Of a DNA stretch of 64,000 bases, positions 1 through 64,000 are shown in pieces. How positions within the stretch are numbered: the first letter of the stretch is position 1; the number at the start of each line of letters is the position of its first letter. This DNA is from Acinetobacter venetianus RAG-1 = CIP 110063 (lineage in GTDB: Bacteria; Pseudomonadota; Gammaproteobacteria; Pseudomonadales; Moraxellaceae). A model generated the notes under the pieces. That model worked only from the letters and a program-made list of their open reading frames with translations. It ran no database searches and was not told the origin of the DNA. The stretch lies in contig NZ_KB849557.1 in assembly GCF_000368585.1 (NCBI RefSeq), positions 725,615 to 789,614 of the forward strand, written 5' to 3'. A program made the position numbers and the translations under genes.

Positions 1-208
1 AAAAGAAGGTTATCGTCTATTGTTTTCGGGAGTTATTTTAATCCTAAAGCTTCATTCACGAAAAGCGAATTTCACTTGTTTACAACAGAAAGCCGTGCTT
101 TTTTCGATTCTTTGTTAAAAACAAGGTTCTGTGGATATCCAATTGCCCATTTGCTTGTCAATTTGGTACAAATTCAAACGGGCAATTCGGTCAAATAATG
201 ATTCTTAT

Positions 209-1153
209 TTAGCTTGAGCGACCTGCTTCTAACACATTAAATAAATCATCTGCAATCGAAGTTCCAAACTGGGCATCAATCTCACGAATACAGGTTGGAC
301 TAGTCACGTTAATTTCAGTCACATAGTTACCGATCACATCCAAACCAACAAAGACCAAACCTTTTTCACGTAAAAAAGGTCCCACTTTTGCAGCAATCAA
401 TTTATCGTTTTCAGTCAGAGGGCGTGCTTGACCCAAGCCACCTGCCGCCAAGTTTCCACGCACTTCACCATTTTGTGGAATTCGCGCCAAGCAATATGGA
501 ATCGGCTCACCATTGACCATCAAAATGCGTTTATCACCTTCCACGATTTCAGGAATATAACGTTGTGCCATGATTGGAAGTGTGCCCATTTCAGTGAGCA
601 TTTCCAAAGTCGAACCAATGTTTACCCCATCTTGATACAAACGGAAAATCCCCATTCCGCCCATACCATCAAGTGGTTTCACAATCACATCGCCATGCTC
701 TTTGATAAATTCACGAATTAGGCTTTGTTGAGACGTGACCAAAGTGGGTACTTGTAACTCTGGGAACTGGGTTGCGAACAGCTTTTCATTACAGTCACGT
801 AGCGATTGTGGTTTGTTAATAATCCATGCGCCTTCACGTTCGGCTTGCTCTAAAATATAAGTGGTATAGACAAAGTTCATGTCGAACGGTGGGTCTTTAC
901 GCATCAATACAACATCGTAATCAGCCAATGATTCTTTTTGCTTGTCACCCAACTCATAATAATGATTGTAATCTTCAAAGACTTTAAGCGGCGAAATCAA
1001 ACCAAAGGCTTTGCCTTGATCAATATATAAATCGTGCTGTAATACATAACCCAATTCATGCCCACGACGGCTCGCCGCCCATAACATCGCCATGGTTGAA
1101 TCTTTTTTGAGATTCACAGTTTCAATCGGGTCCATCACTACAAGTACACGCAT
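209..1153 (-). CDS. gshB: Glutathione synthetase
   Basis: Cytosolic ATP-grasp ligase that adds glycine to gamma-glutamylcysteine, the second step of glutathione synthesis. The 314 residues match the usual bacterial length (about 315). The N-terminus MRVLVVMDP, the ATP-binding loop VKPLDGMGGMGIF (158-170) and the segment NVTSPTCIREID (282-293) are all typical of the family. The first-step enzyme gene, gshA, is far away at 29286-30863, so the pathway is not an operon here. The 208 bp beyond the stop codon show no convincing gene; in related genomes a twitching-motility operon (pilG onward) often follows, which would lie outside this window (inference). Confidence 0.97.
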   Translation of the reverse strand: MRVLVVMDPIETVNLKKDSTMAMLWAASRRGHELGYVLQHDLYIDQGKAFGLISPLKVFEDYNHYYELGDKQKESLADYDVVLMRKDPPFDMNFVYTTYILEQAEREGAWIINKPQSLRDCNEKLFATQFPELQVPTLVTSQQSLIREFIKEHGDVIVKPLDGMGGMGIFRLYQDGVNIGSTLEMLTEMGTLPIMAQRYIPEIVEGDKRILMVNGEPIPYCLARIPQNGEVRGNLAAGGLGQARPLTENDKLIAAKVGPFLREKGLVFVGLDVIGNYVTEINVTSPTCIREIDAQFGTSIADDLFNVLEAGRSS

Positions 1154-1316
1154 AATCTGACGCTCGTATTTTTAATCTTGGCAAAAAGTATAGCGAAGTT
1201 TAATGATGATGTTTAAACTAGTTGTGTAATTCTTTGATCTAAAAAAATATAAATTATTCAAACAACTAGGCTAATTTTATTTAAATAATGCATTTTATCA
1301 CTGATTAAAAATAGAA

Positions 1317-1349
1317 AATTACTGGCAAATGAATCCATCACCAGTAATT
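1317..1349 (-). terminator. Intrinsic terminator of the peroxidase gene
   Basis: Nine-base arms AATTACTGG and CCAGTAATT with a 15-base loop. On the minus strand the hairpin is followed by a T-rich run, as expected for a terminator just after the glutathione peroxidase stop codon. Confidence 0.7.
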
Positions 1350-1376
1350 CGTGCAATATTCAATTTCAGCATCGAA

Positions 1377-1856
1377 TTAAGCCAAAAGTTTTTCAATATC
1401 TTTGGCAATTTTTTCAGGTTTAGTGATGGGAGCATAACGCTTGATCACTTCGCCTTTTTGATTGATCAGGAATTTGGTGAAGTTCCATTTAATGCTGCTT
1501 CCTAACAGACCTTTAGCTTCTGAAGTCAGGTATTGATACAAGGGATGTGCCGTTGGACCGTTGACATCGACTTTGGCAAACATTGGAAATGATACGCCAT
1601 AGTTGCGCTGACAGAAGCTGCCAATTTCTTCATTGCTTGATGGATCTTGATTGGCAAATTGGTTACACGGAAAACCGAGAATCACCAGACCTTGTTGTTG
1701 ATAGTCCTGATAAAGCTTTTCCAAACCTTCGAATTGTGGGGTTAAGCCACATTGACTTGCCGTGTTCACCACCAATAAAACTTTGCCTTGATAGTCGGCT
1801 AGGTTCTTTTGCTCGCCTTCTAAAAGTTCAGCCTGAAAATCATAAATCTTGCTCAT
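1377..1856 (-). CDS. Glutathione peroxidase family protein (thiol peroxidase)
   Basis: Reduces hydrogen peroxide and organic hydroperoxides using a reduced thiol donor (glutathione or thioredoxin). The 159 residues are the normal length for bacterial BtuE/GPx-like enzymes. The catalytic cysteine is C36 in [11 protein letters not shown], with the conserved GFPCNQF glutamine segment and the KWNFTKFLI tryptophan/asparagine segment completing the tetrad. It uses cysteine, not selenocysteine. The gene is divergent from the OhrR-type sensor gene at 2035, and the shared 178-bp spacer holds dyads that could be the operator, so peroxide-dependent control by that sensor is likely (inference). Confidence 0.93.
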
Positions 1857-1930
1857 AGGTGTTTTCTCAACTATCCAATTGTGGGATTGCTCAAAATAGT
1901 TTGCTTAATCATTCAGCTTGTTCATTTAAT

Positions 1931-1982
1931 ATTGCACACAATTATCTTGCGTGCAAGTTTATTATGCACAATATACTTTTGC
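1931..1982. promoter_or_regulatory. Candidate OhrR operator between divergent genes
   Basis: The spacer between the peroxidase and ohrR holds CTTGC-GT-GCAAG (1946-1957), flanked by the related words ATTGCACACAAT (1931-1942) and ATTATGCACAAT (1961-1972). Such MarR-size dyads near the promoters fit autoregulation by the OhrR-type protein. The dyad is visible; the binding is inferred. Confidence 0.45.
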
Positions 1983-2034
1983 GATTAATCAAACTATACT
2001 GTGAGCTAGCAAAAATGATGTTGAGGAGCAAAGC

Positions 2035-2487
2035 ATGACTGAATTTTCTTACTTGGATAATCAAGTGTGTTTTGCCATGTATTCCGCGACCAATGCGATG
2101 ATTCGTCAATATCGTCCCTTGCTTCAGGAATACGACCTGACCTATCCGCAATTTATCGTACTGTTGGCTTTGTATGAAAAAGACAATGTGACGTTGTCTG
2201 AAATTGGTCAAAAGACCTTTTTTGATTCGGGCACGCTGACGCCAATTATTAAAAAACTGGAAGAAAAGCAGTTTTTAAAGCGCGTTGCAGTGAAAGAAGA
2301 TGAGCGGATGAAGAAAGTGATTTTGCTGGAAAAAGCACTTGCTGCAAAAGATGAAATTACCTTAATTCCGTTTAAACTCGCCTGCTCTTTGAGTGTTGAT
2401 CCAAATGATTTGGTGGCGATTCATAATCTATGCCATCGTTTTTTAAAAGGTTTAGAGGATTCTAAACTCGAAAGCTTGAGTGAATAA
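2035..2487 (+). CDS. ohrR: OhrR-type peroxide-sensing MarR regulator
   Basis: DNA-binding repressor of the MarR family that senses organic hydroperoxides through an N-terminal reactive cysteine. The N-terminus YLDNQVCFAMYSATNAM places the sensing cysteine at C12 and closely resembles known OhrR proteins; FFDSGTLTPIIKKLE is the recognition-helix region and KEDERMKKV the wing. The ATG at 2035 is preceded by GAGGAG (2023-2028) at good spacing. An ohr gene is not adjacent; the divergent partner is a glutathione peroxidase, so that gene is the probable main target here. The downstream DUF3565 gene starts directly after the stop codon. Confidence 0.9.
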   Translation: MTEFSYLDNQVCFAMYSATNAMIRQYRPLLQEYDLTYPQFIVLLALYEKDNVTLSEIGQKTFFDSGTLTPIIKKLEEKQFLKRVAVKEDERMKKVILLEKALAAKDEITLIPFKLACSLSVDPNDLVAIHNLCHRFLKGLEDSKLESLSE

Positions 2488-2676
2488 ATGCAACAAGCCA
2501 TTGTTGGATTTCATCTCGATGAAGAGAACCATTGGGTTGCTGATCTCACTTGTGGTCATACGCAGCATGTACGTCATGACCCACCGTGGCAAAATCGCCC
2601 TTGGGTTTTGATGGAGCAAGGGCGTAAGGAAAAGTTAGGGGTGATGTTGGAATGTAAAAAGTGTGAGAAGAAGTGA
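2488..2676 (+). CDS. DUF3565 zinc-ribbon-like small protein
   Basis: A 62-residue cytoplasmic protein of the DUF3565 family, function unknown. It shows a pattern of possible metal ligands: C23 and H25 in DLTCGHTQHVRHDPPW, then CKKC near the C-terminus. The start codon follows the ohrR stop with no gap, so the two are co-transcribed and probably translationally coupled. The stop codon overlaps the first bases of the left XerC/XerD-like site (2675-2702), making this gene the last core gene before the accessory block. Confidence 0.85.
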   Translation: MQQAIVGFHLDEENHWVADLTCGHTQHVRHDPPWQNRPWVLMEQGRKEKLGVMLECKKCEKK

Positions 2677-2702
2677 TTCTCATAAGAGATTTTATGTTAA
2701 GT
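2675..2702 (+). other. Left XerC/XerD (dif-like) site of module 1
   Basis: A 28-bp site with the arrangement XerC half GATTCTCATAA (2675-2685), spacer GAGATT, XerD half TTATGTTAAGT (2692-2702). The XerD half differs at one base from TTATGTTAATT, the half-site at the right end of the module (5833-5843, read on the other strand). The XerC half is weaker and overlaps the stop codon of the DUF3565 gene. The site points in the opposite direction to the right-hand site at 5833-5860. Confidence 0.6.
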
Positions 2703-2843
2703 AAAAGACACAATATGTCGTGCTGAAAGTGATAAAAACTTGCCTAAAGACCCCAACATATAGAAAATATAAAGACTTAATAAGATTTTTTAGTTCATAA
2801 GTTAAACTTTGTTATTTTTTTTATAGAGGGTAGACTTACCATA

Positions 2844-3308
2844 ATGGTAACATATAGAATAATTAGTAGGTACAAAGAACTGGGCGATCTAGAAAATCTT
2901 CATGACGGTTTAGAAAAATCTCAGCTTTTTATTACCTCTAATAAATGCCCTCTTTATGACCCTAAAGAGATTTTAGAGAAGCTTAAGGATGACTCTTTTC
3001 GCTTTATTACTGCTACGCAGCAAAGTAGAAAAGACTTAACTTATCGTCTTCAAATAACTTTGCCATCAGATGTATCAAAATTAAGAGAGTTAGTACGTAT
3101 TGCTTTGACAAAGGGTAAGTATCTTAATTCGCAGTGGTGCAAAACCAGTGACGCAGTGTGGGCTGCTTGCGATTCATATAAATTTGAACATACCGAATAT
3201 ATTCAGAATGCTCATAAATATATGACTAGTGAGATCTATCTTAAGTTTGCTTTGAATAACAAAGGGCAAGCTTTATTGATAGTTTCAGCTCACCCTCCTA
3301 AAAACTGA
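2844..3308 (+). CDS. MqsR-like toxin of a toxin-antitoxin-chaperone operon
   Basis: Probable mRNA-cleaving toxin. The C-terminal strand region SEIYLKFALNNKGQALLIVS (129-148) resembles the QVYLKI...VLIVSF end of E. coli MqsR, including the tyrosine before LK (Y132). At 154 residues it is longer than E. coli MqsR (98), the extra length lying at the N-terminal side. The toxin-first order, with an MqsA-type antitoxin 25 bp downstream, supports the call. A GAGGG lies about 13 bases before the ATG, and the short dyad AAGTT-A-AACTT (2799-2809) is a possible antitoxin operator. Sequence match to MqsR is partial, so the exact toxin family is less certain than the operon type. Confidence 0.65.
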   Translation: MVTYRIISRYKELGDLENLHDGLEKSQLFITSNKCPLYDPKEILEKLKDDSFRFITATQQSRKDLTYRLQITLPSDVSKLRELVRIALTKGKYLNSQWCKTSDAVWAACDSYKFEHTEYIQNAHKYMTSEIYLKFALNNKGQALLIVSAHPPKN

Positions 3309-3333
3309 TTTCATAAGGTGTAAGGGGTTCGCC

Positions 3334-3915
3334 ATGTTAAATCATACTTGTGTAATGTGTGATGAAGGTCTACTTATAAAAAAAACAGTCATTGATAATG
3401 TAGATTTTAAAGGGCAAGTACTAAAAGTTCCGAATACTCATCTTGAATGTAACCTATGTGGTTGTATTGAATTAGATAATGAGTATATGAAAGTAAATAA
3501 TCGTGCTTTAAACATAGAGAAAAAGAAAGCGCTAGATTTATTTACTGGCTCGGAAATCAAGGAAATACGTGAAGGTTTAAGACTTTCTCAAACTGAAGCT
3601 AGTGCTATTTTTGGTGGTGGAAAGGTAGCTTTTTCTAAATATGAGAATGATGATGTTATTCAGTCAAAATCAATGAATACTTTGATTGGTGCAGCTAACA
3701 GAATTCCTGATCTACTCCCATATTTGGTATCTCAATCATCTTTATCAACTTCACCAAAGTTTCAAGGTGACTATGAAGATGTATATCTAGAAGAAGACTT
3801 TAATCCTTTAGTGGAATGCAAAAATAGACCAAGTATATTTGTAGTTGAAGCTTCTCAAGAATTTGATTCTGGAACAAATGGTTACACAGAACTTCAATGT
3901 GATGATGCTGCATGA
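3334..3915 (+). CDS. MqsA-like antitoxin with C-terminal extension
   Basis: Antitoxin and operon repressor. Residues 1-50 form a zinc-binding domain with CVMC (C6, C9) and CNLC (C39, C42). Residues 72-120 are an HTH with LSQTEASAIFGGGKVAFSKYE, very close to the MqsA motif of E. coli. E. coli MqsA stops at 131 residues; this protein runs to 193, adding an acidic, low-complexity tail (about 133-193). In toxin-antitoxin-chaperone systems such a tail is the chaperone-addiction segment that makes the antitoxin unstable unless its SecB-like partner binds it. AAGGGG precedes the ATG. The last four bases overlap the chaperone gene (ATGA). Confidence 0.85.
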   Translation: MLNHTCVMCDEGLLIKKTVIDNVDFKGQVLKVPNTHLECNLCGCIELDNEYMKVNNRALNIEKKKALDLFTGSEIKEIREGLRLSQTEASAIFGGGKVAFSKYENDDVIQSKSMNTLIGAANRIPDLLPYLVSQSSLSTSPKFQGDYEDVYLEEDFNPLVECKNRPSIFVVEASQEFDSGTNGYTELQCDDAA

Positions 3916-4391
3916 ATACAAATAAAAGAGATATTCTCAATCCTATAGATGAAGCTCTAGCTAACTTAGCTATTAAAGATATTTTTTTAAAATCAATGAA
4001 GTGTGAAAACTTCAAATTTGATATAGAGCTTTATCCAAACTCCGACTATAAAGTGCTTTTAAAGCATAAAGTAGTTAGATCTTCTATCTTAGAAAGCACT
4101 GATCATAAGCAACATTTATTAAGAGTATTGCTTAGTTACGGTGTTAAATGGGTTTCAAAAGAAGATCCTCAAGATGAATTAGCTGTTATTGAGGCTGAAT
4201 ATGTTGCTGAATATAAGCTGAAGCAAAAAATCTCTGATATGGCTATTGATGAGTTTTGTCTAAAAAATGTTGGTCATAATGTTTGGCCTTATTGGAGAGA
4301 ATTTGTTGCTACAACTTCTCAGAGATTAAATTTGCCAAATCTAACATTACCTTTGCAAAAACCAGTTAAAAAAAATTCGGATAAAAAATGA
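3912..4391 (+). CDS. SecB-like chaperone of the TA operon
   Basis: Predicted SecB-fold export chaperone dedicated to the adjacent antitoxin. The 159 residues match SecB length (155 in E. coli). The C-terminal part, with NVWPYWREFVATTSQRLNLP (123-142), lines up with the conserved NILFPYAREC...FPQLNL region of SecB. Overall similarity is low and it lacks the acidic zinc-type C-terminus of housekeeping SecB, ending instead in a lysine-rich tail. It overlaps the antitoxin gene by four bases and the next gene by four bases, so the set is translationally coupled. Role as antitoxin chaperone is inferred from family and position. Confidence 0.75.
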   Translation: MNTNKRDILNPIDEALANLAIKDIFLKSMKCENFKFDIELYPNSDYKVLLKHKVVRSSILESTDHKQHLLRVLLSYGVKWVSKEDPQDELAVIEAEYVAEYKLKQKISDMAIDEFCLKNVGHNVWPYWREFVATTSQRLNLPNLTLPLQKPVKKNSDKK

Positions 4392-4627
4392 AAAAAGCTA
4401 TTTTAATGTCTTTGTTGGGAATAACTTCAAGCACATTCGCAAGTAATGAAGCTACAAACTTTAATGTTGAAGATTTAACTTCGAATCAGTTAATTGAGTT
4501 AACTACAAAATGTACAAAAAATGATTATCAGGGATCTGCTTGTGAAGCATTAAGGAAGAAGCAGCTAGAAGACAGAGAACGTATGAAGCAGGAAGCAAGA
4601 GATACTATGAAGTATGCTCCAAAGTAA
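4388..4627 (+). CDS. Small secreted protein, fourth gene of the TA operon
   Basis: Not recognised. The 79-residue product begins with a clear signal peptide (MKKAILMSLLGITSSTFAS, cut expected near residue 19), leaving a mature protein of about 60 residues, highly charged at the C-terminus, with two cysteines (in TKCTKND and SACEAL) that could form a disulfide in the periplasm. Its ATG overlaps the chaperone stop codon (ATGA), so it belongs to the operon. A periplasmic partner in a TA-chaperone operon is unusual; it may simply be module cargo. Confidence 0.75.
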   Translation: MKKAILMSLLGITSSTFASNEATNFNVEDLTSNQLIELTTKCTKNDYQGSACEALRKKQLEDRERMKQEARDTMKYAPK

Positions 4628-4667
4628 TTTCTTATAACTCCTTGAATAGCCAACAAAGTTCTATACA

Positions 4668-4693
4668 TAAAAAACCACTTAAATAAGTGGTTT
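4668..4693. terminator. Bidirectional terminator between convergent genes
   Basis: AAAACCACTT and AAGTGGTTTT arms with a four-base loop, A-rich before and T-rich after, placed between the TA operon (plus strand) and the DUF4145 gene (minus strand). Confidence 0.8.
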
Positions 4694-4713
4694 TATTTTG
4701 AAGGATTAATAGC

Positions 4714-5415
4714 TCATTGTACTTTTATGGCTTTTTTGTGATCTCGGATTTGCTGAATACGAGACAATTTCGAATCTCTTTCATGTCTTGCGATGTACCA
4801 TTCTTCGAATAAAATTTCTAACATTTCTATCAAAATTTTTGCTTCATCAGACTCTACATCAACAATTACATTAATATCTTTTTCCATATGAGCACCAATA
4901 TTGCCGATCTCTCTGACAGCATTTAAAGATTCCCATACTTGCTCAGTTACTTTACCTTCTAAAGCATTTATCTCTTTATATAAAGTTGTATCGGTGATTT
5001 CCCAATAGTCTCTAATCATCCCTTGTAAACATCGTCTTGCTAATGTTGCAGAAGCCTTTGGACTTAAATCACTAATAGCACAAGCTTCATTGTAATCATT
5101 TAAAATAGGTTCAGGGATATAGCTTGGAAATGGTTTTGCATGGCTATGAGGTAAAAGCGTCCATTTATGAATATAATCATTCTGATTATCAGGTTCTGTA
5201 TAAGGGTATTCAGAATAATTTGTGCTCTTATAAAGATAAGAGTTTATCGTTATTTCTTCACACTCAGCATTAGGACAAACAATAACTATGGACTTAAGTC
5301 CTAACTTATTTTTATATTTATTAGATAAACCGAATGAATGAGTTTGATAATCAAAATTTTTATCCCCAATAGTACATTTGTGATTACAGTAAGGACATGT
5401 CCATCTAAAGCTCAT
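4714..5415 (-). CDS. DUF4145 domain-containing protein
   Basis: Conserved protein of unknown function, about 233 residues from the ATG at 5415. It starts with a zinc-ribbon-like segment (CPYCNHKC, then CPNAEC) and has the DUF4145 core SPKASATLARRCLQGMIRDYW, followed by a helical stretch with NIGAHMEKD. DUF4145 proteins are often found near restriction or other defence genes, which fits the accessory setting but does not prove a defence role. An in-frame TTG at 5439 with AGAGGAGTT only three bases upstream is an alternative start; the ATG has AGG at six bases. AT-rich like the rest of the module. Confidence 0.8.
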   Translation of the reverse strand: MSFRWTCPYCNHKCTIGDKNFDYQTHSFGLSNKYKNKLGLKSIVIVCPNAECEEITINSYLYKSTNYSEYPYTEPDNQNDYIHKWTLLPHSHAKPFPSYIPEPILNDYNEACAISDLSPKASATLARRCLQGMIRDYWEITDTTLYKEINALEGKVTEQVWESLNAVREIGNIGAHMEKDINVIVDVESDEAKILIEMLEILFEEWYIARHERDSKLSRIQQIRDHKKAIKVQ

Positions 5416-5491
5416 AAAATACCTAAAAAATATATTCAATAACTCCTCTAATTATAAATAAAATTAGTAACTTATAAAATAATTTTTGTAG

Positions 5492-5497
5492 TATAAT
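5492..5497 (+). promoter_or_regulatory. Candidate -10 element for the 32-residue peptide gene
   Basis: A perfect TATAAT lies 70 bases before the peptide ATG. Transcription starting about seven bases downstream would begin at or next to the TGAGGCTCCTT element (5504-5514). No good -35 hexamer was seen at 17 bases. Confidence 0.4.
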
Positions 5498-5503
5498 AAT
5501 TCT

Positions 5504-5678
5504 TGAGGCTCCTTAGTTTTTCTTTGTGAATTACACATTTCGTAACCACAAAAGGAGCTAGCCATGAAAGCAAAAACAGTCAATGTTCGAGCTTATTGTA
5601 GATATCGTTTAGGGAAGTGGGAGGATGTGTGTAAACACAAACGATCACCACCTACACGGTAATTGAAAAGGAGCCTCA
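5504..5678 (+). promoter_or_regulatory. Leader and inverted repeat that may control peptide translation
   Basis: TGAGGCTCCTT at 5504-5514 is exactly complementary to AAGGAGCCTCA at 5668-5678, just after the peptide stop codon. Its GCTCCTT part can instead pair for seven bases with the ribosome binding site AAGGAGC (5552-5558). The mRNA could thus hold the ribosome site closed or, with the full transcript made, pair the leader with the 3' copy and free it. The pairings are visible; the switch is inferred. Confidence 0.45.
5564..5662 (+). CDS. 32-residue basic peptide
   Basis: A short gene with ATG at 5564 and a strong ribosome site AAAGGAGC six bases upstream (5551-5558). The product starts MKAKTVNVRAYCRYRLG and ends CKHKRSPPTR; it is strongly basic with two cysteines and no membrane segment. 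The strong Shine-Dalgarno, the TATAAT upstream and the flanking inverted repeat argue that it is expressed. Function unknown; I recall similar short basic peptides being predicted in Acinetobacter but cannot verify this. A DNA- or RNA-binding role would fit the charge (inference). Confidence 0.5.
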   Translation: MKAKTVNVRAYCRYRLGKWEDVCKHKRSPPTR

Positions 5679-5832
5679 CCTAATTTTTTAATAAACGATA
5701 CATATCAAAGAAATTTTAAAAATCTAATTATCAATTTTCCAATCAAATCTTCTTCTTACTAAGTCTTTAAATAGCCCAACTTTTGGTTGAATTTTTAGGA
5801 TTCTGTCGCATTAAGAAGTTAAGATTTTCTAA

Positions 5833-5860
5833 AATTAACATAATACGCCTTATGCGTAAT
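5833..5860 (-). other. Right XerC/XerD (pdif-like) site of module 1
   Basis: A 28-bp site read on the plus strand as XerD half AATTAACATAA (5833-5843), spacer TACGCC, XerC half TTATGCGTAAT (5850-5860). On the minus strand the XerD half is TTATGTTAATT, the consensus half of Acinetobacter pdif sites as I know them. It is inverted relative to 2675-2702. The same XerD half and spacer recur at 44246-44273. Confidence 0.75.
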
Positions 5861-6003
5861 GCTTAAAGTTTTCCTATAAGCATCAATATCTTAGTCTAAG
5901 ACGTTCTAGGGTTCAGCGCACTGGAACGGCTTTTTCGTGATCTTTCACGTTCCACGCTTATTTTTTAATCATTATTTTCAATAATTTATTAACTCAACTA
6001 AAC

Positions 6004-6030
6004 AAAAAGGAAGCCTTCGCTTCCTTTTTT
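6004..6030. terminator. Terminator downstream of pyrE
   Basis: AAAAGGAAGC and GCTTCCTTTT arms with a short CTTC loop, flanked by A and T runs, so it works for the minus-strand pyrE transcript and in the other direction. Confidence 0.85.
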
Positions 6031-6046
6031 CATTTACACCTAAAAC

Positions 6047-6697
6047 TTAGATACCATATTTTTCACGATACGCCTGCATATTTGCCAATGCTTCTTTCTC
6101 GCCTTTTGCATCCAAATAATCCATCAAATCTTTCATCGTGATTAAAGCATGCACTGGGATTTCGAGTTCTTTTTGTACTTCCTGAATCGCAGAAAGCTCA
6201 CCTTGACCACGCTCTTGACGATCTAGTGCCACTAATACCCCTGCAATCGTTGCACCAGCATTTTTTAAGATGGTCACTACTTCACGAATCGCAGTCCCCG
6301 CAGTGATCACATCATCAATGATCCACACTTTTTGACCTGCAACCGATGCACCAACCAACACACCACCTTCACCATGATCTTTAGCTTCTTTACGGTTAAA
6401 ACCCCAAGGAACGCTCTTGCCATGTACTTGAGACAACGCCACCGCAGTCGCCGCAACAAAAGGAATACCTTTATATGCAGGACCAAAAATCACACCAACA
6501 TTGTCACACTGAACCAATTTATCGGCATAGCCTTGTGCTAATAAAGATAGCGCTTCGCCATCGTTTAACAAACCTGCGTTAAAGAAATAAGGACTGACAC
6601 GGCCTGATTTTAAGGTAAACTCACCAAATTTAAGCACTCCACGTGATAATGCGAGTTCGATAAAAGCTTGCGGATGAAATGACACAGGCGTTGTCAT
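6047..6697 (-). CDS. pyrE: Orotate phosphoribosyltransferase
   Basis: Converts orotate and PRPP to orotidine 5'-phosphate, the fifth step of pyrimidine synthesis. From the ATG at 6697 (GGAG eight bases upstream) the product has 216 residues, close to E. coli PyrE (213). It has the flexible catalytic loop region [10 protein letters not shown] and the PRPP-binding motif [15 protein letters not shown] longer reading to 6793 exists but adds 32 residues unlike the family and overlaps the divergent exonuclease gene. Divergent from xthA with only about 40 bp between start codons, so the promoters must overlap the opposite coding regions. Confidence 0.95.
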
Positions 6698-6738
6698 ATA
6701 AGGTGCTCCAAATTCTTCAATTGAGGTTAAACAGACGT

Positions 6739-7563
6739 ATGATACCAAAGGATAGCTATCCAAGTGATGTAAAAATTCTTCGAGTCGTTTCAATTAACGT
6801 AAATGGCTTGCGCGCATCAGTCACCAAAGGCTTGCTCGAATGGTTAGAACAGTCTGGTGCCGATGTGGTATGTATGCAAGAAAGCCGCATTACCCACGAA
6901 CAATGGACTGATAAATTTAAACCTGAAGGTTGGTACACTCACCTCTTCCCTGCTGAACGTGCAGGCTATGCAGGTACGGCGATTTATAGCCGCTTGCCCT
7001 TTGTCTCAGTCAAAGATGGTTTAGGTTTTGAGCTTGCGGACTCTCAAGGTCGTTTTGTTACTGCAGAATTTGATTTAGGACTGTCACATCCTGTTCATAT
7101 TGCTTCTTTATACTTGCCATCAGGTTCAAGTGGTGATGAAGCACAAGCACGCAAAGATTTATTTCTACAAGAATATGCCAAAATACTAAAACAATGGCGA
7201 GATGAAAATAAATCAATCATTGTGTGTGGTGACTACAATATCGTACACAAGCGTATCGATATTAAAAACTGGTCAGGCAACCAAAAGTCATCAGGTGTTT
7301 TGCCGCATGAACGTGCATGGCTCGACCATATTTATGATGAGTTAGGTTATGTCGACACCTTCCGTGAGGTACGACCTGAAGCTGAATTGTATTCATGGTG
7401 GTCAAATCGTGGTCAAGCGCGTGCGAAAAATGTAGGTTGGCGTATCGACTACCATGCTTGCTCGCCAGACTGGAAATCGCGTACCAAAAACGCATGGGTC
7501 TATAAAGAACAATGGTTTAGTGACCATGCACCCGTGATTATCGACTATAAAATACACGAATAA
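6739..7563 (+). CDS. xthA: Exodeoxyribonuclease III family protein
   Basis: Endonuclease/exonuclease/phosphatase-fold enzyme that cuts DNA at abasic sites and removes 3' blocks during base-excision repair. From ATG 6739 it has 274 residues. Family motifs are SINVNGLR (N-terminus), [21 protein letters not shown] (metal and catalytic residues) and the C-terminal [10 protein letters not shown] with the catalytic histidine. The same family includes Crc, the carbon-catabolite protein of pseudomonads, which lacks nuclease activity; the intact catalytic residues favour a nuclease here. An in-frame ATG at 6679 would overlap pyrE and is less likely. Confidence 0.88.
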
Positions 7564-7581
7564 GTGAACACTTGTTCACTT
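7562..7581 (+). terminator. Weak hairpin after xthA
   Basis: AAGTGAAC and GTTCACTT arms around an ACTT loop cover the xthA stop codon. Only a short T run follows, so termination is uncertain. Confidence 0.45.
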
Positions 7582-7660
7582 TGACCGCTTCTTTAGCTTA
7601 CATCCCGTGTCGTTTTTTGTGTATTTTTATTTACCCCCTGTAACGGCATTATAGCACCAC

Positions 7661-7814
7661 GGCACAGGGAAGCGGTCAGGATGACCACAAAGGGATAGGA
7701 CGCCGTAGGAAGGAAAAATAAACTTAGTTTAAGTTTATTTGCAAGGATGAGACATTGGACGTTGAAATGAGACCCGCATGATCAGGAAGATTAAATGCGG
7801 GTTTTCTCTTTTTT
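7661..7814 (+). ncRNA. Candidate CsrA-titrating small RNA (Rsm/Csr-like)
   Basis: The 431-bp gap between xthA and the ArsC-like gene holds a strongly structured stretch. Nine GGA triplets occur between 7668 and 7787. GGTC-AGGAT-GACC (7674-7686) shows a GGA in a hairpin loop, the classic CsrA site. ACGGC (7659-7663) and GCCGT (7702-7706) can enclose it. AAATAAACTTA and TAAGTTTATTT (7716-7740) form an 11-bp hairpin, and ACCCGCAT/ATGCGGGT (7772-7802), with AGGA in its loop and a T-rich run after it, is an intrinsic terminator. ATTATA near 7648 is a possible -10. A CTTACA (7597-7602), half of the GacA box, lies about 60 bases upstream; the other half is absent. Family is inferred, not matched by search. 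Confidence 0.6.
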
Positions 7815-7994
7815 AGATACTAAATATTTTTACTGACTTTATCCATCGCATTTTTATTCAATTCAACTGATCAATTTGGTCACCCCTTTTATCTCTTTCA
7901 TCGATCAACTGAATAAAAAATTTCAACTGGCACAGCGCAGCCTTTTTACGTTAGGCTTTGGGCATATCTTTTTGTTATTTTCTGTGGTTTTCGC

Positions 7995-8345
7995 ATGTTT
8001 AAAATTTATGGTATTAAAAATTGTAATTCAATGAAAAAAGCCTTTGATGCATTGCAGGCAAAAGGCATCAACTACGAATTTCATGATTATAAAAAGCAAG
8101 GCATTGATGCAGACACTTTAGCAGTTTGGTTAAAAGAGATTGGCGCTGACAAAGTTCTGAATAAAAAGGGCACAACATGGCGTAAACTAACAGCAGATGA
8201 GCAAGCTCACGCTACCAGCAATGAACAGAACCTCATTGAAACGCTTATGTCGCAGCCAAGCCTAATCAAACGTCCTGTATTACAAACACCACAAGGTTTT
8301 GTGATTGGCTTTGATGAGGCGAGCTATGAGGCATTATCAGCCTAA
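7995..8345 (+). CDS. ArsC/Spx-family reductase-like protein (YffB type)
   Basis: Small cytosolic thioredoxin-fold protein of the ArsC family, 116 residues, the length of E. coli YffB. It keeps the N-terminal KIYGIKNCNSMKKAFDAL with the family cysteine (C10) and the conserved C-terminal SLIKRPVL loop. These proteins resemble arsenate reductases and Spx regulators, but a genuine arsenate-reductase role is doubtful because no ars genes are nearby; thiol-dependent reductase is the safer description. A bidirectional terminator follows. The gene stands alone after the RNA candidate. Confidence 0.85.
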   Translation: MFKIYGIKNCNSMKKAFDALQAKGINYEFHDYKKQGIDADTLAVWLKEIGADKVLNKKGTTWRKLTADEQAHATSNEQNLIETLMSQPSLIKRPVLQTPQGFVIGFDEASYEALSA

Positions 8346-8362
8346 GCTGAATATAAAGATAA

Positions 8363-8390
8363 AAAAACCGAGCTTTTTAGCTCGGTTTTT
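8363..8390. terminator. Bidirectional intrinsic terminator
   Basis: AAAAACCGAGCT and AGCTCGGTTTTT arms, four-base loop, between the ArsC-like gene and the convergent DUF2147 gene. Confidence 0.9.
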
Positions 8391-8405
8391 TAGCGCTATG
8401 AAATC

Positions 8406-8843
8406 TTAGTTCACGCGAATCCATGTTTGGTTACGACCTAAAGCGGCAATACCGATATAACCACGTAATTTGAGCTTTTTGCCACCTTCAATCATTTCAG
8501 CTTTTAACTTGTATGTCTTACCATTTTTAGGATCAATGATTGAACCATTGTCGTAGTTCGTACCACCAACATTTTTCAGACTATGAACAATCGTCACGCC
8601 TTTTAGGGGTTTATTGTGATAAGTGCCTTCACATTTAGAGCAGGCATTTTCCTGACCAGCAACTAAATATTTTTGAATCGATGCGGTTAACGATCCATCT
8701 TTTTGTTCCGTAAACTTTACAATTGCCTTTGGTTGTTTTGTTTCATCATCAATTGTTTGCCAAACTGTACCATTCAGCGCATCCGCCGCATTGGCAAAAG
8801 TTGTTAAACCGAGCAATCCAAATGCTAAAGCAATTTTCTTCAT
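8406..8843 (-). CDS. DUF2147 secreted protein
   Basis: Periplasmic or outer-membrane-associated protein of the DUF2147 family, function unknown. The signal peptide MKKIALAFGLLGLTTFANA is cut near residue 19; the mature domain (about 125 residues) begins with the family start ALNGTVWQTIDDETKQPKAI and has CSKC near the middle, GSIIDPKNGKTYK and the end GRNQTWIRV. A second member of the family lies at 41447-41914, with the same CTLC position and the end NMTWIRL. The gene is alone on the minus strand, with a T-rich promoter region upstream. Confidence 0.88.
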   Translation of the reverse strand: MKKIALAFGLLGLTTFANAADALNGTVWQTIDDETKQPKAIVKFTEQKDGSLTASIQKYLVAGQENACSKCEGTYHNKPLKGVTIVHSLKNVGGTNYDNGSIIDPKNGKTYKLKAEMIEGGKKLKLRGYIGIAALGRNQTWIRVN

Positions 8844-8998
8844 TTTTGTAATATCCTTAAGGGGGTCTTTTCAAGACCAAGAGTATTGGGAACTTCAATC
8901 AATATTGCAATTCTTGATTATGACTATTTGGTATAACCTGACGAGTTCATGAACTAACTCTACTTATTATTATACTGATCTAACAATATGGAAAAATT

Positions 8999-9910
8999 AT
9001 GAAATTTGGTACTGTTTGGAAATATTATTTTACTGAATCGTTACTAAAGGCGACCATTCGCACGCCAAGTCAGTTGAATTTAGCACCGAATGCTTTACGA
9101 CCTGTTCTCGATCAACTATGTCGCTTATTTCCACAAAATCCAACAGTACAAATTCGACCAATTCGTTTGGCTGGTGTACGTGGTGAAGAAATTAAAGCGC
9201 AAGCATCTGCAACGCAATTGATCTTTCATATTCATGGCGGTGCATTTTTTCTTGGTAGCTTAAATACTCACCGTGCTCTGATGACTGATCTTGCTGCGCG
9301 TACTCAGATGCAAGTGATTCATGTGGATTACCCTCTTGCACCTGAACATCCTTACCCTGAAGCGATTGATGCGATTTTTGATGTCTATCAAGCACTACTC
9401 GTTCAAGGGATTAAACCAAAGGATATTATTATTTCAGGTGATTCATGTGGTGCCAATCTCGCACTTGCGCTTTGCCTCCGCCTGAAACAGCAACCCGAAC
9501 TCATGCCGAGTGGTTTGATATTGATGTCGCCTTATTTGGATCTGACACTGACCAGTGAATCGCTACGTTTCAATCAGAAGCACGATGCATTGTTATCGAT
9601 TGAAGCTCTACAAGCAGGTATCAAGCATTATCTAACCGATGATATCCAACCTGGCGATCCGAGAGTTTCTCCCCTGTTTGATGATCTTGATGGTTTACCG
9701 CCTACACTGGTTCAGGTCGGTTCTAAAGAGATTCTGCTGGATGACTCAAAGCGTTTTAGAGAAAAAGCAGAACAAGCAGATGTCAAAGTTCATTTCAAAC
9801 TCTATACGGGAATGTGGCATAACTTCCAAATGTTTAATGCATGGTTTCCTGAAGCTAAACAGGCATTGGCTGATATTGCTGAATTCGCACATTCGCTTGA
9901 TCTAGACTAA
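8999..9910 (+). CDS. Alpha/beta hydrolase of the hormone-sensitive-lipase group
   Basis: Predicted carboxylesterase of 303 residues. It has the oxyanion-hole motif HIHGGAFFLGS (near 77-87), the nucleophile elbow GDSCGANLAL (serine near 148), the acid region VGSKEILLDDS and the catalytic histidine in GMWHNFQMF. The GDSCG form places it in the HSL family (esterase family IV). No signal peptide, so cytosolic. Natural substrate unknown. The ATG at 8999 has only a weak GGA upstream. It lies alone between the DUF2147 gene and a diguanylate cyclase. Confidence 0.88.
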   Translation: MKFGTVWKYYFTESLLKATIRTPSQLNLAPNALRPVLDQLCRLFPQNPTVQIRPIRLAGVRGEEIKAQASATQLIFHIHGGAFFLGSLNTHRALMTDLAARTQMQVIHVDYPLAPEHPYPEAIDAIFDVYQALLVQGIKPKDIIISGDSCGANLALALCLRLKQQPELMPSGLILMSPYLDLTLTSESLRFNQKHDALLSIEALQAGIKHYLTDDIQPGDPRVSPLFDDLDGLPPTLVQVGSKEILLDDSKRFREKAEQADVKVHFKLYTGMWHNFQMFNAWFPEAKQALADIAEFAHSLDLD

Positions 9911-10192
9911 CCTGATCAAAATATATGCAAAAATGGTCAGCTATGTCTGACCATTGTCACTCTTAATTTATTTTTGTCATTATAAAATAAAAATCATCGG
10001 ATATTTAGATAATAGACCGTTTTTCAAAGAATTTTTCCCTTTCTATTTTGCATTAAAAAGTCTTTAGCTAGACTTCATTCTCATTCCAAAGATGTTATTG
10101 TTATTTTAACAGTCATTTCTCGATAATTTTGATGACGAATTTACACTTATAAAGTTTCTTAGGAATCTCATTGCATATAAGGATGCATGCCA

Positions 10193-11380
10193 ATGATAAA
10201 GATTCGATTTAAGGATTTAGCAAATACAGAAAAATGGAATTTTTCGCAGCTTTGGGAACATGAACCATTAATCAATTGGAACATGTTAAGAAAAACAATC
10301 TTGCTGCTAATCCTTGCTTCATTAATGAGCCTTTTTGGGATTATTTGGGACAGTTTTGTTCTACTGAATTCTGCGACATGGCAATGGGTTAATTTACCTT
10401 TGGTTCGTTCTAAATTATGGACCAATCTTATTATGCTCTGTGTATTTCTGAGCATGATTATCCCTTGTTACTTCTATAAAGACAAAAAATGGGTTCAGAA
10501 TATTATTCCTATTCTAAGCGTACAGGTTTTTACTGTTCTGCTCTGCCACACAGGCTATTTGATCGGTAGTTTTAGTCCAGCAACCATGGTTGCTTATGTC
10601 AGTGTAGTGGGTGTTGGATTGGTCTTGTTTGATCGTAGAATGATTTATTGCGCCCTCGTACCTGCAACTATAGCGCTCTTATTTTGTAGTTTTTTAAGTA
10701 TTTGTGGCATATTAACTTACGCGCCAATCTTTAAGCCTGAAGTGTTAAATCAAGCGCAAATGCACCCGTTTTGGGTCGGCAGCATGTTTTTCTTTTTACT
10801 GCCTATTTTAATTGCTTGTTTATATCTTTTTGAAAGCTTACTCACCCAGTGGCGTACTCGCGAAACAGCTATTCAGGTATTAAGTCGCCTTGATCCACTG
10901 ACCAACGTGATGAATCGCAGAAGTATTAGCAATCACTTGGAGAAGTTATATCAACAGCCAGATCAACTGTATTCCGTTGTTCTGTTGGACTTAGATCATT
11001 TTAAAAGTATTAATGATCATTTTGGTCACAATATGGGAGATCAAGTGTTGGTCCAAGTAGCCAAATGTCTTTCAGATAATATTCGTGATCAGGATATGAT
11101 TGGTCGCTTTGGCGGTGAGGAATTTATTTTATTGCTTCCCAATACCACCACACCCCATGCACAAAATGTTGCTGAACGTTGCCGTATGGCAATTTCCCAG
11201 CTGATTTTCACTACGGAAGATCATCAGGAGTTTTCAGTGAGTGCCAGTTTTGGTATTAGTAGCTCATTGAGTGCAGATGAGCCGCATTTAGTGATAAGTC
11301 AGGCAGATCAAGCCCTTTATGCGGTAAAAGCCGCTGGGCGTAATCAAGTAAAAATATTTACGGATTTAGTGGCGAATTAA
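10193..11380 (+). CDS. Membrane-bound diguanylate cyclase
   Basis: Makes cyclic di-GMP from two GTP. About 395 residues: an N-terminal region with a cytosolic stretch and five or six membrane segments (roughly 35-220), then a GGDEF domain beginning SRLDPLTNVMNRR and containing RFGGEEF (GGEEF near 309-313). The inhibitory site RxxD (RDQD) lies five residues before it, so product feedback is likely. The C-terminal ADQALYAVKAAGRNQV is intact. AAGGA lies nine bases before ATG 10193; ATG 10187, two codons earlier, is too close to it. The input signal of the membrane part is unknown. Confidence 0.93.
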   Translation: MIKIRFKDLANTEKWNFSQLWEHEPLINWNMLRKTILLLILASLMSLFGIIWDSFVLLNSATWQWVNLPLVRSKLWTNLIMLCVFLSMIIPCYFYKDKKWVQNIIPILSVQVFTVLLCHTGYLIGSFSPATMVAYVSVVGVGLVLFDRRMIYCALVPATIALLFCSFLSICGILTYAPIFKPEVLNQAQMHPFWVGSMFFFLLPILIACLYLFESLLTQWRTRETAIQVLSRLDPLTNVMNRRSISNHLEKLYQQPDQLYSVVLLDLDHFKSINDHFGHNMGDQVLVQVAKCLSDNIRDQDMIGRFGGEEFILLLPNTTTPHAQNVAERCRMAISQLIFTTEDHQEFSVSASFGISSSLSADEPHLVISQADQALYAVKAAGRNQVKIFTDLVAN

Positions 11381-11406
11381 AGCGAAGATCGTTGTATCTT
11401 CGCTTT
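11379..11406. terminator. Bidirectional terminator
   Basis: AAAGCGAAGAT and ATCTTCGCTTT arms between the diguanylate cyclase stop codon and the convergent GST gene. Confidence 0.8.
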
Positions 11407-11416
11407 ATCAGTTCAA

Positions 11417-12115
11417 CTAATCGATGAGATATTCCTCACGATTCTGACGATACGGTTCGTCAAAAGGTACATACATTTGCTCTTGTTTGGCTTCATCAGT
11501 CCATTGTTGCACTGATGCAAGCGCTAATATTTTTTGCATATACATTTGGCTCGGCTGGGAAATCGGTAGCTGATAGCACACGAAACGCATGACCACTGGT
11601 GCATAAAATGCATCGGCAATACTAAAATCACCACACAAGAAGCTGTCTTCACTTGGACGTTCAGACCAAATTTGATCGATTCGTGCAACTTCTGCACGTA
11701 ATTCAGCATTCTCATTCCACAATTGTTGTCCAATATGCGCCAAATCAGCTTCGACATTCATCGGACAGAAATTACGTAGGTTTTGGAAGCTGCTGTGCAT
11801 TTCAGCGCTAATTGTCCGCGCTCTTGCACGTAATTTTTGGTCTGTTGGTAATAATGCTTTTTCAGGATTTTGTTCTGCGACATATTCACAAATCGACAGA
11901 CTATCCCAAACTACTATGTCACCATCAACCAAAGCGGGTACTTTACCTGTGGGATTGAGCTTTAAAATTTCCGTTTTGAATTCACTTTCTGGCTCAAAGC
12001 TATCAAAACGAATTAAATGTTCTTCAAATGCAATATTGGCTTGTGTTAATAAAATCCACGGACGCATCGACCATGTTGAGTAGTTTTTATTTCCTATAAA
12101 TAGCTGATAACTCAT
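11417..12115 (-). CDS. Glutathione S-transferase family protein
   Basis: Cytosolic thiol transferase of 232 residues. The N-terminal thioredoxin-like domain (1-80) starts QLFIGNKNYSTWSMRPWILL and has LNPTGKVPALVDGD and the glutathione-binding WDSLSICEYV; an all-helical C-terminal domain follows, with FSIADAFYAPVV. The substrate is unknown. Its ATG overlaps the dsbD stop codon by four bases, so it is co-transcribed and coupled with dsbD, which links it to thiol redox work, though in different compartments. Confidence 0.92.
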   Translation of the reverse strand: MSYQLFIGNKNYSTWSMRPWILLTQANIAFEEHLIRFDSFEPESEFKTEILKLNPTGKVPALVDGDIVVWDSLSICEYVAEQNPEKALLPTDQKLRARARTISAEMHSSFQNLRNFCPMNVEADLAHIGQQLWNENAELRAEVARIDQIWSERPSEDSFLCGDFSIADAFYAPVVMRFVCYQLPISQPSQMYMQKILALASVQQWTDEAKQEQMYVPFDEPYRQNREEYLID

Positions 12116-13962
12116 GATGATTTCTCTTTTAATTGCGCAAGCTGTTGCAGTAATTCAGATTTCTGGAATGCACCTGTTAAACGTAAAGTACGTATTTCTT
12201 TATGTTGCTGATCCAAGAACAAATAAGTAGGTGGCCCTAGAATATCCCACTGACTCAATAAAGCTTGATGTGATGCATCATAGTGGCTTAGATCAAGCTT
12301 AATTAGATAATACGGCGCAAGCGCGTTTTGGACTTCTGCATCTTTTAAAATACGATGCTCAATCGGCTGACATGCCACACACCAATCTGCATAAACATCA
12401 ATCACAATCATACGATCAGTCGGTGCTGAAGCAAGAATTTGATTAAATTGATCAGCACTGTTGGCAACATGCCATTCGGCTAACTTGTCTGCTTGTACCG
12501 AACTCAGATTTTGGTAATGTTGATATTGATTGAATGCGAGTGCTGGAATTACTAAAACCAGCAATACAGCATATAACCATTGCAGTTTGTTTTTTTGACC
12601 AAATAAGCGATAAACTGCATAAATAATAAAGGCGAGGCCTACAATCAGACTCAAAATTTGGATCGCTAATTCTGGCAGGATTGGACGAATGAAATAGAGA
12701 CTAAGTGCCAACATCAAAAAGGCAAAAATGATCTTGATTTGATTCATCCAATCGCCTGCTTTTGGCAACACACGAGAGCCAAGCACACTTGCCAACAGCA
12801 AAGGAATCCCCATTCCAAAACCCAGTGCAAAAAGCAGTAAAGCTCCCTGCCATTGATTTTGAGTTTGGGAAATAAATAGCAGTACACCTGCCAAAGGTGC
12901 GGTCATACAGGGTCCGACCAATAGCGCCGAAATCATCCCCATGATGCCTGCGCCCACCAAGGTACCACCCTGTTGTGCTGACTGCATTTGATCCAGTCGA
13001 TTGATCCATTTTTGCGGTAATTTGATTTCAAACAAACCAAACAAATTTAGTGCAAACACCACAAACAATAAGCTAAAAGCAATGAGGGTTGCGGGTTGCT
13101 GTAACCAACGCTGAAAATTCAAACCTGCTGCTGATGCGATCATACCTAAAACAGCGTAAACCAGCGCCATACTCACCACAAAAGTAAGTGCAATCGACCA
13201 AGCGCGAACGCCTCTATGCTCACGAACAAGCAACGACGTGAGAATTGGCAGCATAGGCAATGAACATGGGGTAAAAGCCAGCAATATGCCTAAACCAAGA
13301 AATAATAATAGGCTATAAGCCAAAGAGTGCTGTTCCAAACGACTTGACCATTTTTGGTCTTGAGCCATAACCGCACCGTCAGCTTGATCAGATGAGGTTA
13401 CATTAGGTGCTTGTTCAGTTGTTTCTAACGAAGTGGTTTGAGTATCTAAAGCATTGGACGATCGTGCGAGATCCAAAAATCGTTTTTGTGCATTTGGATT
13501 GGTGTTTTGTACACTGACCAAACCATCTGCATCTGTTTGAAATTCAATATTTTGTGGAGGATAACAAATACGATCTTTGGCACAACCCTGCCATGTGACA
13601 CGATAGTGTTGTGATGCTTGTGTGGGAATATCAAATTCGACTTGTTGATAATAAACTTGGCTATGACCATAGTTTTCATCATATTGATCAACAGCTTTTG
13701 GAAAATTAAGTGCAACCGCTTGATTGCCTTGCTGTACTTCAAATTTGTGCTGATATAAATAATAGTTCGGCTGAATCGTCCAATGTAAACGCGCTTGATT
13801 GGTCTTGGTCGATTCAACTGAAAATGTAAATGCATCTTCAGGGCTTAGTAAGGTTGCTGAATTGTCTTGCGCATAGGTCAAAGACCCGCAGAGTAATAGC
13901 AACGTTCCAATAAAATAACTTATCCATTGGGAACTGCGTTCACCCTGAACACACATTTTCAT
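12112..13962 (-). CDS. dsbD: Thiol:disulfide interchange protein DsbD
   Basis: Inner-membrane protein that carries electrons from cytosolic thioredoxin to periplasmic DsbC and related proteins. 616 residues: signal peptide to about 31, periplasmic alpha domain with GCAKDRICYPP, eight membrane segments (about 215-470) with the cysteines in TPCSLPMLP and GPCMTAPLAG, and a C-terminal thioredoxin-like gamma domain with WCVAC (C528, C531). All three cysteine pairs are present, so the relay should work. It overlaps the GST gene by four bases. DsbB, the oxidative-side partner, is at 28767-29267. Confidence 0.96.
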   Translation of the reverse strand: MKMCVQGERSSQWISYFIGTLLLLCGSLTYAQDNSATLLSPEDAFTFSVESTKTNQARLHWTIQPNYYLYQHKFEVQQGNQAVALNFPKAVDQYDENYGHSQVYYQQVEFDIPTQASQHYRVTWQGCAKDRICYPPQNIEFQTDADGLVSVQNTNPNAQKRFLDLARSSNALDTQTTSLETTEQAPNVTSSDQADGAVMAQDQKWSSRLEQHSLAYSLLLFLGLGILLAFTPCSLPMLPILTSLLVREHRGVRAWSIALTFVVSMALVYAVLGMIASAAGLNFQRWLQQPATLIAFSLLFVVFALNLFGLFEIKLPQKWINRLDQMQSAQQGGTLVGAGIMGMISALLVGPCMTAPLAGVLLFISQTQNQWQGALLLFALGFGMGIPLLLASVLGSRVLPKAGDWMNQIKIIFAFLMLALSLYFIRPILPELAIQILSLIVGLAFIIYAVYRLFGQKNKLQWLYAVLLVLVIPALAFNQYQHYQNLSSVQADKLAEWHVANSADQFNQILASAPTDRMIVIDVYADWCVACQPIEHRILKDAEVQNALAPYYLIKLDLSHYDASHQALLSQWDILGPPTYLFLDQQHKEIRTLRLTGAFQKSELLQQLAQLKEKSS

Positions 13963-14045
13963 TATTTTCTCTCTGATGTGCTCCGAGACCTCATTTCAGT
14001 GCTTCAAAAATCATAGAAACAGGAATAACTCAGAGCATTTTTTCA

Positions 14046-14816
14046 TTAAAATAAAACAGATACGCCTAAGCCACCGTTATAACTAGGTGCGTCACCATTT
14101 AAATCGACACCAACACTTGCATCTAATTGTGCACGGTCATTAATCGCATAAATAAGGCCTGTACCTAAGCCATATTCATAGTCTTGACTTTCAGCTTTTC
14201 GATAAACGAACTCAGAATAACCTGATAATTTACCTGCAATTTTATAATCAATCGTTGGAATTGCGGTTACAGCCCAATCACTATTTTGTGCTTCGTAACG
14301 CATGGTAATTGATGTTCCGATGAGATCGCTAAACTTATAAGCGACCGCAGACGTTAAGCTATAAATGTCATCATGCGCTGTAAATTCATCGTTCCCTGTC
14401 GCAATAATTGCTTCAGCCAACAAAGCCATCGTTAAACGATCATCTTTTAAATCAATCGCCTTTTTTAGACCAACACTTACATCGCCTAAACCATTCGTTT
14501 CTTTGGTTTTACCCGCACGTTTATACTGTTGCCAAACTGGACCTTGCCAACCAAGTTGTAACTCAAGCCCATCCGCAAGACCTGTACGTAGCAACATATC
14601 GCCATTTAAAGTAACTGTTTTGGTTTTCTCACCATCAATCGTATCTTCTTGGTAACTCGCAGATGGTAGACCTTGCTCCCAAGCGAGTTGACCTACAGGT
14701 GTAATGCCCGTGCTGATCCCTGAACCCGGACGGTCAAAAGAAAAGTCTGCCGCAAAAGCTGTGCTTGCCATCATTGATACGGCTACAACGCCCAATGTCT
14801 GAATTTTTTTCATCAT
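14046..14816 (-). CDS. Outer-membrane beta-barrel, phenol MetA-pathway transporter-like
   Basis: About 256 residues with a signal peptide (MMKKIQTLGVVAVSMMASTAFA). The mature part alternates short beta strands and ends in LGVSVLF with a terminal phenylalanine, the usual barrel-assembly signal. It resembles the family of putative outer-membrane transporters annotated as MetA pathway of phenol degradation; substrate unknown and no aromatic-degradation genes are near. AGGGG lies just upstream of the ATG pair at 14816/14813. A longer reading to 14933 runs into the ankyrin-like gene and is rejected. Confidence 0.75.
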   Translation of the reverse strand: MMKKIQTLGVVAVSMMASTAFAADFSFDRPGSGISTGITPVGQLAWEQGLPSASYQEDTIDGEKTKTVTLNGDMLLRTGLADGLELQLGWQGPVWQQYKRAGKTKETNGLGDVSVGLKKAIDLKDDRLTMALLAEAIIATGNDEFTAHDDIYSLTSAVAYKFSDLIGTSITMRYEAQNSDWAVTAIPTIDYKIAGKLSGYSEFVYRKAESQDYEYGLGTGLIYAINDRAQLDASVGVDLNGDAPSYNGGLGVSVLF

Positions 14817-14845
14817 TATCCCCTGTTTCATTCTGTTGGCTAAGC

Positions 14846-15391
14846 TTATGCCGTTAGCTCTTTTGACATTTTCGCACCATTTTGACGGAGCAACTCTAGC
14901 GTTTCGCGCTCTTCTTTTAATGACTCTGACCAATCAATTTCATCAAATTCACAATCAAAGAATAGCTGACTAATAGACGATAAAATAGTTAAGCCCTCTT
15001 CATCGCGGGTATTTGGATCAACTTTTTCATCCAACAAACGTTGTACAACTGGTACACATGCTGAACTTGCTGCATCCCAAAGTGGGCCATAAAACTCTTC
15101 GGCATCCCATAAATGCAGGTTTGCTTTTGCTTTAATCAGTGCATCTAAAATATCTAAATAGACTTGGAGTTCTTGTTGTTTTTCTGTCTCACTGAGTGGT
15201 TCACCAGCTTCATATGCTTCGCAAATCTTTTCCCACCAAGCAAATAAACCATCACAAATCATTGAGACCGGAGGACCTTGTTCAGGATCAATAAAATTTG
15301 GGTCGAGTCCTTCAGCAAGCAAAGATTGCACTTGGTTTAAGTCGAGTTGTTGTATGGCTTGCACCAAGGTCTGCTGTTGGTTACTTAACAT
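14846..15391 (-). CDS. Ankyrin-repeat-like protein
   Basis: A soluble protein of 181 residues from the ATG at 15391, acidic and helical. It shows ankyrin-type units: AIQQLDLNQVQSLLAEGLDPN near the N-terminus, ILDALIKAKANLHLWDA in the middle and VVQRLLDEKVDPNTRDEEGL towards the end, then a terminal helix ELLRQNGAKM. Such repeats bind other proteins; the partner is unknown. No signal peptide. GAGAG precedes the ATG; a TTG five codons earlier (15406) is a weaker option. It precedes the outer-membrane gene with about 30 bp between, so they may share a transcript. Confidence 0.8.
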   Translation of the reverse strand: MLSNQQQTLVQAIQQLDLNQVQSLLAEGLDPNFIDPEQGPPVSMICDGLFAWWEKICEAYEAGEPLSETEKQQELQVYLDILDALIKAKANLHLWDAEEFYGPLWDAASSACVPVVQRLLDEKVDPNTRDEEGLTILSSISQLFFDCEFDEIDWSESLKEERETLELLRQNGAKMSKELTA

Positions 15392-15492
15392 GACCAATTC
15401 TCTCAATATTTTTAATGGTTCTATTATGCCGAATATCCTGACAGGTTTTTATAAAACGACCCAAAAATCATGTATAAATTTGATACACACAT

Positions 15493-15520
15493 AAAAAAAG
15501 CCCAACTAAGGGCTTTTTTT
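15493..15520. terminator. Bidirectional terminator
   Basis: AAAAAAAGCCC and GGGCTTTTTTT arms with a six-base loop, directly after the hibernation-factor gene on the minus strand. Confidence 0.9.
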
Positions 15521-15536
15521 ATGTCTTTACCGACAT

Positions 15537-15899
15537 TTACGCTTCGTCATCGACCTCAACATCGACATATTCTGGTAAGCCACCACGATGATGGTCTTTT
15601 TTCTCATATAAATGTTCCAAACTACGTTTCAGCTTATCGATTGCACCATGAATAGATGCATCAATATTGGCTGCTTTATGAGTCACAGCAATTGGCTTCA
15701 TTCCAGCTGGACGAGCTTCGATCATACAACGTTTGTCATGATCGCCCGTTTTCTCCCCATTCTCATCACTAATATGAACCGAAAAATGTGTAATACGCTC
15801 GCTATAGCGTTGAAATTCTTGCGTAAGTTCTGCACGGACATAACTAATTAAACGTTCGCTACCTTGAATGTTTTTATCTGTACGGATTTCAATATTCAT
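15537..15899 (-). CDS. Ribosome hibernation factor, short HPF/RaiA family
   Basis: Binds the 30S subunit in stationary phase and shuts down or protects ribosomes. The 120 residues fit the short forms (HPF/YfiA). It has the beta-alpha fold with IEIRTDKNIQGSERLISYVRAEL at the start (split here only as a description), the central CMIEARPAGMKPIAVTHKA and the helix IHGAIDKLKRSLEHLYEKK. It lacks the long C-terminal dimer domain. Located alone, not beside rpoN as in many gammaproteobacteria, so it may be a second family member in this genome (inference). Confidence 0.85.
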   Translation of the reverse strand: MNIEIRTDKNIQGSERLISYVRAELTQEFQRYSERITHFSVHISDENGEKTGDHDKRCMIEARPAGMKPIAVTHKAANIDASIHGAIDKLKRSLEHLYEKKDHHRGGLPEYVDVEVDDEA

Positions 15900-16272
15900 A
15901 AATATCTTCCTCTCTTTTCTGTGAGACGGTTCTACGAAACTTTATTTATTCAGCACACTTTGAGCATGCATTCATTCAGTGCAGTTGTATATTTTGATTA
16001 TGTAAATGCTTGTCGTCTCCTTGCTTCACATCTGTTGCGTTTCAGTCATTTAGAAGATCTTCTCTCATTCCAATATCTGTCTTTCCTTATAAATATGCAA
16101 GCTGATTTTGCAGATTTTCATCGAAATATGATTAAAAATTCAGCGCTCAAGCCTTGTCTTTTAAGCTGAATTTTGCCGTATACAATTCTTTTGAGCATTT
16201 GGTCAAATTTGGCTTTATTTTTGCTTCATAACTTGTATGCTTTACACGCCTTTTGTGGGGGAGATTTTTTAA
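15900..16272. other. Intergenic region between hibernation factor and Tsx-like gene
   Basis: 373 bp between divergent genes. It must hold both promoters. A frame of about 100 codons (15864-16169, plus strand) crosses it but has no ribosome site, overlaps the hibernation factor and has an unlikely composition. I see no repeat or RNA hairpin of note. A purine-rich GGGGGAG lies just before the Tsx-like start codon. Confidence 0.5.
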
Positions 16273-16998
16273 ATGCAATTGAAGCAACTTGCGGCTACGT
16301 GTCTATTGGTATCTACAGCAGCTTTCGCTCAGGCGAAACCAATTTGGCAGGATTTCAGCTTAACTGGTTTATATGGTGAAAATTACGAAGTTGTTGATGA
16401 AAAACAAACAACTTTGACTGTCGAATATGCGGCAAAAGTTAAATATGCCGATGTTTTCTTTTTTATGGATCGCATGCGTGGTAGCGACGATCATAAAAGC
16501 ACTTATTTCGAACTTTCTCCACGTTTAAGCCTAGGCGAAATTTCAGGTCAAAAACTTGCTTTTGGTCCAGTGAAAGATGTTTTAATCTCAACAACTTGGG
16601 AAAGCAACAATGATGATTTCTCTAGTTTTGATAACTTCTTATACGGCGTAGGTTTCGATCTTGCAATTCCATATTTCCAATATGCGAATGTGAATTTCTA
16701 TCGCGCAAACAACGAAAAAACTGCTGATGACTATCAAATGACGATCGCATATGCATTGCCATTTAAAGTATCTAACGAAGATTTCTTGGTTGATGGTTTC
16801 CTTGATTGGTCTACGGGTGAGAAAGATCATGCGAGCGAACTCAACTGGACAACACAATATAAGTGGAATGTCGGTAAACACATTTCACCAGACACTCGTT
16901 TATATTTAGGTGTTGAACATTCTGTTTGGAATAACAAATTTGGTCTTAAAAACCGTGACGAAAATAACGTCAGTGCTTTGATCAAATATCATTTCTAA
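16273..16998 (+). CDS. Tsx/OmpK-family outer-membrane channel
   Basis: Nucleoside-specific channel-type porin family, 241 residues. Signal peptide MQLKQLAATCLLVSTAAFAQA, then a 12-strand-type barrel: WQDFSLTGLYGENYEV, VEYAAKVKYADVFFFMDRM, then repeated aromatic strands, and a terminal phenylalanine (ALIKYHF) as in outer-membrane barrels. The FFFMDR segment is typical of the Tsx/OmpK family. It probably lets nucleosides or similar small solutes diffuse through the outer membrane; exact substrate unknown. Strong GGGGGAG ribosome site and a strong terminator after it suggest high expression. Confidence 0.85.
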   Translation: MQLKQLAATCLLVSTAAFAQAKPIWQDFSLTGLYGENYEVVDEKQTTLTVEYAAKVKYADVFFFMDRMRGSDDHKSTYFELSPRLSLGEISGQKLAFGPVKDVLISTTWESNNDDFSSFDNFLYGVGFDLAIPYFQYANVNFYRANNEKTADDYQMTIAYALPFKVSNEDFLVDGFLDWSTGEKDHASELNWTTQYKWNVGKHISPDTRLYLGVEHSVWNNKFGLKNRDENNVSALIKYHF

Positions 16999-17013
16999 GC
17001 CTTTTAGAATGTG

Positions 17014-17044
17014 AAAAAACAGCAAGGATTTCCTTGCTGTTTTT
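17014..17044 (+). terminator. Intrinsic terminator after the Tsx-like gene
   Basis: AACAGCAAGGA and TCCTTGCTGTT arms flanked by A and T runs. Confidence 0.9.
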
Positions 17045-17135
17045 GTTTGCATCCATCATATTGGAATCACTTGATATTTCTCGTATTGAAATATGATTTA
17101 ATCTATATTTTTAATCTGCTTTGATGGTCTCACCC

Positions 17136-17681
17136 ATGTCAGCTCTGCTTTCACTTGCTCCAACAACACTCTCATCAGATTATCAAATTCGTTTTGCTAA
17201 CTTACACGATCTCGAACAAATTCTCGCGATATATAATGCAGAGATTTTAAATGGAACAGCGAACTGGAACGATCAAGCGGTTTCTTTTGCAGACTACCGA
17301 CAACGTTTTCTAACCTTACAAGAACAACAATTTCCAATGATTGTGGTTGAGGATTTACAACTCAAAAAAATCGCGGGCTATGCCTATTATGCAAGTTTTC
17401 GAAGTATTTCGGGTTATCGTCAAACAATTGAACACTCTGTGTTTATCGATCCAAGTTATGCCCGTAAAGGAATGGGAAAAGCGCTCATGCAACAATTGAT
17501 TCATCTAGCAAAACAGCAACAGATGCATATCATGGTTGCCGCAATTGATAGTGAAAATATGGGTTCAATTATGCTACACGAACAGCTTGGTTTTGTACAA
17601 ACGGGATATATGCCCCAAGTTGGACAAAAAAAGGGAACTTGGCGAGACTTAGTTTGGATGCAACTACAGCTCAGCAACTAA
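17136..17681 (+). CDS. GNAT-family N-acetyltransferase, phosphinothricin-acetyltransferase-like
   Basis: Acetyl-CoA-dependent acetyltransferase of about 181 residues. The domain starts YQIRFANLHDLEQILAIYNAEI, with EHSVFIDPSYARKGMGKALM as the acetyl-CoA binding loop and GSIMLHEQLGFVQTGYMPQVG at the end, the pattern of the PAT/MddA group. That group acetylates methionine derivatives or phosphinothricin; the true substrate here is unknown. Start is uncertain: ATG 17124 and ATG 17136 are both in frame and neither has a clear ribosome site. Confidence 0.82.
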   Translation: MSALLSLAPTTLSSDYQIRFANLHDLEQILAIYNAEILNGTANWNDQAVSFADYRQRFLTLQEQQFPMIVVEDLQLKKIAGYAYYASFRSISGYRQTIEHSVFIDPSYARKGMGKALMQQLIHLAKQQQMHIMVAAIDSENMGSIMLHEQLGFVQTGYMPQVGQKKGTWRDLVWMQLQLSN

Positions 17682-17752
17682 CAATTTCATCACAGCGCAA
17701 ATCCATCGTCATTGGATAAACTGTTGCCATAGCAACTTTAAAAATATTGAAA

Positions 17753-18493
17753 ATGATTAAAATATCTCAGCTCAGTTTAATCGCCATCACTGCCATTGTT
17801 TCTGCAAGTAGTTTTGCTGAATCTTCTTTTGCAGAAGAGTTACAACAAGGTTGTGCCAAAGTAAAACAATATACCCAGCAAGGTAAGAAGTTCTACGATC
17901 AAAAACAGTATGCTAAAGCAGTAAAACAATTTGAAGACCAAGCAGCATGGGCGCATTTCTGTAAATTAAATGCTGATGAAAGCGGTATCCAAGTCAGCGA
18001 TCGTGATATAGAAATCGCCAATAATAATGTCGGTTTAAGCTATGCCAAACTTGGAAAACCTCAATGGGCCAGAGTTTGGTTTCTTAGAGATAAAGATTCT
18101 AAAACCAGTCAATACAACTTAAAACAGCTCCCAAAACCTCAGATCACCAAAGACTTACAAGGCACTTATGTCCGAGCCAATGGTTTTGGGCAATGGGACT
18201 ACATCAAGGTGAGTAAAAAACAAAATAAATATGAAATCGACTTCGATGGTTATTACTTTGGGCTTAGAGGTCTAATTTATGGTCCAAATATGGGTCAATT
18301 TGACACCAACATGCCTGTTACATCAAAGCAAGCCAGCTATCGTTATGAAGATTGCACCATCAAACTACAGTTTTTAAATGACCTACAAAATGGTCAAAAA
18401 ATCGAGGTTGAGCAAAACAATGGTGATTCAACCTGTGGCTTTGGACACAATGTTTATGCAGGTGGCACGTTTTATAAGGTTGAAGGCAAATAA
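17753..18493 (+). CDS. Secreted protein with a TPR-like segment, function unknown
   Basis: 246 residues, signal peptide to about residue 22 (ending SSFA). After it comes a helical pair that reads like one TPR (CAKVKQYTQQGKKFYDQKQYAKAVKQFEDQAA, shown only by its ends: tyrosines and alanines at TPR positions), another helix pair near IANNNVGLSYAKLGKPQWARVWF, then a beta-rich C-terminal domain with four cysteines. I do not recognise the family. The ATG at 17753 is preferred over a TTG two codons earlier. It stands alone and is followed by an intergenic repeat. Confidence 0.75.
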   Translation: MIKISQLSLIAITAIVSASSFAESSFAEELQQGCAKVKQYTQQGKKFYDQKQYAKAVKQFEDQAAWAHFCKLNADESGIQVSDRDIEIANNNVGLSYAKLGKPQWARVWFLRDKDSKTSQYNLKQLPKPQITKDLQGTYVRANGFGQWDYIKVSKKQNKYEIDFDGYYFGLRGLIYGPNMGQFDTNMPVTSKQASYRYEDCTIKLQFLNDLQNGQKIEVEQNNGDSTCGFGHNVYAGGTFYKVEGK

Positions 18494-18553
18494 ATCTAGT
18501 ACCAACCATTTAATTTTCTAAATTGTATTTACCCACCATTCACTATTTTGACA

Positions 18554-18677
18554 GGCGACATGGATGTCGCCTTGTTCGACTGCCTTGCGCTGCTTCCAAA
18601 GCCATGCTTTGGAATTGCTCAGGACGTACCGTCAGTCGAACAAAAGATTTTTGTTACTTTTGATCTTTCAAAAGTAA
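18554..18677. repeat. Three-hairpin intergenic repeat, copy 1
   Basis: GGCGACAT-GG-ATGTCGCC (18554-18571); GTTCGACTG (18574-18582) pairing with CAGTCGAAC (18633-18641) around an inner hairpin TTCCAAAG/CTTTGGAA; and TTACTTTTGA/TCAAAAGTAA (18654-18677). A second copy at 46172-46265 has different bases in the stems but keeps all three pairings. Confidence 0.7.
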
Positions 18678-18736
18678 AATATATCACTCAGGCACATGAT
18701 TTAGAAAACAGCTAAAAAATCATTAGTTGAAGAATA

Positions 18737-19435
18737 TTAAATCGCTACCAACTCGCGAATCCCTTTTTCAGGCATTTCCTCACCTCTCCCATGAGCGACG
18801 ACTTGCCCACGCGCCATTACCGTATAGGCATCCGCGAGCTCTTCGGCAAAATCATAAAATTGCTCAACCAAAATAATTGCCATTTCCCCTTGATCGGCGA
18901 GCTTGCGAATCACTCGACCAATATCTTTAATGATGGATGGCTGAATCCCCTCTGTGGGCTCATCCAGAATCAAGACACGAGGTTCTGATGCCAAAGCCCT
19001 CGCAATCGCAAGTTGTTGTTGTTGACCACCCGATAAATCACCCCCACGGCGATGTTTCATTTCATCAAGAACAGGAAAAATCTCATATAAATGGCTTGGA
19101 ACTTTACGAGTTTTAGCCCCTGAAAATTTAGCCATACCAATTAAAATATTTTCCTCAACGGTTAATGTCGAAAAAATATCACGACCTTGGGGCACATAAG
19201 CTAAACCGGCACGAACACGCTGCTCAGGTGTCATTTTTGCGATGTCTTTTCCATCCAATAATATTTCACCCGACTTAATCGGCAGAATCCCCATCAAACA
19301 CTTGAGTAATGTGGTTTTTCCCACACCATTACGTCCTAGCACAACACTACATTCGCCGACTGGGGCAGACAAAGACACATCACGAAGAATATGGCTGCCA
19401 CCATAAAACTGGTTGACTTGTTTAACTTCTAACAT
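18737..19435 (-). CDS. urtE: Urea ABC transporter, ATPase UrtE
   Basis: One of two ATPases of the urea importer, 232 residues. Walker A GRNGVGKTT, signature DLSGGQQQQLAIARAL and Walker B VLILDEPTEGIQPS are intact; the IQPS after the DEPTEG motif is typical of the LivF/UrtE branch. It hydrolyses ATP on the cytosolic face to drive uptake. Last gene of the minus-strand urt operon, 9 bp after urtD. Confidence 0.94.
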   Translation of the reverse strand: MLEVKQVNQFYGGSHILRDVSLSAPVGECSVVLGRNGVGKTTLLKCLMGILPIKSGEILLDGKDIAKMTPEQRVRAGLAYVPQGRDIFSTLTVEENILIGMAKFSGAKTRKVPSHLYEIFPVLDEMKHRRGGDLSGGQQQQLAIARALASEPRVLILDEPTEGIQPSIIKDIGRVIRKLADQGEMAIILVEQFYDFAEELADAYTVMARGQVVAHGRGEEMPEKGIRELVAI

Positions 19436-19444
19436 GGCAGTCTC

Positions 19445-20272
19445 CTAGCGTCCTAAATATTTTTCAATCACATCTTCATTGGCTTGAACCTCTGCCAATG
19501 TGCCTTCTGCCAAAATTGCACCTTGTGCCAAGACTGTGACTTTTTCACTAATGGTATCGATAAAGCTCATATCATGCTCCACCACCACCAAGGTATGATT
19601 CTTTTTTAATTCTAAACAGAGTTCAGCAGTACGCTCTGTCTCTGCATCGGTCATGCCAGCGACGGGTTCATCTAACAAAATTAGCTTCGGGCGTTGCATC
19701 AACAACATACCGATTTCCAACCATTGTTTTTGACCATGTGACAGCAAGCCTGCGGGTTTATGAATGAACTCTTGCAGACGAATTTGCTGCAAACTCTCAT
19801 CCAATGCCAACTGCGCTTCTGGGGCTAAACGACTAAAAAAGCTTTTCTTCACTCTTTTGTCTCGCGGCGCTGCGAGAAGTAAATTCTCCATCACCGTGAA
19901 ATTTTCAAATACCGTTGGTTTTTGAAATTTACGACCAATTCCTGCTTCCGCAATCTGTTCAGTACTCATTTTGGCAAGATCATAATTCTGCCCAAAAAAT
20001 GCCGTGCCTGTCGTCGGGCGAGTTTTGCCTGTGATCACGTCCATTAAGGTAGTTTTGCCTGCACCATTTGGACCAATGATGCAGCGTAATTCACCCTCTG
20101 CGATATACAGCGATAAATCATTCAAGGCACGGAACGAATCAAACCAAACACTAACTTTTTCTAAATAAAGCGCGATACCATGACTAAAATCAGCGCCTTG
20201 AGGTTTGGTACGACCATAGCCTTCACCGAGTTGACCGCCATGTTGAGCAGAGTTTGTTAATAAATCACTCAT
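19445..20272 (-). CDS. urtD: Urea ABC transporter, ATPase UrtD
   Basis: Second ATPase of the urea importer, 275 residues with an N-terminal extension of about 30 residues before the ABC domain. Walker A GPNGAGKTT, the variant signature LLSHGQKQWLEIG (SHGQ in place of SGGQ, normal for this branch) and Walker B LILLDEPVAGMTDAE are present. It begins one base after the urtC stop codon, so translation is coupled. Confidence 0.94.
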   Translation of the reverse strand: MSDLLTNSAQHGGQLGEGYGRTKPQGADFSHGIALYLEKVSVWFDSFRALNDLSLYIAEGELRCIIGPNGAGKTTLMDVITGKTRPTTGTAFFGQNYDLAKMSTEQIAEAGIGRKFQKPTVFENFTVMENLLLAAPRDKRVKKSFFSRLAPEAQLALDESLQQIRLQEFIHKPAGLLSHGQKQWLEIGMLLMQRPKLILLDEPVAGMTDAETERTAELCLELKKNHTLVVVEHDMSFIDTISEKVTVLAQGAILAEGTLAEVQANEDVIEKYLGR

Positions 20273-21343
20273 TTAATTGCTCTCCTTTTTAAAACGGTCA
20301 AATAAACCAATCACACCTTTTGGTAAGAATAAAGTCACCACAATGAACAATGCGCCAAGGATGAGTAACCATGCTTCTGGTGCTGCCACGGTAAAATAAG
20401 TTTTCACCGCATTAATCAAACCAGCACCTAAAATTGGTCCAATCAATGTGCCACGCCCCCCTGCTGCGACCCAAACTGCCATTTCAATCGAATTCACAGG
20501 ATTCATTTCACTTGGATTGATAATGCCTGCCTGCGGGACATACAGCGCACCTGCAATGCCTGCAATCACCGCAGAAAGCACCCATGCAGACAGCTTGTAC
20601 CAAAGCGTGCGATAACCTAGATATTGCAAACGATTTTCACTGTCTCGAATCGCACCAAGCACACGACCATAAGGACGATTCATCAATTGACGTAAACCAA
20701 TAAAACACAACATCAGAACCAAAGCAGTCATAAAACATAAGCTGGCACGCATCGGTGCTGAGGTGATGTCAAAACCTAAAATCGTTTTAAAACCAGTAAA
20801 ACCATTATTGCCACCAAAGCCTGTTTCATTACGGAAGAACAATAGCGCTGCCGCAAAGGTCATGGCTTGGGTAATAATTGAGAAATACACGCCTTTAATT
20901 TTTGAGCGGAAAGCAAAGAAGCCAAAGATAAAAGCAATTAAGCCTGGAACCAGTACGACTAAAGCCAAGGCCCATAAAAAATGCTCTGTTCCAATCCAAT
21001 ACCAAGGTAATTCTGTCCAGCTCAAAAAGCGCATGAAATCAGGCAAGCCATCACCTGCTGATTCACGCATTAAGTACATGCCAAACGCATAACCACCTAA
21101 AGCGAAATACAAACCATGTCCTAAGCTCAAAATGCCTGCATAACCCCAAACCAAGTCCAGTGCCAATGCGACCAAGGCCAAGCACATGATTTTGCCAATC
21201 AAGGTGATCCAGTAAGCAGACAAATAAAATGCAGAATCTGGAGAAAGTAAATGTAACCACGGTAGTGCCATCAACACTGCAAAACAAATTGCAATCGCGA
21301 CGGCGCTATACGGTTTATCTGCAAAGAGAGAAGTGATTTTCAT
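20273..21343 (-). CDS. urtC: Urea ABC transporter, permease UrtC
   Basis: Inner-membrane permease of the LivM type, about 356 residues with some ten membrane segments. Core motifs are LVWGYAGILSLGHGLYFALGGY and the EAA-like VWVAAGGRGTLIGPILGAGLIN. From ATG 21343 the ribosome site GGAG lies seven bases upstream; a longer reading to 21376 overlaps urtB and is rejected. The start follows the urtB stop by four bases. Confidence 0.94.
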   Translation of the reverse strand: MKITSLFADKPYSAVAIAICFAVLMALPWLHLLSPDSAFYLSAYWITLIGKIMCLALVALALDLVWGYAGILSLGHGLYFALGGYAFGMYLMRESAGDGLPDFMRFLSWTELPWYWIGTEHFLWALALVVLVPGLIAFIFGFFAFRSKIKGVYFSIITQAMTFAAALLFFRNETGFGGNNGFTGFKTILGFDITSAPMRASLCFMTALVLMLCFIGLRQLMNRPYGRVLGAIRDSENRLQYLGYRTLWYKLSAWVLSAVIAGIAGALYVPQAGIINPSEMNPVNSIEMAVWVAAGGRGTLIGPILGAGLINAVKTYFTVAAPEAWLLILGALFIVVTLFLPKGVIGLFDRFKKESN

Positions 21344-21347
21344 TGGC

Positions 21348-22982
21348 TTACTCCACGAAACGACCTTTGATGGCAAACAAACCTTGTGGACGCTTTTGGA
21401 TAAACAAAATCACAAGAACCAAGAGAATAATTTTTGCAAGCACAGCACCTAGCCCGATCTCCAAGACCGTACCACTGATCCCAAGACCTAACGCAGCAAG
21501 TACTGCACCCCAAACTTGACCGACACCACCCACCACAACAACAAGGAAGGCATCAATAATGTAGTTTTGTCCTAAGTCAGGCCCGACATTGCCCACTTGA
21601 GCCAAAGCACAACCAGCAAGGCCTGCTAAACCAGAACCCAGACCAAATGCCATCATGTCGATACGCGCTGAACGAATCCCCACCGCACGCGCCATTTGAC
21701 GATTTTGCGTGACCGCACGGACAAATAAACCAAAACGAGTTTTATTGAGTAAAAACAGCAACAACAGCAACACCGCAACAGTAAAGCCAATAATGGCAAT
21801 ACGGTTATACGGCAGCATTAAACTTGGAGTAACGGCAATCCCGCCACTGAGCCATGCCACGTTGGAGACTTCAACATTCTGAGCACCAAAAATCATACGT
21901 ACCGCTTGCATGAGGATCAGACTGACCCCGAAAGTTGCCAATAATGTTTCGAGTTGGCGACCATAAAGCGGACGAATCACAGTGCGTTCAATCAACATGC
22001 CAATCAAAGCACTCACTAAAAATGCGGCAGGAATCGCAGCTAATAAATACCAATCGACTAAGCCAGCAAAATGAGTTTTAAAGAAGCTTTGCACCACGTA
22101 AGTGGTATACGCGCCGATCATGATCAGCTCGCCATGCGCCATATTGATGACACCAAGCAAGCCATAAGTAATCGCAAGCCCCAACGCCGCCAAAAGTAAA
22201 ATACTTGCAGTACTTAAACCCGAGAATACATGTCCAGACCATTCACTCATTTGAATACGTGTTTTAATTTTCTTTTGCGCATCGACTAAAGCTGTTTTTA
22301 ATACTGCGTTATTTTGGGGTTGGGCTAAGCTCTGTTCGATCAATGCCAACACATCAGGACGATTAGAATCTGAAAGAACTTTAACTGCTTCAATCTTGGT
22401 GAACTCATCGGCACTGTTAAAATCTAAACGCGCTTTCAATTGCGCTAAACGTGCTTTGACCTGATCATTTTTCTCATTCAGATAAAGTTGTTTTACTGTC
22501 GCAAGATCTAGCTCATCCAAATTATTTTCTAAAATATCAACCGCTGCTAAACGTTGCGATGCGTCATTTGAATTGAGCTTAACTTTGGCTTGTCCAAAAT
22601 TTAAAGCTTTGCGCAAAGTATTGACCAACGTCACTTGTGATAAGTCCGCAGGCCAATTTTCAATAACTTGTTGTTGTGGATAGCTTAATAATTTTTCATC
22701 ATCTTGCAGAATATAAGTACGCCCTGCACTATCAGTATAAAGCTGATTTTGATCAATATAAGCAACCAATTGATCAAGCTCCTCAATACTTGCAGGCCAT
22801 TGATTCAGCATCGCTCGGCGCGTTACGAAATCTGCTTGAACAAAGGTTTGAATTGCATCTTGAGAAGCTGTAGGCGTCACTGTTGTTGGTGTTATCGTCG
22901 ATGTGGCTTGCTCTGCCCATACAGGGCTAAAAATCACTTGCGCCATGACACAGAGCAGCGCCAAAACATATTGTTTCGCCAT
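21348..22982 (-). CDS. urtB: Urea ABC transporter, permease UrtB
   Basis: Inner-membrane permease of the LivH type, 544 residues. It has a signal peptide, a long periplasmic N-terminal region (about 25-245) rich in helices, typical of UrtB and absent in amino-acid permeases, and then about eight membrane segments with GLAITYGLLGVINMAHGELIMIGAY. The LGVINMAHGE motif is the family mark. It lies 87 bp after urtA, with a hairpin in the gap that may lower its expression relative to the binding protein. Confidence 0.95.
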   Translation of the reverse strand: MAKQYVLALLCVMAQVIFSPVWAEQATSTITPTTVTPTASQDAIQTFVQADFVTRRAMLNQWPASIEELDQLVAYIDQNQLYTDSAGRTYILQDDEKLLSYPQQQVIENWPADLSQVTLVNTLRKALNFGQAKVKLNSNDASQRLAAVDILENNLDELDLATVKQLYLNEKNDQVKARLAQLKARLDFNSADEFTKIEAVKVLSDSNRPDVLALIEQSLAQPQNNAVLKTALVDAQKKIKTRIQMSEWSGHVFSGLSTASILLLAALGLAITYGLLGVINMAHGELIMIGAYTTYVVQSFFKTHFAGLVDWYLLAAIPAAFLVSALIGMLIERTVIRPLYGRQLETLLATFGVSLILMQAVRMIFGAQNVEVSNVAWLSGGIAVTPSLMLPYNRIAIIGFTVAVLLLLLFLLNKTRFGLFVRAVTQNRQMARAVGIRSARIDMMAFGLGSGLAGLAGCALAQVGNVGPDLGQNYIIDAFLVVVVGGVGQVWGAVLAALGLGISGTVLEIGLGAVLAKIILLVLVILFIQKRPQGLFAIKGRFVE

Positions 22983-23034
22983 ATGACTCCCCTTATTTAC
23001 TGTATTTTTGAAATGATTGAAGCGGAAAATAAAG

Positions 23035-23061
23035 AAACCTGCTGCTTAAAACAGCAGGTTT
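23035..23061 (-). terminator. Hairpin in the urtA-urtB gap, possible attenuator
   Basis: AAACCTGCTG and CAGCAGGTTT arms with a seven-base loop, followed on the minus strand by a short T-rich stretch. Partial termination here would give more binding protein than permease, as is common in ABC operons. Confidence 0.6.
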
Positions 23062-23069
23062 AAAAGAAA

Positions 23070-24350
23070 TTATTTAGGGATGTAAGGACTCCAAGGCTCT
23101 GCTTTGATGGTCTCAGGGGTTTTATAAACCACATCAAATTGTCCGTCTGCTCGGATTTGCCCAATCATCACAGGCTTGTGTAAATGGTGATTGCTCTCAT
23201 CCATTTTTAAGGTATAGCCAGATGGTGCTGCGAAGGTTTGACCTGCCATTGCATCACGAACTTTATCAACATCGGTTGTACCTGCTTTTTCAACCGCTTG
23301 TTTCCACATATTGATTCCGACATAAGTCGCTTCCATTGGATCGTTGGTCACAACTTTGTCAGCATTTGGCAATTTATATTCGACTGCGTATTGCTTAAAT
23401 TTATTCACAAAATCCGTATTTTTCGGATTTTTTACTGACATGAAATAGTTCCATGACGCTAAATGACCGACCAATGGTTTAGTATCAATACCACGTAGCT
23501 CTTCTTCGCCGACAGAGAAAGCCATCACTGGAATATCTGATGCTTTGATGCCTTGGTTACCCAACTCACGATAGAAAGGAACGTTTGAATCACCATTGAT
23601 GGTTGAAATCACCGCAGTCTTTTTACCCGCAGAGAATTTTTTGATATTTGAAACAATAGTTTGATAGTTGCTATGACCAAATGGTGTGTATTCTTCCATG
23701 ATGTCTGCATCGGCAACACCTTTAGACTTCAAGAAAGCACGTAAAATCTTGTTGGTGGTACGCGGATAAACGTAGTCCGTACCGAGTAAAACAAAACGCT
23801 CAGCCTTACCGCCTTCGTCACTCATTAAATATTCAACAGCTGGAATCGCTTGTTGGTTCGGCGCAGCACCTGTATAGAAAATATTTTTAGATTGTTCCTG
23901 ACCTTCATATTGCACTGGATAGAACAGCAACCCATTGAGTTCTTCGACAACAGGTAAAACTGATTTACGAGAAACTGAAGTCCAACAACCGAAAATTACA
24001 GCCACTTTATCTTGCGTAATTAACTGACGTGCTTTCTCAGCAAACAATGGCCAATCAGATGCAGGATCAACAACGACAGGTTCTAATTTTTTACCTAATA
24101 CCCCACCATTGGCATTAATTTCATTGATGGTCATGAGGGCAGTATCTTTAAGTGATGTCTCAGAAATTGCCATCGTGCCTGAAAGTGAATGAAGAATACC
24201 CACTTTAATCGTGTCACCATCAGCTGCTGGTGTTGCTGTGGATTCTGTTTTTGTTTGTTCTGTTTTTTCCGCTGGCTTAGAACAACCGACCAAGCCTACC
24301 CCCATCATCGCTGCCATTAACACAGACATTGACATGAATTTATTTTGCAT
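23070..24350 (-). CDS. urtA: Urea ABC transporter, substrate-binding protein UrtA
   Basis: Periplasmic binding protein that captures urea and hands it to UrtBC. 426 residues with a lipoprotein signal: LMAAMMGVGLVGC, lipidated cysteine near residue 23, so it is membrane-anchored. The mature part begins with a linker rich in T, E and K, then DTIKVGILHSLSGTMAISE, FGCWTSVSRKSVLPVVEE and YEGQEQSKNIFYTGA, all typical of UrtA. No urease genes are in the window, so the fate of urea is not shown here. A sigma-54-like element lies upstream. Confidence 0.95.
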   Translation of the reverse strand: MQNKFMSMSVLMAAMMGVGLVGCSKPAEKTEQTKTESTATPAADGDTIKVGILHSLSGTMAISETSLKDTALMTINEINANGGVLGKKLEPVVVDPASDWPLFAEKARQLITQDKVAVIFGCWTSVSRKSVLPVVEELNGLLFYPVQYEGQEQSKNIFYTGAAPNQQAIPAVEYLMSDEGGKAERFVLLGTDYVYPRTTNKILRAFLKSKGVADADIMEEYTPFGHSNYQTIVSNIKKFSAGKKTAVISTINGDSNVPFYRELGNQGIKASDIPVMAFSVGEEELRGIDTKPLVGHLASWNYFMSVKNPKNTDFVNKFKQYAVEYKLPNADKVVTNDPMEATYVGINMWKQAVEKAGTTDVDKVRDAMAGQTFAAPSGYTLKMDESNHHLHKPVMIGQIRADGQFDVVYKTPETIKAEPWSPYIPK

Positions 24351-24397
24351 CTTTTTTCTCCACCCATTGATATTTTGATCTTTACTGAATGGAGTTA

Positions 24398-24414
24398 TTC
24401 AATTTCTATGCCAA
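24398..24414 (-). promoter_or_regulatory. Sigma-54-like promoter upstream of urtA
   Basis: On the minus strand TTGGCATAGAAATTGAA has GG, ten bases, then GA, against the sigma-54 pattern GG-N10-GC; only the base at -12 differs. A start 12 bases on gives a leader of about 37 nt. Nitrogen-controlled urea uptake would fit. Confidence 0.4.
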
Positions 24415-24473
24415 CAATTTAAATTATTGTTTTATATTAATATTAACTATAATTTTTGGGTGAAAATCCAATC

Positions 24474-24495
24474 TTGTATACAACGCTGCATACAA
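24474..24495. promoter_or_regulatory. Candidate operator upstream of urtA
   Basis: The palindrome TTGTATACAA (24474-24483) is followed by the related word GCATACAA (24488-24495). The first has the TNGTNNNACNA layout used by FadR-type GntR regulators. It lies about 60-70 bases upstream of the sigma-54-like element. Binding protein unknown. Confidence 0.35.
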
Positions 24496-24566
24496 AAAAT
24501 ACGTAATGAACTAAAATGATGCAAATTTATTCAATAAAAGACTCAATAATATTAATAAGAAAAAAA

Positions 24567-24586
24567 GCCAAGCATGTGCTTGGCTC
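24567..24586 (-). terminator. Terminator of parE
   Basis: AGCCAAGCA and TGCTTGGCT arms, followed on the minus strand by a T run. Confidence 0.85.
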
Positions 24587-24610
24587 TTAAAAGTTATTTT
24601 TGATCCGGTA

Positions 24611-26494
24611 TCACACCACGATATCCGCTAAATTACCCTTTTGTTCTAACCAATGCTTACGATCGGCTGAACGTTTTTTCGCAAGTAACTTATCCAACAA
24701 ACCGGCAGTTAAATGTGCATCATCCAAATCCAATTGCACCAAACGACGTGTATTCGGATCCATCGTCGTTTCACGTAGCTGACTGGCATTCATCTCACCT
24801 AATCCTTTAAATCGGGTGATTTGTGGATTCTTATTGCCTTTGATCTTTTTCAAGATGGTTTCAAGTTCGTCATCATCCAAGGCATAGTGCACATCTTTAC
24901 CAATATCGATACGGAACAGCGGTGGCATCGCCACAAAGAGATGACCTTCTTCGACTAAGGCAGGAAAATGTTTCACAAATAAGGCACAGAGCAACGTCGC
25001 AATATGTAAACCGTCCGAATCTGCATCAGCAAGGATACAAATCTTACCGTAACGTAATTCCGAAAGATCATCACTGCCTGGATCAACACCGATGGCGATG
25101 GCAATATCATGTACCTCTTGTGAAGCTAATACTTCATCTGAAGATACTTCCCATGTATTTAAGATTTTTCCACGGATCGGCATAATCGCTTGGAAATTCT
25201 TATCACGCGCTTGCTTGGCACTGCCACCCGCAGAATCCCCTTCGACAATAAATAATTCACTGTCTTCACGCGTTAAGCCCACACAATCTGCTAATTTTCC
25301 AGGTAAGGCTGGCCCTGCAACAATTTTCTTACGCTCAACTTTCTTTGCCGCTTTTAGACGACGCCCAGCCTTAGCAATCGCCATCTCAGCCAATTGTGTC
25401 GCAATCTCGGCGTGTTGGTTTAACCATAAAGCAAAGGCATCTTTGGCAATATTTAAAACAATATTGGATGCTTCACGACTCGATAGACGCTCTTTGGTTT
25501 GACCTGAAAACTGAGGTTCTTGAAATTTCAAAGATAAAATGAAATTCACACCATCCCAAACATCTTCAGCAGAAAGTTTGACGTTCCGTGGTAACAAACT
25601 GCGTAACTCACAAAACTCACGTAAAGCTTCGGTTACACCTGAACGTAACCCATTCACATGAGTACCACCTTGTGCGGTTGGAATCAAGTTAACGTAACTT
25701 TCTTGAATTTGTTCACCACCTTCGACATTCCAACAGATCGCAAATTCACATGCAGCACGTTCTGCTTGTCCACTACTCACAAATGCAGGACTTGGTAAAA
25801 TCTCTCGGTCTTCCAACTCATCCATTAAATAGTCAACTAGACCATTTTCAAACTGCCACTCAATCTTTTCTTTATTAATCTTATCGTCGTAAGTAATTTT
25901 GAGACCTGCCGCTAAAACGGCTTTGGCCTTTAAATTATGTTTTAGTGCTTTTAATGCAAATTTTGGACTATCAAAATATTTGGCTTCTGGCCAGAAACGT
26001 ACTGTTGTTCCCGTCGCACGTTTTGCAACTTTACCTTCCAATACGGATAAAGGGGCAACAGGTTCGCCTTGCTCAAAGGCCATCTGATACAAATTGCCTT
26101 GTCGTTGAACGGCAACTTCAACACGCGTAGATAAAGCATTGACCACGGAAATCCCAACACCGTGTAGACCACCCGAGAATTGATAATTATCGGTACTAAA
26201 TTTGCCACCTGCATGCAGCTTGGTCAGAATAATCTCAATACCACTTTGCCCATATTCAGGATGAATATCAACAGGCATGCCACGCCCATTATCCTCTACT
26301 GATAAAGAACCATCTTCATAAACCGTGACACAAATCTGGCTTGCATGTCCTGCGAGTGCTTCATCCACAGCATTATCGATCACTTCTTGCGCCAAATGGT
26401 TTGGACGCGAGGTATCGGTATACATGCCTGGTCGACGACGAACAGGATCTAAACCAGAAAGAACTTCAAGGGATTGTGCCGTGTATTGTGTCAC
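24611..26494 (-). CDS. parE: DNA topoisomerase IV subunit B
   Basis: ATPase subunit of topoisomerase IV, which unlinks daughter chromosomes with ParC. 627 residues, the usual length. GHKL ATPase motifs EVIDNAVDEALAG and DNGRGMPVDIHPE, the GGLHGVGISVVNAL loop, and the TOPRIM domain with FIVEGDSAGGSAKQARD and DADSDGLHIATLL are intact. Fluoroquinolone-relevant residues lie in that TOPRIM region; nothing unusual is visible by eye. It follows the yqiA-like gene closely, the same order as in E. coli. Confidence 0.97.
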   Translation of the reverse strand: MTQYTAQSLEVLSGLDPVRRRPGMYTDTSRPNHLAQEVIDNAVDEALAGHASQICVTVYEDGSLSVEDNGRGMPVDIHPEYGQSGIEIILTKLHAGGKFSTDNYQFSGGLHGVGISVVNALSTRVEVAVQRQGNLYQMAFEQGEPVAPLSVLEGKVAKRATGTTVRFWPEAKYFDSPKFALKALKHNLKAKAVLAAGLKITYDDKINKEKIEWQFENGLVDYLMDELEDREILPSPAFVSSGQAERAACEFAICWNVEGGEQIQESYVNLIPTAQGGTHVNGLRSGVTEALREFCELRSLLPRNVKLSAEDVWDGVNFILSLKFQEPQFSGQTKERLSSREASNIVLNIAKDAFALWLNQHAEIATQLAEMAIAKAGRRLKAAKKVERKKIVAGPALPGKLADCVGLTREDSELFIVEGDSAGGSAKQARDKNFQAIMPIRGKILNTWEVSSDEVLASQEVHDIAIAIGVDPGSDDLSELRYGKICILADADSDGLHIATLLCALFVKHFPALVEEGHLFVAMPPLFRIDIGKDVHYALDDDELETILKKIKGNKNPQITRFKGLGEMNASQLRETTMDPNTRRLVQLDLDDAHLTAGLLDKLLAKKRSADRKHWLEQKGNLADIVV

Positions 26495-26508
26495 TGGGTC
26501 TGACTTCC

Positions 26509-27099
26509 TTATTGGATGGCTGCCGATAAAAACTCGAGAATTAAGGGTAATTTTTCTTCAAAATCATCCATTGCATGATTACCATTAGCGTCGGTTAAAA
26601 TCAATGAGGATGGACCTGCTGCACTATAATAACGTTGTGCTTGACGATAATCCAAGACCTCATCGCCTTGCTGCAATAGCACGAGAATTTTATCAGCATG
26701 ACGTAACTTCGTGTCAGCAATCGATTGTAATTGCTGCAATTGATCATGATCAAGTGTCCATGATTCGGTGACTTTGAGTGGTATTTGCTCAATCCCAAAT
26801 AAATCTTGAAATAATTGCCATGGTTGCATAGCAGGATTGATCAGTACAGCTGGACAAGCATATTTGGCGACAAAGTATGTCGCATAAAAACCTCCCAAGC
26901 TACTCCCTACCAACACAACTTTTTGATTTTGTAATGTCTCAATCAAGGCAGAAACTTGTTTAATCACTTGATCTGGAGAAAGATTTAAATCAGGGAGATG
27001 AACATGCACATCGCCTAATTTTGCACAATAATGTTTCAATTGTTGCCCTTTTATAGACATCGGACTACTACGGAAGCCGTGTAAATATATAATTTCCAT
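26509..27099 (-). CDS. yqiA: YqiA-family esterase
   Basis: Small alpha/beta-hydrolase of the UPF0227/YqiA family, about 196 residues from ATG 27099. It has YLHGFRSSP near the start, the nucleophile elbow LVGSSLGGFYAT, the acid region LLQQGDEVLDYR and the catalytic histidine in GNHAMDDF. It probably hydrolyses short acyl esters; the physiological substrate is unknown. Upstream of parE by 14 bp and likely co-transcribed with it. A reading from TTG 27120 is possible but less likely. Confidence 0.85.
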   Translation of the reverse strand: MEIIYLHGFRSSPMSIKGQQLKHYCAKLGDVHVHLPDLNLSPDQVIKQVSALIETLQNQKVVLVGSSLGGFYATYFVAKYACPAVLINPAMQPWQLFQDLFGIEQIPLKVTESWTLDHDQLQQLQSIADTKLRHADKILVLLQQGDEVLDYRQAQRYYSAAGPSSLILTDANGNHAMDDFEEKLPLILEFLSAAIQ

Positions 27100-27362
27100 A
27101 CGCACCAAAATAGACAACAACTTGACTTGTTGTGAAATAAATCACATTATTCTGCTTAATAGATAAACATATAACAATATGAATTACATTTAAGCTCGAT
27201 ATTGTCCGACACAAATAACGATACTGTACTCCGTTCATCAGTATTCTAAAAAAATTACTTATGAAAGACATAAGATGTAAGAGTTTGTTGTAGTTTATCT
27301 AAACAATGATAAGTTAATAACTTCAAACCTTCGGTATATATATCAAGGATGGGGAAATAAAA

Positions 27363-28709
27363 ATGCCAAGTTTAACACCTCTGCATGAAACCTACTGCAA
27401 ATGGGACAGTACGCCCCCAAGTCAGGCAGATGTTTTGGAAGGTTTGGCACAACTTGTGAGCACAAGTTTAAGCGGTGTTCACGAATTGGTGCAATTGGTG
27501 CAAACTGAAGTGTTAAGGACTACACTTGGTTTAAGCGCACAAAAAGCAAAAAAATTACAAAAATTGCCGCAACTACAGAAATTTTATCAATTTTCTTATG
27601 ATGCACTGCAAAAATACGGTAGCAGTTTTCTTGCACCAAGTTTACGCCATATCGTTGAAAAATTTCCTGTTTTGCATGATAAACCATTGAATCCAACCCT
27701 TCATTTTATAGTTGGTGCACTCAATGGAATCTTTGGTGATTTCTTTTTAAAACAGCACAATCCAATGGCTTTACCAATGGTGCTTTATGATCATTATGGA
27801 TCATTACAGCAAGGTGAGCTAACTGGGCGTATTGTGATTTTGACACATGGTTTATGTATGAACCATTTAAGTTGGTCAAATCAACGTTATGGTGGGATTG
27901 GTGAACGCCTCTTAGCACAACGTGACAATAATACGATGCTGTACCTTAACTACAACACAGGTCGTCGTATTTCTGCGAATGGTCGTAGTTTTGCCAATGT
28001 ACTGGAAGACTTAGTACAACGAAATCCACGTATTACCAGTATCGATTTAATCGGTCACAGTATGGGTGGATTAGTCTCTCGTAGTGCATTGTTTTATGGA
28101 AAACAGAACTTATATCAATGGGTTCACATGGTTGAGAACCTCGTTTGTATCGGTTCGCCTCATCATGGTGCGGTACTTGAACGCTTTGGATTTATTTTAC
28201 AAGATAAACTGGGTGCTTTCCCTTTTATCAGTCTTATTGGTCAATTAGTGAATGTCCGTAGTAATGGGATACTCGATCTGCGTTATGGTAGTGTTCGTGA
28301 TGATGATTGGGAACATAATGACGCACGTATCGGCTTTGCAGATGACAATCGTAAGCCTGCGCCATTACCCTCACATATCAACACATTCCTGATTGCTGGA
28401 ACTTTAGAGTTTGAAAAGGTAAAAAATAAAGCGCTTAAAGTAATTGGGGATTATCTCGTCAGTGTTAAGAGTGCTTTGGGTGAACATCCAAACCCCCGTT
28501 TTCAGCTTAAATTGCCAGATACGCATAAAGCCGTATTCTATGGTTTAAATCATTTTGAAATTCAATATCATTCAAGTGTAGCTGAACAAATCACCCGTTG
28601 GTTATATCCCGAAGTCGGTGAAGTTGTTGAGGATGGCGTTCAAACACATATGATTAATGTGCCGAATAATTATACCTTTGATGATCTAGAAGGAATTGTT
28701 GAGACTTAA
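27363..28709 (+). CDS. Lipase-like alpha/beta hydrolase
   Basis: 448 residues. The N-terminal 140 residues are helical and of unknown role. The hydrolase core shows TGRIVILTHGLCMNHLSW (oxyanion region) and the elbow LIGHSMGGLVSRSALFYG, followed by a C-terminal helper region ending near a histidine in YGLNHFEIQYH. The GHSMGG form and the HHG nearby (GSPHHGAVLE) are typical of PGAP1-like or lipase-class enzymes. No signal peptide is visible, so a cytosolic or membrane-associated location is likely. Substrate unknown. GGGGAAA precedes the ATG. Confidence 0.82.
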   Translation: MPSLTPLHETYCKWDSTPPSQADVLEGLAQLVSTSLSGVHELVQLVQTEVLRTTLGLSAQKAKKLQKLPQLQKFYQFSYDALQKYGSSFLAPSLRHIVEKFPVLHDKPLNPTLHFIVGALNGIFGDFFLKQHNPMALPMVLYDHYGSLQQGELTGRIVILTHGLCMNHLSWSNQRYGGIGERLLAQRDNNTMLYLNYNTGRRISANGRSFANVLEDLVQRNPRITSIDLIGHSMGGLVSRSALFYGKQNLYQWVHMVENLVCIGSPHHGAVLERFGFILQDKLGAFPFISLIGQLVNVRSNGILDLRYGSVRDDDWEHNDARIGFADDNRKPAPLPSHINTFLIAGTLEFEKVKNKALKVIGDYLVSVKSALGEHPNPRFQLKLPDTHKAVFYGLNHFEIQYHSSVAEQITRWLYPEVGEVVEDGVQTHMINVPNNYTFDDLEGIVET

Positions 28710-28727
28710 ATTTAATTATTGGTAAAT

Positions 28728-28761
28728 AATAAAAAAGCCAACTTAAGTCGGCTTTTTTATT
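28728..28761. terminator. Bidirectional terminator
   Basis: AATAAAAAAGCC and GGCTTTTTTATT arms around AACTTAAGTC, between the lipase-like gene and the convergent dsbB. Confidence 0.85.
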
Positions 28762-28766
28762 ATTTA

Positions 28767-29267
28767 CTATTTTAAATTATACTTTCTAAATAACTGCCAT
28801 AAGCAAACCAATAAAATCAAAAGGAAATAGATAAACGACCAAACAGGTAGCGATTGACCTAAGAAAGTCCAATCTATTGCAGCACATTCACCAGAACCTG
28901 AAAGCACTTCTTGGAAAACTGCTTTCATTGGCAATGCTTCAACTAAATAGTCTAAGCCTGGACCACAGCTAGGCACCTTATCTGGTGGCAAATGCTGCAA
29001 CCAAACATGGCGAGCGGCAACACCAACAGACCAACCAATTGATAAAGTTGCCAATAATGCATAAAACCGCTTAAAACCATTTGAAATAGGATTATGAATA
29101 AATGCAATCAACGCCACTAGCCCCATTCCAATGAGACCAATACGTTGGAAAATACACAGCGGGCAAGGTTCTAAACCTTGAACATGCTCTAAATACAACG
29201 CAAACGAGATACCAATAATGCTGGTCAGTACCAGAACTGCACTAACTAAACGGTAATTCCATCGCAT
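28767..29267 (-). CDS. dsbB: Disulfide bond formation protein B
   Basis: Inner-membrane quinone reductase that reoxidises DsbA. 166 residues, four membrane segments. The first periplasmic pair is CPLC (C35, C38) and the second is C101 and C128 in the loop between segments 3 and 4, so all four catalytic cysteines are present. It starts 18 bp after the gshA stop codon on the same strand and is likely in one transcript with it, combining oxidative folding and glutathione synthesis. Confidence 0.95.
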   Translation of the reverse strand: MRWNYRLVSAVLVLTSIIGISFALYLEHVQGLEPCPLCIFQRIGLIGMGLVALIAFIHNPISNGFKRFYALLATLSIGWSVGVAARHVWLQHLPPDKVPSCGPGLDYLVEALPMKAVFQEVLSGSGECAAIDWTFLGQSLPVWSFIYFLLILLVCLWQLFRKYNLK

Positions 29268-29285
29268 GGGAAGTCCTCTAAAATT

Positions 29286-30863
29286 TTAACGGTATTGTGC
29301 AAGATATTGCTCAAAACTCGTGTCGTTATCTTGTTCAAGTTGCGACTGTTTTTGCAAAGAAGTTTGCGCTAACTGTTCAAAATATTCAGCTCGTTCTTGG
29401 CTTAACTGATGTTGATCATAACGATTGACATGCTGCTCAGCCATCATGCTACCAAAATTCCAAGTACCGCCATGCTTCAAAGTATCTTCAATCACATGCG
29501 ATGAAAGTGTTGCATCAACATGATCTAAACGCTGTTGCATAATATGCAGCGCATCTTGATACAGTGATGTCGCCGACATCTGATCTAATAAAACAGCACA
29601 ATCTTTGATGGCATCTAAATGCTTTTGCGCCCAAGCTTGTAATGAAGTTGTTGTATGCCCTTCTTCAATTTTAGCATCAGCTGCGCGACCACGATTGACC
29701 ACTTCAGTTTGGTTACGATCAACTTGCTCTTGTTCTTCATCAAACAAATCTGGACTATCTTGCAGTAAGCAATAAAGCGCTAAACTTTCCAAGAAACCTG
29801 CAGTTATTTCGTCGATCCCAATTTCACTATAAGGGTTCACATCTACTGCACGAAGTTCGACATATCCCACGCCACGATTTTTCAATGCTTGTGACGGTGT
29901 CTCTCCAGCTTCAGGCACTTGTTTTGGACGAACGAGACTGTAGTACTCGTTTTCAATCTGTAAAACATGGTCATTAATCTGAATAGGTTCGCCATTTTGA
30001 TCATTCAAACCTAAATCAGTAAATGGCGGATACGGCGTATGCACTGCCTTTTGCAATCCATCTAAATAATCATGCAGATCGTTATAATGAATTCCTAATT
30101 GTTTCTGAGCTGAATTCTGATACCCCAGACGCCCCATTCGCAATGCAGTTGCCTCTGGTAAATAAAGTGTACCTTTGACCAAAGGCTGCAAATGATGTTG
30201 ACGATTGGTTAGAAAACAGCGACAAACCGATGGACTTGCCCCCAATAAATACATAACCAATGGTGTTAAACGAATAAAGTTACGAATCAAACCAAAGTAA
30301 CGATGACTCCGATAATCTTGTAGGCTAAGTTGCTTTAGCTCAGGATTGCTTTCATGTTGCTTTAATTCGGCAAATAATTCTTCAGGGAAAGATAAATTAT
30401 AGTGTACGCCTGAGATTGTCTGCATACGGCGACCATAACGCACACCTAAACCATGACGATACAAGGTCTTAAAACGCCCAATATTAGACGTGCCGTATTG
30501 GGCTAATTTAATATTTTCTTCATCATCATCCAGCATACATGGCATTGATAATGGCCACAGCTTTTCACCTGCTTCCAAATGTTGATGTACAACCGTATGA
30601 ATATCACGTAATTCATTTAATGCAGCAGCAATGGTGTTGTGTGGCGTGGTAATAAACTCCATCAACGCTTCAGAATAATCTGTGGTGATATGTGGATGCG
30701 TCAGCGCTGAACCTAAAGCTTTAGGGTGATTTTTTTGTGATAAAAATCCATTGCTTTGCATGCGTAAACTTTCACGCTCTATACCACGCAGCATCCCTGT
30801 TAATAGCGAAGCATCTACCCAATTTGGTATCACAGAGGAAGAATGTGTGCTGGGTTGATTCAT
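29286..30863 (-). CDS. gshA: Glutamate-cysteine ligase
   Basis: First and rate-limiting step of glutathione synthesis: joins glutamate and cysteine through the gamma-carboxyl with ATP. 525 residues, like the proteobacterial GshA class (518 in E. coli). Motifs GIERESLRM near residue 28, then DYSEALMEFIT (metal and glutamate binding), SGVHYNLSFPEELF and GVGYVELRAVDVNPY. The partner gshB is at the left end of the window. dsbB follows 18 bp downstream. Confidence 0.96.
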   Translation of the reverse strand: MNQPSTHSSSVIPNWVDASLLTGMLRGIERESLRMQSNGFLSQKNHPKALGSALTHPHITTDYSEALMEFITTPHNTIAAALNELRDIHTVVHQHLEAGEKLWPLSMPCMLDDDEENIKLAQYGTSNIGRFKTLYRHGLGVRYGRRMQTISGVHYNLSFPEELFAELKQHESNPELKQLSLQDYRSHRYFGLIRNFIRLTPLVMYLLGASPSVCRCFLTNRQHHLQPLVKGTLYLPEATALRMGRLGYQNSAQKQLGIHYNDLHDYLDGLQKAVHTPYPPFTDLGLNDQNGEPIQINDHVLQIENEYYSLVRPKQVPEAGETPSQALKNRGVGYVELRAVDVNPYSEIGIDEITAGFLESLALYCLLQDSPDLFDEEQEQVDRNQTEVVNRGRAADAKIEEGHTTTSLQAWAQKHLDAIKDCAVLLDQMSATSLYQDALHIMQQRLDHVDATLSSHVIEDTLKHGGTWNFGSMMAEQHVNRYDQHQLSQERAEYFEQLAQTSLQKQSQLEQDNDTSFEQYLAQYR

Positions 30864-31055
30864 AATTTATATGCTCGCTTATTCAAGATCAGCCGACCAA
30901 ATCAAAGGGAACGACTTCATTGTGATGCCAATTATAACGACAATTCTGCGCTAGTCATCTGATTTAGTTTGGCAATTTTTATCACAATCTTGTTACATAA
31001 GACACGCTGAAATTGTGATTTTATTGAAAATAAACCTTCCGAAGAGTACTCACCC

Positions 31056-31595
31056 ATGCAAGCGCAAGATATTCTAGATTTTTGGTTTGATCCAGATCAT
31101 CGCTCACTTTGGTATGCGAAAAGTGATGAATTTGATGCAAAAATTCATGCGCTTTTTCAAACAATTCACCAACAAGCAAGCCAAGGGGAACTTTGGTCAT
31201 GGCGCAAAACAGCAGAAGGACGGCTCGCTGAAATTATTATCCTCGATCAGTTCTCTCGTAATCTATATCGAGATCAGGCTCAAGCCTTTGCTTATGATGG
31301 AATTGCCCTGATACTGGCACAAGAAGCAATTAGTTTACAACTTGATGCTCAGTTAAGCCCTGATCAACGCTCTTTTTTATATATGCCGTTTATGCATAGT
31401 GAATCAAAAGTCATTCATGAATTTGCATTGCAACTGTTTCAACGCTTAGGCAATGAAATTAATCTCAGTTTTGAGAAAAAACATAAGGTGATTATTGACC
31501 GTTTTGGTCGATATCCACATCGGAATAAAATTTTAGGACGCGACTCTTCAGCAGAAGAACTTGAATTTTTAACACAACCGAATAGTAGTTTTTAA
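31056..31595 (+). CDS. DUF924 family protein
   Basis: Conserved cytosolic protein of 179 residues with an all-helical, TPR-like fold in known family members. It begins with the family signature ILDFWFDPDHRSLWYAKSDEFD and has GRLAEIIILDQFSRNLYRDQAQAFA, FLYMPFMHSES and FGRYPHRNKILGRDSSAEELEFL, the most conserved blocks. Function unknown. Followed after 37 bp by the lipoprotein gene; the two and the DUF445 gene are in the same direction and may form one transcript. Confidence 0.9.
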   Translation: MQAQDILDFWFDPDHRSLWYAKSDEFDAKIHALFQTIHQQASQGELWSWRKTAEGRLAEIIILDQFSRNLYRDQAQAFAYDGIALILAQEAISLQLDAQLSPDQRSFLYMPFMHSESKVIHEFALQLFQRLGNEINLSFEKKHKVIIDRFGRYPHRNKILGRDSSAEELEFLTQPNSSF

Positions 31596-31632
31596 GCCTT
31601 ACTCCCACGGCTTTAAACCATAGGAATTGCAT

Positions 31633-32190
31633 ATGAAACGTTTATTGATGTGCACCCCACTCCTTGTTGCTTTGACAGTGGCAGGATGTGCAAGCTTACC
31701 CACTCAACCCAGAACCTTTGATCAGCTCGGCCAATTTACCGCTTATCCATTAAATAACAGAACTTTCCGGGTCGGTTTTCAAGCTGATAATAATTTGAGT
31801 TATGGTACAGCAGAGGAAATTACCTTATTAAAAGCTGCACAAACCACGGTGAAAAATGGCTTCCGTTACTTCACCGTTATGGATGACCCAAGTAATGCAC
31901 GCCACAAGGCTCAACGTCAGGCCGTTATTTATCCAACACCTAATTACTACCCTTATGGTTATTATCGTCGTCATCCAGCCTTTTGGCCTGATCCATTCTA
32001 TGATATGCCACAAGTGGTCAATATTGATCCAATCCAAGTGTCGTATACTATTGAATGTTTCAAGACTCAGGAACAATCCCCTGATGCATTTGATGCTCAG
32101 TTGATCTTGCAATCCTTGGGACAAAAATACGGGTTGAGTCCAACAGGTGAAGTTCTACAACCACCTGTGCCACCTGAAAACAAAAAATGA
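31633..32190 (+). CDS. Lipoprotein of the DUF4136-like/CC0125 type
   Basis: 185 residues with a lipoprotein signal MKRLLMCTPLLVALTVAGC, lipidated cysteine at residue 19. The mature part has FRVGFQADNNLSYGTAEEITLLKAAQTTVKNGFRYF, a block seen in the CC0125/CC1285 lipoprotein family, and a tyrosine- and proline-rich stretch (YYPYGYYRRHP). Anchored in the outer membrane or inner membrane; role unknown. ATG 31633 is preferred; the in-frame TTG at 31627 would add two residues. The next gene begins 17 bp after the stop codon. Confidence 0.8.
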   Translation: MKRLLMCTPLLVALTVAGCASLPTQPRTFDQLGQFTAYPLNNRTFRVGFQADNNLSYGTAEEITLLKAAQTTVKNGFRYFTVMDDPSNARHKAQRQAVIYPTPNYYPYGYYRRHPAFWPDPFYDMPQVVNIDPIQVSYTIECFKTQEQSPDAFDAQLILQSLGQKYGLSPTGEVLQPPVPPENKK

Positions 32191-32207
32191 ATTTAAAGGA
32201 TGACTAG

Positions 32208-33515
32208 ATGAGTTCAGCTGAAGAGATCCACGTACCTAGCCTGCAAAGAAGTAAATACTTTGCCACTATGGCCTTAATCATCGCTGTGGTGTCATGGATT
32301 GGCTTAATGGTCGCGGCACATTTTCTCCCTGAATATAAATGGATCATTCATATTTTCATGCTTGCCGCTGAGGCAGGTGTTGTTGGTGGATTAGCTGACT
32401 GGTATGCCGTTACCGTTCTATTTCGTAACCCATTTGGGAAAATGCCGTTACCGAAGCTGTTGCGTGACCATACTGAAATTATTCCACGTAACAAAGCCCG
32501 TATCGCAGAATCTATGGGGCGCTTTGTACAGGAAAATTTCCTATCACCACAAGTTGTTCAACGTAGTTTGCAAAATGCAGATTTAAGTTTGGCTGTGGGC
32601 GAATGGCTTGCCAATCCAAAAAATAATAAACAAGTGGTACAGATGATCCAGCATACTGTGCCCAGAATTTTTGAATTTGTCAGCCAAGATCAAATCGCAC
32701 ATTTCGTTCAAAATAACAGTGTGCAATGGGTGCGTAGTACCAAAATCAATAAGCTTGCCAGCGAAATGTTACGTGCCGTTTTGGAAAATGATTTCCATCA
32801 AGATGTTTTACAACGAGGTCTTGATCTTGCACATGAATGGATGGTTTCACATCCAGAAGAAGCTCGCGATTTATCCCGTAAACTCTTTCAAGAATTGGGG
32901 GTTTGGAAACTGGCAAAAGGTGCAAGTTGGATCGGTATTGATGTACAACAAAGAACCATTGATTCACTGATTGAAAAAGTGGAATCTATGTTGGCGAATC
33001 CAGAGCATCCATGGCGACAAGACATTGAAGCGACAACGCATTCACTGATGTTACAACTTGCAGATGGCAATAGTGAAGCGAGCCAGCGTTTAAATGATGG
33101 TAAAGATGCACTTTTGGATAGTCCACAAGTACTCAACTTTATCAGTGGTGCCATCGCTATTTTATGTGATGCGATCAAAACTGATTTAATGCAGGAAGAT
33201 TCAGGCATAGCAACCAACTTGCAGGCTGCGATTCAACAGCTTGGAGAAAGCTTGATACAGAATGAAAAAGTTCGCCAAGTTTTAAATGAAAAAATGGTCG
33301 GCTTAGCGATCAATTTTAGTGAGCAATATAGCGACAAAATCATTCGTTATATCAGCGAACGCATCCATGAATGGGACTCAAGAGAAATGATTGCCAAAAT
33401 CGAAAGTGAGGTTGGTGGTGATTTACATATGATTCGTGTGAATGGTGTGATCGTAGGTGCATTTATCGGTTTGGCGCTCGGGGTCATTCGCGCGATTGTT
33501 GAAAATGTTTTGTAA
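32208..33515 (+). CDS. DUF445 family membrane protein
   Basis: 435 residues. Two N-terminal membrane segments (about 17-40 and 48-70), the family mark GGLADWYAVTVLFRNPFGKMPLPKLLRDHTEIIPRNK (described by its ends), a long helical soluble region and a final membrane segment GVIVGAFIGLALGVIRAIV. DUF445 proteins are widespread inner-membrane proteins, called YjiN in E. coli, without a settled function. Probably in one transcript with the preceding lipoprotein gene. Confidence 0.88.
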   Translation: MSSAEEIHVPSLQRSKYFATMALIIAVVSWIGLMVAAHFLPEYKWIIHIFMLAAEAGVVGGLADWYAVTVLFRNPFGKMPLPKLLRDHTEIIPRNKARIAESMGRFVQENFLSPQVVQRSLQNADLSLAVGEWLANPKNNKQVVQMIQHTVPRIFEFVSQDQIAHFVQNNSVQWVRSTKINKLASEMLRAVLENDFHQDVLQRGLDLAHEWMVSHPEEARDLSRKLFQELGVWKLAKGASWIGIDVQQRTIDSLIEKVESMLANPEHPWRQDIEATTHSLMLQLADGNSEASQRLNDGKDALLDSPQVLNFISGAIAILCDAIKTDLMQEDSGIATNLQAAIQQLGESLIQNEKVRQVLNEKMVGLAINFSEQYSDKIIRYISERIHEWDSREMIAKIESEVGGDLHMIRVNGVIVGAFIGLALGVIRAIVENVL

Positions 33516-33858
33516 GTGATTTGATTAAGAGTGGCAAGACCATGATGTGTTGCCGCTCTTTTTTATAACTTAAAAGCCAATCTCACCATTATATAAAAAT
33601 AATTTAATATCAATTGCATACATACTTTTTGATATGTTTAAAAATCCCTCCTAACCTCCCTTTAAAAAGGGAGGAACATCAAAAATTCAATACCTCTAGT
33701 AATTTCAGAATTAGTCCCCCTTTATCAAAGGGGGATTTAGGGGGATTTAGGGGGATTCTATAGATTTTCACTTAAAGTTGAGATTGGCGTAACTTAAATA
33801 AAATACAATGAGAATTAGACCAAATTTAAAGAAGAGATACTTCGCCCCTTTCAAAAGA
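33516..33858. other. Intergenic region with palindromes and a short tandem repeat
   Basis: 343 bp after the DUF445 gene. It contains a weak GGCAA-type hairpin near the start (AAGAGTGGCAA/TTGCCGCTCTT, 33528-33561) that ends in a T run and is a likely terminator, then the palindromic repeat cluster at 33655-33759. I see no gene in it. Confidence 0.6.
33655..33759. repeat. G/C-run palindromes with a 10-bp tandem repeat
   Basis: CCTCCCTTT/AAAGGGAGG (33655-33674), then TCCCCCTTT/AAAGGGGGA (33715-33735), running straight into three 10-bp units starting at 33730, 33740 and 33750: GGGGGATTTA twice and a third ending TCT. Such G-run inverted repeats are common intergenic elements in several genera; which family this is I cannot say. 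Confidence 0.6.
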
Positions 33859-34296
33859 TCAGACCACGTATTTACTTTCTTGGTAATAACGCGCTAAAGC
33901 ATCTGTGTCTTGCTTTAAAAATGCAGTGAGATAGGTTTTCACTTGCATTAATGACAATTGATTAAAATGAATCTTTTCTTTTGCCTGACGCTTAATTAAT
34001 CCGAATACCTGCTTTTTATCAACTAGTACTGGAATATCTGTTTTCACAATAAACTTCAGCTCTTGCGCTGAACCATAAGTATTTAAGACAATTTCTATCG
34101 TCCGTTCCGTCTTTCCATCTGTGATAGTAAAAGTCGGACTTGCACCATCTAATTGTAACCAACGACTGAGTTGCTGCTTCCAACCCATTTTATCAAAACG
34201 AGTTAACACCCCAATGGTATTGAGTGCCCCAAGCTGCTCTACATCTTTTAAATCAATATGATGTGGATAGCGTATTTTCAGATCGAAACTGTCCAT
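33859..34296 (-). CDS. Conserved hypothetical protein
   Basis: Not recognised. 145 residues, mixed alpha/beta, no signal peptide or membrane segment, so cytosolic. It begins MDSFDLKIRYPHHIDLKDVEQLG and contains DKMGWKQQLSRWLQLDGASPTF, a beta-rich middle and a C-terminal helix pair ending YYQESKYVV. Normal codon use for the region and a complete reading frame argue that it is a real gene. It stands alone between the repeat cluster and the divergent aminotransferase. Confidence 0.65.
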   Translation of the reverse strand: MDSFDLKIRYPHHIDLKDVEQLGALNTIGVLTRFDKMGWKQQLSRWLQLDGASPTFTITDGKTERTIEIVLNTYGSAQELKFIVKTDIPVLVDKKQVFGLIKRQAKEKIHFNQLSLMQVKTYLTAFLKQDTDALARYYQESKYVV

Positions 34297-34615
34297 TACT
34301 TAATGCCCCATTTCACAATAATTTGTATTTCTTTTAATCACTTGCTATAAATTATATCGCTTAACAGATAAAAATAAAACACTGTATATAGTTGAAAATT
34401 AACAATTAATTTGACAAATTTAAATCAAAACCGACCAATTCTGTCAGTATTGCTTTTATTAAGACACAATTCCAGTATTTCTATTGATCAGAAACACATT
34501 TTTCGAAAGATCGAGAGAGACAGATCACTTTTTATTTTTGAGATCGACAATTTGGAAAAAGCCATTTTTTATCGCTACAATCACATCAAAATAAAATGGA
34601 ATGAGGTTAATCATC

Positions 34616-35770
34616 ATGTTGCAACTTCAGTCAAAACTCCCAAACCAAGGCGTTACGATTTTTAGTGTCATGACTGAGCTTGCACAGCGACTCAAAGCCC
34701 TAAATCTTTCACAAGGTTTTCCTAATTTTCCTGCACCACCCGCACTGCTTGAAGCGCTTAGCCAAGCAACACTAGATGGCTATAATCAATACCCTGCTGG
34801 TGATGGAGTACTGGCATTAAGAGAACAACTCGCGAAACAGTTCTTTGCACGCGATAAACAACAACTTGATCCTGTTACTGAAATAACCATCACACCCGGC
34901 GCAACCATTGCGATTTTTTGCGCGATCCAAGCCTGTATCCATGCAGGTGATGAAGTCATTATCTTTGATCCAAGCTATGACAGTTACGACCCAACAGTGC
35001 AACTGGCAGGTGGTCAGTCGATCCATATCCATTTGGAAGCGCCTACTTTTCACGTAGATTGGCAAAAAGTAAAAGACAGTATTAACGAAAAAACTCGCAT
35101 GATTATTGTCAATACTCCTCACAATCCAACAGGTGCAATTTGGTCAGAACAAGATTGGAAGCGACTGATTGAACTCATTCAAGATAAAAATATTGTGGTC
35201 TTATCCGATGAGGTATATGAACATTTGGTCTTTGATGGACAAATGCACTACAGCGCACTTCATTTTCCAGAACTCCGTGATCGTAGTTTTGTCATCGGTT
35301 CTTTTGGAAAAACTTATCATGTTACAGGATGGAAAACGGGTTATTGTGTCGCCTCTCCAGCCTTGATGCAGCTGTTTAGACAAATTTATCAATTTGCCAA
35401 TTTCTGTGGCACTACGCCCTGTCAAATCGCTTTAGCAAATTATATGCAACAGCATCCTGAGCATATTTTAGAGCTGCCAAGTTTTTATCAGCAGAAACGA
35501 GACCTGTTTAATCAACAGATCCAAAACTCTCGTTTCAAGTTTGTGCCATCACAAGGTACTTATTTTCAAAATCTCGATTACAGTAAGATTCGCCCCGATT
35601 TAAATGATATTGAAATGTGTCAATTCTTGGCGGAGCAACACAAAATTGTTGCGATTCCAATTTCTGTATTTTACCAGCAAGCACCGAGTTCACTGCGATT
35701 AATCCGATTCTGCTTTGCCAAGACAGATCAAACCTTACAACGAGCGGGTGAAATCCTAGAGCGTTGCTAA
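34616..35770 (+). CDS. Methionine/aromatic aminotransferase-like enzyme (YbdL type)
   Basis: PLP-dependent class I aminotransferase, 384 residues. The PLP lysine is in IGSFGKTYHVTGWKTGY; other fold marks are LSQGFPNFPAPPAL near the start, NTPHNPTGAIWS and LSDEVYEHLVF. The sequence is closest in pattern to the methionine aminotransferase group (E. coli YbdL) that works with 2-oxo-4-methylthiobutanoate. ATG 34616 has GAGG nine bases upstream; ATG 34601, five codons earlier, lacks one. Upstream 319 bp hold no other convincing gene. Confidence 0.88.
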   Translation: MLQLQSKLPNQGVTIFSVMTELAQRLKALNLSQGFPNFPAPPALLEALSQATLDGYNQYPAGDGVLALREQLAKQFFARDKQQLDPVTEITITPGATIAIFCAIQACIHAGDEVIIFDPSYDSYDPTVQLAGGQSIHIHLEAPTFHVDWQKVKDSINEKTRMIIVNTPHNPTGAIWSEQDWKRLIELIQDKNIVVLSDEVYEHLVFDGQMHYSALHFPELRDRSFVIGSFGKTYHVTGWKTGYCVASPALMQLFRQIYQFANFCGTTPCQIALANYMQQHPEHILELPSFYQQKRDLFNQQIQNSRFKFVPSQGTYFQNLDYSKIRPDLNDIEMCQFLAEQHKIVAIPISVFYQQAPSSLRLIRFCFAKTDQTLQRAGEILERC

Positions 35771-35868
35771 TCAACAAAAAATAAAATTGAATTACCATCA
35801 CTTCAACGTTGCTTGTGCTATGTTGAACAAAAGCTGTTCATTCTAGGATGAAGCGTTAAGGAATTTGA

Positions 35869-37236
35869 ATGACACCTCGTCAACCCCTCGTCATGCAACC
35901 CAATTTATGGAAAACCTTTTTTGTTTTCCTTGTACCGCTGATCGCCACCAACATTCTGCAAAATCTGTCAGGCACGATTAATACAATTTTTGTCGGGCAA
36001 ATGATGGGGGTTGATGCGATTGCCGCTGTATCAGTGTTCTTTCCAATTTTGTTCTTCTTGTTGGCATTCGTGATCGGGATTTCAGCAGGTACAACGGTGT
36101 TAGTGGGTCAGGCATGGGGCGCACAAAACTTAGAAAAAGTGCGTGCTGTCATCGGCTCAACTTTATTTATGACCTTGATCGGCGGCAGTATTATTGCTGT
36201 TCTCGGTCTGATCTTCGCTAAACATATTTTGAATTTATTAGGCACAGATCCAACCGTCATGCATCTCTCACTCCCTTATGTAGAATGGATGCTCGTGGGC
36301 AGCCCGTTATTATTTGTCTATATTATTTATACGTCGATTCTGCGAGGCGTTGGGGATAGTGTCACCCCACTGATTGCTTTGAGCCTTACCAGTCTAATTG
36401 GCTTAGCCGTTACGCCTGTGTTACTGAAAGGCTATTTTGGCTTTCCTGCTCTCGGCATTATTGCACCAGCCATCGCAACCATTATGGGCTATGCGGCAGT
36501 TTTAATTTTCTTGGCTTTTTATCTTAACTATAAAAATCATCCGCTGAAAATTGACCGTCAACTTTTGCAGCATATTCATTATGATGCCGAATTATGTAAG
36601 TTAATCTTAAAATTAGGCATCCCGACGGGTATTCAAATGGTGACGACCTCTTTAGCAGGTCTGGTCATCATTGGACTCGTCAACCGTTATGGTGCACATG
36701 CCACTGCTGCTTATGGTGCAGTGAACCAAGTCTTGAACTATATTCAATTTCCAGCCTTATCCATTTCCATCGCGGCTTCTATTTTTGCAGCTCAGGCAAT
36801 TGGCGCAGGTAAACCTGATTTGCTCGCTAAGGTGACGCGTACAGCTTTAGGCATGAATCTGTTATTCACTGGAAGTTTAATCACGCTTGCTTATCTGTTC
36901 TCAAAGTATTTAATGGCATTATTTATTACCGAACACAGCGTGATTGAATTAGGTCAACAGCTCTTATTTATAGTGTTGTGGTCAATTTTATTCTTTGGCG
37001 CGAGTGCGATCTTTGCTTCAATTATGCGTGCCAGCGGAACCGTTAATGTACCGATGCTGATTAATATTTTCACGATTATTTTAATCGAAGTGCCATGTGC
37101 TTATTGGTTTAGCTCACTTTGGGGATTAACGGGCATTTGGATTGCCTATGCACTTTCCTTTGTGTGCTTATGTATATTTCAAGCCAGTTATTATCAATTC
37201 TTTTGGAAGAAATCAAAAATTAAAGTTCTGATTTAA
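35869..37236 (+). CDS. MATE-family efflux transporter
   Basis: Inner-membrane multidrug pump driven by sodium or proton influx, 455 residues with 12 predicted membrane segments. It starts with the MATE pattern LVPLIATNILQNLSGTINTIFVGQMMG and repeats it in the second half (ILKLGIPTGIQMVTTSLAGLVI). It does not look like the well-studied AbeM sequence start, so it is another member; substrates unknown. GAATTTGAATG context gives only a weak ribosome site. A terminator separates it from the convergent SDR gene. Confidence 0.92.
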   Translation: MTPRQPLVMQPNLWKTFFVFLVPLIATNILQNLSGTINTIFVGQMMGVDAIAAVSVFFPILFFLLAFVIGISAGTTVLVGQAWGAQNLEKVRAVIGSTLFMTLIGGSIIAVLGLIFAKHILNLLGTDPTVMHLSLPYVEWMLVGSPLLFVYIIYTSILRGVGDSVTPLIALSLTSLIGLAVTPVLLKGYFGFPALGIIAPAIATIMGYAAVLIFLAFYLNYKNHPLKIDRQLLQHIHYDAELCKLILKLGIPTGIQMVTTSLAGLVIIGLVNRYGAHATAAYGAVNQVLNYIQFPALSISIAASIFAAQAIGAGKPDLLAKVTRTALGMNLLFTGSLITLAYLFSKYLMALFITEHSVIELGQQLLFIVLWSILFFGASAIFASIMRASGTVNVPMLINIFTIILIEVPCAYWFSSLWGLTGIWIAYALSFVCLCIFQASYYQFFWKKSKIKVLI

Positions 37237-37264
37237 TTAGGGACTGTTGACTTCGACCAAAAAT

Positions 37265-37295
37265 AAAAAAGCCATTCACAGAGAATGGCTTTTTT
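37265..37295. terminator. Bidirectional terminator
   Basis: AAAAAAGCCATTC and GAATGGCTTTTTT arms between the MATE gene and the SDR gene. Confidence 0.9.
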
Positions 37296-37307
37296 AATGA
37301 TGACAAC

Positions 37308-38135
37308 TTACATCATTTTAGTTGCAAGTGCAGCAATGCGCTGATAACCCGTTGGGAATAAACGTTGGCAAGTATCAACAATGCGAGCATCCGTACCAAT
37401 CAAGAGGCGACGTTTGTTTTTCAATACAGCATTGAGAATTTGACGAGCTGCTTCTTCTGGTGGTGTACGAAGGAACTTATCAAATTGTTTAATTGATTTA
37501 TTCGGGTCCATACCTAAGCTCTTCAAGCTGTCATTCATTTTTGCAGCTTTTGCGATATTGGTACGGATACCACCTGGGTGAACACAAAGCGAACTTACAC
37601 CACTTTTCTCAATATCTAACTCTTGGCGTAATGATTCAGTGAAACCACGTACAGCAAACTTGGTTGCATTATACGCAGATTGCGTTGGTTGTGATGTTAA
37701 ACCAAAAATACTCGAGATGTTGATGATATGACCATCTTTGGTTTGTTTGATAAATGGAAGGAACTCTTTCGTGCCGTATACCACACCCCAGAAATTAATT
37801 CCTACGATCCATTCTAAATCTTGATAGCTCGCGCCTTCTACTGTTGAGCCTAATGCAACCCCTGCATTATTGAAGATCATATTGACACAACCATGATCTT
37901 GCACAGTTTCTTGTGCCCACTGTTTTACTGCATCGCAGTTCGAAACATCGAGTACTTTAGTTGTTACTGTCACTGGATATTCTTTAAGGATCTCAACAGT
38001 TTGTGCTAAGCCTTTTTCATTGATATCACTAATCGATAAGTGGCAGCCTTGTTTAGCCAATAAAATTGCAAGCTGTTGTCCAATCCCAGAACCTGCACCT
38101 GTGATCGCTGCGACTTTATTTTTAAAATTTTTCAT
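37308..38135 (-). CDS. Short-chain dehydrogenase/reductase
   Basis: NAD(P)-dependent oxidoreductase, 275 residues. Rossmann motif ITGAGSGIGQQLA near residue 11, NNAG (FNNAGVALG), the catalytic serine in ISSIFGLTS and YNATK (Y and K of the active site). The substrate is unknown; in Acinetobacter such genes are often called SDR family without a role. Divergent from a TetR regulator, with dyads in the 189-bp spacer, so that regulator likely controls it. Confidence 0.92.
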   Translation of the reverse strand: MKNFKNKVAAITGAGSGIGQQLAILLAKQGCHLSISDINEKGLAQTVEILKEYPVTVTTKVLDVSNCDAVKQWAQETVQDHGCVNMIFNNAGVALGSTVEGASYQDLEWIVGINFWGVVYGTKEFLPFIKQTKDGHIINISSIFGLTSQPTQSAYNATKFAVRGFTESLRQELDIEKSGVSSLCVHPGGIRTNIAKAAKMNDSLKSLGMDPNKSIKQFDKFLRTPPEEAARQILNAVLKNKRRLLIGTDARIVDTCQRLFPTGYQRIAALATKMM

Positions 38136-38161
38136 TGCCTATCCCTTGTTACGAATGATAT

Positions 38162-38245
38162 GCACATATTTGCATAAATCATGTGCAGTTTAAGTTATAG
38201 TCAATATAGTTTTGACAATGATGCTTGTCAATATAGTACACTATA
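38162..38245. promoter_or_regulatory. Operator-like dyads between the SDR and TetR genes
   Basis: Three dyads lie in the divergent spacer: TGCACAT/ATGTGCA (38161-38187), TTGACAA-TGATGC-TTGTCAA (38212-38231) and TATAGT-AC-ACTATA (38232-38245). TCAATATAGT occurs twice (38201-38210, 38228-38237). These are likely binding sites of the TetR-type regulator (inference). Confidence 0.5.
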
Positions 38246-38324
38246 GCTTTCTACTAAATCATTTGATCAAATACATTTATTTCCTCAAACTCGGTAGTTA
38301 TATTTTTAGGTGACGGTTAATTCA

Positions 38325-38999
38325 ATGACAATTTCAACTGATAATGTGCAAAAAAAACCAAAAGCGCCAAAAGAACGTCAATTTAAGGGCTTATCTTTAA
38401 CTGAGCGCAAAGAAGTGCGCCGCGAAAAGCTGATAGAAGCAGGCATTCATCTATATGGGACAAATGGCTTTTTTTCAGTCACCGTGAAAGATGTTTGTAA
38501 TGAAGCCAAACTGACTGAACGTTATTTTTATGAATCTTTTAAAAAAAGTGAGGAGCTTTTCCAAACCGTTTTCTTAAAAATGATTGAGAAAATGCAAAAT
38601 TGCCTCACTCAAGCTGTTCTTATGGCGGCACCTGTACCTACAAATATGGTCACAGCTGGATTATCTGCATTACTAAATGCCATTAAAGATGACCCCCGCA
38701 TGGCACGTATTATTTATATTGATGCGATGCTGGTACAGGATTTACATAACCAAGCAACTATCCAAGAGACGTTGACCCAGTTCGACCGCATTATTCAAGG
38801 CTTTGTCATGATTACCATGCCGAATGCACCTCAAAGTGCCGAAGAAGTGTCATTAATGGCCACAGGACTGAATGGTTATGTAACACATATTATTATTCGT
38901 TGGGTCTCTGAAGGCTTTAAACAGCCCTTAGCAGATGTTTTATCGGCATGTTGTGCGGTATTTTTATCTTTCATCGAGACAACATCACAAAAAAATTAA
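38325..38999 (+). CDS. TetR/AcrR-family regulator
   Basis: Transcription regulator of about 224 residues. After a basic tail (QKKPKAPKERQFKG) comes the N-terminal HTH: RREKLIEAGIHLYGTNGFFSVTVKDVCNEAKLTERYFYESFKKSEELF (described by its pattern: TVKDV and ERYFYESF are the usual HTH marks). The ligand-binding C-terminal domain is unlike any I can name. ATG 38325 is preferred to the in-frame GTG at 38310. It is divergent from the SDR gene, the probable target together with itself. Confidence 0.9.
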   Translation: MTISTDNVQKKPKAPKERQFKGLSLTERKEVRREKLIEAGIHLYGTNGFFSVTVKDVCNEAKLTERYFYESFKKSEELFQTVFLKMIEKMQNCLTQAVLMAAPVPTNMVTAGLSALLNAIKDDPRMARIIYIDAMLVQDLHNQATIQETLTQFDRIIQGFVMITMPNAPQSAEEVSLMATGLNGYVTHIIIRWVSEGFKQPLADVLSACCAVFLSFIETTSQKN

Positions 39000-39085
39000 A
39001 ATCGTTTTACAGTTTTGTGACAATCAAAACTGTTAAAATGCATTGATATTAACCAAATGAATTTATTTGCATTATTGTTAAACAA

Positions 39086-39103
39086 CTTGTCATCATCTGG
39101 TCA
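39086..39103 (+). promoter_or_regulatory. Second Pho-box-like pair
   Basis: CTTGTCA-TCAT-CTGGTCA also has 11-bp periodicity. Each repeat is about 5 of 7 bases from consensus, so it is weaker than the site at 39187. Further TTGTCA words follow at 39120 and 39171. Confidence 0.35.
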
Positions 39104-39186
39104 CTACTGTGACGCATAATTGTCACAATTTATTGCTAAATTCGACTTTATTAACTCTTTTGCAATGATATTGTCATAATTAATCT

Positions 39187-39204
39187 TTGTAATAAGCCTG
39201 TCAT
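39187..39204 (+). promoter_or_regulatory. Candidate Pho box upstream of phoB
   Basis: TTGTAAT-AAGC-CTGTCAT has two seven-base repeats at the 11-bp spacing of a Pho box (consensus repeat CTGTCAT); the second repeat is exact. It ends 44 bases before the phoB start codon. Confidence 0.6.
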
Positions 39205-39248
39205 AACAACAAAACGGTTCACCGTTACAGATTTAAGGGTATTGCGCT

Positions 39249-39959
39249 GTGAAAGATGACTATATTTTAATTGTCGATGATGAGCTACCGATTCGTGAAA
39301 TGATCCATACCTCTTTGGATATGGCAGGCTTCCAATGTTTACAAGCTGAGGATGCCAAACAAGCGCATCAGATTATCGTTGATCAGCGTCCTGCACTTAT
39401 TTTGCTGGATTGGATGCTGCCGGGTGGTGTCAGTGGTGTAGATCTTTGCCGCCGCCTCAAAAGAGATGAAAATTTAGCTGAAATCCCTGTGATTATGCTA
39501 ACTGCACGTGGCGAAGAAGACCATAAAGTTCAAGGTCTTGATGCTGGTGCAGATGATTATATGACCAAACCATTTTCAACACGTGAGCTGGTTTCTCGTA
39601 TCAAAGCTGTGCTCCGTCGTGCCAATGCACTCAGCGGTGAGAAAGTGATTGATGCCAATGGTTTAATGCTTGATCCTGTCAGCCAACGCGTGAGCTTTGG
39701 GAACAGTATTTTAGATATGGGGCCAACGGAATATCGCTTACTTGCTTTTTTTATGACCCATCCAGAACGTGCTTACACACGTGCCCAACTACTTGACCAA
39801 GTTTGGGGTGGAAATGTCTATATTGAAGATCGTACCATTGACGTGCATATTCGTCGTTTACGCAAAGTGTTAGAACCTTTCGGCGTTGATCGCTTTGTAC
39901 AAACGGTACGTGGCACAGGTTATCGTTTCTCTACACGCGCTGATTTAGCAGCAGGTTAA
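39249..39959 (+). CDS. phoB: Phosphate response regulator PhoB
   Basis: OmpR-family transcription factor activated by phosphorylation when phosphate is scarce. 236 residues: receiver domain 1-120 with phospho-acceptor D54 ([11 protein letters not shown]), MLTARGEE and YMTKPF (K of the active site), then a winged-helix domain with [11 protein letters not shown] and [16 protein letters not shown]. It starts with GTG; AAGGG lies nine bases upstream. It precedes phoR by eight bases, one transcript. Candidate Pho boxes upstream suggest autoregulation. Confidence 0.96.
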
Positions 39960-39967
39960 AATCCTAT

Positions 39968-41326
39968 ATGTATGAACCCTATCCCGTCCCTGAACTGGCA
40001 CGTGAACATCAACAGTTTCGCTACAGCAGTTTATGGACGTTTGCAAAACAAGATTTAAGATTACTACTATTTTTCTTATTGATTGCGAGCTTAATTGGAT
40101 TTGGTATTGAATACTTTTGGAGCTGTATTTTTGCTGCATTTGTACTGTTTTTCCTATTGCAGCTTCGCTCACTTTATCTCGTAAATGACTGGATTTCTAA
40201 TCGCCCCTATGATGCCCCACCGAATTTAAGTGGGATTTGGGGTGCACTACTGTTCAATGTCTATCGAGCACAACGCCAAGAGCGTATTGTTCAAGCAGAA
40301 ATGGTCGGCTTAATTGATCGTGCTCAGTCTTCTTTAGTTGCTTTAGCAGAAGCAGTAGTTTTGATTGATGATCAACATCAAATTGAATGGTGGAATCCAG
40401 CAGCAGAAAAGCTATTGGGCATCAATCCTTCCGATCGTGGACGGAATTTATTGTCGATATTGCGCCAACCTCACTTCATTGAATATTTCAAAAATAGTGA
40501 TCAAGCGCCTGATGGTATTCGTCTACAAGCACTGATGGATGAAGAGCGCTACGTTCAGGTAAAATTGACCCGCTTTGGCGGTGAAAGCCGTCTTTTGGTC
40601 GCGCACGACATTACCCGTATGCACAACCTTGAGCAAATGCGTAAAGACTTTGTCGACAATATTTCACATGAATTACGTACCCCTCTCACGGTGTTAAGTG
40701 GTTATATCGAAACCTTTACTGACCAAGATGACATTACCCCGCGTTGGAAACGTGCGTTCACCCAAATGCAATCTCAAACCAAACGTATGAATGCATTGGT
40801 CAATGATTTATTGTTGTTATCTAACCTAGAAAATAATAAAAAAATTGCGAAAAATCAGATCATTGATATGGCTAATCTGATGAATCAATTGTTTGATGAC
40901 GCCCGTGCTTACAATTTAGATTATGGCCATACCCTTAATTTAGATATTGATAGCCACTGCGATCTGATTGGTTCGGATATGGAAATCGCCAGCGCATTTA
41001 GCAATTTAATAACCAATGCCATCAAATACACACCCAAAGGTGGAATTATTACCATCGGCTGGCATGAAGATGGTGATCAAGCCTATTTCAGTGTGCAAGA
41101 CAATGGTATTGGGATCAACCCTAAACATTTGCCCCGCTTAACAGAACGTTTTTATCGTGTTGACAGTGCACGCAGTCGACAAACTGGTGGAACAGGCTTA
41201 GGCCTTGCCATCGTCAAACACGTGTTAATGCAACATGGTGCGCATCTTGAAATTAGTTCAAAAGAAAATGAAGGTTCAACCTTTACCGCAGTTTTTCCAA
41301 AAGAGCGTTTATACCGCATGGTCTAA
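39968..41326 (+). CDS. phoR: Phosphate sensor kinase PhoR
   Basis: Inner-membrane histidine kinase that phosphorylates PhoB under phosphate limitation. 452 residues: two membrane segments close together near 30-72, a PAS domain (about 118-215, LAEAVVLIDDQHQIEWWNPAA), the dimerisation domain with the phospho-acceptor H234 (NISHELRTPL) and the ATPase domain with NLITNAIKYTP and GTGLGLAIVKHVL. The short periplasmic region is typical of PhoR, which senses through the Pst system rather than directly. The pst-phoU genes are not in the window. Confidence 0.95.
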   Translation: MYEPYPVPELAREHQQFRYSSLWTFAKQDLRLLLFFLLIASLIGFGIEYFWSCIFAAFVLFFLLQLRSLYLVNDWISNRPYDAPPNLSGIWGALLFNVYRAQRQERIVQAEMVGLIDRAQSSLVALAEAVVLIDDQHQIEWWNPAAEKLLGINPSDRGRNLLSILRQPHFIEYFKNSDQAPDGIRLQALMDEERYVQVKLTRFGGESRLLVAHDITRMHNLEQMRKDFVDNISHELRTPLTVLSGYIETFTDQDDITPRWKRAFTQMQSQTKRMNALVNDLLLLSNLENNKKIAKNQIIDMANLMNQLFDDARAYNLDYGHTLNLDIDSHCDLIGSDMEIASAFSNLITNAIKYTPKGGIITIGWHEDGDQAYFSVQDNGIGINPKHLPRLTERFYRVDSARSRQTGGTGLGLAIVKHVLMQHGAHLEISSKENEGSTFTAVFPKERLYRMV

Positions 41327-41331
41327 AAAAT

Positions 41332-41355
41332 AAAGGGAACTGCTCAGTTCCCTTT
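41332..41355 (+). terminator. Terminator after phoR
   Basis: AAAGGGAACT and AGTTCCCTTT arms with a GCTC loop; T-rich run after it is short. Confidence 0.75.
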
Positions 41356-41446
41356 GAATATTACGCTATCATTACAAAATAATAAGAATATAATAACTCG
41401 TTGTTTCATTTCGCTATTTCTATACTTTATCTCGATCTAAAAACTC

Positions 41447-41914
41447 ATGATGAATACTCGTTTTCTCCGTAATTTTGTCCTATTTCTTGGACTAAGTACT
41501 CCCTTTACTGTTCACGCAACACCCTTTGACCCGCTGATTGGAACTTGGAAAGTCGTTGATTCACGTACAGGTTCATACCTATCTGATATTGTGATTCGAA
41601 GAAATTCCAAGACTGAGCAATATAGTGCTGTCATTGTCAAAATGTACCCTTCAGCTCAGGAAACTGTTCCAACCACATGTACGCTATGTTCAGGCTCATT
41701 AAAAGACCAACCTATTATTGGAATGGAAGTTTTGACGGGCTTAAAAATGCTGATTCAAAATGAAGAGTTTGGGCAAGGGGTTTGGGTCAATCCTTATGAT
41801 GGTTATAAATACAGCATCAATGGACGTTTGAGTAAAACAGGCAAGATGCTCAATATTAATGCAAAAAATCCAAGCAATAATACCTTTCGTAATATGACAT
41901 GGATTCGCTTATAA
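41447..41914 (+). CDS. DUF2147 secreted protein, second copy
   Basis: 155 residues, signal peptide MMNTRFLRNFVLFLGLSTPFTVHA, then the DUF2147 domain: LIGTWKVVDSRTGSYLSDIVI, CTLC, GVWVNPYDGYKYSINGRLS and the end NMTWIRL. The family is of unknown function and lies outside the cytosol. A paralogue is at 8406-8843; the two share the CxxC position, the PxxGxxY motif and the TWIR end but little else, so the duplication is old. No obvious partner gene; it follows phoR by about 120 bp. Confidence 0.85.
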   Translation: MMNTRFLRNFVLFLGLSTPFTVHATPFDPLIGTWKVVDSRTGSYLSDIVIRRNSKTEQYSAVIVKMYPSAQETVPTTCTLCSGSLKDQPIIGMEVLTGLKMLIQNEEFGQGVWVNPYDGYKYSINGRLSKTGKMLNINAKNPSNNTFRNMTWIRL

Positions 41915-42011
41915 TTTTTTAGTACTAAAACAATAAAAATGAGTGATTAAATACACTCATTTTTATTGAATAAACTGGCTCAAGGTCTATTCAGAAAAAC
42001 TAAATGCTAAA

Positions 42012-42464
42012 TCAATGATTCGGCTTAGCATTTAATTCTTTAGACTCTAAAAGATGACTCGGTAAACCAAAGATTAAATCAAACAAATAATTATAAATAA
42101 ACGTAAAGCATGGAATAATAATCATCAAACTAAAATCCAATAAAAATGCTTTAACTAAACTAATCTGCATCCACCATGCAATCAATGGAATTAAAATCGT
42201 AATTAACACCAACTGAAAACCTATCGCATGTGCCACTCGTCTTTTCACCGTTCTGGTTTTAGAGACTTGTCTTTTTTCCCATAACTCGAAAACGTAGTTA
42301 TAGAAAAAGTTGACCGTCACGGCGATCACTGCAATCAAAATCGACAAAGGGCCGGTATGGCTGAGTGTGGTTCCTGACAGTGCAGCCAAAATCATGGCAC
42401 AGATAAAAAAGCTGAGTACTTCGTAGAAAAATACATAGGTCACTCTTCTTTTCGTTCCTTGCAT
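42012..42464 (-). CDS. PACE-family efflux protein
   Basis: Proteobacterial antimicrobial compound efflux pump: four membrane segments in two repeats of the bacterial transmembrane pair domain. From ATG 42464 (AGG at good spacing) it has 150 residues, with E15 in VFFYEVLSFF at the position of the functional glutamate of AceI. The second repeat begins RRVAHAIGFQL. Known members export chlorhexidine and other biocides or polyamines; substrates here are unknown. Divergent from a LysR gene, as aceI is from aceR, so control by that regulator is likely. Confidence 0.88.
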   Translation of the reverse strand: MQGTKRRVTYVFFYEVLSFFICAMILAALSGTTLSHTGPLSILIAVIAVTVNFFYNYVFELWEKRQVSKTRTVKRRVAHAIGFQLVLITILIPLIAWWMQISLVKAFLLDFSLMIIIPCFTFIYNYLFDLIFGLPSHLLESKELNAKPNH

Positions 42465-42557
42465 GACAACACCTAGCAATCAATAAAAAATTGGATTTTA
42501 CGCCTTAATTTTGATAAAAAAAGTTAATCGTTATCAGGTTTACTGACAAGGAATTAC

Positions 42558-43442
42558 ATGAGACTCAATCGTGAACAGCTTGAACTGATCCTTGAAATTA
42601 TTGATCGCGGTAATTTTTCGGCGGCAGCACGCGCATTGAATCGCGTTCCTTCAGCGGTGAGTATGGCGATTGCCAATTTAGAAGCAGAACTGAATTTAAA
42701 ACTTTTTGAACGCAGTAAAAATCATCTCGAACCGACAGAGGTTGCACTTTCAATTGAACCACATGCACGATTGATCGTGACAAAAATGCGCCAACTCGAC
42801 ATGCATTTAACAGAACTTTCCACTGGTTTAGAAACCCGTATTTCAATCGGTATTGCTGCTGATATGAATCAACGTTATTTACTGGCTGGTGTTGAACAAT
42901 TGATACAACTTTATCCGCTGTTAAATATTGAAATGGTGTGTGCGCCACAACAAGAACTTAAAGCACGTTTGCAAAATAATGACATTGATCTCTATGTTGC
43001 CTATAGTTCTTCTGAACTCGATAAAAATGAACGTTTCCGTTTATTGGGTGTAGAGAAATTTGTTGCTGCCATTTCTCCAAAAGATGCGCAACATCTCAAA
43101 GATCACGATAAAAATGAACTGACCATGCTATCCGAGTTACGGCAAATCATCGTCGCAAGTAAGCATTATCCTTTGCCTGATCGTCGTGTCTTGGTTTCAG
43201 ATGCATATTGGTATAGCGATAATTTAGCAATGGCCATCAATATGGTTGAGCAAGGTATGGGCTGGGGTAATTTCCCGCTTTCCATCGTGAGTGAACATTT
43301 TTCTAAGCAAAGTTTGATTCGTTTAGAGTTTAGTAATACCACCAATGGTCTCGATATGCCCATTCATGCAATTTGGCCAAGTTACAAACCGCTGAGTAAA
43401 ACACTTCAGCGTTTAATTCAACTGTGGGAAAAGCAAATTTAA
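42558..43442 (+). CDS. LysR-family regulator divergent from the PACE pump
   Basis: 294 residues. HTH at the N-terminus with GNFSAAARALNRVPSAVSMAIANLEAELNLKLFER (described by its marks SAAAR and FER), then a ligand-binding domain from about 90 with ISIGIAADM. LysR proteins usually bind the spacer shared with a divergent target gene, here 93 bp to the PACE gene. Ligand unknown. A terminator and then the second dif-bounded module follow. Confidence 0.92.
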   Translation: MRLNREQLELILEIIDRGNFSAAARALNRVPSAVSMAIANLEAELNLKLFERSKNHLEPTEVALSIEPHARLIVTKMRQLDMHLTELSTGLETRISIGIAADMNQRYLLAGVEQLIQLYPLLNIEMVCAPQQELKARLQNNDIDLYVAYSSSELDKNERFRLLGVEKFVAAISPKDAQHLKDHDKNELTMLSELRQIIVASKHYPLPDRRVLVSDAYWYSDNLAMAINMVEQGMGWGNFPLSIVSEHFSKQSLIRLEFSNTTNGLDMPIHAIWPSYKPLSKTLQRLIQLWEKQI

Positions 43443-43451
43443 AGCATCATA

Positions 43452-43481
43452 AAAAAAGCCCGACATCCTGTCGGGCTTTTT
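43452..43481 (+). terminator. Terminator after the LysR gene
   Basis: AAAAAAGCCCGACA and TGTCGGGCTTTTT arms with a short loop. Confidence 0.9.
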
Positions 43482-43789
43482 CGTATTTCGCACTTTAGGT
43501 ATAACTCCTGTCGTACCTCACGTCCTGATGCTCAAACTTATTATTTTTGTTTTATGTTTTGGAACTTCCTGTTCCTGATTAGTTCATATTAGGCAATTTA
43601 ACTTAGACTGAAAATGGGACATTGACGTTAATCTATGTAGGAAATGGCTTACAGAATAGTTTTATGCTTGGCAAGAAATACCAAACATGCTTAAAAAGCA
43701 GCTGACTTATTTCTAAGTCTACTTTTGGGTGTTTTTGAGGAATATGTAAAATGCACGAGCATTTGATTTAATTAAAACAAATAAGATTG

Positions 43790-43817
43790 GTTCCGCATAA
43801 CGGCCATTATGTTAAAT
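43790..43817 (+). other. Left XerC/XerD (dif-like) site of module 2
   Basis: XerC half GTTCCGCATAA (43790-43800), spacer CGGCCA, XerD half TTATGTTAAAT (43807-43817). The XerD half equals that of E. coli dif. It points in the same direction as 2675-2702 and opposite to 44246-44273. Confidence 0.6.
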
Positions 43818-43826
43818 GGTATTCAT

Positions 43827-44201
43827 TTATCGTTTAATCACATCATTAGGAGTTAAATAAATTTCTGATTCTTCACCTTGCACAGTAGCTTTTAATTTTT
43901 TTGATATATCAATCATTTTACCAATAGCTTCAGGTGTTGGATTTTTCGTTAGTAAGTCACAAGAGTTACGGTCATACCATAAAGAAAACTCTTGTGCATC
44001 AATGGATACAAGAAAGTCTTCTTCTGAATTTTGAAGATCTATCGTTACTGTTGAGTCTGTTTTTAAATATGTGTTCCATTCTTGTTTAGTAATACATTCT
44101 CCATCATTAAAATAAAACTCTTTTTTTGTTATATACATATTATAGCCAGCATAGGTAATTGGGCTAATCATTAAAAGGACAGGAATAATAAATTTTAACA
44201 T
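43827..44201 (-). CDS. Unknown membrane or secreted protein in dif module 2
   Basis: Not recognised. 124 residues, N-terminal hydrophobic segment MLKFIIPVLLMISPITYAG that is either a signal peptide or a single anchor, then an acidic soluble part with a cysteine pair (GECIT and NSCDLL) and ending LTPNDVIKR. Its DNA is AT-rich like module 1. AGAGA lies about 12 bases before the ATG, a weak ribosome site. It is the sole cargo of the small module; an exported toxin, immunity or surface role cannot be told from the sequence. Confidence 0.7.
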   Translation of the reverse strand: MLKFIIPVLLMISPITYAGYNMYITKKEFYFNDGECITKQEWNTYLKTDSTVTIDLQNSEEDFLVSIDAQEFSLWYDRNSCDLLTKNPTPEAIGKMIDISKKLKATVQGEESEIYLTPNDVIKR

Positions 44202-44245
44202 TGGATCGATGGTCTCTAAAGGAACTAGAATTTAATTTTTCCTAA

Positions 44246-44273
44246 AATTAACATAATACGCCTTATACAAAAT
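44246..44273 (-). other. Right XerC/XerD (pdif-like) site of module 2
   Basis: On the plus strand XerD half AATTAACATAA (44246-44256), spacer TACGCC, XerC half TTATACAAAAT (44263-44273). XerD half and spacer are identical to the site at 5833-5860, and identity extends a few bases to the left; the XerC half differs at four places. Confidence 0.75.
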
Positions 44274-44283
44274 ACTTAAAAAC

Positions 44284-44309
44284 AAAAAGCCCCTATCTAG
44301 GGGCTTTTT
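44284..44309 (-). terminator. Terminator of psd
   Basis: AAAAAGCCCC and GGGGCTTTTT arms with a short loop, just after the psd stop codon on the minus strand. Confidence 0.88.
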
Positions 44310-44322
44310 ATAATTTTATTAA

Positions 44323-45174
44323 TTAAACCGAATGACCTAAACGCTCACCCATCACTACAGTTGAATTGGCTTTAAATTGCTCTTCCCACACCATTTTATC
44401 TTTTTCAAATAAAACTACAGCAGTAGAACCTAAGTAGAAACGACCTAACTCTGCACCTTTATCCAACTGCATTTGGTGATGTTGTAATTCAACTTTACCC
44501 GAAGGTTTCACTTTACCTGTCGCAACAGTTTCAATACCCGCAACAATCATTGCGCCAACTAAAACCACCGCCATACGACCAAGTTCTGTATCAAATAAAC
44601 ACACCATACGCTCATTACGCGCGAATAAACCTGGTACATTTTCAGCAGTCGTTTGATTAACTGAAAACAACTCACCTGGAATATATAAAGTTTCGGTCAA
44701 TGTACCCGCTAAAGGCATATGTACACGATGATAATCTTTCGGTGATAAGTAAACTGTTGCAAACTGACCATCTACAAATGGTTTTGCCAGTTGTGGATCA
44801 CCAATTAATTTCTCAACAGAAAAGCTTTGACCTTTGGCTTGAAAAATATCACCTGCTTCAATCTTACCTAACTGAGAAATCGCACCATCCGCAGGGCAAA
44901 CAATACTATCTGCTTGTTCATCAATACCACGCACACCATTTTTCAGAGCACGAGTAAAAAACTCATTAAATGATTTATATTGATTTGGATTTGTTTGCTC
45001 GGCAATGCTCATGTCAATGCCATATTTTGCTTTGAACGCTTGAATCACAGCAGTTTTCACCACAAAATTTTCGCTTGCAGCAACTTTACCCACTACACGG
45101 CTCAGTTGATGTTGTGGCACAAGATTTTGTGCTTTGATAAACAATTGTTTTTTTAAATCTGCTGCAAAACTCAA
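44323..45174 (-). CDS. psd: Phosphatidylserine decarboxylase
   Basis: Makes phosphatidylethanolamine from phosphatidylserine at the inner membrane. 283 residues, made as a proenzyme that cuts itself at the LGST motif (248-251), between G249 and S250, to form the pyruvoyl group. Other family marks are [25 protein letters not shown] and the region [19 protein letters not shown]. Its ATG overlaps the stop codon of the sulfurtransferase gene by four bases, so both are in one transcript. Confidence 0.96.
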
Positions 45175-46019
45175 GATGGTGACTCCCCTGAAATAATAGG
45201 ACTATCGAGGCGATTGCCCCATTCACTCCACGCACCATCGTAGGCTCTCACTTGCCAATTGAGCAATCTTGCCAAAATATACGCTAAGCCCGAACGATGA
45301 TGAGACTGACAGTACACCACCACAGGTTGTTGTAAATTAAAGCCTAATTGTTCTAAACGTTGTTGTGTGCGTTCAAGCGGGTGTAATTTTAGATGATTTT
45401 CACGATTAAGGGCAGTGCTCCACTCAAAATGCAGTGCATTTGGAATGTGACCGCCACGTCGCGCAGCCAAACGTAACCCCGTATATTCTTCATTGGTACG
45501 GCAGTCCCATAGCTGAATATTCTGAGTTTGAACGTGTTCTAATAATTCGTTGTATTCAATCCGATGCTGTTGAACTGTATCCAAATCAACTTGTAAAGGA
45601 TCAGCAACAGGTACGACAGTCTCAACTTCTGCCGTTGTTGGCAAACTTGCCCCCAGCCAACCATGAATTCCACCATTAATTAAACTGGTACGGTAGAAAC
45701 CAAGACAATGTAAATTCCAAATTAAACGCCCTGCCCAAGCTCCACCTTCATCGTCATACACAACAACATGATGCTGTGGTGAAATATTCAACTTGTCAAT
45801 CAGTGCTTGCAGCCCTTCAATATCAGGCAATACACCATTGGCATTTTCTTGTTGAGCAACCAAATACTTAGGTTGTAAATGGATAGCATGGGGAATATGA
45901 AGTTGCTCATATACCGATGCTCGGCTGAGATCAACCACACGAATCAACTCATGTCCCAAATAAGGAACGAGCTGTTCAGGTTCAATCAGTAAATCAAGTT
46001 TAAAATCTACGTCAGTCAT
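45171..46019 (-). CDS. Sulfurtransferase (tandem rhodanese)
   Basis: 282 residues with two rhodanese domains. The first (about 15-130) lacks the active cysteine; the second has [18 protein letters not shown] with the loop cysteine expected to carry the persulfide. The loop CQSHHRSG differs from both the thiosulfate and the mercaptopyruvate types, so the sulfur donor is open. Cytosolic. The gene overlaps psd by four bases, an arrangement also seen in pseudomonads as far as I recall, without a clear metabolic link. Confidence 0.88.
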
Positions 46020-46171
46020 TGTTATGCTGTTTTATCATCCGCCTTATGCGTAATTTTAGCATAGCCGACTTTTTATCTTTGTCTGATTTTTTGCATTGAT
46101 TTAGCAGAAAAGGAGATATAGCAAAAAGTTTAAAGATTATGGACTAAAAGTATAAAATTTACTGGTGCGGA

Positions 46172-46265
46172 GGCGGCATGGATGCCGCCCGTTGAACTGC
46201 GGCATCAAGGATGTGCCGTCAGTTCAACAAATGCCTTTGGTTACTTTGGGCAAAACCAAAGTAAC
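46172..46265. repeat. Three-hairpin intergenic repeat, copy 2
   Basis: GGCGGCAT-GG-ATGCCGCC (46172-46189), GTTGAACTG (46191-46199) pairing with CAGTTCAAC (46220-46228), and GTTACTTTGG/CCAAAGTAAC (46240-46265). It is the counterpart of the copy at 18554-18677, shorter by about 30 bases because it lacks the inner hairpin. It fills most of the 302-bp gap between the sulfurtransferase and pncB genes. Confidence 0.7.
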
Positions 46266-46321
46266 TTACCGAAGGTCTATCCTGAAAATTGATGAGAATT
46301 AGGTAAGACACTGTAATGTCT

Positions 46322-47527
46322 CTACTCAACCTCCTCAATTTCAAACACCTGACGCAAATACGCCAAAAACGTTTCATTATCGCTCATGGTCTTGCCCGAA
46401 CTATCCGAAATCTTCGCCACAGATTGACCATTACACTCCACCAACTTCAACACGATATTCAAAGGCGTTTGCCCCATATCATTGGTCAGATTCGTACCAA
46501 TCCCAAAGCTCACTTGGAAACGATCTTTAAAATATTGATGTAATTGCCATGCTTTCTCTAAATTCAAACCATCACTAAAGGTCAACATTTTGGTTTTACT
46601 ATCAATTTTCAACTTACAATAGTGTGCATAGGCTTTATCACCCCACTCATAAGGATCGCCACTATCATGGCGCAAACCATCAAACAGCTTGGCAAAATAC
46701 AAATCAAAATCACGTAAGAATGCATCCATACCGACAACATCTGTCAAGGCAATACCCAAATCCCCTCGGTACTCTTGCACCCATGCTTCTAATGCAGCCT
46801 TTTGAAAATTACGCAACCGAACATCAAGCGCCTGAAAAGCCTGTAAAAACTCATGTGCCATGGTTCCAATCGGACTGATCCCCAATTGTTTTGCCAATAG
46901 CACATTACTCGTACCACGAAAAACTTTCGGTGCTGCTGAATGAAATGCTTGTACGACATGTTTTTGCCATTCAAAACTATAGCGACGACGTGTCCCAAAA
47001 TCTGAGACTAAAAATGGAGGATCATTTTCTTGCTGTTGTTCTGCATATTTTTGCAGTTGTAGTAGTTTCTGTTGTAAACGTCGTTCACCTTCAACAAAAA
47101 CCTCATCATGACGAATTCTACGGAAATACAACTCGTTGACGATCGCCAACACAAAAATCTCAAACATCATCGCTTGAACCATCGGCCCTTCGATACGAAT
47201 ATCTAAACGACCCGCTTCATCTATACTGGCTTTGATAAAACGGCGCTTGAGTTGGAATAGTTCTAAATAATCGACAAAGTCACTTTTAATAAAACGCAAT
47301 GAGCGTAAATATTGCAGCTCATCCTCAGCAAAACGAAGCTCACATAACACATCCAATTGATGATTCAAATCATCCAATATCTCAACCAGAGGATAAACCG
47401 TATCGTCTAAATTTCGGCAACGAAATAAATAAACACTGTGCGCTTGTGGAAACTGATGTAACACCACTTGCAACATGGTGAACTTATATAAGTCAGTATC
47501 AAGTAAAGATCGAATAATCGCAGACAT
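46322..47527 (-). CDS. pncB: Nicotinate phosphoribosyltransferase
   Basis: Converts nicotinate and PRPP to nicotinate mononucleotide for NAD salvage, with ATP. From ATG 47527 it has 401 residues, like E. coli PncB (400), and starts with the family motif [14 protein letters not shown] near residue 7. Other marks are [14 protein letters not shown] (the conserved histidine region follows later), [11 protein letters not shown] and [13 protein letters not shown] longer reading to 47614 adds residues without family support. The source of nicotinate is supplied by pncA at 60490-61122. Confidence 0.95.
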
Positions 47528-47679
47528 GGATGATGGTTTTAACCAATTCTTTTGCATAATATTTCTAGTTATACAACCAAATAGCCAATCTTGAATAGTA
47601 GACTTTTGCTGCACAGCTCATTTTTACCCAAACTCTCTGTTAAACTGGTCTGTCTTTTTTCAATCGATCATTTCCTCTT

Positions 47680-48120
47680 ATGCGCGCATTAATACAACGA
47701 GTTCTTGAAGCTAAAGTAGTTGTTAATGGTCAAACTACAGGTGAAATTCAACAAGGTCTGTTGGTCTTTTTAGGATTAGGGAAAGAAGATGATTTAGAGA
47801 AAGGCAAAAAGCTGATTGATAAGATTTTAAAATACCGCATCTTTGATGATGAACAAGGCAAAATGGGCTGGAATATCAGCCAAGCCAATGGCGGTCTATT
47901 ACTGGTCTCTCAATTTACGCTAATGGCACAAACACAGAAAGGTTTACGTCCAGACTTTGGACCAGCGATGCCACCAGCAGAAGCCAAAGCACTTTACGAA
48001 CAACTGGTTGAATATGCTCAGCAACAGTTCACAAATGTTCAGACGGGAATTTTTGCAGCTGACATGAAAGTCCATCTGATCAATGATGGACCCGTCACAT
48101 TTAACTTAGAAATTGAATAA
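47680..48120 (+). CDS. dtd: D-aminoacyl-tRNA deacylase
   Basis: Removes D-amino acids from mischarged tRNA. 146 residues, the normal length (145 in E. coli). Motifs MRALIQRVLEAKVVVNGQTTG at the start, SQFTLMAQTQKGLRPDFGPAMPP and the NDGPVTFNLE end hold the conserved SQFTL and GP cis motifs. It stands alone on the plus strand between two minus-strand genes, with a terminator after it. Confidence 0.96.
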   Translation: MRALIQRVLEAKVVVNGQTTGEIQQGLLVFLGLGKEDDLEKGKKLIDKILKYRIFDDEQGKMGWNISQANGGLLLVSQFTLMAQTQKGLRPDFGPAMPPAEAKALYEQLVEYAQQQFTNVQTGIFAADMKVHLINDGPVTFNLEIE

Positions 48121-48131
48121 TACATGAGAAT

Positions 48132-48159
48132 AAAAAAACTCCCTTTTGGGAGTTTTTTT
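48132..48159. terminator. Bidirectional terminator
   Basis: AAAAAAACTCCC and GGGAGTTTTTTT arms with a four-base loop between dtd and the convergent SCP2 gene. Confidence 0.9.
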
Positions 48160-48166
48160 ATTGGGC

Positions 48167-48646
48167 TTATTTGCCTGTTTTTTCTTTGATAAATGCACGC
48201 GCCTGACGAATTTTCTCTTTTACAGGTTTTGGCACTTTAGGTGGAATCAGTTTCGCAGCTTGGTTGAACCACACGAGTAAGCTGAAATCACCTTCCATTT
48301 TAATGCTACCGTCTTGCATACCTGTCATGAACGCAGTTGGATCACCTTTAACTAGTGTTTTCACACCTTGTTCACTATCTGCAAACTGTAAAATAAAGTC
48401 TGCTTTTTCAGGGTTACCTGCAACGGTATCAATCTTGCCATGGTTCACAATAATCTGACGTGCCATACCCAAATCTGTACCAATTTGAATACGGAACTCG
48501 CGGTCATGTACCAACTCAATAAACTTAGGGCTAGTACGTGCCAATTGCTTCATACGCAACGCCAAACCTGCCACCAACAAATCAAGTGGATCAGTGCTTA
48601 CATCAACAATAGGTAACTTAACCACAGGTAAAGAAGAAAGCTTCAT
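48167..48646 (-). CDS. SCP2 sterol-binding domain protein
   Basis: 159 residues from ATG 48646. The SCP2 domain (about 45-140) shows the hydrophobic pattern with IQIGTDLGMARQIIVNHGKID, VKGDPTAFMTGMQDGSIKMEGDFSLL and a basic C-terminal tail. Such domains bind lipids; the bacterial UbiJ and UbiT accessory proteins share the fold, but this gene is not beside ubi genes. The reading to 48700 lacks support upstream of the ATG. Cytosolic. Confidence 0.82.
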   Translation of the reverse strand: MKLSSLPVVKLPIVDVSTDPLDLLVAGLALRMKQLARTSPKFIELVHDREFRIQIGTDLGMARQIIVNHGKIDTVAGNPEKADFILQFADSEQGVKTLVKGDPTAFMTGMQDGSIKMEGDFSLLVWFNQAAKLIPPKVPKPVKEKIRQARAFIKEKTGK

Positions 48647-48748
48647 GACAATTATGCCCACAGTATAATGATGAAAATTAAGACAACCGTATCCTAGCAC
48701 AATTGTAGCGGCGTCGGTAAAAGCTTTGTTGCAGAAAGTTGATACAAA

Positions 48749-48771
48749 AAAGGCATGCTAAGCATGCCTTT
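48749..48771 (-). terminator. Terminator of the small membrane protein gene
   Basis: AAAGGCATGCT and AGCATGCCTTT arms, followed on the minus strand by a T run. Confidence 0.8.
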
Positions 48772-48794
48772 GATGTTGTTCGAATTATTATGAT

Positions 48795-49130
48795 TTATCG
48801 GCTAGAACATTGTTGTTGGTCATCCTTATATACAGGTGTATGTTCAATATACTGACGATTTGCCAGCTGTTTTTGTGCTTGTTTGTCTTCACGTAAAAGA
48901 ATGAATGTAACCGTCACCATCGCGAGGCTCAGTGCCGTCAGATAACTATAGGCGACTGACATTTCGAACGCGGTTTGCACACCAAAGCGCACCACTTCTA
49001 ACAGTCCCCAGCTCAACATACCTGCCAACATAAAACCTAACCAACGACGATAAGGAGAAAAGAAAACAGCAATAACTGCGACAGCGATTAAGCCAAATCC
49101 AACCCACATGGTGAAATTCGCTGCTTCCAT
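48795..49130 (-). CDS. Small membrane protein, unknown
   Basis: 111 residues from ATG 49130, which has a strong GGAGG five bases upstream; longer readings to 49166 are not needed. Three hydrophobic segments (about 7-25, 32-50, 56-76), then a hydrophilic tail with KQLANRQYIEHTPVYKDDQQ. I do not recognise the family; it does not resemble the EmrE, PACE or DUF families I know. Alone on the minus strand. Confidence 0.75.
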   Translation of the reverse strand: MEAANFTMWVGFGLIAVAVIAVFFSPYRRWLGFMLAGMLSWGLLEVVRFGVQTAFEMSVAYSYLTALSLAMVTVTFILLREDKQAQKQLANRQYIEHTPVYKDDQQQCSSR

Positions 49131-49166
49131 AGAAACCTCCGTCTTAAATAAGGTGGTCTGTATCAA

Positions 49167-49535
49167 TCATCAGACCTCATATTGTTCTGTAATCTCTAAA
49201 CAGTGATTCGTATTGCATTAACTTCTTTATGCATTATGGAGCGTTTTTTTTAGAAAAAAAGAGCCTGAAATTAATCATACGACATAAGATGTCGCAATAT
49301 GCTTTTGTCATTACATTTTTTTAATCTACAAAAAACCTGAATCTCTATATAGCGTCAATTTCCGCGTGTCATTACAAAAAAACATGCCTCATTTTCGCTG
49401 AGAAAAAACTTTTTTCTGAATTTTTTTATCGTTGTTTTTCTATACATTTAGACATAAATATGACGGATTAATGACGCACCAAAATGGAGAATGCCGTGAC
49501 AAATCACGGCATAATTTAACACCCAAGATTATATT
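49167..49535. other. Intergenic region between membrane protein gene and serB
   Basis: About 370 bp, very AT-rich with several A and T tracts. It must hold the promoter for the small membrane protein gene. A direct word GTCATTAC occurs twice (49308-49315 and 49367-49374). ATGCCGTGA/TCACGGCAT (49491-49512) is a hairpin after serB. I see no convincing gene. Confidence 0.55.
49491..49512 (-). terminator. Hairpin downstream of serB
   Basis: ATGCCGTGA and TCACGGCAT arms with a CAAA loop. The run after it on the minus strand is only weakly T-rich, so termination is likely but not certain. Confidence 0.6.
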
Positions 49536-50756
49536 TTAAGCACGGTTTAAATCTTTATCATGCATACCTAATAAGTACAGCACGCCATCTAAACCAACGC
49601 TTGAGATCGCTTGGTTGGCATTTTGGCGAACCAATGGTTTCGCTCGGAAAGCCACGCCTAAACCTGCAATCGAAAGCATCGGTAAATCGTTTGCGCCATC
49701 CCCTACAGCCATCGCCTGCTCTAAAGAAATCCCCATTTTATCGGCTAACTGACGTAATAATTCAGCTTTACGTGCACCATCGACAATTGCGCCTTTTACT
49801 TCGCCTGTTACAACACCATTTTCGACATCTAAAATATTGGCGTGGACTTCGTCAATGCCTAATTTCTCTTGGAGGTATTCAGCAAAATACTGGAAACCAC
49901 CAGATAAAATTGCTGTACGATAACCCAATGCTTTTAAGGTTGAAATCAATCGAGCTGCGCCTTCAGTAATGGTTAAGCGTTCAGCAATCTTCGGTAAAAC
50001 AGATGCATCCAATCCTTTTAATAAAGCGACACGTGCTCTAAAACTTTGTTGGAAATCAAGTTCACCCTGCATAGCACGTTCAGTAATTTCAGCGACTTGG
50101 GCACCCACACCTGCCTCTAGCGCTAATTCATCAATCACTTCTTGCTCAATCAACGTTGAGTCCATATCAAAGCACACTAAACGACGATTACGACGGTAAG
50201 CATTGTCTTCTTGTACGGCAACGTCGATATTCAACTCACCCGATAAACTTAAACAAGCGGCACGCATGGCTTGCGCATCCAGCATTTGCCCACTGAGACC
50301 AAATTGCACACAGGCACGACGAGGAGAACTTTGCTCCGCATCTAAATCCAAACGACCTGACAAACGTGTGACCGTCTCAATGTTAAAGCCTTGACTAGAA
50401 ACAATTTTTGTGACGGCTTGCAAATGTTCAGCCGTTAATTCAGGTGCCAATGCAGTCACGATATAACGTGTGCGCCCACCTTCACTCACCCATTGATCAT
50501 ATTCTGCGTTGGAGATTGGTTTAAATCGCACAGTTAAGCCAATATCATGTGCTAAAATCAGTATTTCTTTCATTGCTAATGCTGTTGCAGTCTCATTATC
50601 CGAAGCAACAACGATCCCAAGGGTGAGTTGATTATGGATAACAGCCTGACCAACATCGAGTATTTGCAAAGAATGTACGGAGAGTACCTGCATTAATCGA
50701 GTAAACTGATTCGGTTGATCTGGTCCTAAAAAGGATATAAGAATGATTTCTCGCAT
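49536..50756 (-). CDS. serB: Phosphoserine phosphatase
   Basis: Last step of serine synthesis: hydrolyses phosphoserine. 406 residues, longer than E. coli SerB (322), because of two N-terminal ACT-like segments (about 1-80 and 95-180) that often bind serine or other amino acids. The HAD motifs are CFDMDSTLIEQEVIDE (D197 nucleophile, D199), ILSGGFQYF and GDGANDLPML. The start at 50756 is an ATG. It is divergent from the smp-like gene, as in E. coli. Confidence 0.95.
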   Translation of the reverse strand: MREIILISFLGPDQPNQFTRLMQVLSVHSLQILDVGQAVIHNQLTLGIVVASDNETATALAMKEILILAHDIGLTVRFKPISNAEYDQWVSEGGRTRYIVTALAPELTAEHLQAVTKIVSSQGFNIETVTRLSGRLDLDAEQSSPRRACVQFGLSGQMLDAQAMRAACLSLSGELNIDVAVQEDNAYRRNRRLVCFDMDSTLIEQEVIDELALEAGVGAQVAEITERAMQGELDFQQSFRARVALLKGLDASVLPKIAERLTITEGAARLISTLKALGYRTAILSGGFQYFAEYLQEKLGIDEVHANILDVENGVVTGEVKGAIVDGARKAELLRQLADKMGISLEQAMAVGDGANDLPMLSIAGLGVAFRAKPLVRQNANQAISSVGLDGVLYLLGMHDKDLNRA

Positions 50757-50835
50757 GAATTGACTCGTGGTTGAGCGACAACTATTGTAAGAATCATAAC
50801 ATAACCCATGAATCTATTTGCCTTGGAAGTTTAAC

Positions 50836-52128
50836 TTGAATGCGCCTCGACAAGGGCTATTTGCTAGCCTACTCACCGTAAGTTTTGCATTGCATACCTT
50901 TTTATTGGTGATTGCAACAACCCATCAGCTTAATGAAAATCGCGCTAGCCAAGGACAACTGATGACCAGTCAGTTGGTGGCAGATAGTCTTTCAGAATTA
51001 GAGCCTGCAAATACAGTCTCTTTGGCATTGGTCGCCAATCGTTATGCAACCAATCCGAGCGTTGCCTCGATTCGTATTTTGGATGCCAATAAACAAGTCC
51101 TTGCGACTAGTGGTATGGCAAAGACACGTCAAGGTGAGGTCTTTGTCCGTGATGCATTACAAAATGAAAAGAAAGTCGGAACGGTTGAAATTACGCTGAT
51201 CGAACCAAGTATTGGCGAAATCTTAAGAACACAATGGTTGGCGATTCTAGTTTCATTGTTTATTCATGGCTTAATTTGGCTTGCGTATCGTGCAATCGCG
51301 CGACCAACACGCAGTGAATATCTTGCGCAGATCAATCAAGAAAATCATCTTAAGCATGAAATTCAACGTTTAACACAAGCTTTAGCTTTAGAAAAGCAAA
51401 ATACTGTCACCTTGGTTGCTCAAGCACAGCAGCAAGCGAAAGCTCAACCGAAACCACGTATTGAAAAAAGTGTGAGCGATCAAGCACCGTTAGATGACCA
51501 ATCATTGGCGCTTAATATTCAGTTTTATGATCCAAAACAGTTATTGAGTAGCGTCAATCAATCAGTTTCTTTGCCTTATTTTAAATTGTGCCAATTATTC
51601 TTAGATAAAAGTATTGATCTATGTACGAAGCACTACCAAATCGATGCAGAGAAAATTCAAGTTGTTCAAGAATTTAATGCGGATGGTGCGACATTATCAA
51701 CAAGTGCAGATCAACCACATGCGCTTGAATGTTTGATGATGGTTGGGGGAGTTTTCCAATTATTGGCAGATGTTCTATATAAACGCTACCGTGAAGATAA
51801 ACGCTTTGCACTGCAAACTCGCGGTGCTGTTGCTTGTGCAGTCGATGCAATGCAACTCGATGCGATTGAAGCATCCAAACGTTTAACTCAACATTTACAT
51901 GCTAAAGAAGCAGCATTGCATTTGAATCATGATCAACTCAAAGAGATTCAAAATAATTATGAATTGGTCGCAATGCCAAATCCAAGCAATATTATGACCC
52001 GTCATGCCTTTATGATTAATGGTATGAATGAAGCATGTGCAACGGTTGCTCAAAACCTTCGCACTGAGATTTTGATGGGTAAAAAAGCAAAATCACCTGC
52101 TGAATCTATCGATATTTCAACGCCATAA
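50836..52128 (+). CDS. SMP/YtjB-like membrane protein (divergent from serB)
   Basis: About 430 residues with a TTG start (GGAAG six bases upstream; another TTG at 50818 has no ribosome site). Two membrane segments (about 8-30 and 135-155) bracket a periplasmic domain, then a coiled-coil-like helix (EIQRLTQALALEKQ) and a long soluble cytosolic domain of unknown fold with HAFMINGMNEACATVAQNL near the end. E. coli has ytjB (smp) divergent from serB in the same place, so I assign this as its counterpart; cytosolic region is much larger and the role unknown. Confidence 0.7.
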   Translation: MNAPRQGLFASLLTVSFALHTFLLVIATTHQLNENRASQGQLMTSQLVADSLSELEPANTVSLALVANRYATNPSVASIRILDANKQVLATSGMAKTRQGEVFVRDALQNEKKVGTVEITLIEPSIGEILRTQWLAILVSLFIHGLIWLAYRAIARPTRSEYLAQINQENHLKHEIQRLTQALALEKQNTVTLVAQAQQQAKAQPKPRIEKSVSDQAPLDDQSLALNIQFYDPKQLLSSVNQSVSLPYFKLCQLFLDKSIDLCTKHYQIDAEKIQVVQEFNADGATLSTSADQPHALECLMMVGGVFQLLADVLYKRYREDKRFALQTRGAVACAVDAMQLDAIEASKRLTQHLHAKEAALHLNHDQLKEIQNNYELVAMPNPSNIMTRHAFMINGMNEACATVAQNLRTEILMGKKAKSPAESIDISTP

Positions 52129-52154
52129 CGCGTCCATCATGACTGCAAAACTAA

Positions 52155-52183
52155 CCTAGTTCTTTGTTATAGAACTAGGTTTT
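52155..52183 (+). terminator. Terminator after the SMP-like gene
   Basis: ACCTAGTTCT and AGAACTAGGT arms with a short loop and a T run. Confidence 0.9.
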
Positions 52184-52289
52184 TTAATTGATGATCAAGC
52201 ACACAGGCGAAATTTATTAAAATGCGGTAAACTATGCCAGATTTATCGAATACTAATGCCGTTACTGGCAGCTTAAAAGGTGAAAGCGA

Positions 52290-53411
52290 ATGCCGCTGAG
52301 TCGTGTTGAAGAGCTTGTCGCAGATATTCGTGCAGGCAAAATGGTCATTCTGATGGATGATGAAGATCGTGAAAATGAAGGTGACTTAGTCATCGCTGCG
52401 ACGCATGTTCGTCCTGAAGATATTAACTTCATGATTACCCATGCACGTGGTTTGGTCTGCCTCACACTGAGCCGTGAACGCTGTAAGCAACTTAATCTTC
52501 CATTAATGGTTGATCAAAACGGCGCGCAGCATGCAACAAACTTTACCCTTTCAATTGAAGCTGCTGAAGGGATTAGCACAGGTATTTCTGCTGCTGAACG
52601 TGCACATACGATTCGTACTGCGGTTGCGGCACATGCCAAACCAAGTGACATTGTGCAACCGGGTCATATTTTCCCATTGATGGCGCAACCTGGTGGTGTA
52701 CTGCATCGTGCAGGTCATACTGAAGCTGGTTGTGATTTAACTCGCCTTGCTGGTCTTGAACCAGCATCTGTGATTTGTGAAATCATCAATGAAGACGGCA
52801 CAATGGCGCGTCGTCCAGATTTAGAGGTTTTCGCAGAAAAACATGGTCTTAAAATTGGTACGATCGCAGATCTAATCCATTACCGCATGACCAACGAGCA
52901 AACTGTTGAACGTTTATCACAGGAAAGCATTCAAACCCAATATGGTACCTTTGAACTGTATAAATACCGTGAAATTGGTAACCCAGATATTCATTTAGCT
53001 TTAGTGAAAGGTGAGCCAAAAGATGGTATCACTACTGTTCGCGTGCATGGCTTCAATCCAGTTCGTGACTTATTAAAGCTCAATAAAGCAGATGGTTCTC
53101 CTGCTTGGAATCTAGACCTTGCGATGAAAACGATTGCGGAAAGTGATCGTGGCGTGTTGGTATGGATCGGTCAGGATCATTTGGAAGACTTAGGTCATGC
53201 TTTGCATCACATGAATCAACCAAAACCATTAAAATCAAATGCAGCACTCTCCCAACAATATCAAACGATTGGTGTCGGTGCGCAAATTTTACGTGATCTT
53301 GGTGTAGAGAAAATGAAGCTATTAAGTTCTCCGCTTCGTTTCAATGCCTTATCAGGATTTAATTTAGAGGTAGTGGAATACATCACTGCCGATCAAATCA
53401 CAGCAAAATAA
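52290..53411 (+). CDS. ribBA: RibBA-type protein with degenerate GTP cyclohydrolase half
   Basis: Riboflavin synthesis. Residues 1-205 are a 3,4-dihydroxy-2-butanone 4-phosphate synthase with [15 protein letters not shown] and [13 protein letters not shown] intact. Residues 210-373 look like GTP cyclohydrolase II, but the expected zinc cysteines after the RVH motif are missing (the sequence reads [12 protein letters not shown]), so this half is probably inactive and another ribA is needed elsewhere. It starts a run with ribH, nusB, thiL and pgpA (gaps of 3-15 bp). No FMN riboswitch is visible in the 160-bp gap upstream. Confidence 0.93.
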
Positions 53412-53422
53412 TCGAGGTTGCT

Positions 53423-53893
53423 ATGGCAATTCGCCGAATTGAAGGTTTATTACATCTCGCAAGCGAAGGTCGTTATGCGATCTTAGTTGGTCGTTTCAAC
53501 AGTTTCGTCGTTGAGCATTTACTTGAAGGTGCGATCGACACTTTAAAACGTCACGGCGTTTCAGAAGAAGCGATTACTGTTATTCATGCACCAGGTGCGT
53601 GGGAACTCCCAATCGTTGCGAAAAAATTAGCAGCTTCAAATCAATTTGATGCCATCATTGCACTCGGTGCAGTCATTCGTGGCAGCACACCACACTTCGA
53701 CTTTGTTGCAGGTGAATGTGCAAAAGGTTTAGGTGTTGTTGCACTTGAAAGCACAATGCCAGTGATCAATGGTGTCTTAACAACGGATAGCATTGAACAA
53801 GCTATTGAACGTTCTGGTACGAAAGCAGGAAATAAAGGTAGCGAAGCTGCACTTACTGCAATCGAAATGGTTAACTTATTAAAGGCAATTTAA
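53423..53893 (+). CDS. ribH: Lumazine synthase
   Basis: Makes 6,7-dimethyl-8-ribityllumazine from the RibB product and the pyrimidine precursor; the penultimate step of riboflavin synthesis. 156 residues with [29 protein letters not shown] and [19 protein letters not shown], the family's substrate and phosphate-binding segments. It starts 11 bp after ribBA and ends 3 bp before nusB. Confidence 0.97.
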
Positions 53894-53896
53894 AGC

Positions 53897-54346
53897 ATGT
53901 CGCAAACACTTCAGGCCGCTTATGCAGCGAAACGCAAAGCACGTCGTTTTGCTGTACAAGGGATTTATGAATGGCAAATGAGTCAAAATCCTGTACATGA
54001 GATTGAAGCACGTACGCGTGTTGAAAATGCAATGCACAAAGTTGACTTAAATTATTACCATGAATTGCTCACTCAAGTGGTTGCTCAACATGAAGCTTTA
54101 GATGAGCTCCTTATTCCTGTACTTGACCGTGAACTGACTGCACTTGATGGTGTAGAGCTTGCAGCTTTACGCCTAGGTGCTTATGAATTACGAGATCATC
54201 TCGAAATTCCATATCGCGTGGTACTGGATGAAGCAATTGAATTAGCAAAACACTTTGGTGGTGCAGATAGTCATAAATACATCAATGGTGTATTAGACCG
54301 TTTATCATCAAAGCTTCGTGAAGCTGAAAAACAACAAGCAAAATAA
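53897..54346 (+). CDS. nusB: Transcription antitermination factor NusB
   Basis: Binds boxA RNA with NusE in rRNA antitermination. 149 residues, all helical. [17 protein letters not shown] near the start and [33 protein letters not shown] near the end (marks: [13 protein letters not shown] and KYINGVLD) are typical. The ribH-nusB junction is common in bacteria, so the gene is very likely in the riboflavin transcript. Confidence 0.96.
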
Positions 54347-54361
54347 TAGGCTTGATGTTCT

Positions 54362-55279
54362 ATGGCTGAGTTTTCGATTATTGACCGTTATTTTAAACGA
54401 ACGTCTAAAGTTGATGTAAGTTTAGGCATTGGCGATGACTCAGCTATTATTACCCCTCCTCCCTCACAACAACTAGTGATCTGCACAGATACATTGGTTG
54501 CTGGTCGTCATTTCCCATTAGAAACCTCAGCGCATGCGATTGGCTGGAAAAGCGTCGCAGTCAATTTATCTGATATTGCTGCAATGGGAGCAAAACCTCA
54601 CAGTATTTTACTCGCCTTGAGCCTCCCTCATGTGGATGAAGCTTGGTTGGCTGAATTCAGTCGAGGCTTGTTTGACTGTTGTGACCAGTTCAATGTTTCG
54701 CTGATTGGTGGCGATACAACTCAAAGCACTCAACTCACCATTAGCGTGACAGCATTGGGTTGGATTGATCATGGACAAGCTGTGACTCGATCAGGCGCTC
54801 AAACCGGTGACTATATTTGTGTGAGTGGGCAAGTCGGAGATGCGGCATATGGACTAAAACATCTAGGGCATCCATTACAACATCGCTTAGATTACCCAAC
54901 GCCACGTTGCCAGCTCGGTCAACAATTAAAAGGCTTGGCATCCAGCATGATCGATATCTCTGATGGACTCGCACAAGACTTAGGTCATATTCTCAAAGCC
55001 TCCAAGGTTGGGGCAAAATTACAACTTGAACAGCTTCCGTTAGATCCATCACTAAAACAAATTGAACCACGACATGCTTGGCAATATGCACTCGCAGGTG
55101 GCGATGATTACGAATTATGCTTTACAATATCACCGCAAAACTATGAGAAACTACAGCAACAGCAACTCGATGTTCCGCTTACAATAATCGGCGAAATTAC
55201 CCAACAATCTGGATTGTTATTTGAGTATATGGGCGATATTTACCCATTACATGTTCATGGATACCAACACTTTGCATAA
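54362..55279 (+). CDS. thiL: Thiamine-monophosphate kinase
   Basis: Phosphorylates thiamine monophosphate to thiamine diphosphate, the active cofactor. 305 residues of the PurM/ThiL fold. Motifs GIGDDSAIITPP, DTLVAGRHF and LSDIAAMGAKPH near the start, ISDGLAQDLGHIL in the middle and AGGDDYELCFT. It lies between nusB and pgpA; pgpA starts inside its 3' end. Confidence 0.95.
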   Translation: MAEFSIIDRYFKRTSKVDVSLGIGDDSAIITPPPSQQLVICTDTLVAGRHFPLETSAHAIGWKSVAVNLSDIAAMGAKPHSILLALSLPHVDEAWLAEFSRGLFDCCDQFNVSLIGGDTTQSTQLTISVTALGWIDHGQAVTRSGAQTGDYICVSGQVGDAAYGLKHLGHPLQHRLDYPTPRCQLGQQLKGLASSMIDISDGLAQDLGHILKASKVGAKLQLEQLPLDPSLKQIEPRHAWQYALAGGDDYELCFTISPQNYEKLQQQQLDVPLTIIGEITQQSGLLFEYMGDIYPLHVHGYQHFA

Positions 55280-55778
55280 ACCTCCCATCCACTTCAACCA
55301 AATGAGTTGGTACGACCGCTTTATCGTTTTTTGTGGTGTCGGCTTTGGTTCAGGACTCAGCCCGAAAGCGCCTGGAACGTTTGGTTCTGCCTTTGCGCTG
55401 CTGTTTGTTCCATTCTGGTTACAACTTGGATTGCTAGGCAGTATCGTCGCAATTGTCCTCATGTCACTGGTCGGTATTTATATTTGTGGACATACGGCAA
55501 AAGTCATCCACGTTCATGATGATGGACGTATCGTTTGGGATGAGTTTGCAGGTCAATCTATTACTCTATTGCCTTTGCTTTATCTACAACAAATGAATTG
55601 GTTGTGGGTCATTGTGGGATTTATCTTATTTCGTATCTTTGATGTCTGGAAGCCATTCCCTATTAGTTGGGCTGATCAAAAAGTGTCAGGTGGCTTTGGC
55701 ATTATGCTCGATGACATTATTGCTGGACTTTGGGCCGCACTCTGTATTTTTATAATCCATTTTTATTTTTTGACCTAA
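55257..55778 (+). CDS. pgpA: Phosphatidylglycerophosphatase A
   Basis: Removes phosphate from phosphatidylglycerol phosphate at the inner membrane to make phosphatidylglycerol. About 173 residues with [20 protein letters not shown] and [20 protein letters not shown], the two signature blocks. The start is unclear: ATG 55257 (used here) overlaps thiL by 23 bases, and ATG 55302 lies just past it; no clear ribosome site decides. Three to four membrane segments. Confidence 0.92.
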
Positions 55779-55800
55779 CACATTAATATTAGGGTTAATT

Positions 55801-57165
55801 ATGTCAACAACAGTCATTATTCTTGCTGCAGGGAAAGGAACGCGAATGCGTTCACAACTACCAAAAGTGTTACAACCGCTTGCTGGTCGTCCACTTTTAG
55901 GTCATGTGATTGAAACAGCAAAAAAACTACAAGCTCAGAATATTATTACCATTTATGGGCATGGAGGAGAACTGGTTAAAAATCGCTTTGCCGCTGAACA
56001 AATCGAGTGGGTGGAGCAAGCGGAGCAGTTGGGCACAGGTCATGCCGTCCAAATGACTTTACCTGTCTTACCTCAGGATGGTATTTCACTTATCTTATAT
56101 GGTGATGTTCCTCTGGTTCGCCAAAGTACACTTGAACAACTACTTGAAGCATCAAGCCAATCAGGCATTGGGATGATTACCTTAAATGTTGAAAACCCAA
56201 CAGGTTATGGTCGTATCGTACGCCAAGCTGGAAAAATCCAAGCGATTGTTGAGCATAAAGATGCCAATGAAGAACAACGACAAATCCAAGAAATCAATAC
56301 AGGCATTTATTGCGTAAGTAATGCAAAGCTGCATCAATGGTTACCAAAACTGTCTAACAATAATGTGCAAGGTGAATACTACCTGACTGATATTGTTGCA
56401 ATGGCCGTTACCGATGGTTTAGAAATTGCATCGATCCAACCTGAACTTGAGTTTGAAGTAGAAGGTGTAAATGACCGTTTGCAATTAGCGGCATTGGAAC
56501 GTGAATTTCAGCAACAACAAGCCAAAGAATTGATGCAACAAGGCGTACACCTGATTGATCCAAGTCGTTTTGATCTACGAGGTCATCTCAAATGTGGTCA
56601 AGACGTGCAGATTGATATCAATGTCATTATTGAAGGTGATTGCGAGCTTGGCGATAACGTTCAACTTGGCGCTGGCTGTATTTTGAAAAACACACGCATT
56701 GCCGCTGGAACAAAAGTTCAAGCCTACAGCGTTTTTGAAAACGCTATCGTGGGCGAAAATACCCAAATTGGACCTTTTGCACGTTTACGCCCAGGTACAA
56801 ACTTGGGTAATGATGTGCATATTGGCAACTTTGTTGAAGTGAAAAATTCAAACATTGGTCAAGGGTCCAAAGCCAATCATTTTACCTATTTAGGTGATGC
56901 TGATATCGGTGCGGATTGTAATATTGGCGCAGGCACGATTACTTGTAATTATGATGGTGCAAACAAACACCGTACTGTGATTGAAGACAATGTCTTCATT
57001 GGCACAAATAATTCCTTGGTTGCACCGATCAAAATTGGTCAGGGTGCGACCACTGGTGCTGGCTCAACCCTAACGAGAGACGTCGCTGATCATAGTTTAG
57101 CTGTGGAACGTGCTAAACAATTTGAAAAAGCAAATTATCAACGTCCCCAAAAGCTGAAAAAATAA
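55801..57165 (+). CDS. glmU: Bifunctional GlmU (UDP-GlcNAc synthesis)
   Basis: Acetyltransferase and uridylyltransferase making UDP-N-acetylglucosamine for peptidoglycan and lipopolysaccharide. 454 residues: an N-terminal nucleotidyltransferase ([31 protein letters not shown] near residue 8, described by its marks AAGKGTRM and PKVL), then a left-handed beta-helix acetyltransferase with repeats such as [14 protein letters not shown] and [24 protein letters not shown]. It lies 12 bp before glmS. Confidence 0.96.
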
Positions 57166-57177
57166 GAGGATATAATT

Positions 57178-59016
57178 ATGTGTGGTATTGTTGGAGGCGT
57201 TGCTGAACGTTGTGTAACTGAGATCTTGATCGAAGGTTTAAAGCGCCTTGAATATCGTGGTTATGACTCTGCGGGTTTAGCACTCTTAAATAAAGAACAA
57301 ATTTTACGTGAACGTCGTGTTGGTAAAGTTGCTAACTTGGCTGAAGCTGTTTCAGAACAGCATTTGACGGGTAATATCGGTATTGCACACACACGTTGGG
57401 CAACTCATGGTAAGCCAACTGAAAACAATGCACATCCGCATGTTTCAGGCAATGTTGCAGTTGTTCACAACGGTATTATTGAGAATTACCAAGAACTCAA
57501 AGATGAACTACAAGCTCTTGGCTATATCTTTACCTCTCAAACTGACACAGAAGTTGTTGCTCACCTTGTCAATGATGCCTTAAAGCAAACAGATAGCTTA
57601 TTAGAAGCTGTTCAAAAGGTAACACCACGTCTTAAAGGTGCTTATGCTTTAGGTATTATTCATACTGAACATGCTGATGAACTCATCACCGTTCGCGAAG
57701 GTTCTCCGCTCGTGATTGGTGTTGGTATTGGTGAGAACTTTATTAGTTCAGATCAACTTGCTTTGTTACCTGTGACCAATCGCTTCGTTTATTTAGAAGA
57801 AGGTGATATTGCGCGTTTAACACGTACTAGCATTGAAGTTTTTGTGAATGGTGAACGTGTTGATCGCCCAGTGAAAGAGCTTGATGCGACTGTAAGTAAT
57901 GCATCGAAAGGCGAATATAAACACTTCATGCTCAAAGAAATTTATGAGCAACCTGAAGCCATTCAACAAACGATTTCACAAGCATTGAATGGCAATAATT
58001 TGCGTGAAGATTTTCTTCAACATGCCAATGCGGATTTTAACAAAATTCAGCAAGTACAAATCATTGCCTGCGGTACCAGCTACCATGCAGGTATGATTGC
58101 GAAATACTGGTTTGAACAGCTAATTGGTGTTCCATGCCAAGTTGAAATTGCCAGCGAATTCCGTTACCGCACGCCTGTTATTGTGGAAAATACACTTTAT
58201 ATCTGTATTTCTCAGTCTGGAGAAACCGCGGATACATTGGCAGCGTTACGTGAAACTCAAAAGCGTGCCAAAGCAAATAACATCAATATCAGCACCATGA
58301 CGATTTGTAACGTTGCAACGTCATCAATGGTACGTGAAACAGATCATCATTTGCTGACACTTGCTGGCCCTGAAATTGGTGTTGCCTCAACCAAAGCATT
58401 CACAACTCAGCTGGCTGCTTTGATGTTATTAATTATCAAAATCGGTCAAGTTAAGCAGCGTCTCGCAGCAGCTCAGCTGACTGAAATTACTGAAGCGTTA
58501 TGGCACTGCCCGAAAGTAATTTTAGATACGCTACAGCACAACACAGCGATTCTTCGTTTATCTGCACTGTTTGTAGAAAAGAATCACTGCTTATTCTTAG
58601 GCCGTGGCACACACTTCCCTATCGCATTGGAAGGTGCTTTGAAACTGAAAGAAATTTCATATATTCATGCAGAAGGATATGCAGCAGGTGAATTGAAGCA
58701 TGGTCCGTTGGCATTAGTCGATAATGAAATGCCTGTGGTGATCTTAGCGCCAAATGACGAAATGCTCGATAAGTTAAAATCGAATATGGAAGAAGTTCAA
58801 GCGCGTGGCGGCGAACTTTTTGTATTTGCAGATGAAAACAGCGGCATTCAAGAGAAAGATCGTCAACACGTTGTACACATCCCAGCAGTGAATGAATGGT
58901 TAGCGCCAATCGTTTACAGCGTACCTGTACAGTTGCTTTCTTATCATGTTGCAGTATTACGCGGTACAGATGTCGACCAACCTCGTAACCTTGCGAAAAG
59001 TGTTACTGTGGAATAA
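57178..59016 (+). CDS. glmS: Glutamine-fructose-6-phosphate aminotransferase
   Basis: Makes glucosamine 6-phosphate from fructose 6-phosphate and glutamine, the entry to amino sugar synthesis and the step feeding GlmU. 612 residues: glutaminase domain with catalytic C1 (MCGIVGG, C after the start methionine), and two SIS domains with CISQSGETADTLAAL and STKAFTTQ. The sequence ends DQPRNLAKSVTVE, the usual C-terminus. It follows glmU by 12 bp in one transcript; no glmS-type ribozyme is present in the gap. Confidence 0.97.
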   Translation: MCGIVGGVAERCVTEILIEGLKRLEYRGYDSAGLALLNKEQILRERRVGKVANLAEAVSEQHLTGNIGIAHTRWATHGKPTENNAHPHVSGNVAVVHNGIIENYQELKDELQALGYIFTSQTDTEVVAHLVNDALKQTDSLLEAVQKVTPRLKGAYALGIIHTEHADELITVREGSPLVIGVGIGENFISSDQLALLPVTNRFVYLEEGDIARLTRTSIEVFVNGERVDRPVKELDATVSNASKGEYKHFMLKEIYEQPEAIQQTISQALNGNNLREDFLQHANADFNKIQQVQIIACGTSYHAGMIAKYWFEQLIGVPCQVEIASEFRYRTPVIVENTLYICISQSGETADTLAALRETQKRAKANNINISTMTICNVATSSMVRETDHHLLTLAGPEIGVASTKAFTTQLAALMLLIIKIGQVKQRLAAAQLTEITEALWHCPKVILDTLQHNTAILRLSALFVEKNHCLFLGRGTHFPIALEGALKLKEISYIHAEGYAAGELKHGPLALVDNEMPVVILAPNDEMLDKLKSNMEEVQARGGELFVFADENSGIQEKDRQHVVHIPAVNEWLAPIVYSVPVQLLSYHVAVLRGTDVDQPRNLAKSVTVE

Positions 59017-59024
59017 TTAAAAAA

Positions 59025-59054
59025 AATGGAAGAAAGGTTCACCTTTCTTCCATT
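59025..59054. terminator. Bidirectional terminator
   Basis: AATGGAAGAAAGGT and ACCTTTCTTCCATT arms with a two-base centre, preceded by an A run, between glmS and the convergent YitT gene. Confidence 0.8.
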
Positions 59055-59090
59055 CTCAAATGCCAATAGAAAAATGAGAAGTATCTGACT

Positions 59091-59729
59091 TTAAGCCACG
59101 TAACGATTGGTTTTATGATTTAACAAAATAATAGAATTCAGAATCACAGCTCCCAGTATAGAAATCAGAATCAATTTCCAATCCACAAAAAATAATGAAA
59201 TCAATAAGATCGCAACATCAATTCCCATCTGTACCTTGCCTGCTGGAATCTTAAACTGCTCTTGTAAATAAAGAACCAATAAATTAATACCACCCAAACT
59301 AGAGCGATGTCTGAAAAGAATCAGAAAACTCACACCCATCAGCACATTCGCGAAGATCGTCGCATAAAATGGATTTACGTCTGACAGGTGAAAAAAATGG
59401 GGAATCATTTCCGTAAAACCTGCCAGTAAAGCCACGGCAATAAACGTCTTTACGACTAAACCAACGCCCATTTTTTTATAAGCAAAATAGTAAAATGGAA
59501 TATTAATCAGGAAAAATAAAATACCAAACTTAATATCTGTGATGTAATGAATCAACAATGACAGGCCAGCTGTTCCACCCGTCATAATTCCTGCTTGCTT
59601 TAACAATGTCATCGCAAATGAAAGAATAAAAGTGCCGATTAACATGGCAAGTGCATCTTCAATCTTTGAGTGTTGATCAATTACAGGCATGACTGGGCTT
59701 ACCAAAGATACTTTTTGATCGGTATTCAT
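59091..59729 (-). CDS. YitT-family membrane protein
   Basis: About 212 residues with five or six membrane segments in the YitT (DUF161) pattern: IEDALAMLIGTFILSFAMTLLKQAGIMTGGTAGLSLLIH near the start (marks: GGTAGLSLL and FGILFFLINIPFYY) and FRHRSSLGGINLLVLYLQEQF. The family is predicted to be an exporter or permease of unknown substrate. Start uncertain: ATG 59729 or 59801, the latter adding a hydrophobic N-terminus; neither has a clear ribosome site. Confidence 0.8.
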   Translation of the reverse strand: MNTDQKVSLVSPVMPVIDQHSKIEDALAMLIGTFILSFAMTLLKQAGIMTGGTAGLSLLIHYITDIKFGILFFLINIPFYYFAYKKMGVGLVVKTFIAVALLAGFTEMIPHFFHLSDVNPFYATIFANVLMGVSFLILFRHRSSLGGINLLVLYLQEQFKIPAGKVQMGIDVAILLISLFFVDWKLILISILGAVILNSIILLNHKTNRYVA

Positions 59730-59931
59730 AACGCTACAACTTAATAGGAGAACAACAGAAGGGAGAGAAATCTTTAAAAAAGATATGACATATTTGATCA
59801 TTTTTATTTAATTTTCGCAATTTTTTCTTATATTTTCACCATAAATGCAATTTATATTCAAAATAATCCAATTGGTATAATCAAAACCCAAAAAAGCCGA
59901 GCGATAACACCCAGCTTAGGAAAGCGTTGTT

Positions 59932-60396
59932 CTATTTAATCGCAATACCATTTTCTTTTAATTTTTCAAGCACGATTGAGGTATTTAAATTACTCACCCC
60001 AAAGTTTTGGGAGGATAAAATACCGATCAATTTAACCATTTCATCTAAGTTTTTGACTGCAACTTTGAGGGCAAAATCATAACTCCCTGTGAGTTTGTAA
60101 ATATCTTTGACCGCAGGCTCATGCATCAGAAACTCAACAAAACGATCGTGTGTTGCATCATTATAATTTTGTAGCTTCACTTCAATAATACCCATAATTG
60201 GTGCTGGATCAGCACTCAATGCGATTTGGGCATAATAACCAGTGATAATATTTTGCTGTTCGAGATAAATACGACGACGAGAACATTGTGAAGTTGATAA
60301 GCCAACCAACTCTGCCAACTCTTGATTGGCTAAACGTCCATTTCGCTGTAAATGATGAATAATCTTACGGTCAAAATCATCAAGTTGGTCTGTCAT
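59932..60396 (-). CDS. Lrp/AsnC-family regulator
   Basis: 154 residues from ATG 60396 (AGAGAG four bases upstream). N-terminal HTH with DDFDRKIIHHLQRNGRLANQELAELVGLSTSQCSRR (marks: RLANQELAELVGLS), then the RAM ligand-binding domain with MGIIEVKLQNYN and VKDIYKLTGSYDFALKVAVKN. Such regulators respond to amino acids; the ligand and targets here are unknown. The reading to 60432 adds 12 residues without support. It lies close to pncA, both on the minus strand. Confidence 0.9.
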   Translation of the reverse strand: MTDQLDDFDRKIIHHLQRNGRLANQELAELVGLSTSQCSRRRIYLEQQNIITGYYAQIALSADPAPIMGIIEVKLQNYNDATHDRFVEFLMHEPAVKDIYKLTGSYDFALKVAVKNLDEMVKLIGILSSQNFGVSNLNTSIVLEKLKENGIAIK

Positions 60397-60489
60397 AAAA
60401 CTCTCTGTGGTAATAGCGCGGCATAGTAACAATCATGAAAGCTGATCATGATCGAAAAGTGTAACGTCTTTAGATTAATTGCAACAAGC

Positions 60490-61122
60490 TCAAGGCAGAA
60501 TCGTCGTTGAGTGAATGAGCTCTACCCCTTGATCCAACATCTGCTGCCAAGCCTGTTGTAGAGACCCATTTAAATCAATTGCTTTACATGCATCTTCAAT
60601 CACATAGGTCTTAAATCCAAAGGCTGCGGCATCAAGTGCCGTCCACGCCACACAAAAATCTGTCGCAATCCCCACGATATATACCGTATCAACTTGATGT
60701 TCTTTCAAATACCCATTTAATCCTGTCGGAGTTTTTCGATCTGCCTCCATAAATGCAGAATAACTATCAATATCGGGATGAAAGCCTTTACGAATAATGA
60801 GTTGAGCGGTTGGAATATTCAAATCAGGATGAAATGCTGCATCATGACTCCCCTGCACACAGTGTTTCGGCCATAACACTTGAGTACCATAATTCAACTC
60901 TATGGTTTCAAATGGCTGTTTATGCGGATGATTTTCAGCAAAAGAGATATGCTGTTCTGGATGCCAGTCTTGGGTCAACACCACATGACCAAATTTTGTA
61001 GCGAGCTGATTAATTAAAGGAATGATCTGATCAGCTTGGTCGACGGCTAAGTTTCCACCCGGTGTAAAACCATTCTGAACATCCACCACAATCAATGCGA
61101 TATTCTTTGAATTCACTGACAT
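60490..61122 (-). CDS. pncA: Nicotinamidase
   Basis: Hydrolyses nicotinamide to nicotinate and ammonia for NAD salvage, upstream of pncB at 46322-47527. 210 residues. Catalytic D14 (IVVDVQNGF), K112 (IIRKGFHPD) and C157 (GIATDFCVAWTALD), and metal ligands D52, H54 and H88 (QDWHPEQH, WPKHC) are all visible. This enzyme is also the activator of pyrazinamide in mycobacteria. Likely its own promoter; the Lrp gene follows on the same strand. Confidence 0.95.
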   Translation of the reverse strand: MSVNSKNIALIVVDVQNGFTPGGNLAVDQADQIIPLINQLATKFGHVVLTQDWHPEQHISFAENHPHKQPFETIELNYGTQVLWPKHCVQGSHDAAFHPDLNIPTAQLIIRKGFHPDIDSYSAFMEADRKTPTGLNGYLKEHQVDTVYIVGIATDFCVAWTALDAAAFGFKTYVIEDACKAIDLNGSLQQAWQQMLDQGVELIHSTTILP

Positions 61123-61411
61123 CGCTGTCTTTCCCTCTAAACCATCTGGTTTTACAATACCCTGCCTGCGTTATTCTGACTAGAGATAGCAAAACTTTTA
61201 ATTAAGATGAAAACTATTCAAGTTAAAGATGAATTAAAGTTTTCTACAGTTTGACCAAAGCATATTGTTCTTATGTCTCTGATCAGTCATAATTTGCATA
61301 ATTGTCATTCAACTCGACTTCTGTTGAACGACGAATCAAAATACTGCAACCATCCAATATTTCGTTTAAATTACTTCAATCTCGGATGGGAAAATAGGAT
61401 ATTTTTTTAAA
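61123..61411. other. Divergent promoter region of pncA and dapA
   Basis: 289 bp between two divergent genes, AT-rich; it must hold both promoters. I see no riboswitch (a lysine riboswitch would be far larger and structured), no repeat, and no short gene. Confidence 0.5.
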
Positions 61412-62305
61412 ATGACTCAGCTAGCACAGAATATTCAAGGCTCAATTGTCGCAATCGTCACCCCAATGTTTGAAGATGGCAGCGTAGATTGGAAGGGTCT
61501 TGAGAAGCTCGTTGAGTGGCACATCCAACAAGGTACTAATAGCATTGTTGCTGTCGGCACAACGGGCGAAGCTTCTACACTCAGCATGGAAGAACATACA
61601 CAAGTCATTAAAGAAGTGATTCGTGTCGCGAATAAACGTATTCCTATTATTGCGGGTACAGGCGCTAACTCAACGCGTGAAGCGATTGAACTGACCAAAG
61701 CAGCAAAAGAGTTAGGTGCTGACGCAGCGCTATTGGTTACGCCATATTATAATAAACCAACGCAAGAAGGCTTATATCAACACTATAAAGCAATTGCAGA
61801 AGCTGTTGATATTCCTCAAATCCTTTATAATGTTCCAGGTCGTACTGGTGTTGACATGCAAAATGATACGGTCATTCGCCTTGCTGATGTTAAAAACATT
61901 ATTGGTATTAAAGATGCAACAGGCGATGTTCCTCGTGGTCAAGCACTCATCGAAGGCTTAAACGGTAAAATGGCTGTTTATTCAGGTGATGATGAAACAG
62001 CATGGGAACTGATTTTACTTGGTGCTAAAGGTAATATCTCGGTCACTGCAAACGTAGCGCCAAAACAAATGAGCGAAGTTTGTGAAGCAGCATTGGCTGG
62101 TGATAAAGCAAAAGCGCAAAGCTTGAATCAACAAATTGCAAATCTACACAATATTTTGTTTTGCGAATCAAACCCAATTCCTGTGAAATGGGCATTGCAT
62201 GAGATGGGATACATTAGCACAGGCCTACGCCTGCCTTTAACCGCTCTAGCAGAACAATATCGTGAACCTCTTCGCAACGACTTAAAAGTTGCGGGAATTA
62301 TTTAA
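61412..62305 (+). CDS. dapA: 4-Hydroxy-tetrahydrodipicolinate synthase
   Basis: First step of the lysine and diaminopimelate branch: condenses pyruvate with aspartate semialdehyde. 297 residues, a TIM barrel. Schiff-base lysine K167 (GIKDATGDVPR), Y139 in LYNVPGRTG, and TTGEAS (50-55) are intact. It is followed 12 bp later by the bamC-like gene, an order shared with E. coli. Confidence 0.97.
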   Translation: MTQLAQNIQGSIVAIVTPMFEDGSVDWKGLEKLVEWHIQQGTNSIVAVGTTGEASTLSMEEHTQVIKEVIRVANKRIPIIAGTGANSTREAIELTKAAKELGADAALLVTPYYNKPTQEGLYQHYKAIAEAVDIPQILYNVPGRTGVDMQNDTVIRLADVKNIIGIKDATGDVPRGQALIEGLNGKMAVYSGDDETAWELILLGAKGNISVTANVAPKQMSEVCEAALAGDKAKAQSLNQQIANLHNILFCESNPIPVKWALHEMGYISTGLRLPLTALAEQYREPLRNDLKVAGII

Positions 62306-62317
62306 TACGAGCAATTT

Positions 62318-62923
62318 ATGATGCAATTACGTCTTGGTGTTGTCCTTGTCATTTCAGCTTTAAGTTTGGCTGGTTGTGGTCGTTTTGCCCTCAATAATCA
62401 TTCATTGGATTACAAAAAAGCAAAAGCGCTTGAACCTCTCAAATTCCCTGACAATGCAACGGTCAGACCATTTACTCCATTGTATCCAGCTCCTTCGGTT
62501 GATCCACTTGCGATCGAACATGCACCGTCATTCGAAAATAAAAGTGGCAACCGCTATGCTTTGCCTCGTCCAGAGGCACTGCAAACAACAGCAAGTAGCA
62601 CTGAAAATACGACGACAACATTGGGTCGTCCACAACTGGTTATGGATGGGAACAAAAACCCATTACTAAAAGTGGAAGGTCCTACTGCTGCTGCTTGGCA
62701 ATATACTTTTGCGACATTAAACAGCCTAAATTACAAAGTTATTTCTCAAGCAGATCATGGTTATGAAGCAACCATTACTGTGAACGATCAGAATTATCTG
62801 CTCAAGCTTTCTGCTGTAGGCTCAAGCAATACTGTCGCGCTATTCAAACTTGACACCACCTTTGCAGACCCAGCGGTTGCAACCGAAGTGTTATCCCAGA
62901 TTTACCAAAATTGGCCAGCCTAG
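62318..62923 (+). CDS. bamC: Short BamC-like lipoprotein (NlpB)
   Basis: Outer-membrane lipoprotein, in E. coli part of the barrel-assembly complex with BamABDE. 201 residues with lipoprotein signal ALSLAGCGRF (cysteine near residue 20), then a BamC-type N-terminal region and one helix-grip domain (about 110-200, DGNKNPLLKVEGPTAAAWQYTFATLNSLNYKVI, described by its marks LKVEGP and NYKVI). E. coli BamC has 344 residues and two such domains, so the second is missing here. Position after dapA supports the call. Confidence 0.85.
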   Translation: MMQLRLGVVLVISALSLAGCGRFALNNHSLDYKKAKALEPLKFPDNATVRPFTPLYPAPSVDPLAIEHAPSFENKSGNRYALPRPEALQTTASSTENTTTTLGRPQLVMDGNKNPLLKVEGPTAAAWQYTFATLNSLNYKVISQADHGYEATITVNDQNYLLKLSAVGSSNTVALFKLDTTFADPAVATEVLSQIYQNWPA

Positions 62924-62959
62924 TCGTTTACTAGGCACATTTTTCAAAAAGGTTCCCCC

Positions 62960-63679
62960 ATGTTAAAACAAACCTTGCTCTATACTGGTAAAGCAAAATC
63001 TGTATATGAAACAGACAATGCTGACCACCTGATTTTAGTCTTTCGTGATGATGCCTCTGCGTTCAATGGCGAAAAAATCGAGCAGCTAGATCGTAAAGGT
63101 AAGGTGAACAACCGTTTTAACGCCTTCATCATGGAAAAATTGGCTGAAGCGGGTATCGAAACGCATTTTGAAAAATTGCTTTCACCAACTGAAGTATTGG
63201 TTAAAAAATTGCAAATGATTCCTGTAGAATGCGTGATTCGTAACTATGCAGCGGGTTCACTTTGCCGTCGCTTAGGTGTTGAAGAAGGTAAAGAATTAAC
63301 GCCTCCAACATTTGAATTATTCTTCAAAGATGATGCACTTGGCGATCCAATGGTGAACGAGTCTCAAGCAATTGCTTTAGGTTGGGCAAATGCAGGCCAA
63401 CTTGCCAAAATGAAAGAACTCACTTACCAAGTCAATGATGTACTTAAAGCATTATTTGATGCAGGCAACATGATTTTGGTCGACTTCAAACTTGAGTTTG
63501 GTGTATTCCATGACCGCATCGTTTTGGGTGATGAATTCTCTCCAGATGGCTGCCGCCTATGGGATAAAGATACCAAGAAGAAATTAGATAAAGATCGTTT
63601 CCGCCAAGGTTTAGGCGGCGTTGTTGAAGCTTATGAAGAAGTTGCAACACGTTTAGGCGTAGATTTATCTGATATCTAA
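62960..63679 (+). CDS. purC: SAICAR synthetase
   Basis: Phosphoribosylaminoimidazole-succinocarboxamide synthase, a purine-synthesis step that joins CAIR and aspartate with ATP. 239 residues, near the usual 237. Motifs [13 protein letters not shown] at the start, [17 protein letters not shown] in the middle and [30 protein letters not shown] near the end (marks: DFKLEFG and DEFSPDG) are typical. It follows bamC by 36 bp, possibly in the dapA transcript. Confidence 0.97.
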
Positions 63680-63695
63680 TTCAGTAAAATCAAAT

Positions 63696-63726
63696 AAAAA
63701 ACCAGCCAATTCGGCTGGTTTTTTTA
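63696..63726. terminator. Terminator after purC
   Basis: AAAAACCAGCC and GGCTGGTTTTT arms, followed by T runs on the plus strand and serving the converging minus-strand gene too. Confidence 0.88.
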
Positions 63727-63737
63727 TAGAGGGCTTT

Positions 63738-64000
63738 TTATCTTGTCGGTTGCTGATAAATTAAATTGCCTTCTTTATAAGTCGCAACAACTTTAATATT
63801 TTTAATCTCTTTGCTTGGAATGCTCAGCGGATTCTTATCTAGAATCACTAAATCAGCCAGCTTACCTTGCGTCAAGGTTCCTTTATTTTTTTCTTCAAAA
63901 TATTGATATGCAGCCCAGTCGGTCATCGACTTCAGTGCAATATATGGACTAATTCGCTCATCCGCACCTAACACATAACCACTTCGTGTCGTTCTATTCA
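63738..64000 (-). CDS. Amidohydrolase of the YtcJ-like group, C-terminal part only
   Basis: Only the last 87 codons lie in the window; the frame stays open to the right edge. The end WAAYQYFEEKNKGTLTQGKLADLVILDKNPL is the typical tail of the amidohydrolase family 3 (YtcJ) enzymes, in which the KGTLxxGKLADLVILD block precedes the last strand. Metal-binding residues lie in the missing part, so activity and substrate cannot be judged. Confidence 0.82.
   Translation of the reverse strand, partial: NRTTRSGYVLGADERISPYIALKSMTDWAAYQYFEEKNKGTLTQGKLADLVILDKNPLSIPSKEIKNIKVVATYKEGNLIYQQPTR

Follow-up and report, generated by a model that had tools for sequence, protein, structure and literature searches.

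A dif-bounded module between DUF3565 and pyrE in Acinetobacter: a candidate chromosomal dock for plasmid-type cargo

How does a block of genes bounded by plasmid-type XerC/XerD sites come to lie between two core genes of a chromosome, and what does it carry? The question arises at positions 2675-5860 of the window, the whole 64-kb stretch analyzed here, which is probably chromosomal DNA of Acinetobacter. A likeness is found in the D modules of Acinetobacter Rep_3/OrfX plasmids, which, in the partial text of PMC13141974, have inverse 28-bp sites of two types with XerD facing inward, no recognized recombinase, frequent toxin-antitoxin (TA) cargo, and a B site beside the backbone end. The present locus differs from these modules in that it is chromosomal, lies between host genes without a replicon, and often carries phage defense. 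Chromosomal dif modules (PMC6449649 and PMC12907356) and exchange of modules between plasmids are already published. Among the matches listed in our literature search, mostly titles and the opening lines of abstracts, we found no conserved two-site chromosomal dock enriched in defense genes, and a search for "dif module" together with pyrE returned no match.

Results

Two inverted sites bound the block

The sequence-only reading described two inverted 28-bp XerC/XerD-like sites around the block, and both lie exactly at 2675-2702 and 5833-5860 (Table 1). Scored without the spacer against a position matrix derived from 13 published pdif/dif sites, they reach 22.1 (left) and 27.2 (right), far above the 13.2 that was the best score when the 64-kb window was dinucleotide-shuffled 20 times. 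Direct reading of both sites confirms that the XerD halves face inward and differ by one base, so that the D-module layout of two XerC-spacer-XerD sites in inverse orientation with XerD internal is present. The ATAA-spacer-TTAT core is unbroken in each, and at the right site TTAG directly follows the XerD arm TTATGTTAATT on its inward side. According to excerpts of PMC11705084, XerC-dependent recombination takes place between plasmid sites whose central regions are closely related, and a plasmid site diverging in this core was poorly recognized. The block is AT-rich as claimed (GC ≈0.29-0.34 inside versus ≈0.34-0.44 in adjoining stretches, in 500-base windows), and the scanned ORFs gave no recombinase-family match in Pfam, PADLOC, or NCBIfam.

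Only four sites in the window score at least 15, and they form two inward pairs (2675/5833 and 43790/44246). Genome-wide, the dif pattern with at most one mismatch is matched at six places, four of which the window supplies; one of the remaining two, with spacer TGTATA, is the probable main dif. The exact left-site core, ATAAGAGATTTTATGTTAA, is present in 85 of 149 genus genomes.

Table 1. Features of the two site pairs and their surroundings, in window coordinates
Feature	Position	Strand	Details
DUF3565 gene	2488..2676	+	Pfam PF12088, E 1.3e-31; stop codon overlaps left site
Left dif-like site, A type	2675..2702	+	GATTCTCATAA-GAGATT-TTATGTTAAGT (XerC-spacer-XerD)
Putative toxin of TAC operon, 154 aa	2844..3308	+	Toxin by gene position only
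MqsA-type antitoxin with C-terminal extension	3334..3915	+	PF15731, E 1.4e-17, residues 5-128 of 193; TIGR03830, E 2.4e-28
SecB-like TAC chaperone	3912..4391	+	PADLOC PD-T4-9_C, E 7.2e-7; Pfam SecB, 0.017 (under Pfam cut-off)
79-aa small protein	4388..4627	+	Probable signal peptide (by eye)
DUF4145 protein, PD-T7-4-like	4714..5439	-	PF13643, E 6e-14; PADLOC PD-T7-4, E 1.5e-12; ORF limits as listed, true start may lie further in
Right dif-like site, B type	5833..5860	-	ATTACGCATAA-GGCGTA-TTATGTTAATT (XerC-spacer-XerD)
145-bp plasmid-backbone-like stretch	5861..6005		Matches end of Rep plasmid backbone
pyrE, right neighbor of the dock	6047..6793	-	Gene name from first sequence-only reading; ORF limits as listed, true start may lie further in
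Second dock, left site, A type	43790..43817	+	Spacer CGGCCA; score 26.7
Second dock, cargo, 124-aa protein	43827..44201	-	Probable signal peptide (by eye)
Second dock, right site, B type	44246..44273	-	Spacer GGCGTA; score 29.4; 55 bp from psd match

The dock probably lies away from the main dif site

The main dif is probably a separate site with the spacer TGTATA on another contig; a site with this spacer was matched once per genome in all 12 genomes searched. The right site at 5833-5860 had also been considered as the main dif and was rejected in favor of this probable one. In six single-contig relatives, the dock lies at 0.87-0.99 of the maximum distance from the main dif, a position that speaks against frequent FtsK-dependent action.

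IMEX insertion at dif leaves direct repeats at the terminus. An IMEX-like element integrated into dif by Xer would share with the present block its XerC/XerD-type sites and the lack of a recognized recombinase gene. The window sites, however, are inverted and have different spacers, and the dock is remote from the main dif in the six relatives, with the probable main dif of this genome on another contig; we consider such an origin very improbable.

The cargo resembles anti-phage systems

Genes for the toxin (assigned by position), the antitoxin, and the SecB-like chaperone are adjacent, which is the TAC arrangement, and the DUF4145 gene at 4714-5439 is also cargo. The antitoxin continues for ≈65 residues past its MqsA match, a candidate chaperone-addiction extension. 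The toxin itself has no family match in Pfam, PADLOC, or NCBIfam (for MqsR, none in Pfam or NCBIfam at E up to 1), no significant sequence match in the PDB, and no relative on viral contigs. Its one relative on genome contigs, from Colwellia, is 36% identical, its homologs on Acinetobacter plasmids keep the gene order at 28-57% identity, and a single-sequence fold model was unusable (pLDDT 35). The match of the DUF4145 protein to the PD-T7-4 model spans residues 10-214 of 241. For the 79-aa protein there is no Pfam or NCBIfam match; plasmids pA52-3 and pAS59-1 have small genes where its gene sits, a likeness by position alone. Sequence at 5480-5700, where a small ORF and inverted repeats lie, is matched in 3 of 149 genomes, counting its own, and Rfam gave no match in the window at gathering cut-offs.

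The sequence-only reading took the cargo for stability genes. Because the chaperone and the DUF4145 protein match PADLOC defense models, anti-phage defense is the better reading, and the cargo at 2675-5860 may act in phage defense. A plasmid-addiction or general stress TA system is a rather unlikely alternative, though one with some points in its favor: the antitoxin is of MqsA type, and the excerpted text of PMC13141974 places a dif module with TA genes on most r3-T5 plasmids. Against this, the chaperone fits a defense-system model, the operon adjoins a PD-T7-4-like gene, CmdTAC and the unrelated MqsRAC guard E. coli against phages (PMC9519451, in part), and defense matches are enriched at the DUF3565-pyrE dock.

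The enrichment appears when dock cargo is compared with two controls. At E 1e-10, 19 of 36 dock proteins matched PADLOC models, against no more than 7 of the 72 representatives of siteless loci (Fisher 2e-6) and at most 4 of 54 background ORFs of the window (3e-6); the control counts are upper bounds, as one member may match several families, the tests ignore the kinship of the genomes, and the sets are unlike (dock ORFs of at least 60 aa from 19 loci; 138 ORFs of at least 100 aa collapsed by similarity to 72; window ORFs of at least 120 aa). Six small dock ORFs (three of G011, one of G067, and the window's 79-aa protein and ≈32-codon ORF) fell outside the scan, and one pair (G087) encloses no ORF of 60 aa. 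Prokaryotic viperin models were matched by 3 of the 72 representatives, so defense is not confined to loci with sites. Counted by locus, 11 of 20 inward pairs enclose PADLOC defense cargo. Differing defense systems thus lie between the same neighbors in different genomes, as in defense hotspots and islands, which likewise have fixed neighbors and varying systems. Unlike these, the dock is bounded by Xer-type sites, and no integrase or transposase was recognized in most of the scanned modules.

The layout recurs across the genus

Among 149 genus genomes (one strain per species), 148 have a pyrE match, and 88 DUF3565-pyrE gaps, the window's included, were compared. Dif-like sites occur in 29 of the 88 and an inward pair in 20, counts that are not independent, as the genomes are related. 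In 18 loci the left site, for which GAGATT is the commonest spacer, sits at the 3' end of DUF3565, and in 11 the distance between the right site and the pyrE match is 151-211 bp. Spacers vary from dock to dock, so not every pair would be compatible. The shortest gap measures 237 bp and the longest 19.7 kb, and only three of the 149 genomes, the toxin's own among them, have a relative of the toxin; the block is therefore not fixed in all relatives. The sequence-only reading also looked for an empty locus with a single dif-like site. None exists among the 88 gaps, the six shortest of which (237-391 bp) have no site; for that reason we abandoned the idea that the module inserted into a single ancestral dif site.

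Where the layout recurs, similarity stops at the XerD arms, dropping to background immediately within them, and the cargo is mostly different. On the left (17 chosen loci, 136 pairs), the outer flank and XerC arm give pairwise identities of 0.66-0.75 and the XerD arm gives 0.97; just inside, the value is 0.30. On the right (12 chosen loci, 66 pairs), identity is 0.28-0.50 outside, and the XerC and XerD arms reach 0.79 and 0.97; inside it is 0.29-0.32, apart from the final 18 bases ahead of the site, which give 0.54 and 0.74.

The locus could also go back to one ancient plasmid that brought a module a single time and left an inert remnant, with species differences due to deletion and later insertion of other elements. 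Degenerate look-alikes of the left site in G024 and G077, an ORF, probably for a transposase, that occurs on both sides of the G028 module, and the scar-like backbone flank fit this account. It is nevertheless quite improbable, as 20 loci have inward pairs around mostly unrelated cargo and a segment of one module (G011) has a close plasmid copy.

Sites, cargo type, and outer flank are shared with plasmids

On several Rep_3/OrfX-type plasmids, cargo is enclosed by two kinds of pdif site: an A-type one, often with spacer GAGATT, and a B-type one, with spacers such as GGTGTA or GGCGTA, next to which lie ≈145 bp of backbone. On the chromosome the order is the 3' end of DUF3565 with the A site, cargo, the B site, the same 145 bp, and pyrE. 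The right site is identical at 28 of 28 positions to the site at 5252-5279 of the plasmid stretch L104 (pA52-3), and GAGATT sites occur on L103, L106, and L108-L111. The 145-bp flank is matched on 7 of 11 plasmid stretches and begins at the B-site edge on five (L104, L107, L109, L110, and L111; 81.5-86.5% identity from the outer edge, over 111 bp on L104 and L107); matches to L105 and L106 are weaker and partial. The matching backbone end is on the side of the gene annotated "plasmid replication DNA-binding protein," taken to be OrfX. Because this backbone end adjoins the B/pdif site on plasmids, the locus resembles a plasmid cargo slot. Between the right site and pyrE there is no replication gene or OrfX, solely the 145-bp stretch, which we read as a remnant and not an integrated plasmid. 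The backbone-like flank is present in 22 of 29 loci with sites versus 3 of 59 without (Fisher 9e-12); it is missing in seven of the site-bearing loci, and identity in the outer right flank is modest across loci.

Same-kind cargo between plasmid pdif sites, anticipated by the sequence-only reading, was found on L106, L107, and L108, each of which has a TAC operon enclosed by A- and B-type sites. Taken together, these likenesses support the reading of 2675-5860 as a chromosomal dif module with XerD inward. The further proposal of exchange with plasmids holds as far as site types, cargo type, and outer flank are common to both; Xer catalysis and the direction of transfer we only infer.

The best plasmid match of the window module itself is 67-69% over 53-59% of the query, so it has no close copy. 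Of five dock stretches compared with plasmids, two have no match, one matches over ≈40 bp at a site end, one in a methyltransferase gene only, and one well. In the dock of another species (G011), a restriction-modification segment matches plasmid pKO16_MAC at 93.2% over 2,615 bp from base 1 of the left site. This segment lies between two same-orientation sites inside the outer inward pair, and an odd XerC arm is common to both; G011 is thus not a plain D module, and the shared arm is not predicted by plain Xer exchange. The same-orientation sites weaken the dock model somewhat, though we still consider it fairly likely.

Ordinary homologous recombination through the flanking core genes and the 145-bp flank might instead exchange the cargo, with the dif-like sites as passengers of old plasmid insertions. 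The conserved left flank, the plasmid homology of the 145 bp, the odd XerC arm of G011, and gap sizes that vary among the 59 siteless loci too all accord with such a route. We judge it unlikely, since on either side the similarity between loci ends with the XerD arms, these arms are nearly identical though the adjoining cargo is unrelated, and the left flank (2400-2674) has no match on Acinetobacter plasmids by blastn (one weak plasmid match, in Microvirga).

Discussion

We favor the reading of the DUF3565-pyrE interval as a dock in the chromosome, one that mimics the slot in which Rep_3/OrfX-type plasmids carry their cargo and whose modules would be swapped by host XerC/XerD. The dock would be the scar of an old plasmid integration. 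Host XerC/XerD could swap a module by fusing plasmid and chromosome at one matched site, the resulting cointegrate then being resolved at the second; exchange of single modules via cointegrate and resolution has been proposed in PMC13141974, as excerpted. The opposed orientation and unlike spacers of the two sites would keep the cargo from being simply lost or inverted, and distance from the main dif may make FtsK-activated recombination rare, so that the extra sites are tolerated. Upon phage infection, loss of the chaperone or antitoxin would free the toxin, with the PD-T7-4-like protein acting alongside. The lack of an empty one-site locus and of a close plasmid copy of the window module speaks against the dock model; the 145 bp could also permit one RecA exchange or have moved from chromosome to plasmid.

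More tentatively, and likewise weakened by the G011 segment, comes a wider reading that is less likely than not: fixed two-site Xer docks might copy the Rep_3 plasmid slot in general, the plasmid pool serving as a library of anti-phage cassettes swapped by XerC/XerD without an integrase and TTAG possibly forming part of a module-end signal. If true, these readings would provide a concrete route for the turnover of anti-phage systems in a clinically weighty genus, a chromosomal slot fitted to plasmid modules and worked by a housekeeping recombinase, and a role for some of the extra chromosomal dif-like sites of Acinetobacter reported in 2019.

The dif modules and island of strain M10 (PMC12907356) and the extra chromosomal dif sites (PMC6449649) are likewise chromosomal, away from the main dif, and similar to those of plasmids. 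In the available text, the former is a resistance-gene island in one strain and the latter counts sites per chromosome, whereas here one slot recurs across species with varied cargo and a plasmid-backbone-like flank. CmdTAC and MqsRAC (PMC9519451 and PMC11618068, excerpts) share with the window's operon the adjacent toxin, antitoxin, and SecB-like chaperone genes and, for MqsRAC, the MqsA-type antitoxin; the window's operon differs in that its toxin matches no family, that of CmdTAC (CmdT) being an ADP-ribosyltransferase, and in that its role in phage defense is putative. On GR13 plasmids, excerpts of PMC9455709 describe restriction-modification genes and a BREX segment, the BREX lying outside any dif module.

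The inward pair at 43790-44273, absent from the sequence-only reading, offers at LysR-psd a second locus, besides DUF3565-pyrE, where strains can be typed by cassette. Its 124-aa cargo protein has no NCBIfam, PADLOC, or Pfam match. Of 21 loci compared, 7 have a right site at a distance of 48-60 bp from psd.

dif sites in chromosomes are known, as are chromosomal dif modules: the available part of PMC6449649 reports extra dif sites in 19 of 20 chromosomes, and that of PMC12907356 already describes modules. What appears to be new here is a recurrent two-site chromosomal dock, the DUF3565-pyrE interval, that matches a plasmid cargo slot and is enriched in defence genes. In the portions of the literature on dif modules, pdif sites and defence islands or hotspots that were covered, we found no description of such a fixed-locus dock across species.

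The window's module

The window lies on contig 2 of a 3.46-Mb, five-contig genome, which its plasmid relatives suggest is Acinetobacter. The sequence-only reading had proposed two 28-bp dif-like sites between DUF3565 and pyrE, inversely oriented with XerD arms inward, and both were read directly in the sequence at those positions. Their scores exceed 13.2, the highest value obtained when the entire window was shuffled 20 times, and the DUF3565 stop codon contains the start of the left site.

Coordinates of dif-like sites and associated features
Feature	Molecule	Position	Strand	Score
First dock, left site	window	2675-2702	+	22.1
First dock, right site	window	5833-5860	-	27.2
Second dock, left site	window	43790-43817
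Second dock, right site	window	44246-44273
Stretch with ~32-codon ORF (from about 5564)	window	5489-5693
Lone pdif-like site	same genome, contig 5 (L006)	144923-144944
Site with odd XerC arm	plasmid stretch L134	6572-6599

The cargo is a four-gene run encoding a 154-aa protein of no known family, an MqsA-type antitoxin, a SecB-like chaperone and a 79-aa protein, with a DUF4145 gene on the opposite strand. The predicted operon is arranged like a toxin-antitoxin-chaperone (TAC) system. Among PADLOC models, PD-T4-9_C matches the chaperone (CmdC; E 7.2e-7) and PD-T7-4 matches the DUF4145 protein (E 1.5e-12), but none matched the putative 154-aa toxin or the antitoxin. Both CmdTAC and the unrelated MqsRAC protect E. 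coli from phage, according to the available text of PMC9519451. The small ORF near the right site is flanked by inverted-repeat arms (AGGCTCCTT / AAGGAGCCT), and its stretch has partial matches in two other genomes among the 149 searched. The lone site on contig 5 has the spacer GCTGTG.

A recurrent dock across the genus

Among 149 genomes of the genus, DUF3565 was matched in 106 and pyrE in 148; the two shared a contig in 94 and were convergent with a gap below 20 kb in 89, of which 88 gaps, the window's own included, were fetched. Gap length varies between 237 bp and 19.7 kb, with a median of 2.4 kb (89 loci), and the block is not present in all relatives and is not constant, the opposite of the constant block that would have told against the earlier proposal. 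At a score of at least 15, the 88 loci (359 kb) hold 53 sites: none in 59 loci, one in nine, two in 16 and three in four. The empty one-site locus that the sequence-only reading had named as one possible support did not appear, since no gap was both short and one-sited (shortest one-site gap, 982 bp). A left site stands at the DUF3565 3' end in 18 loci (counted by hand from the site lists), its XerD arm mostly TTATGTTAAAT or one base away, degenerate in genome G079, and its commonest spacer GAGATT; genomes G024 and G077 carry degenerate look-alikes. In 11 loci (hand count), 151-211 bp separate the pyrE match from the end of the right site, whose XerD arm is TTATGTTAATT or close to it. A relative of the toxin occurs in three of the 149 genomes, the window's own counted. 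The A-type core ATAAGAGATTTTATGTTAA is present in 85 of 149, and coordinates suggest that many of its listed places lie on small contigs.

Similarity breaks at the sites themselves. Across 17 loci chosen for a left site (G079 omitted; 136 pairs), pairwise identity stays at 0.66-0.75 through the XerC arm, rises to 0.97 over the XerD arm and falls to 0.30 directly inside it. In 12 loci chosen for the right side (66 pairs), it is about 0.3 inside and climbs to 0.54 and 0.74 over the 18 bases that precede the site; the XerD arm reaches 0.97 and the XerC arm 0.79. Beyond the site it drops to 0.28-0.50, which leaves the outer right flank only moderately conserved. Given the drop just inside the XerD arms, the cargo thus switches at the sites.

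The last 18 bases on the right include the motif TTAG. The B-type (right-end) pattern ATAA-N6-TTATGTTAATT has 820 matches in the 149 genomes, 688 of which (84%) run on inward, on the XerD side, with TTAG; a reversed control gave 29 matches to the shorter pattern (hand count) and none to the longer. Of 299 genomes sampled from the wider family, 109 contain the longer pattern; split by row, this is 106/126 for the genus and 3/173 for other genera. The A-type (left-end) sites read here lack the continuation, and TTAG has no occurrence in PMC13141974.

Defence genes as cargo

PADLOC matches at E 1e-10 were found in 11 of the 20 inward pairs of the dock. By protein, 19 of 36 scanned dock proteins matched, versus at most 7/72 in site-less gaps and at most 4/54 background ORFs.

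Cargo of the inward pairs at the DUF3565-pyrE dock
Genome	PADLOC match	Cargo
Window	PD-T7-4	alongside TAC operon
G094, G137, G028	AbiL/RloAB type
G110	PD-T4-4
G079	HpaII-type R-M
G064, G003, G011	type II R-M
G095	Septu
G141	ATPase-Toprim type
G107, G021	none	metabolic or regulatory
G077	none	GNAT
G067	none	DUF6500
G117, G056, G055, G136	none	no recognised kind
G087	none	no ORF of 60 aa

Three site-less gaps (L034, L035 and L036, from G085, G041 and G088) appear, as read from their sequences, to hold three prokaryotic viperin matches. In G028 (L087, L128), two inverted copies of a 457-aa ORF, which we take to be probably a transposase gene, flank the first-dock module, and two copies flank the second-dock module.

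A second dock between LysR and psd

A second inward pair, 38 kb from the first, encloses a single 124-aa protein between genes that we recognise from their sequences as LysR-type and psd, its right site being close to psd. Sites occur in 9 of 21 LysR-psd gaps, the right one 48-60 bp from psd in seven of the 21. Relatives hold other cargo there than the window does, such as a methyltransferase with an MspI-type endonuclease (an R-M pair) in G071 and a DNA methyltransferase with a matchless neighbour in G119. The window's two right-end (B-type) sites have the same spacer and XerD arm and are direct repeats separated by 38.4 kb; a crossover between them would remove the stretch that carries pyrE. 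Because frequent Xer activity would cause that loss, the arrangement argues that recombination at the window's sites is rare.

Likeness to a plasmid cargo slot

The right site and the pyrE terminator are separated by 145 bp. This stretch matches 702 plasmid records at E 1e-5 (242 from Acinetobacter, 277 from Klebsiella), and 59 records cover 80% of the query. Seven of 11 plasmid stretches, a non-random sample because L109-L111 were picked among hits to the flank, match it. In L104, L107, L109, L110 and L111 the match starts exactly where a B-type pdif site ends on its outer side; the matches of L105 and L106 are weak and partial, and L103, L108, L134 and L135 show none. Within about 160 bp beyond the match, L107, L109, L110 and L111 carry a gene with the annotation 'plasmid replication DNA-binding protein', in our reading the OrfX of PMC13141974; in L104 this gene comes only at about 850 bp. 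GAGATT A-type sites occur on L106, L109, L110 and L111, where their placement is consistent, in our reading, with the backbone's other end, and also on L103 and L108. Among chromosomal loci the flank accompanies the sites, in 22 of 29 with sites versus 3 of 59 without (Fisher 9e-12). Site types and flank thus follow one another on the chromosome as they do in a plasmid cargo slot. We read the chromosomal slot as a probable scar of an old plasmid integration; slot and flank could also have the reverse origin.

A search for such cargo between pdif sites on plasmids was one of the checks proposed in the sequence-only reading, and cargo of the same kind does occur there: plasmids of A. haemolyticus (L106), Acinetobacter sp. 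10FS3-1 (L107) and A. bereziniae (L108) have TAC operons with an A site at one end and a B site at the other. Downstream of its TAC operon, A. baumannii pA52-3 (L104) has a B site that equals the window's right site at 28/28 positions, and neither L104 nor L105 has an A site directly left of the operon. On L100, a larger plasmid, IS genes lie right of the TAC operon and the only site on its left is weak (19.0). Toxin identity to the window is 28-31% for L104-L108 and 57% for L100, and the best DNA match of the window's cargo is 67-69% over 53-59%; by these comparisons the plasmid operons are relatives of the window's, not recent copies. Of five dock stretches compared with plasmids, one gave a good match, one matched in a methyltransferase gene only, one over ~40 bp at the site end only, and two gave nothing. 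The strongest case of sharing is the R-M segment of G011, not the window's module: over 2,615 bp, beginning with the first base of the left site, it is 93.2% identical to A. junii plasmid pKO16_MAC, and over 2,038 bp it matches A. baumannii plas3_LRB at 89.7%. In both G011 and pKO16_MAC the shared segment sits between two same-orientation sites, which sets it apart from a plain D module (inverted sites, XerD arms internal).

Mechanism and position

For A. baumannii plasmid sites, the accessible text of PMC11705084 reports that recombination is lost without XerC, requires central regions that are closely related, and was not observed to remove DNA lying between inverted sites whose central regions differ. 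On a plasmid, module pairs do invert or get lost if their spacers are the same or almost the same, and single modules may swap through a cointegrate formed at one site and resolved at the other (PMC13141974, in part). The dock fits such an exchange if one of the partners is the chromosome. Its distance from the main dif in six single-contig relatives is 0.87-0.99 of the maximum. FtsK activation of Xer is concentrated opposite the origin, as is generally known for E. coli and discussed in the available part of PMC11705084, and the dock's far position could keep its sites quiet.

An unusual XerC arm, ATTTCGTAGAT, lies in G011 also within the DUF3565 reading frame and recurs on a plasmid without a DUF3565 flank. 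This sharing is a puzzle, as a plain Xer crossover should keep the XerC arm beside its own flank. The odd arm is common to the L134 plasmid site and the left site of the chromosomal dock L066, whose outer flanks are unrelated.
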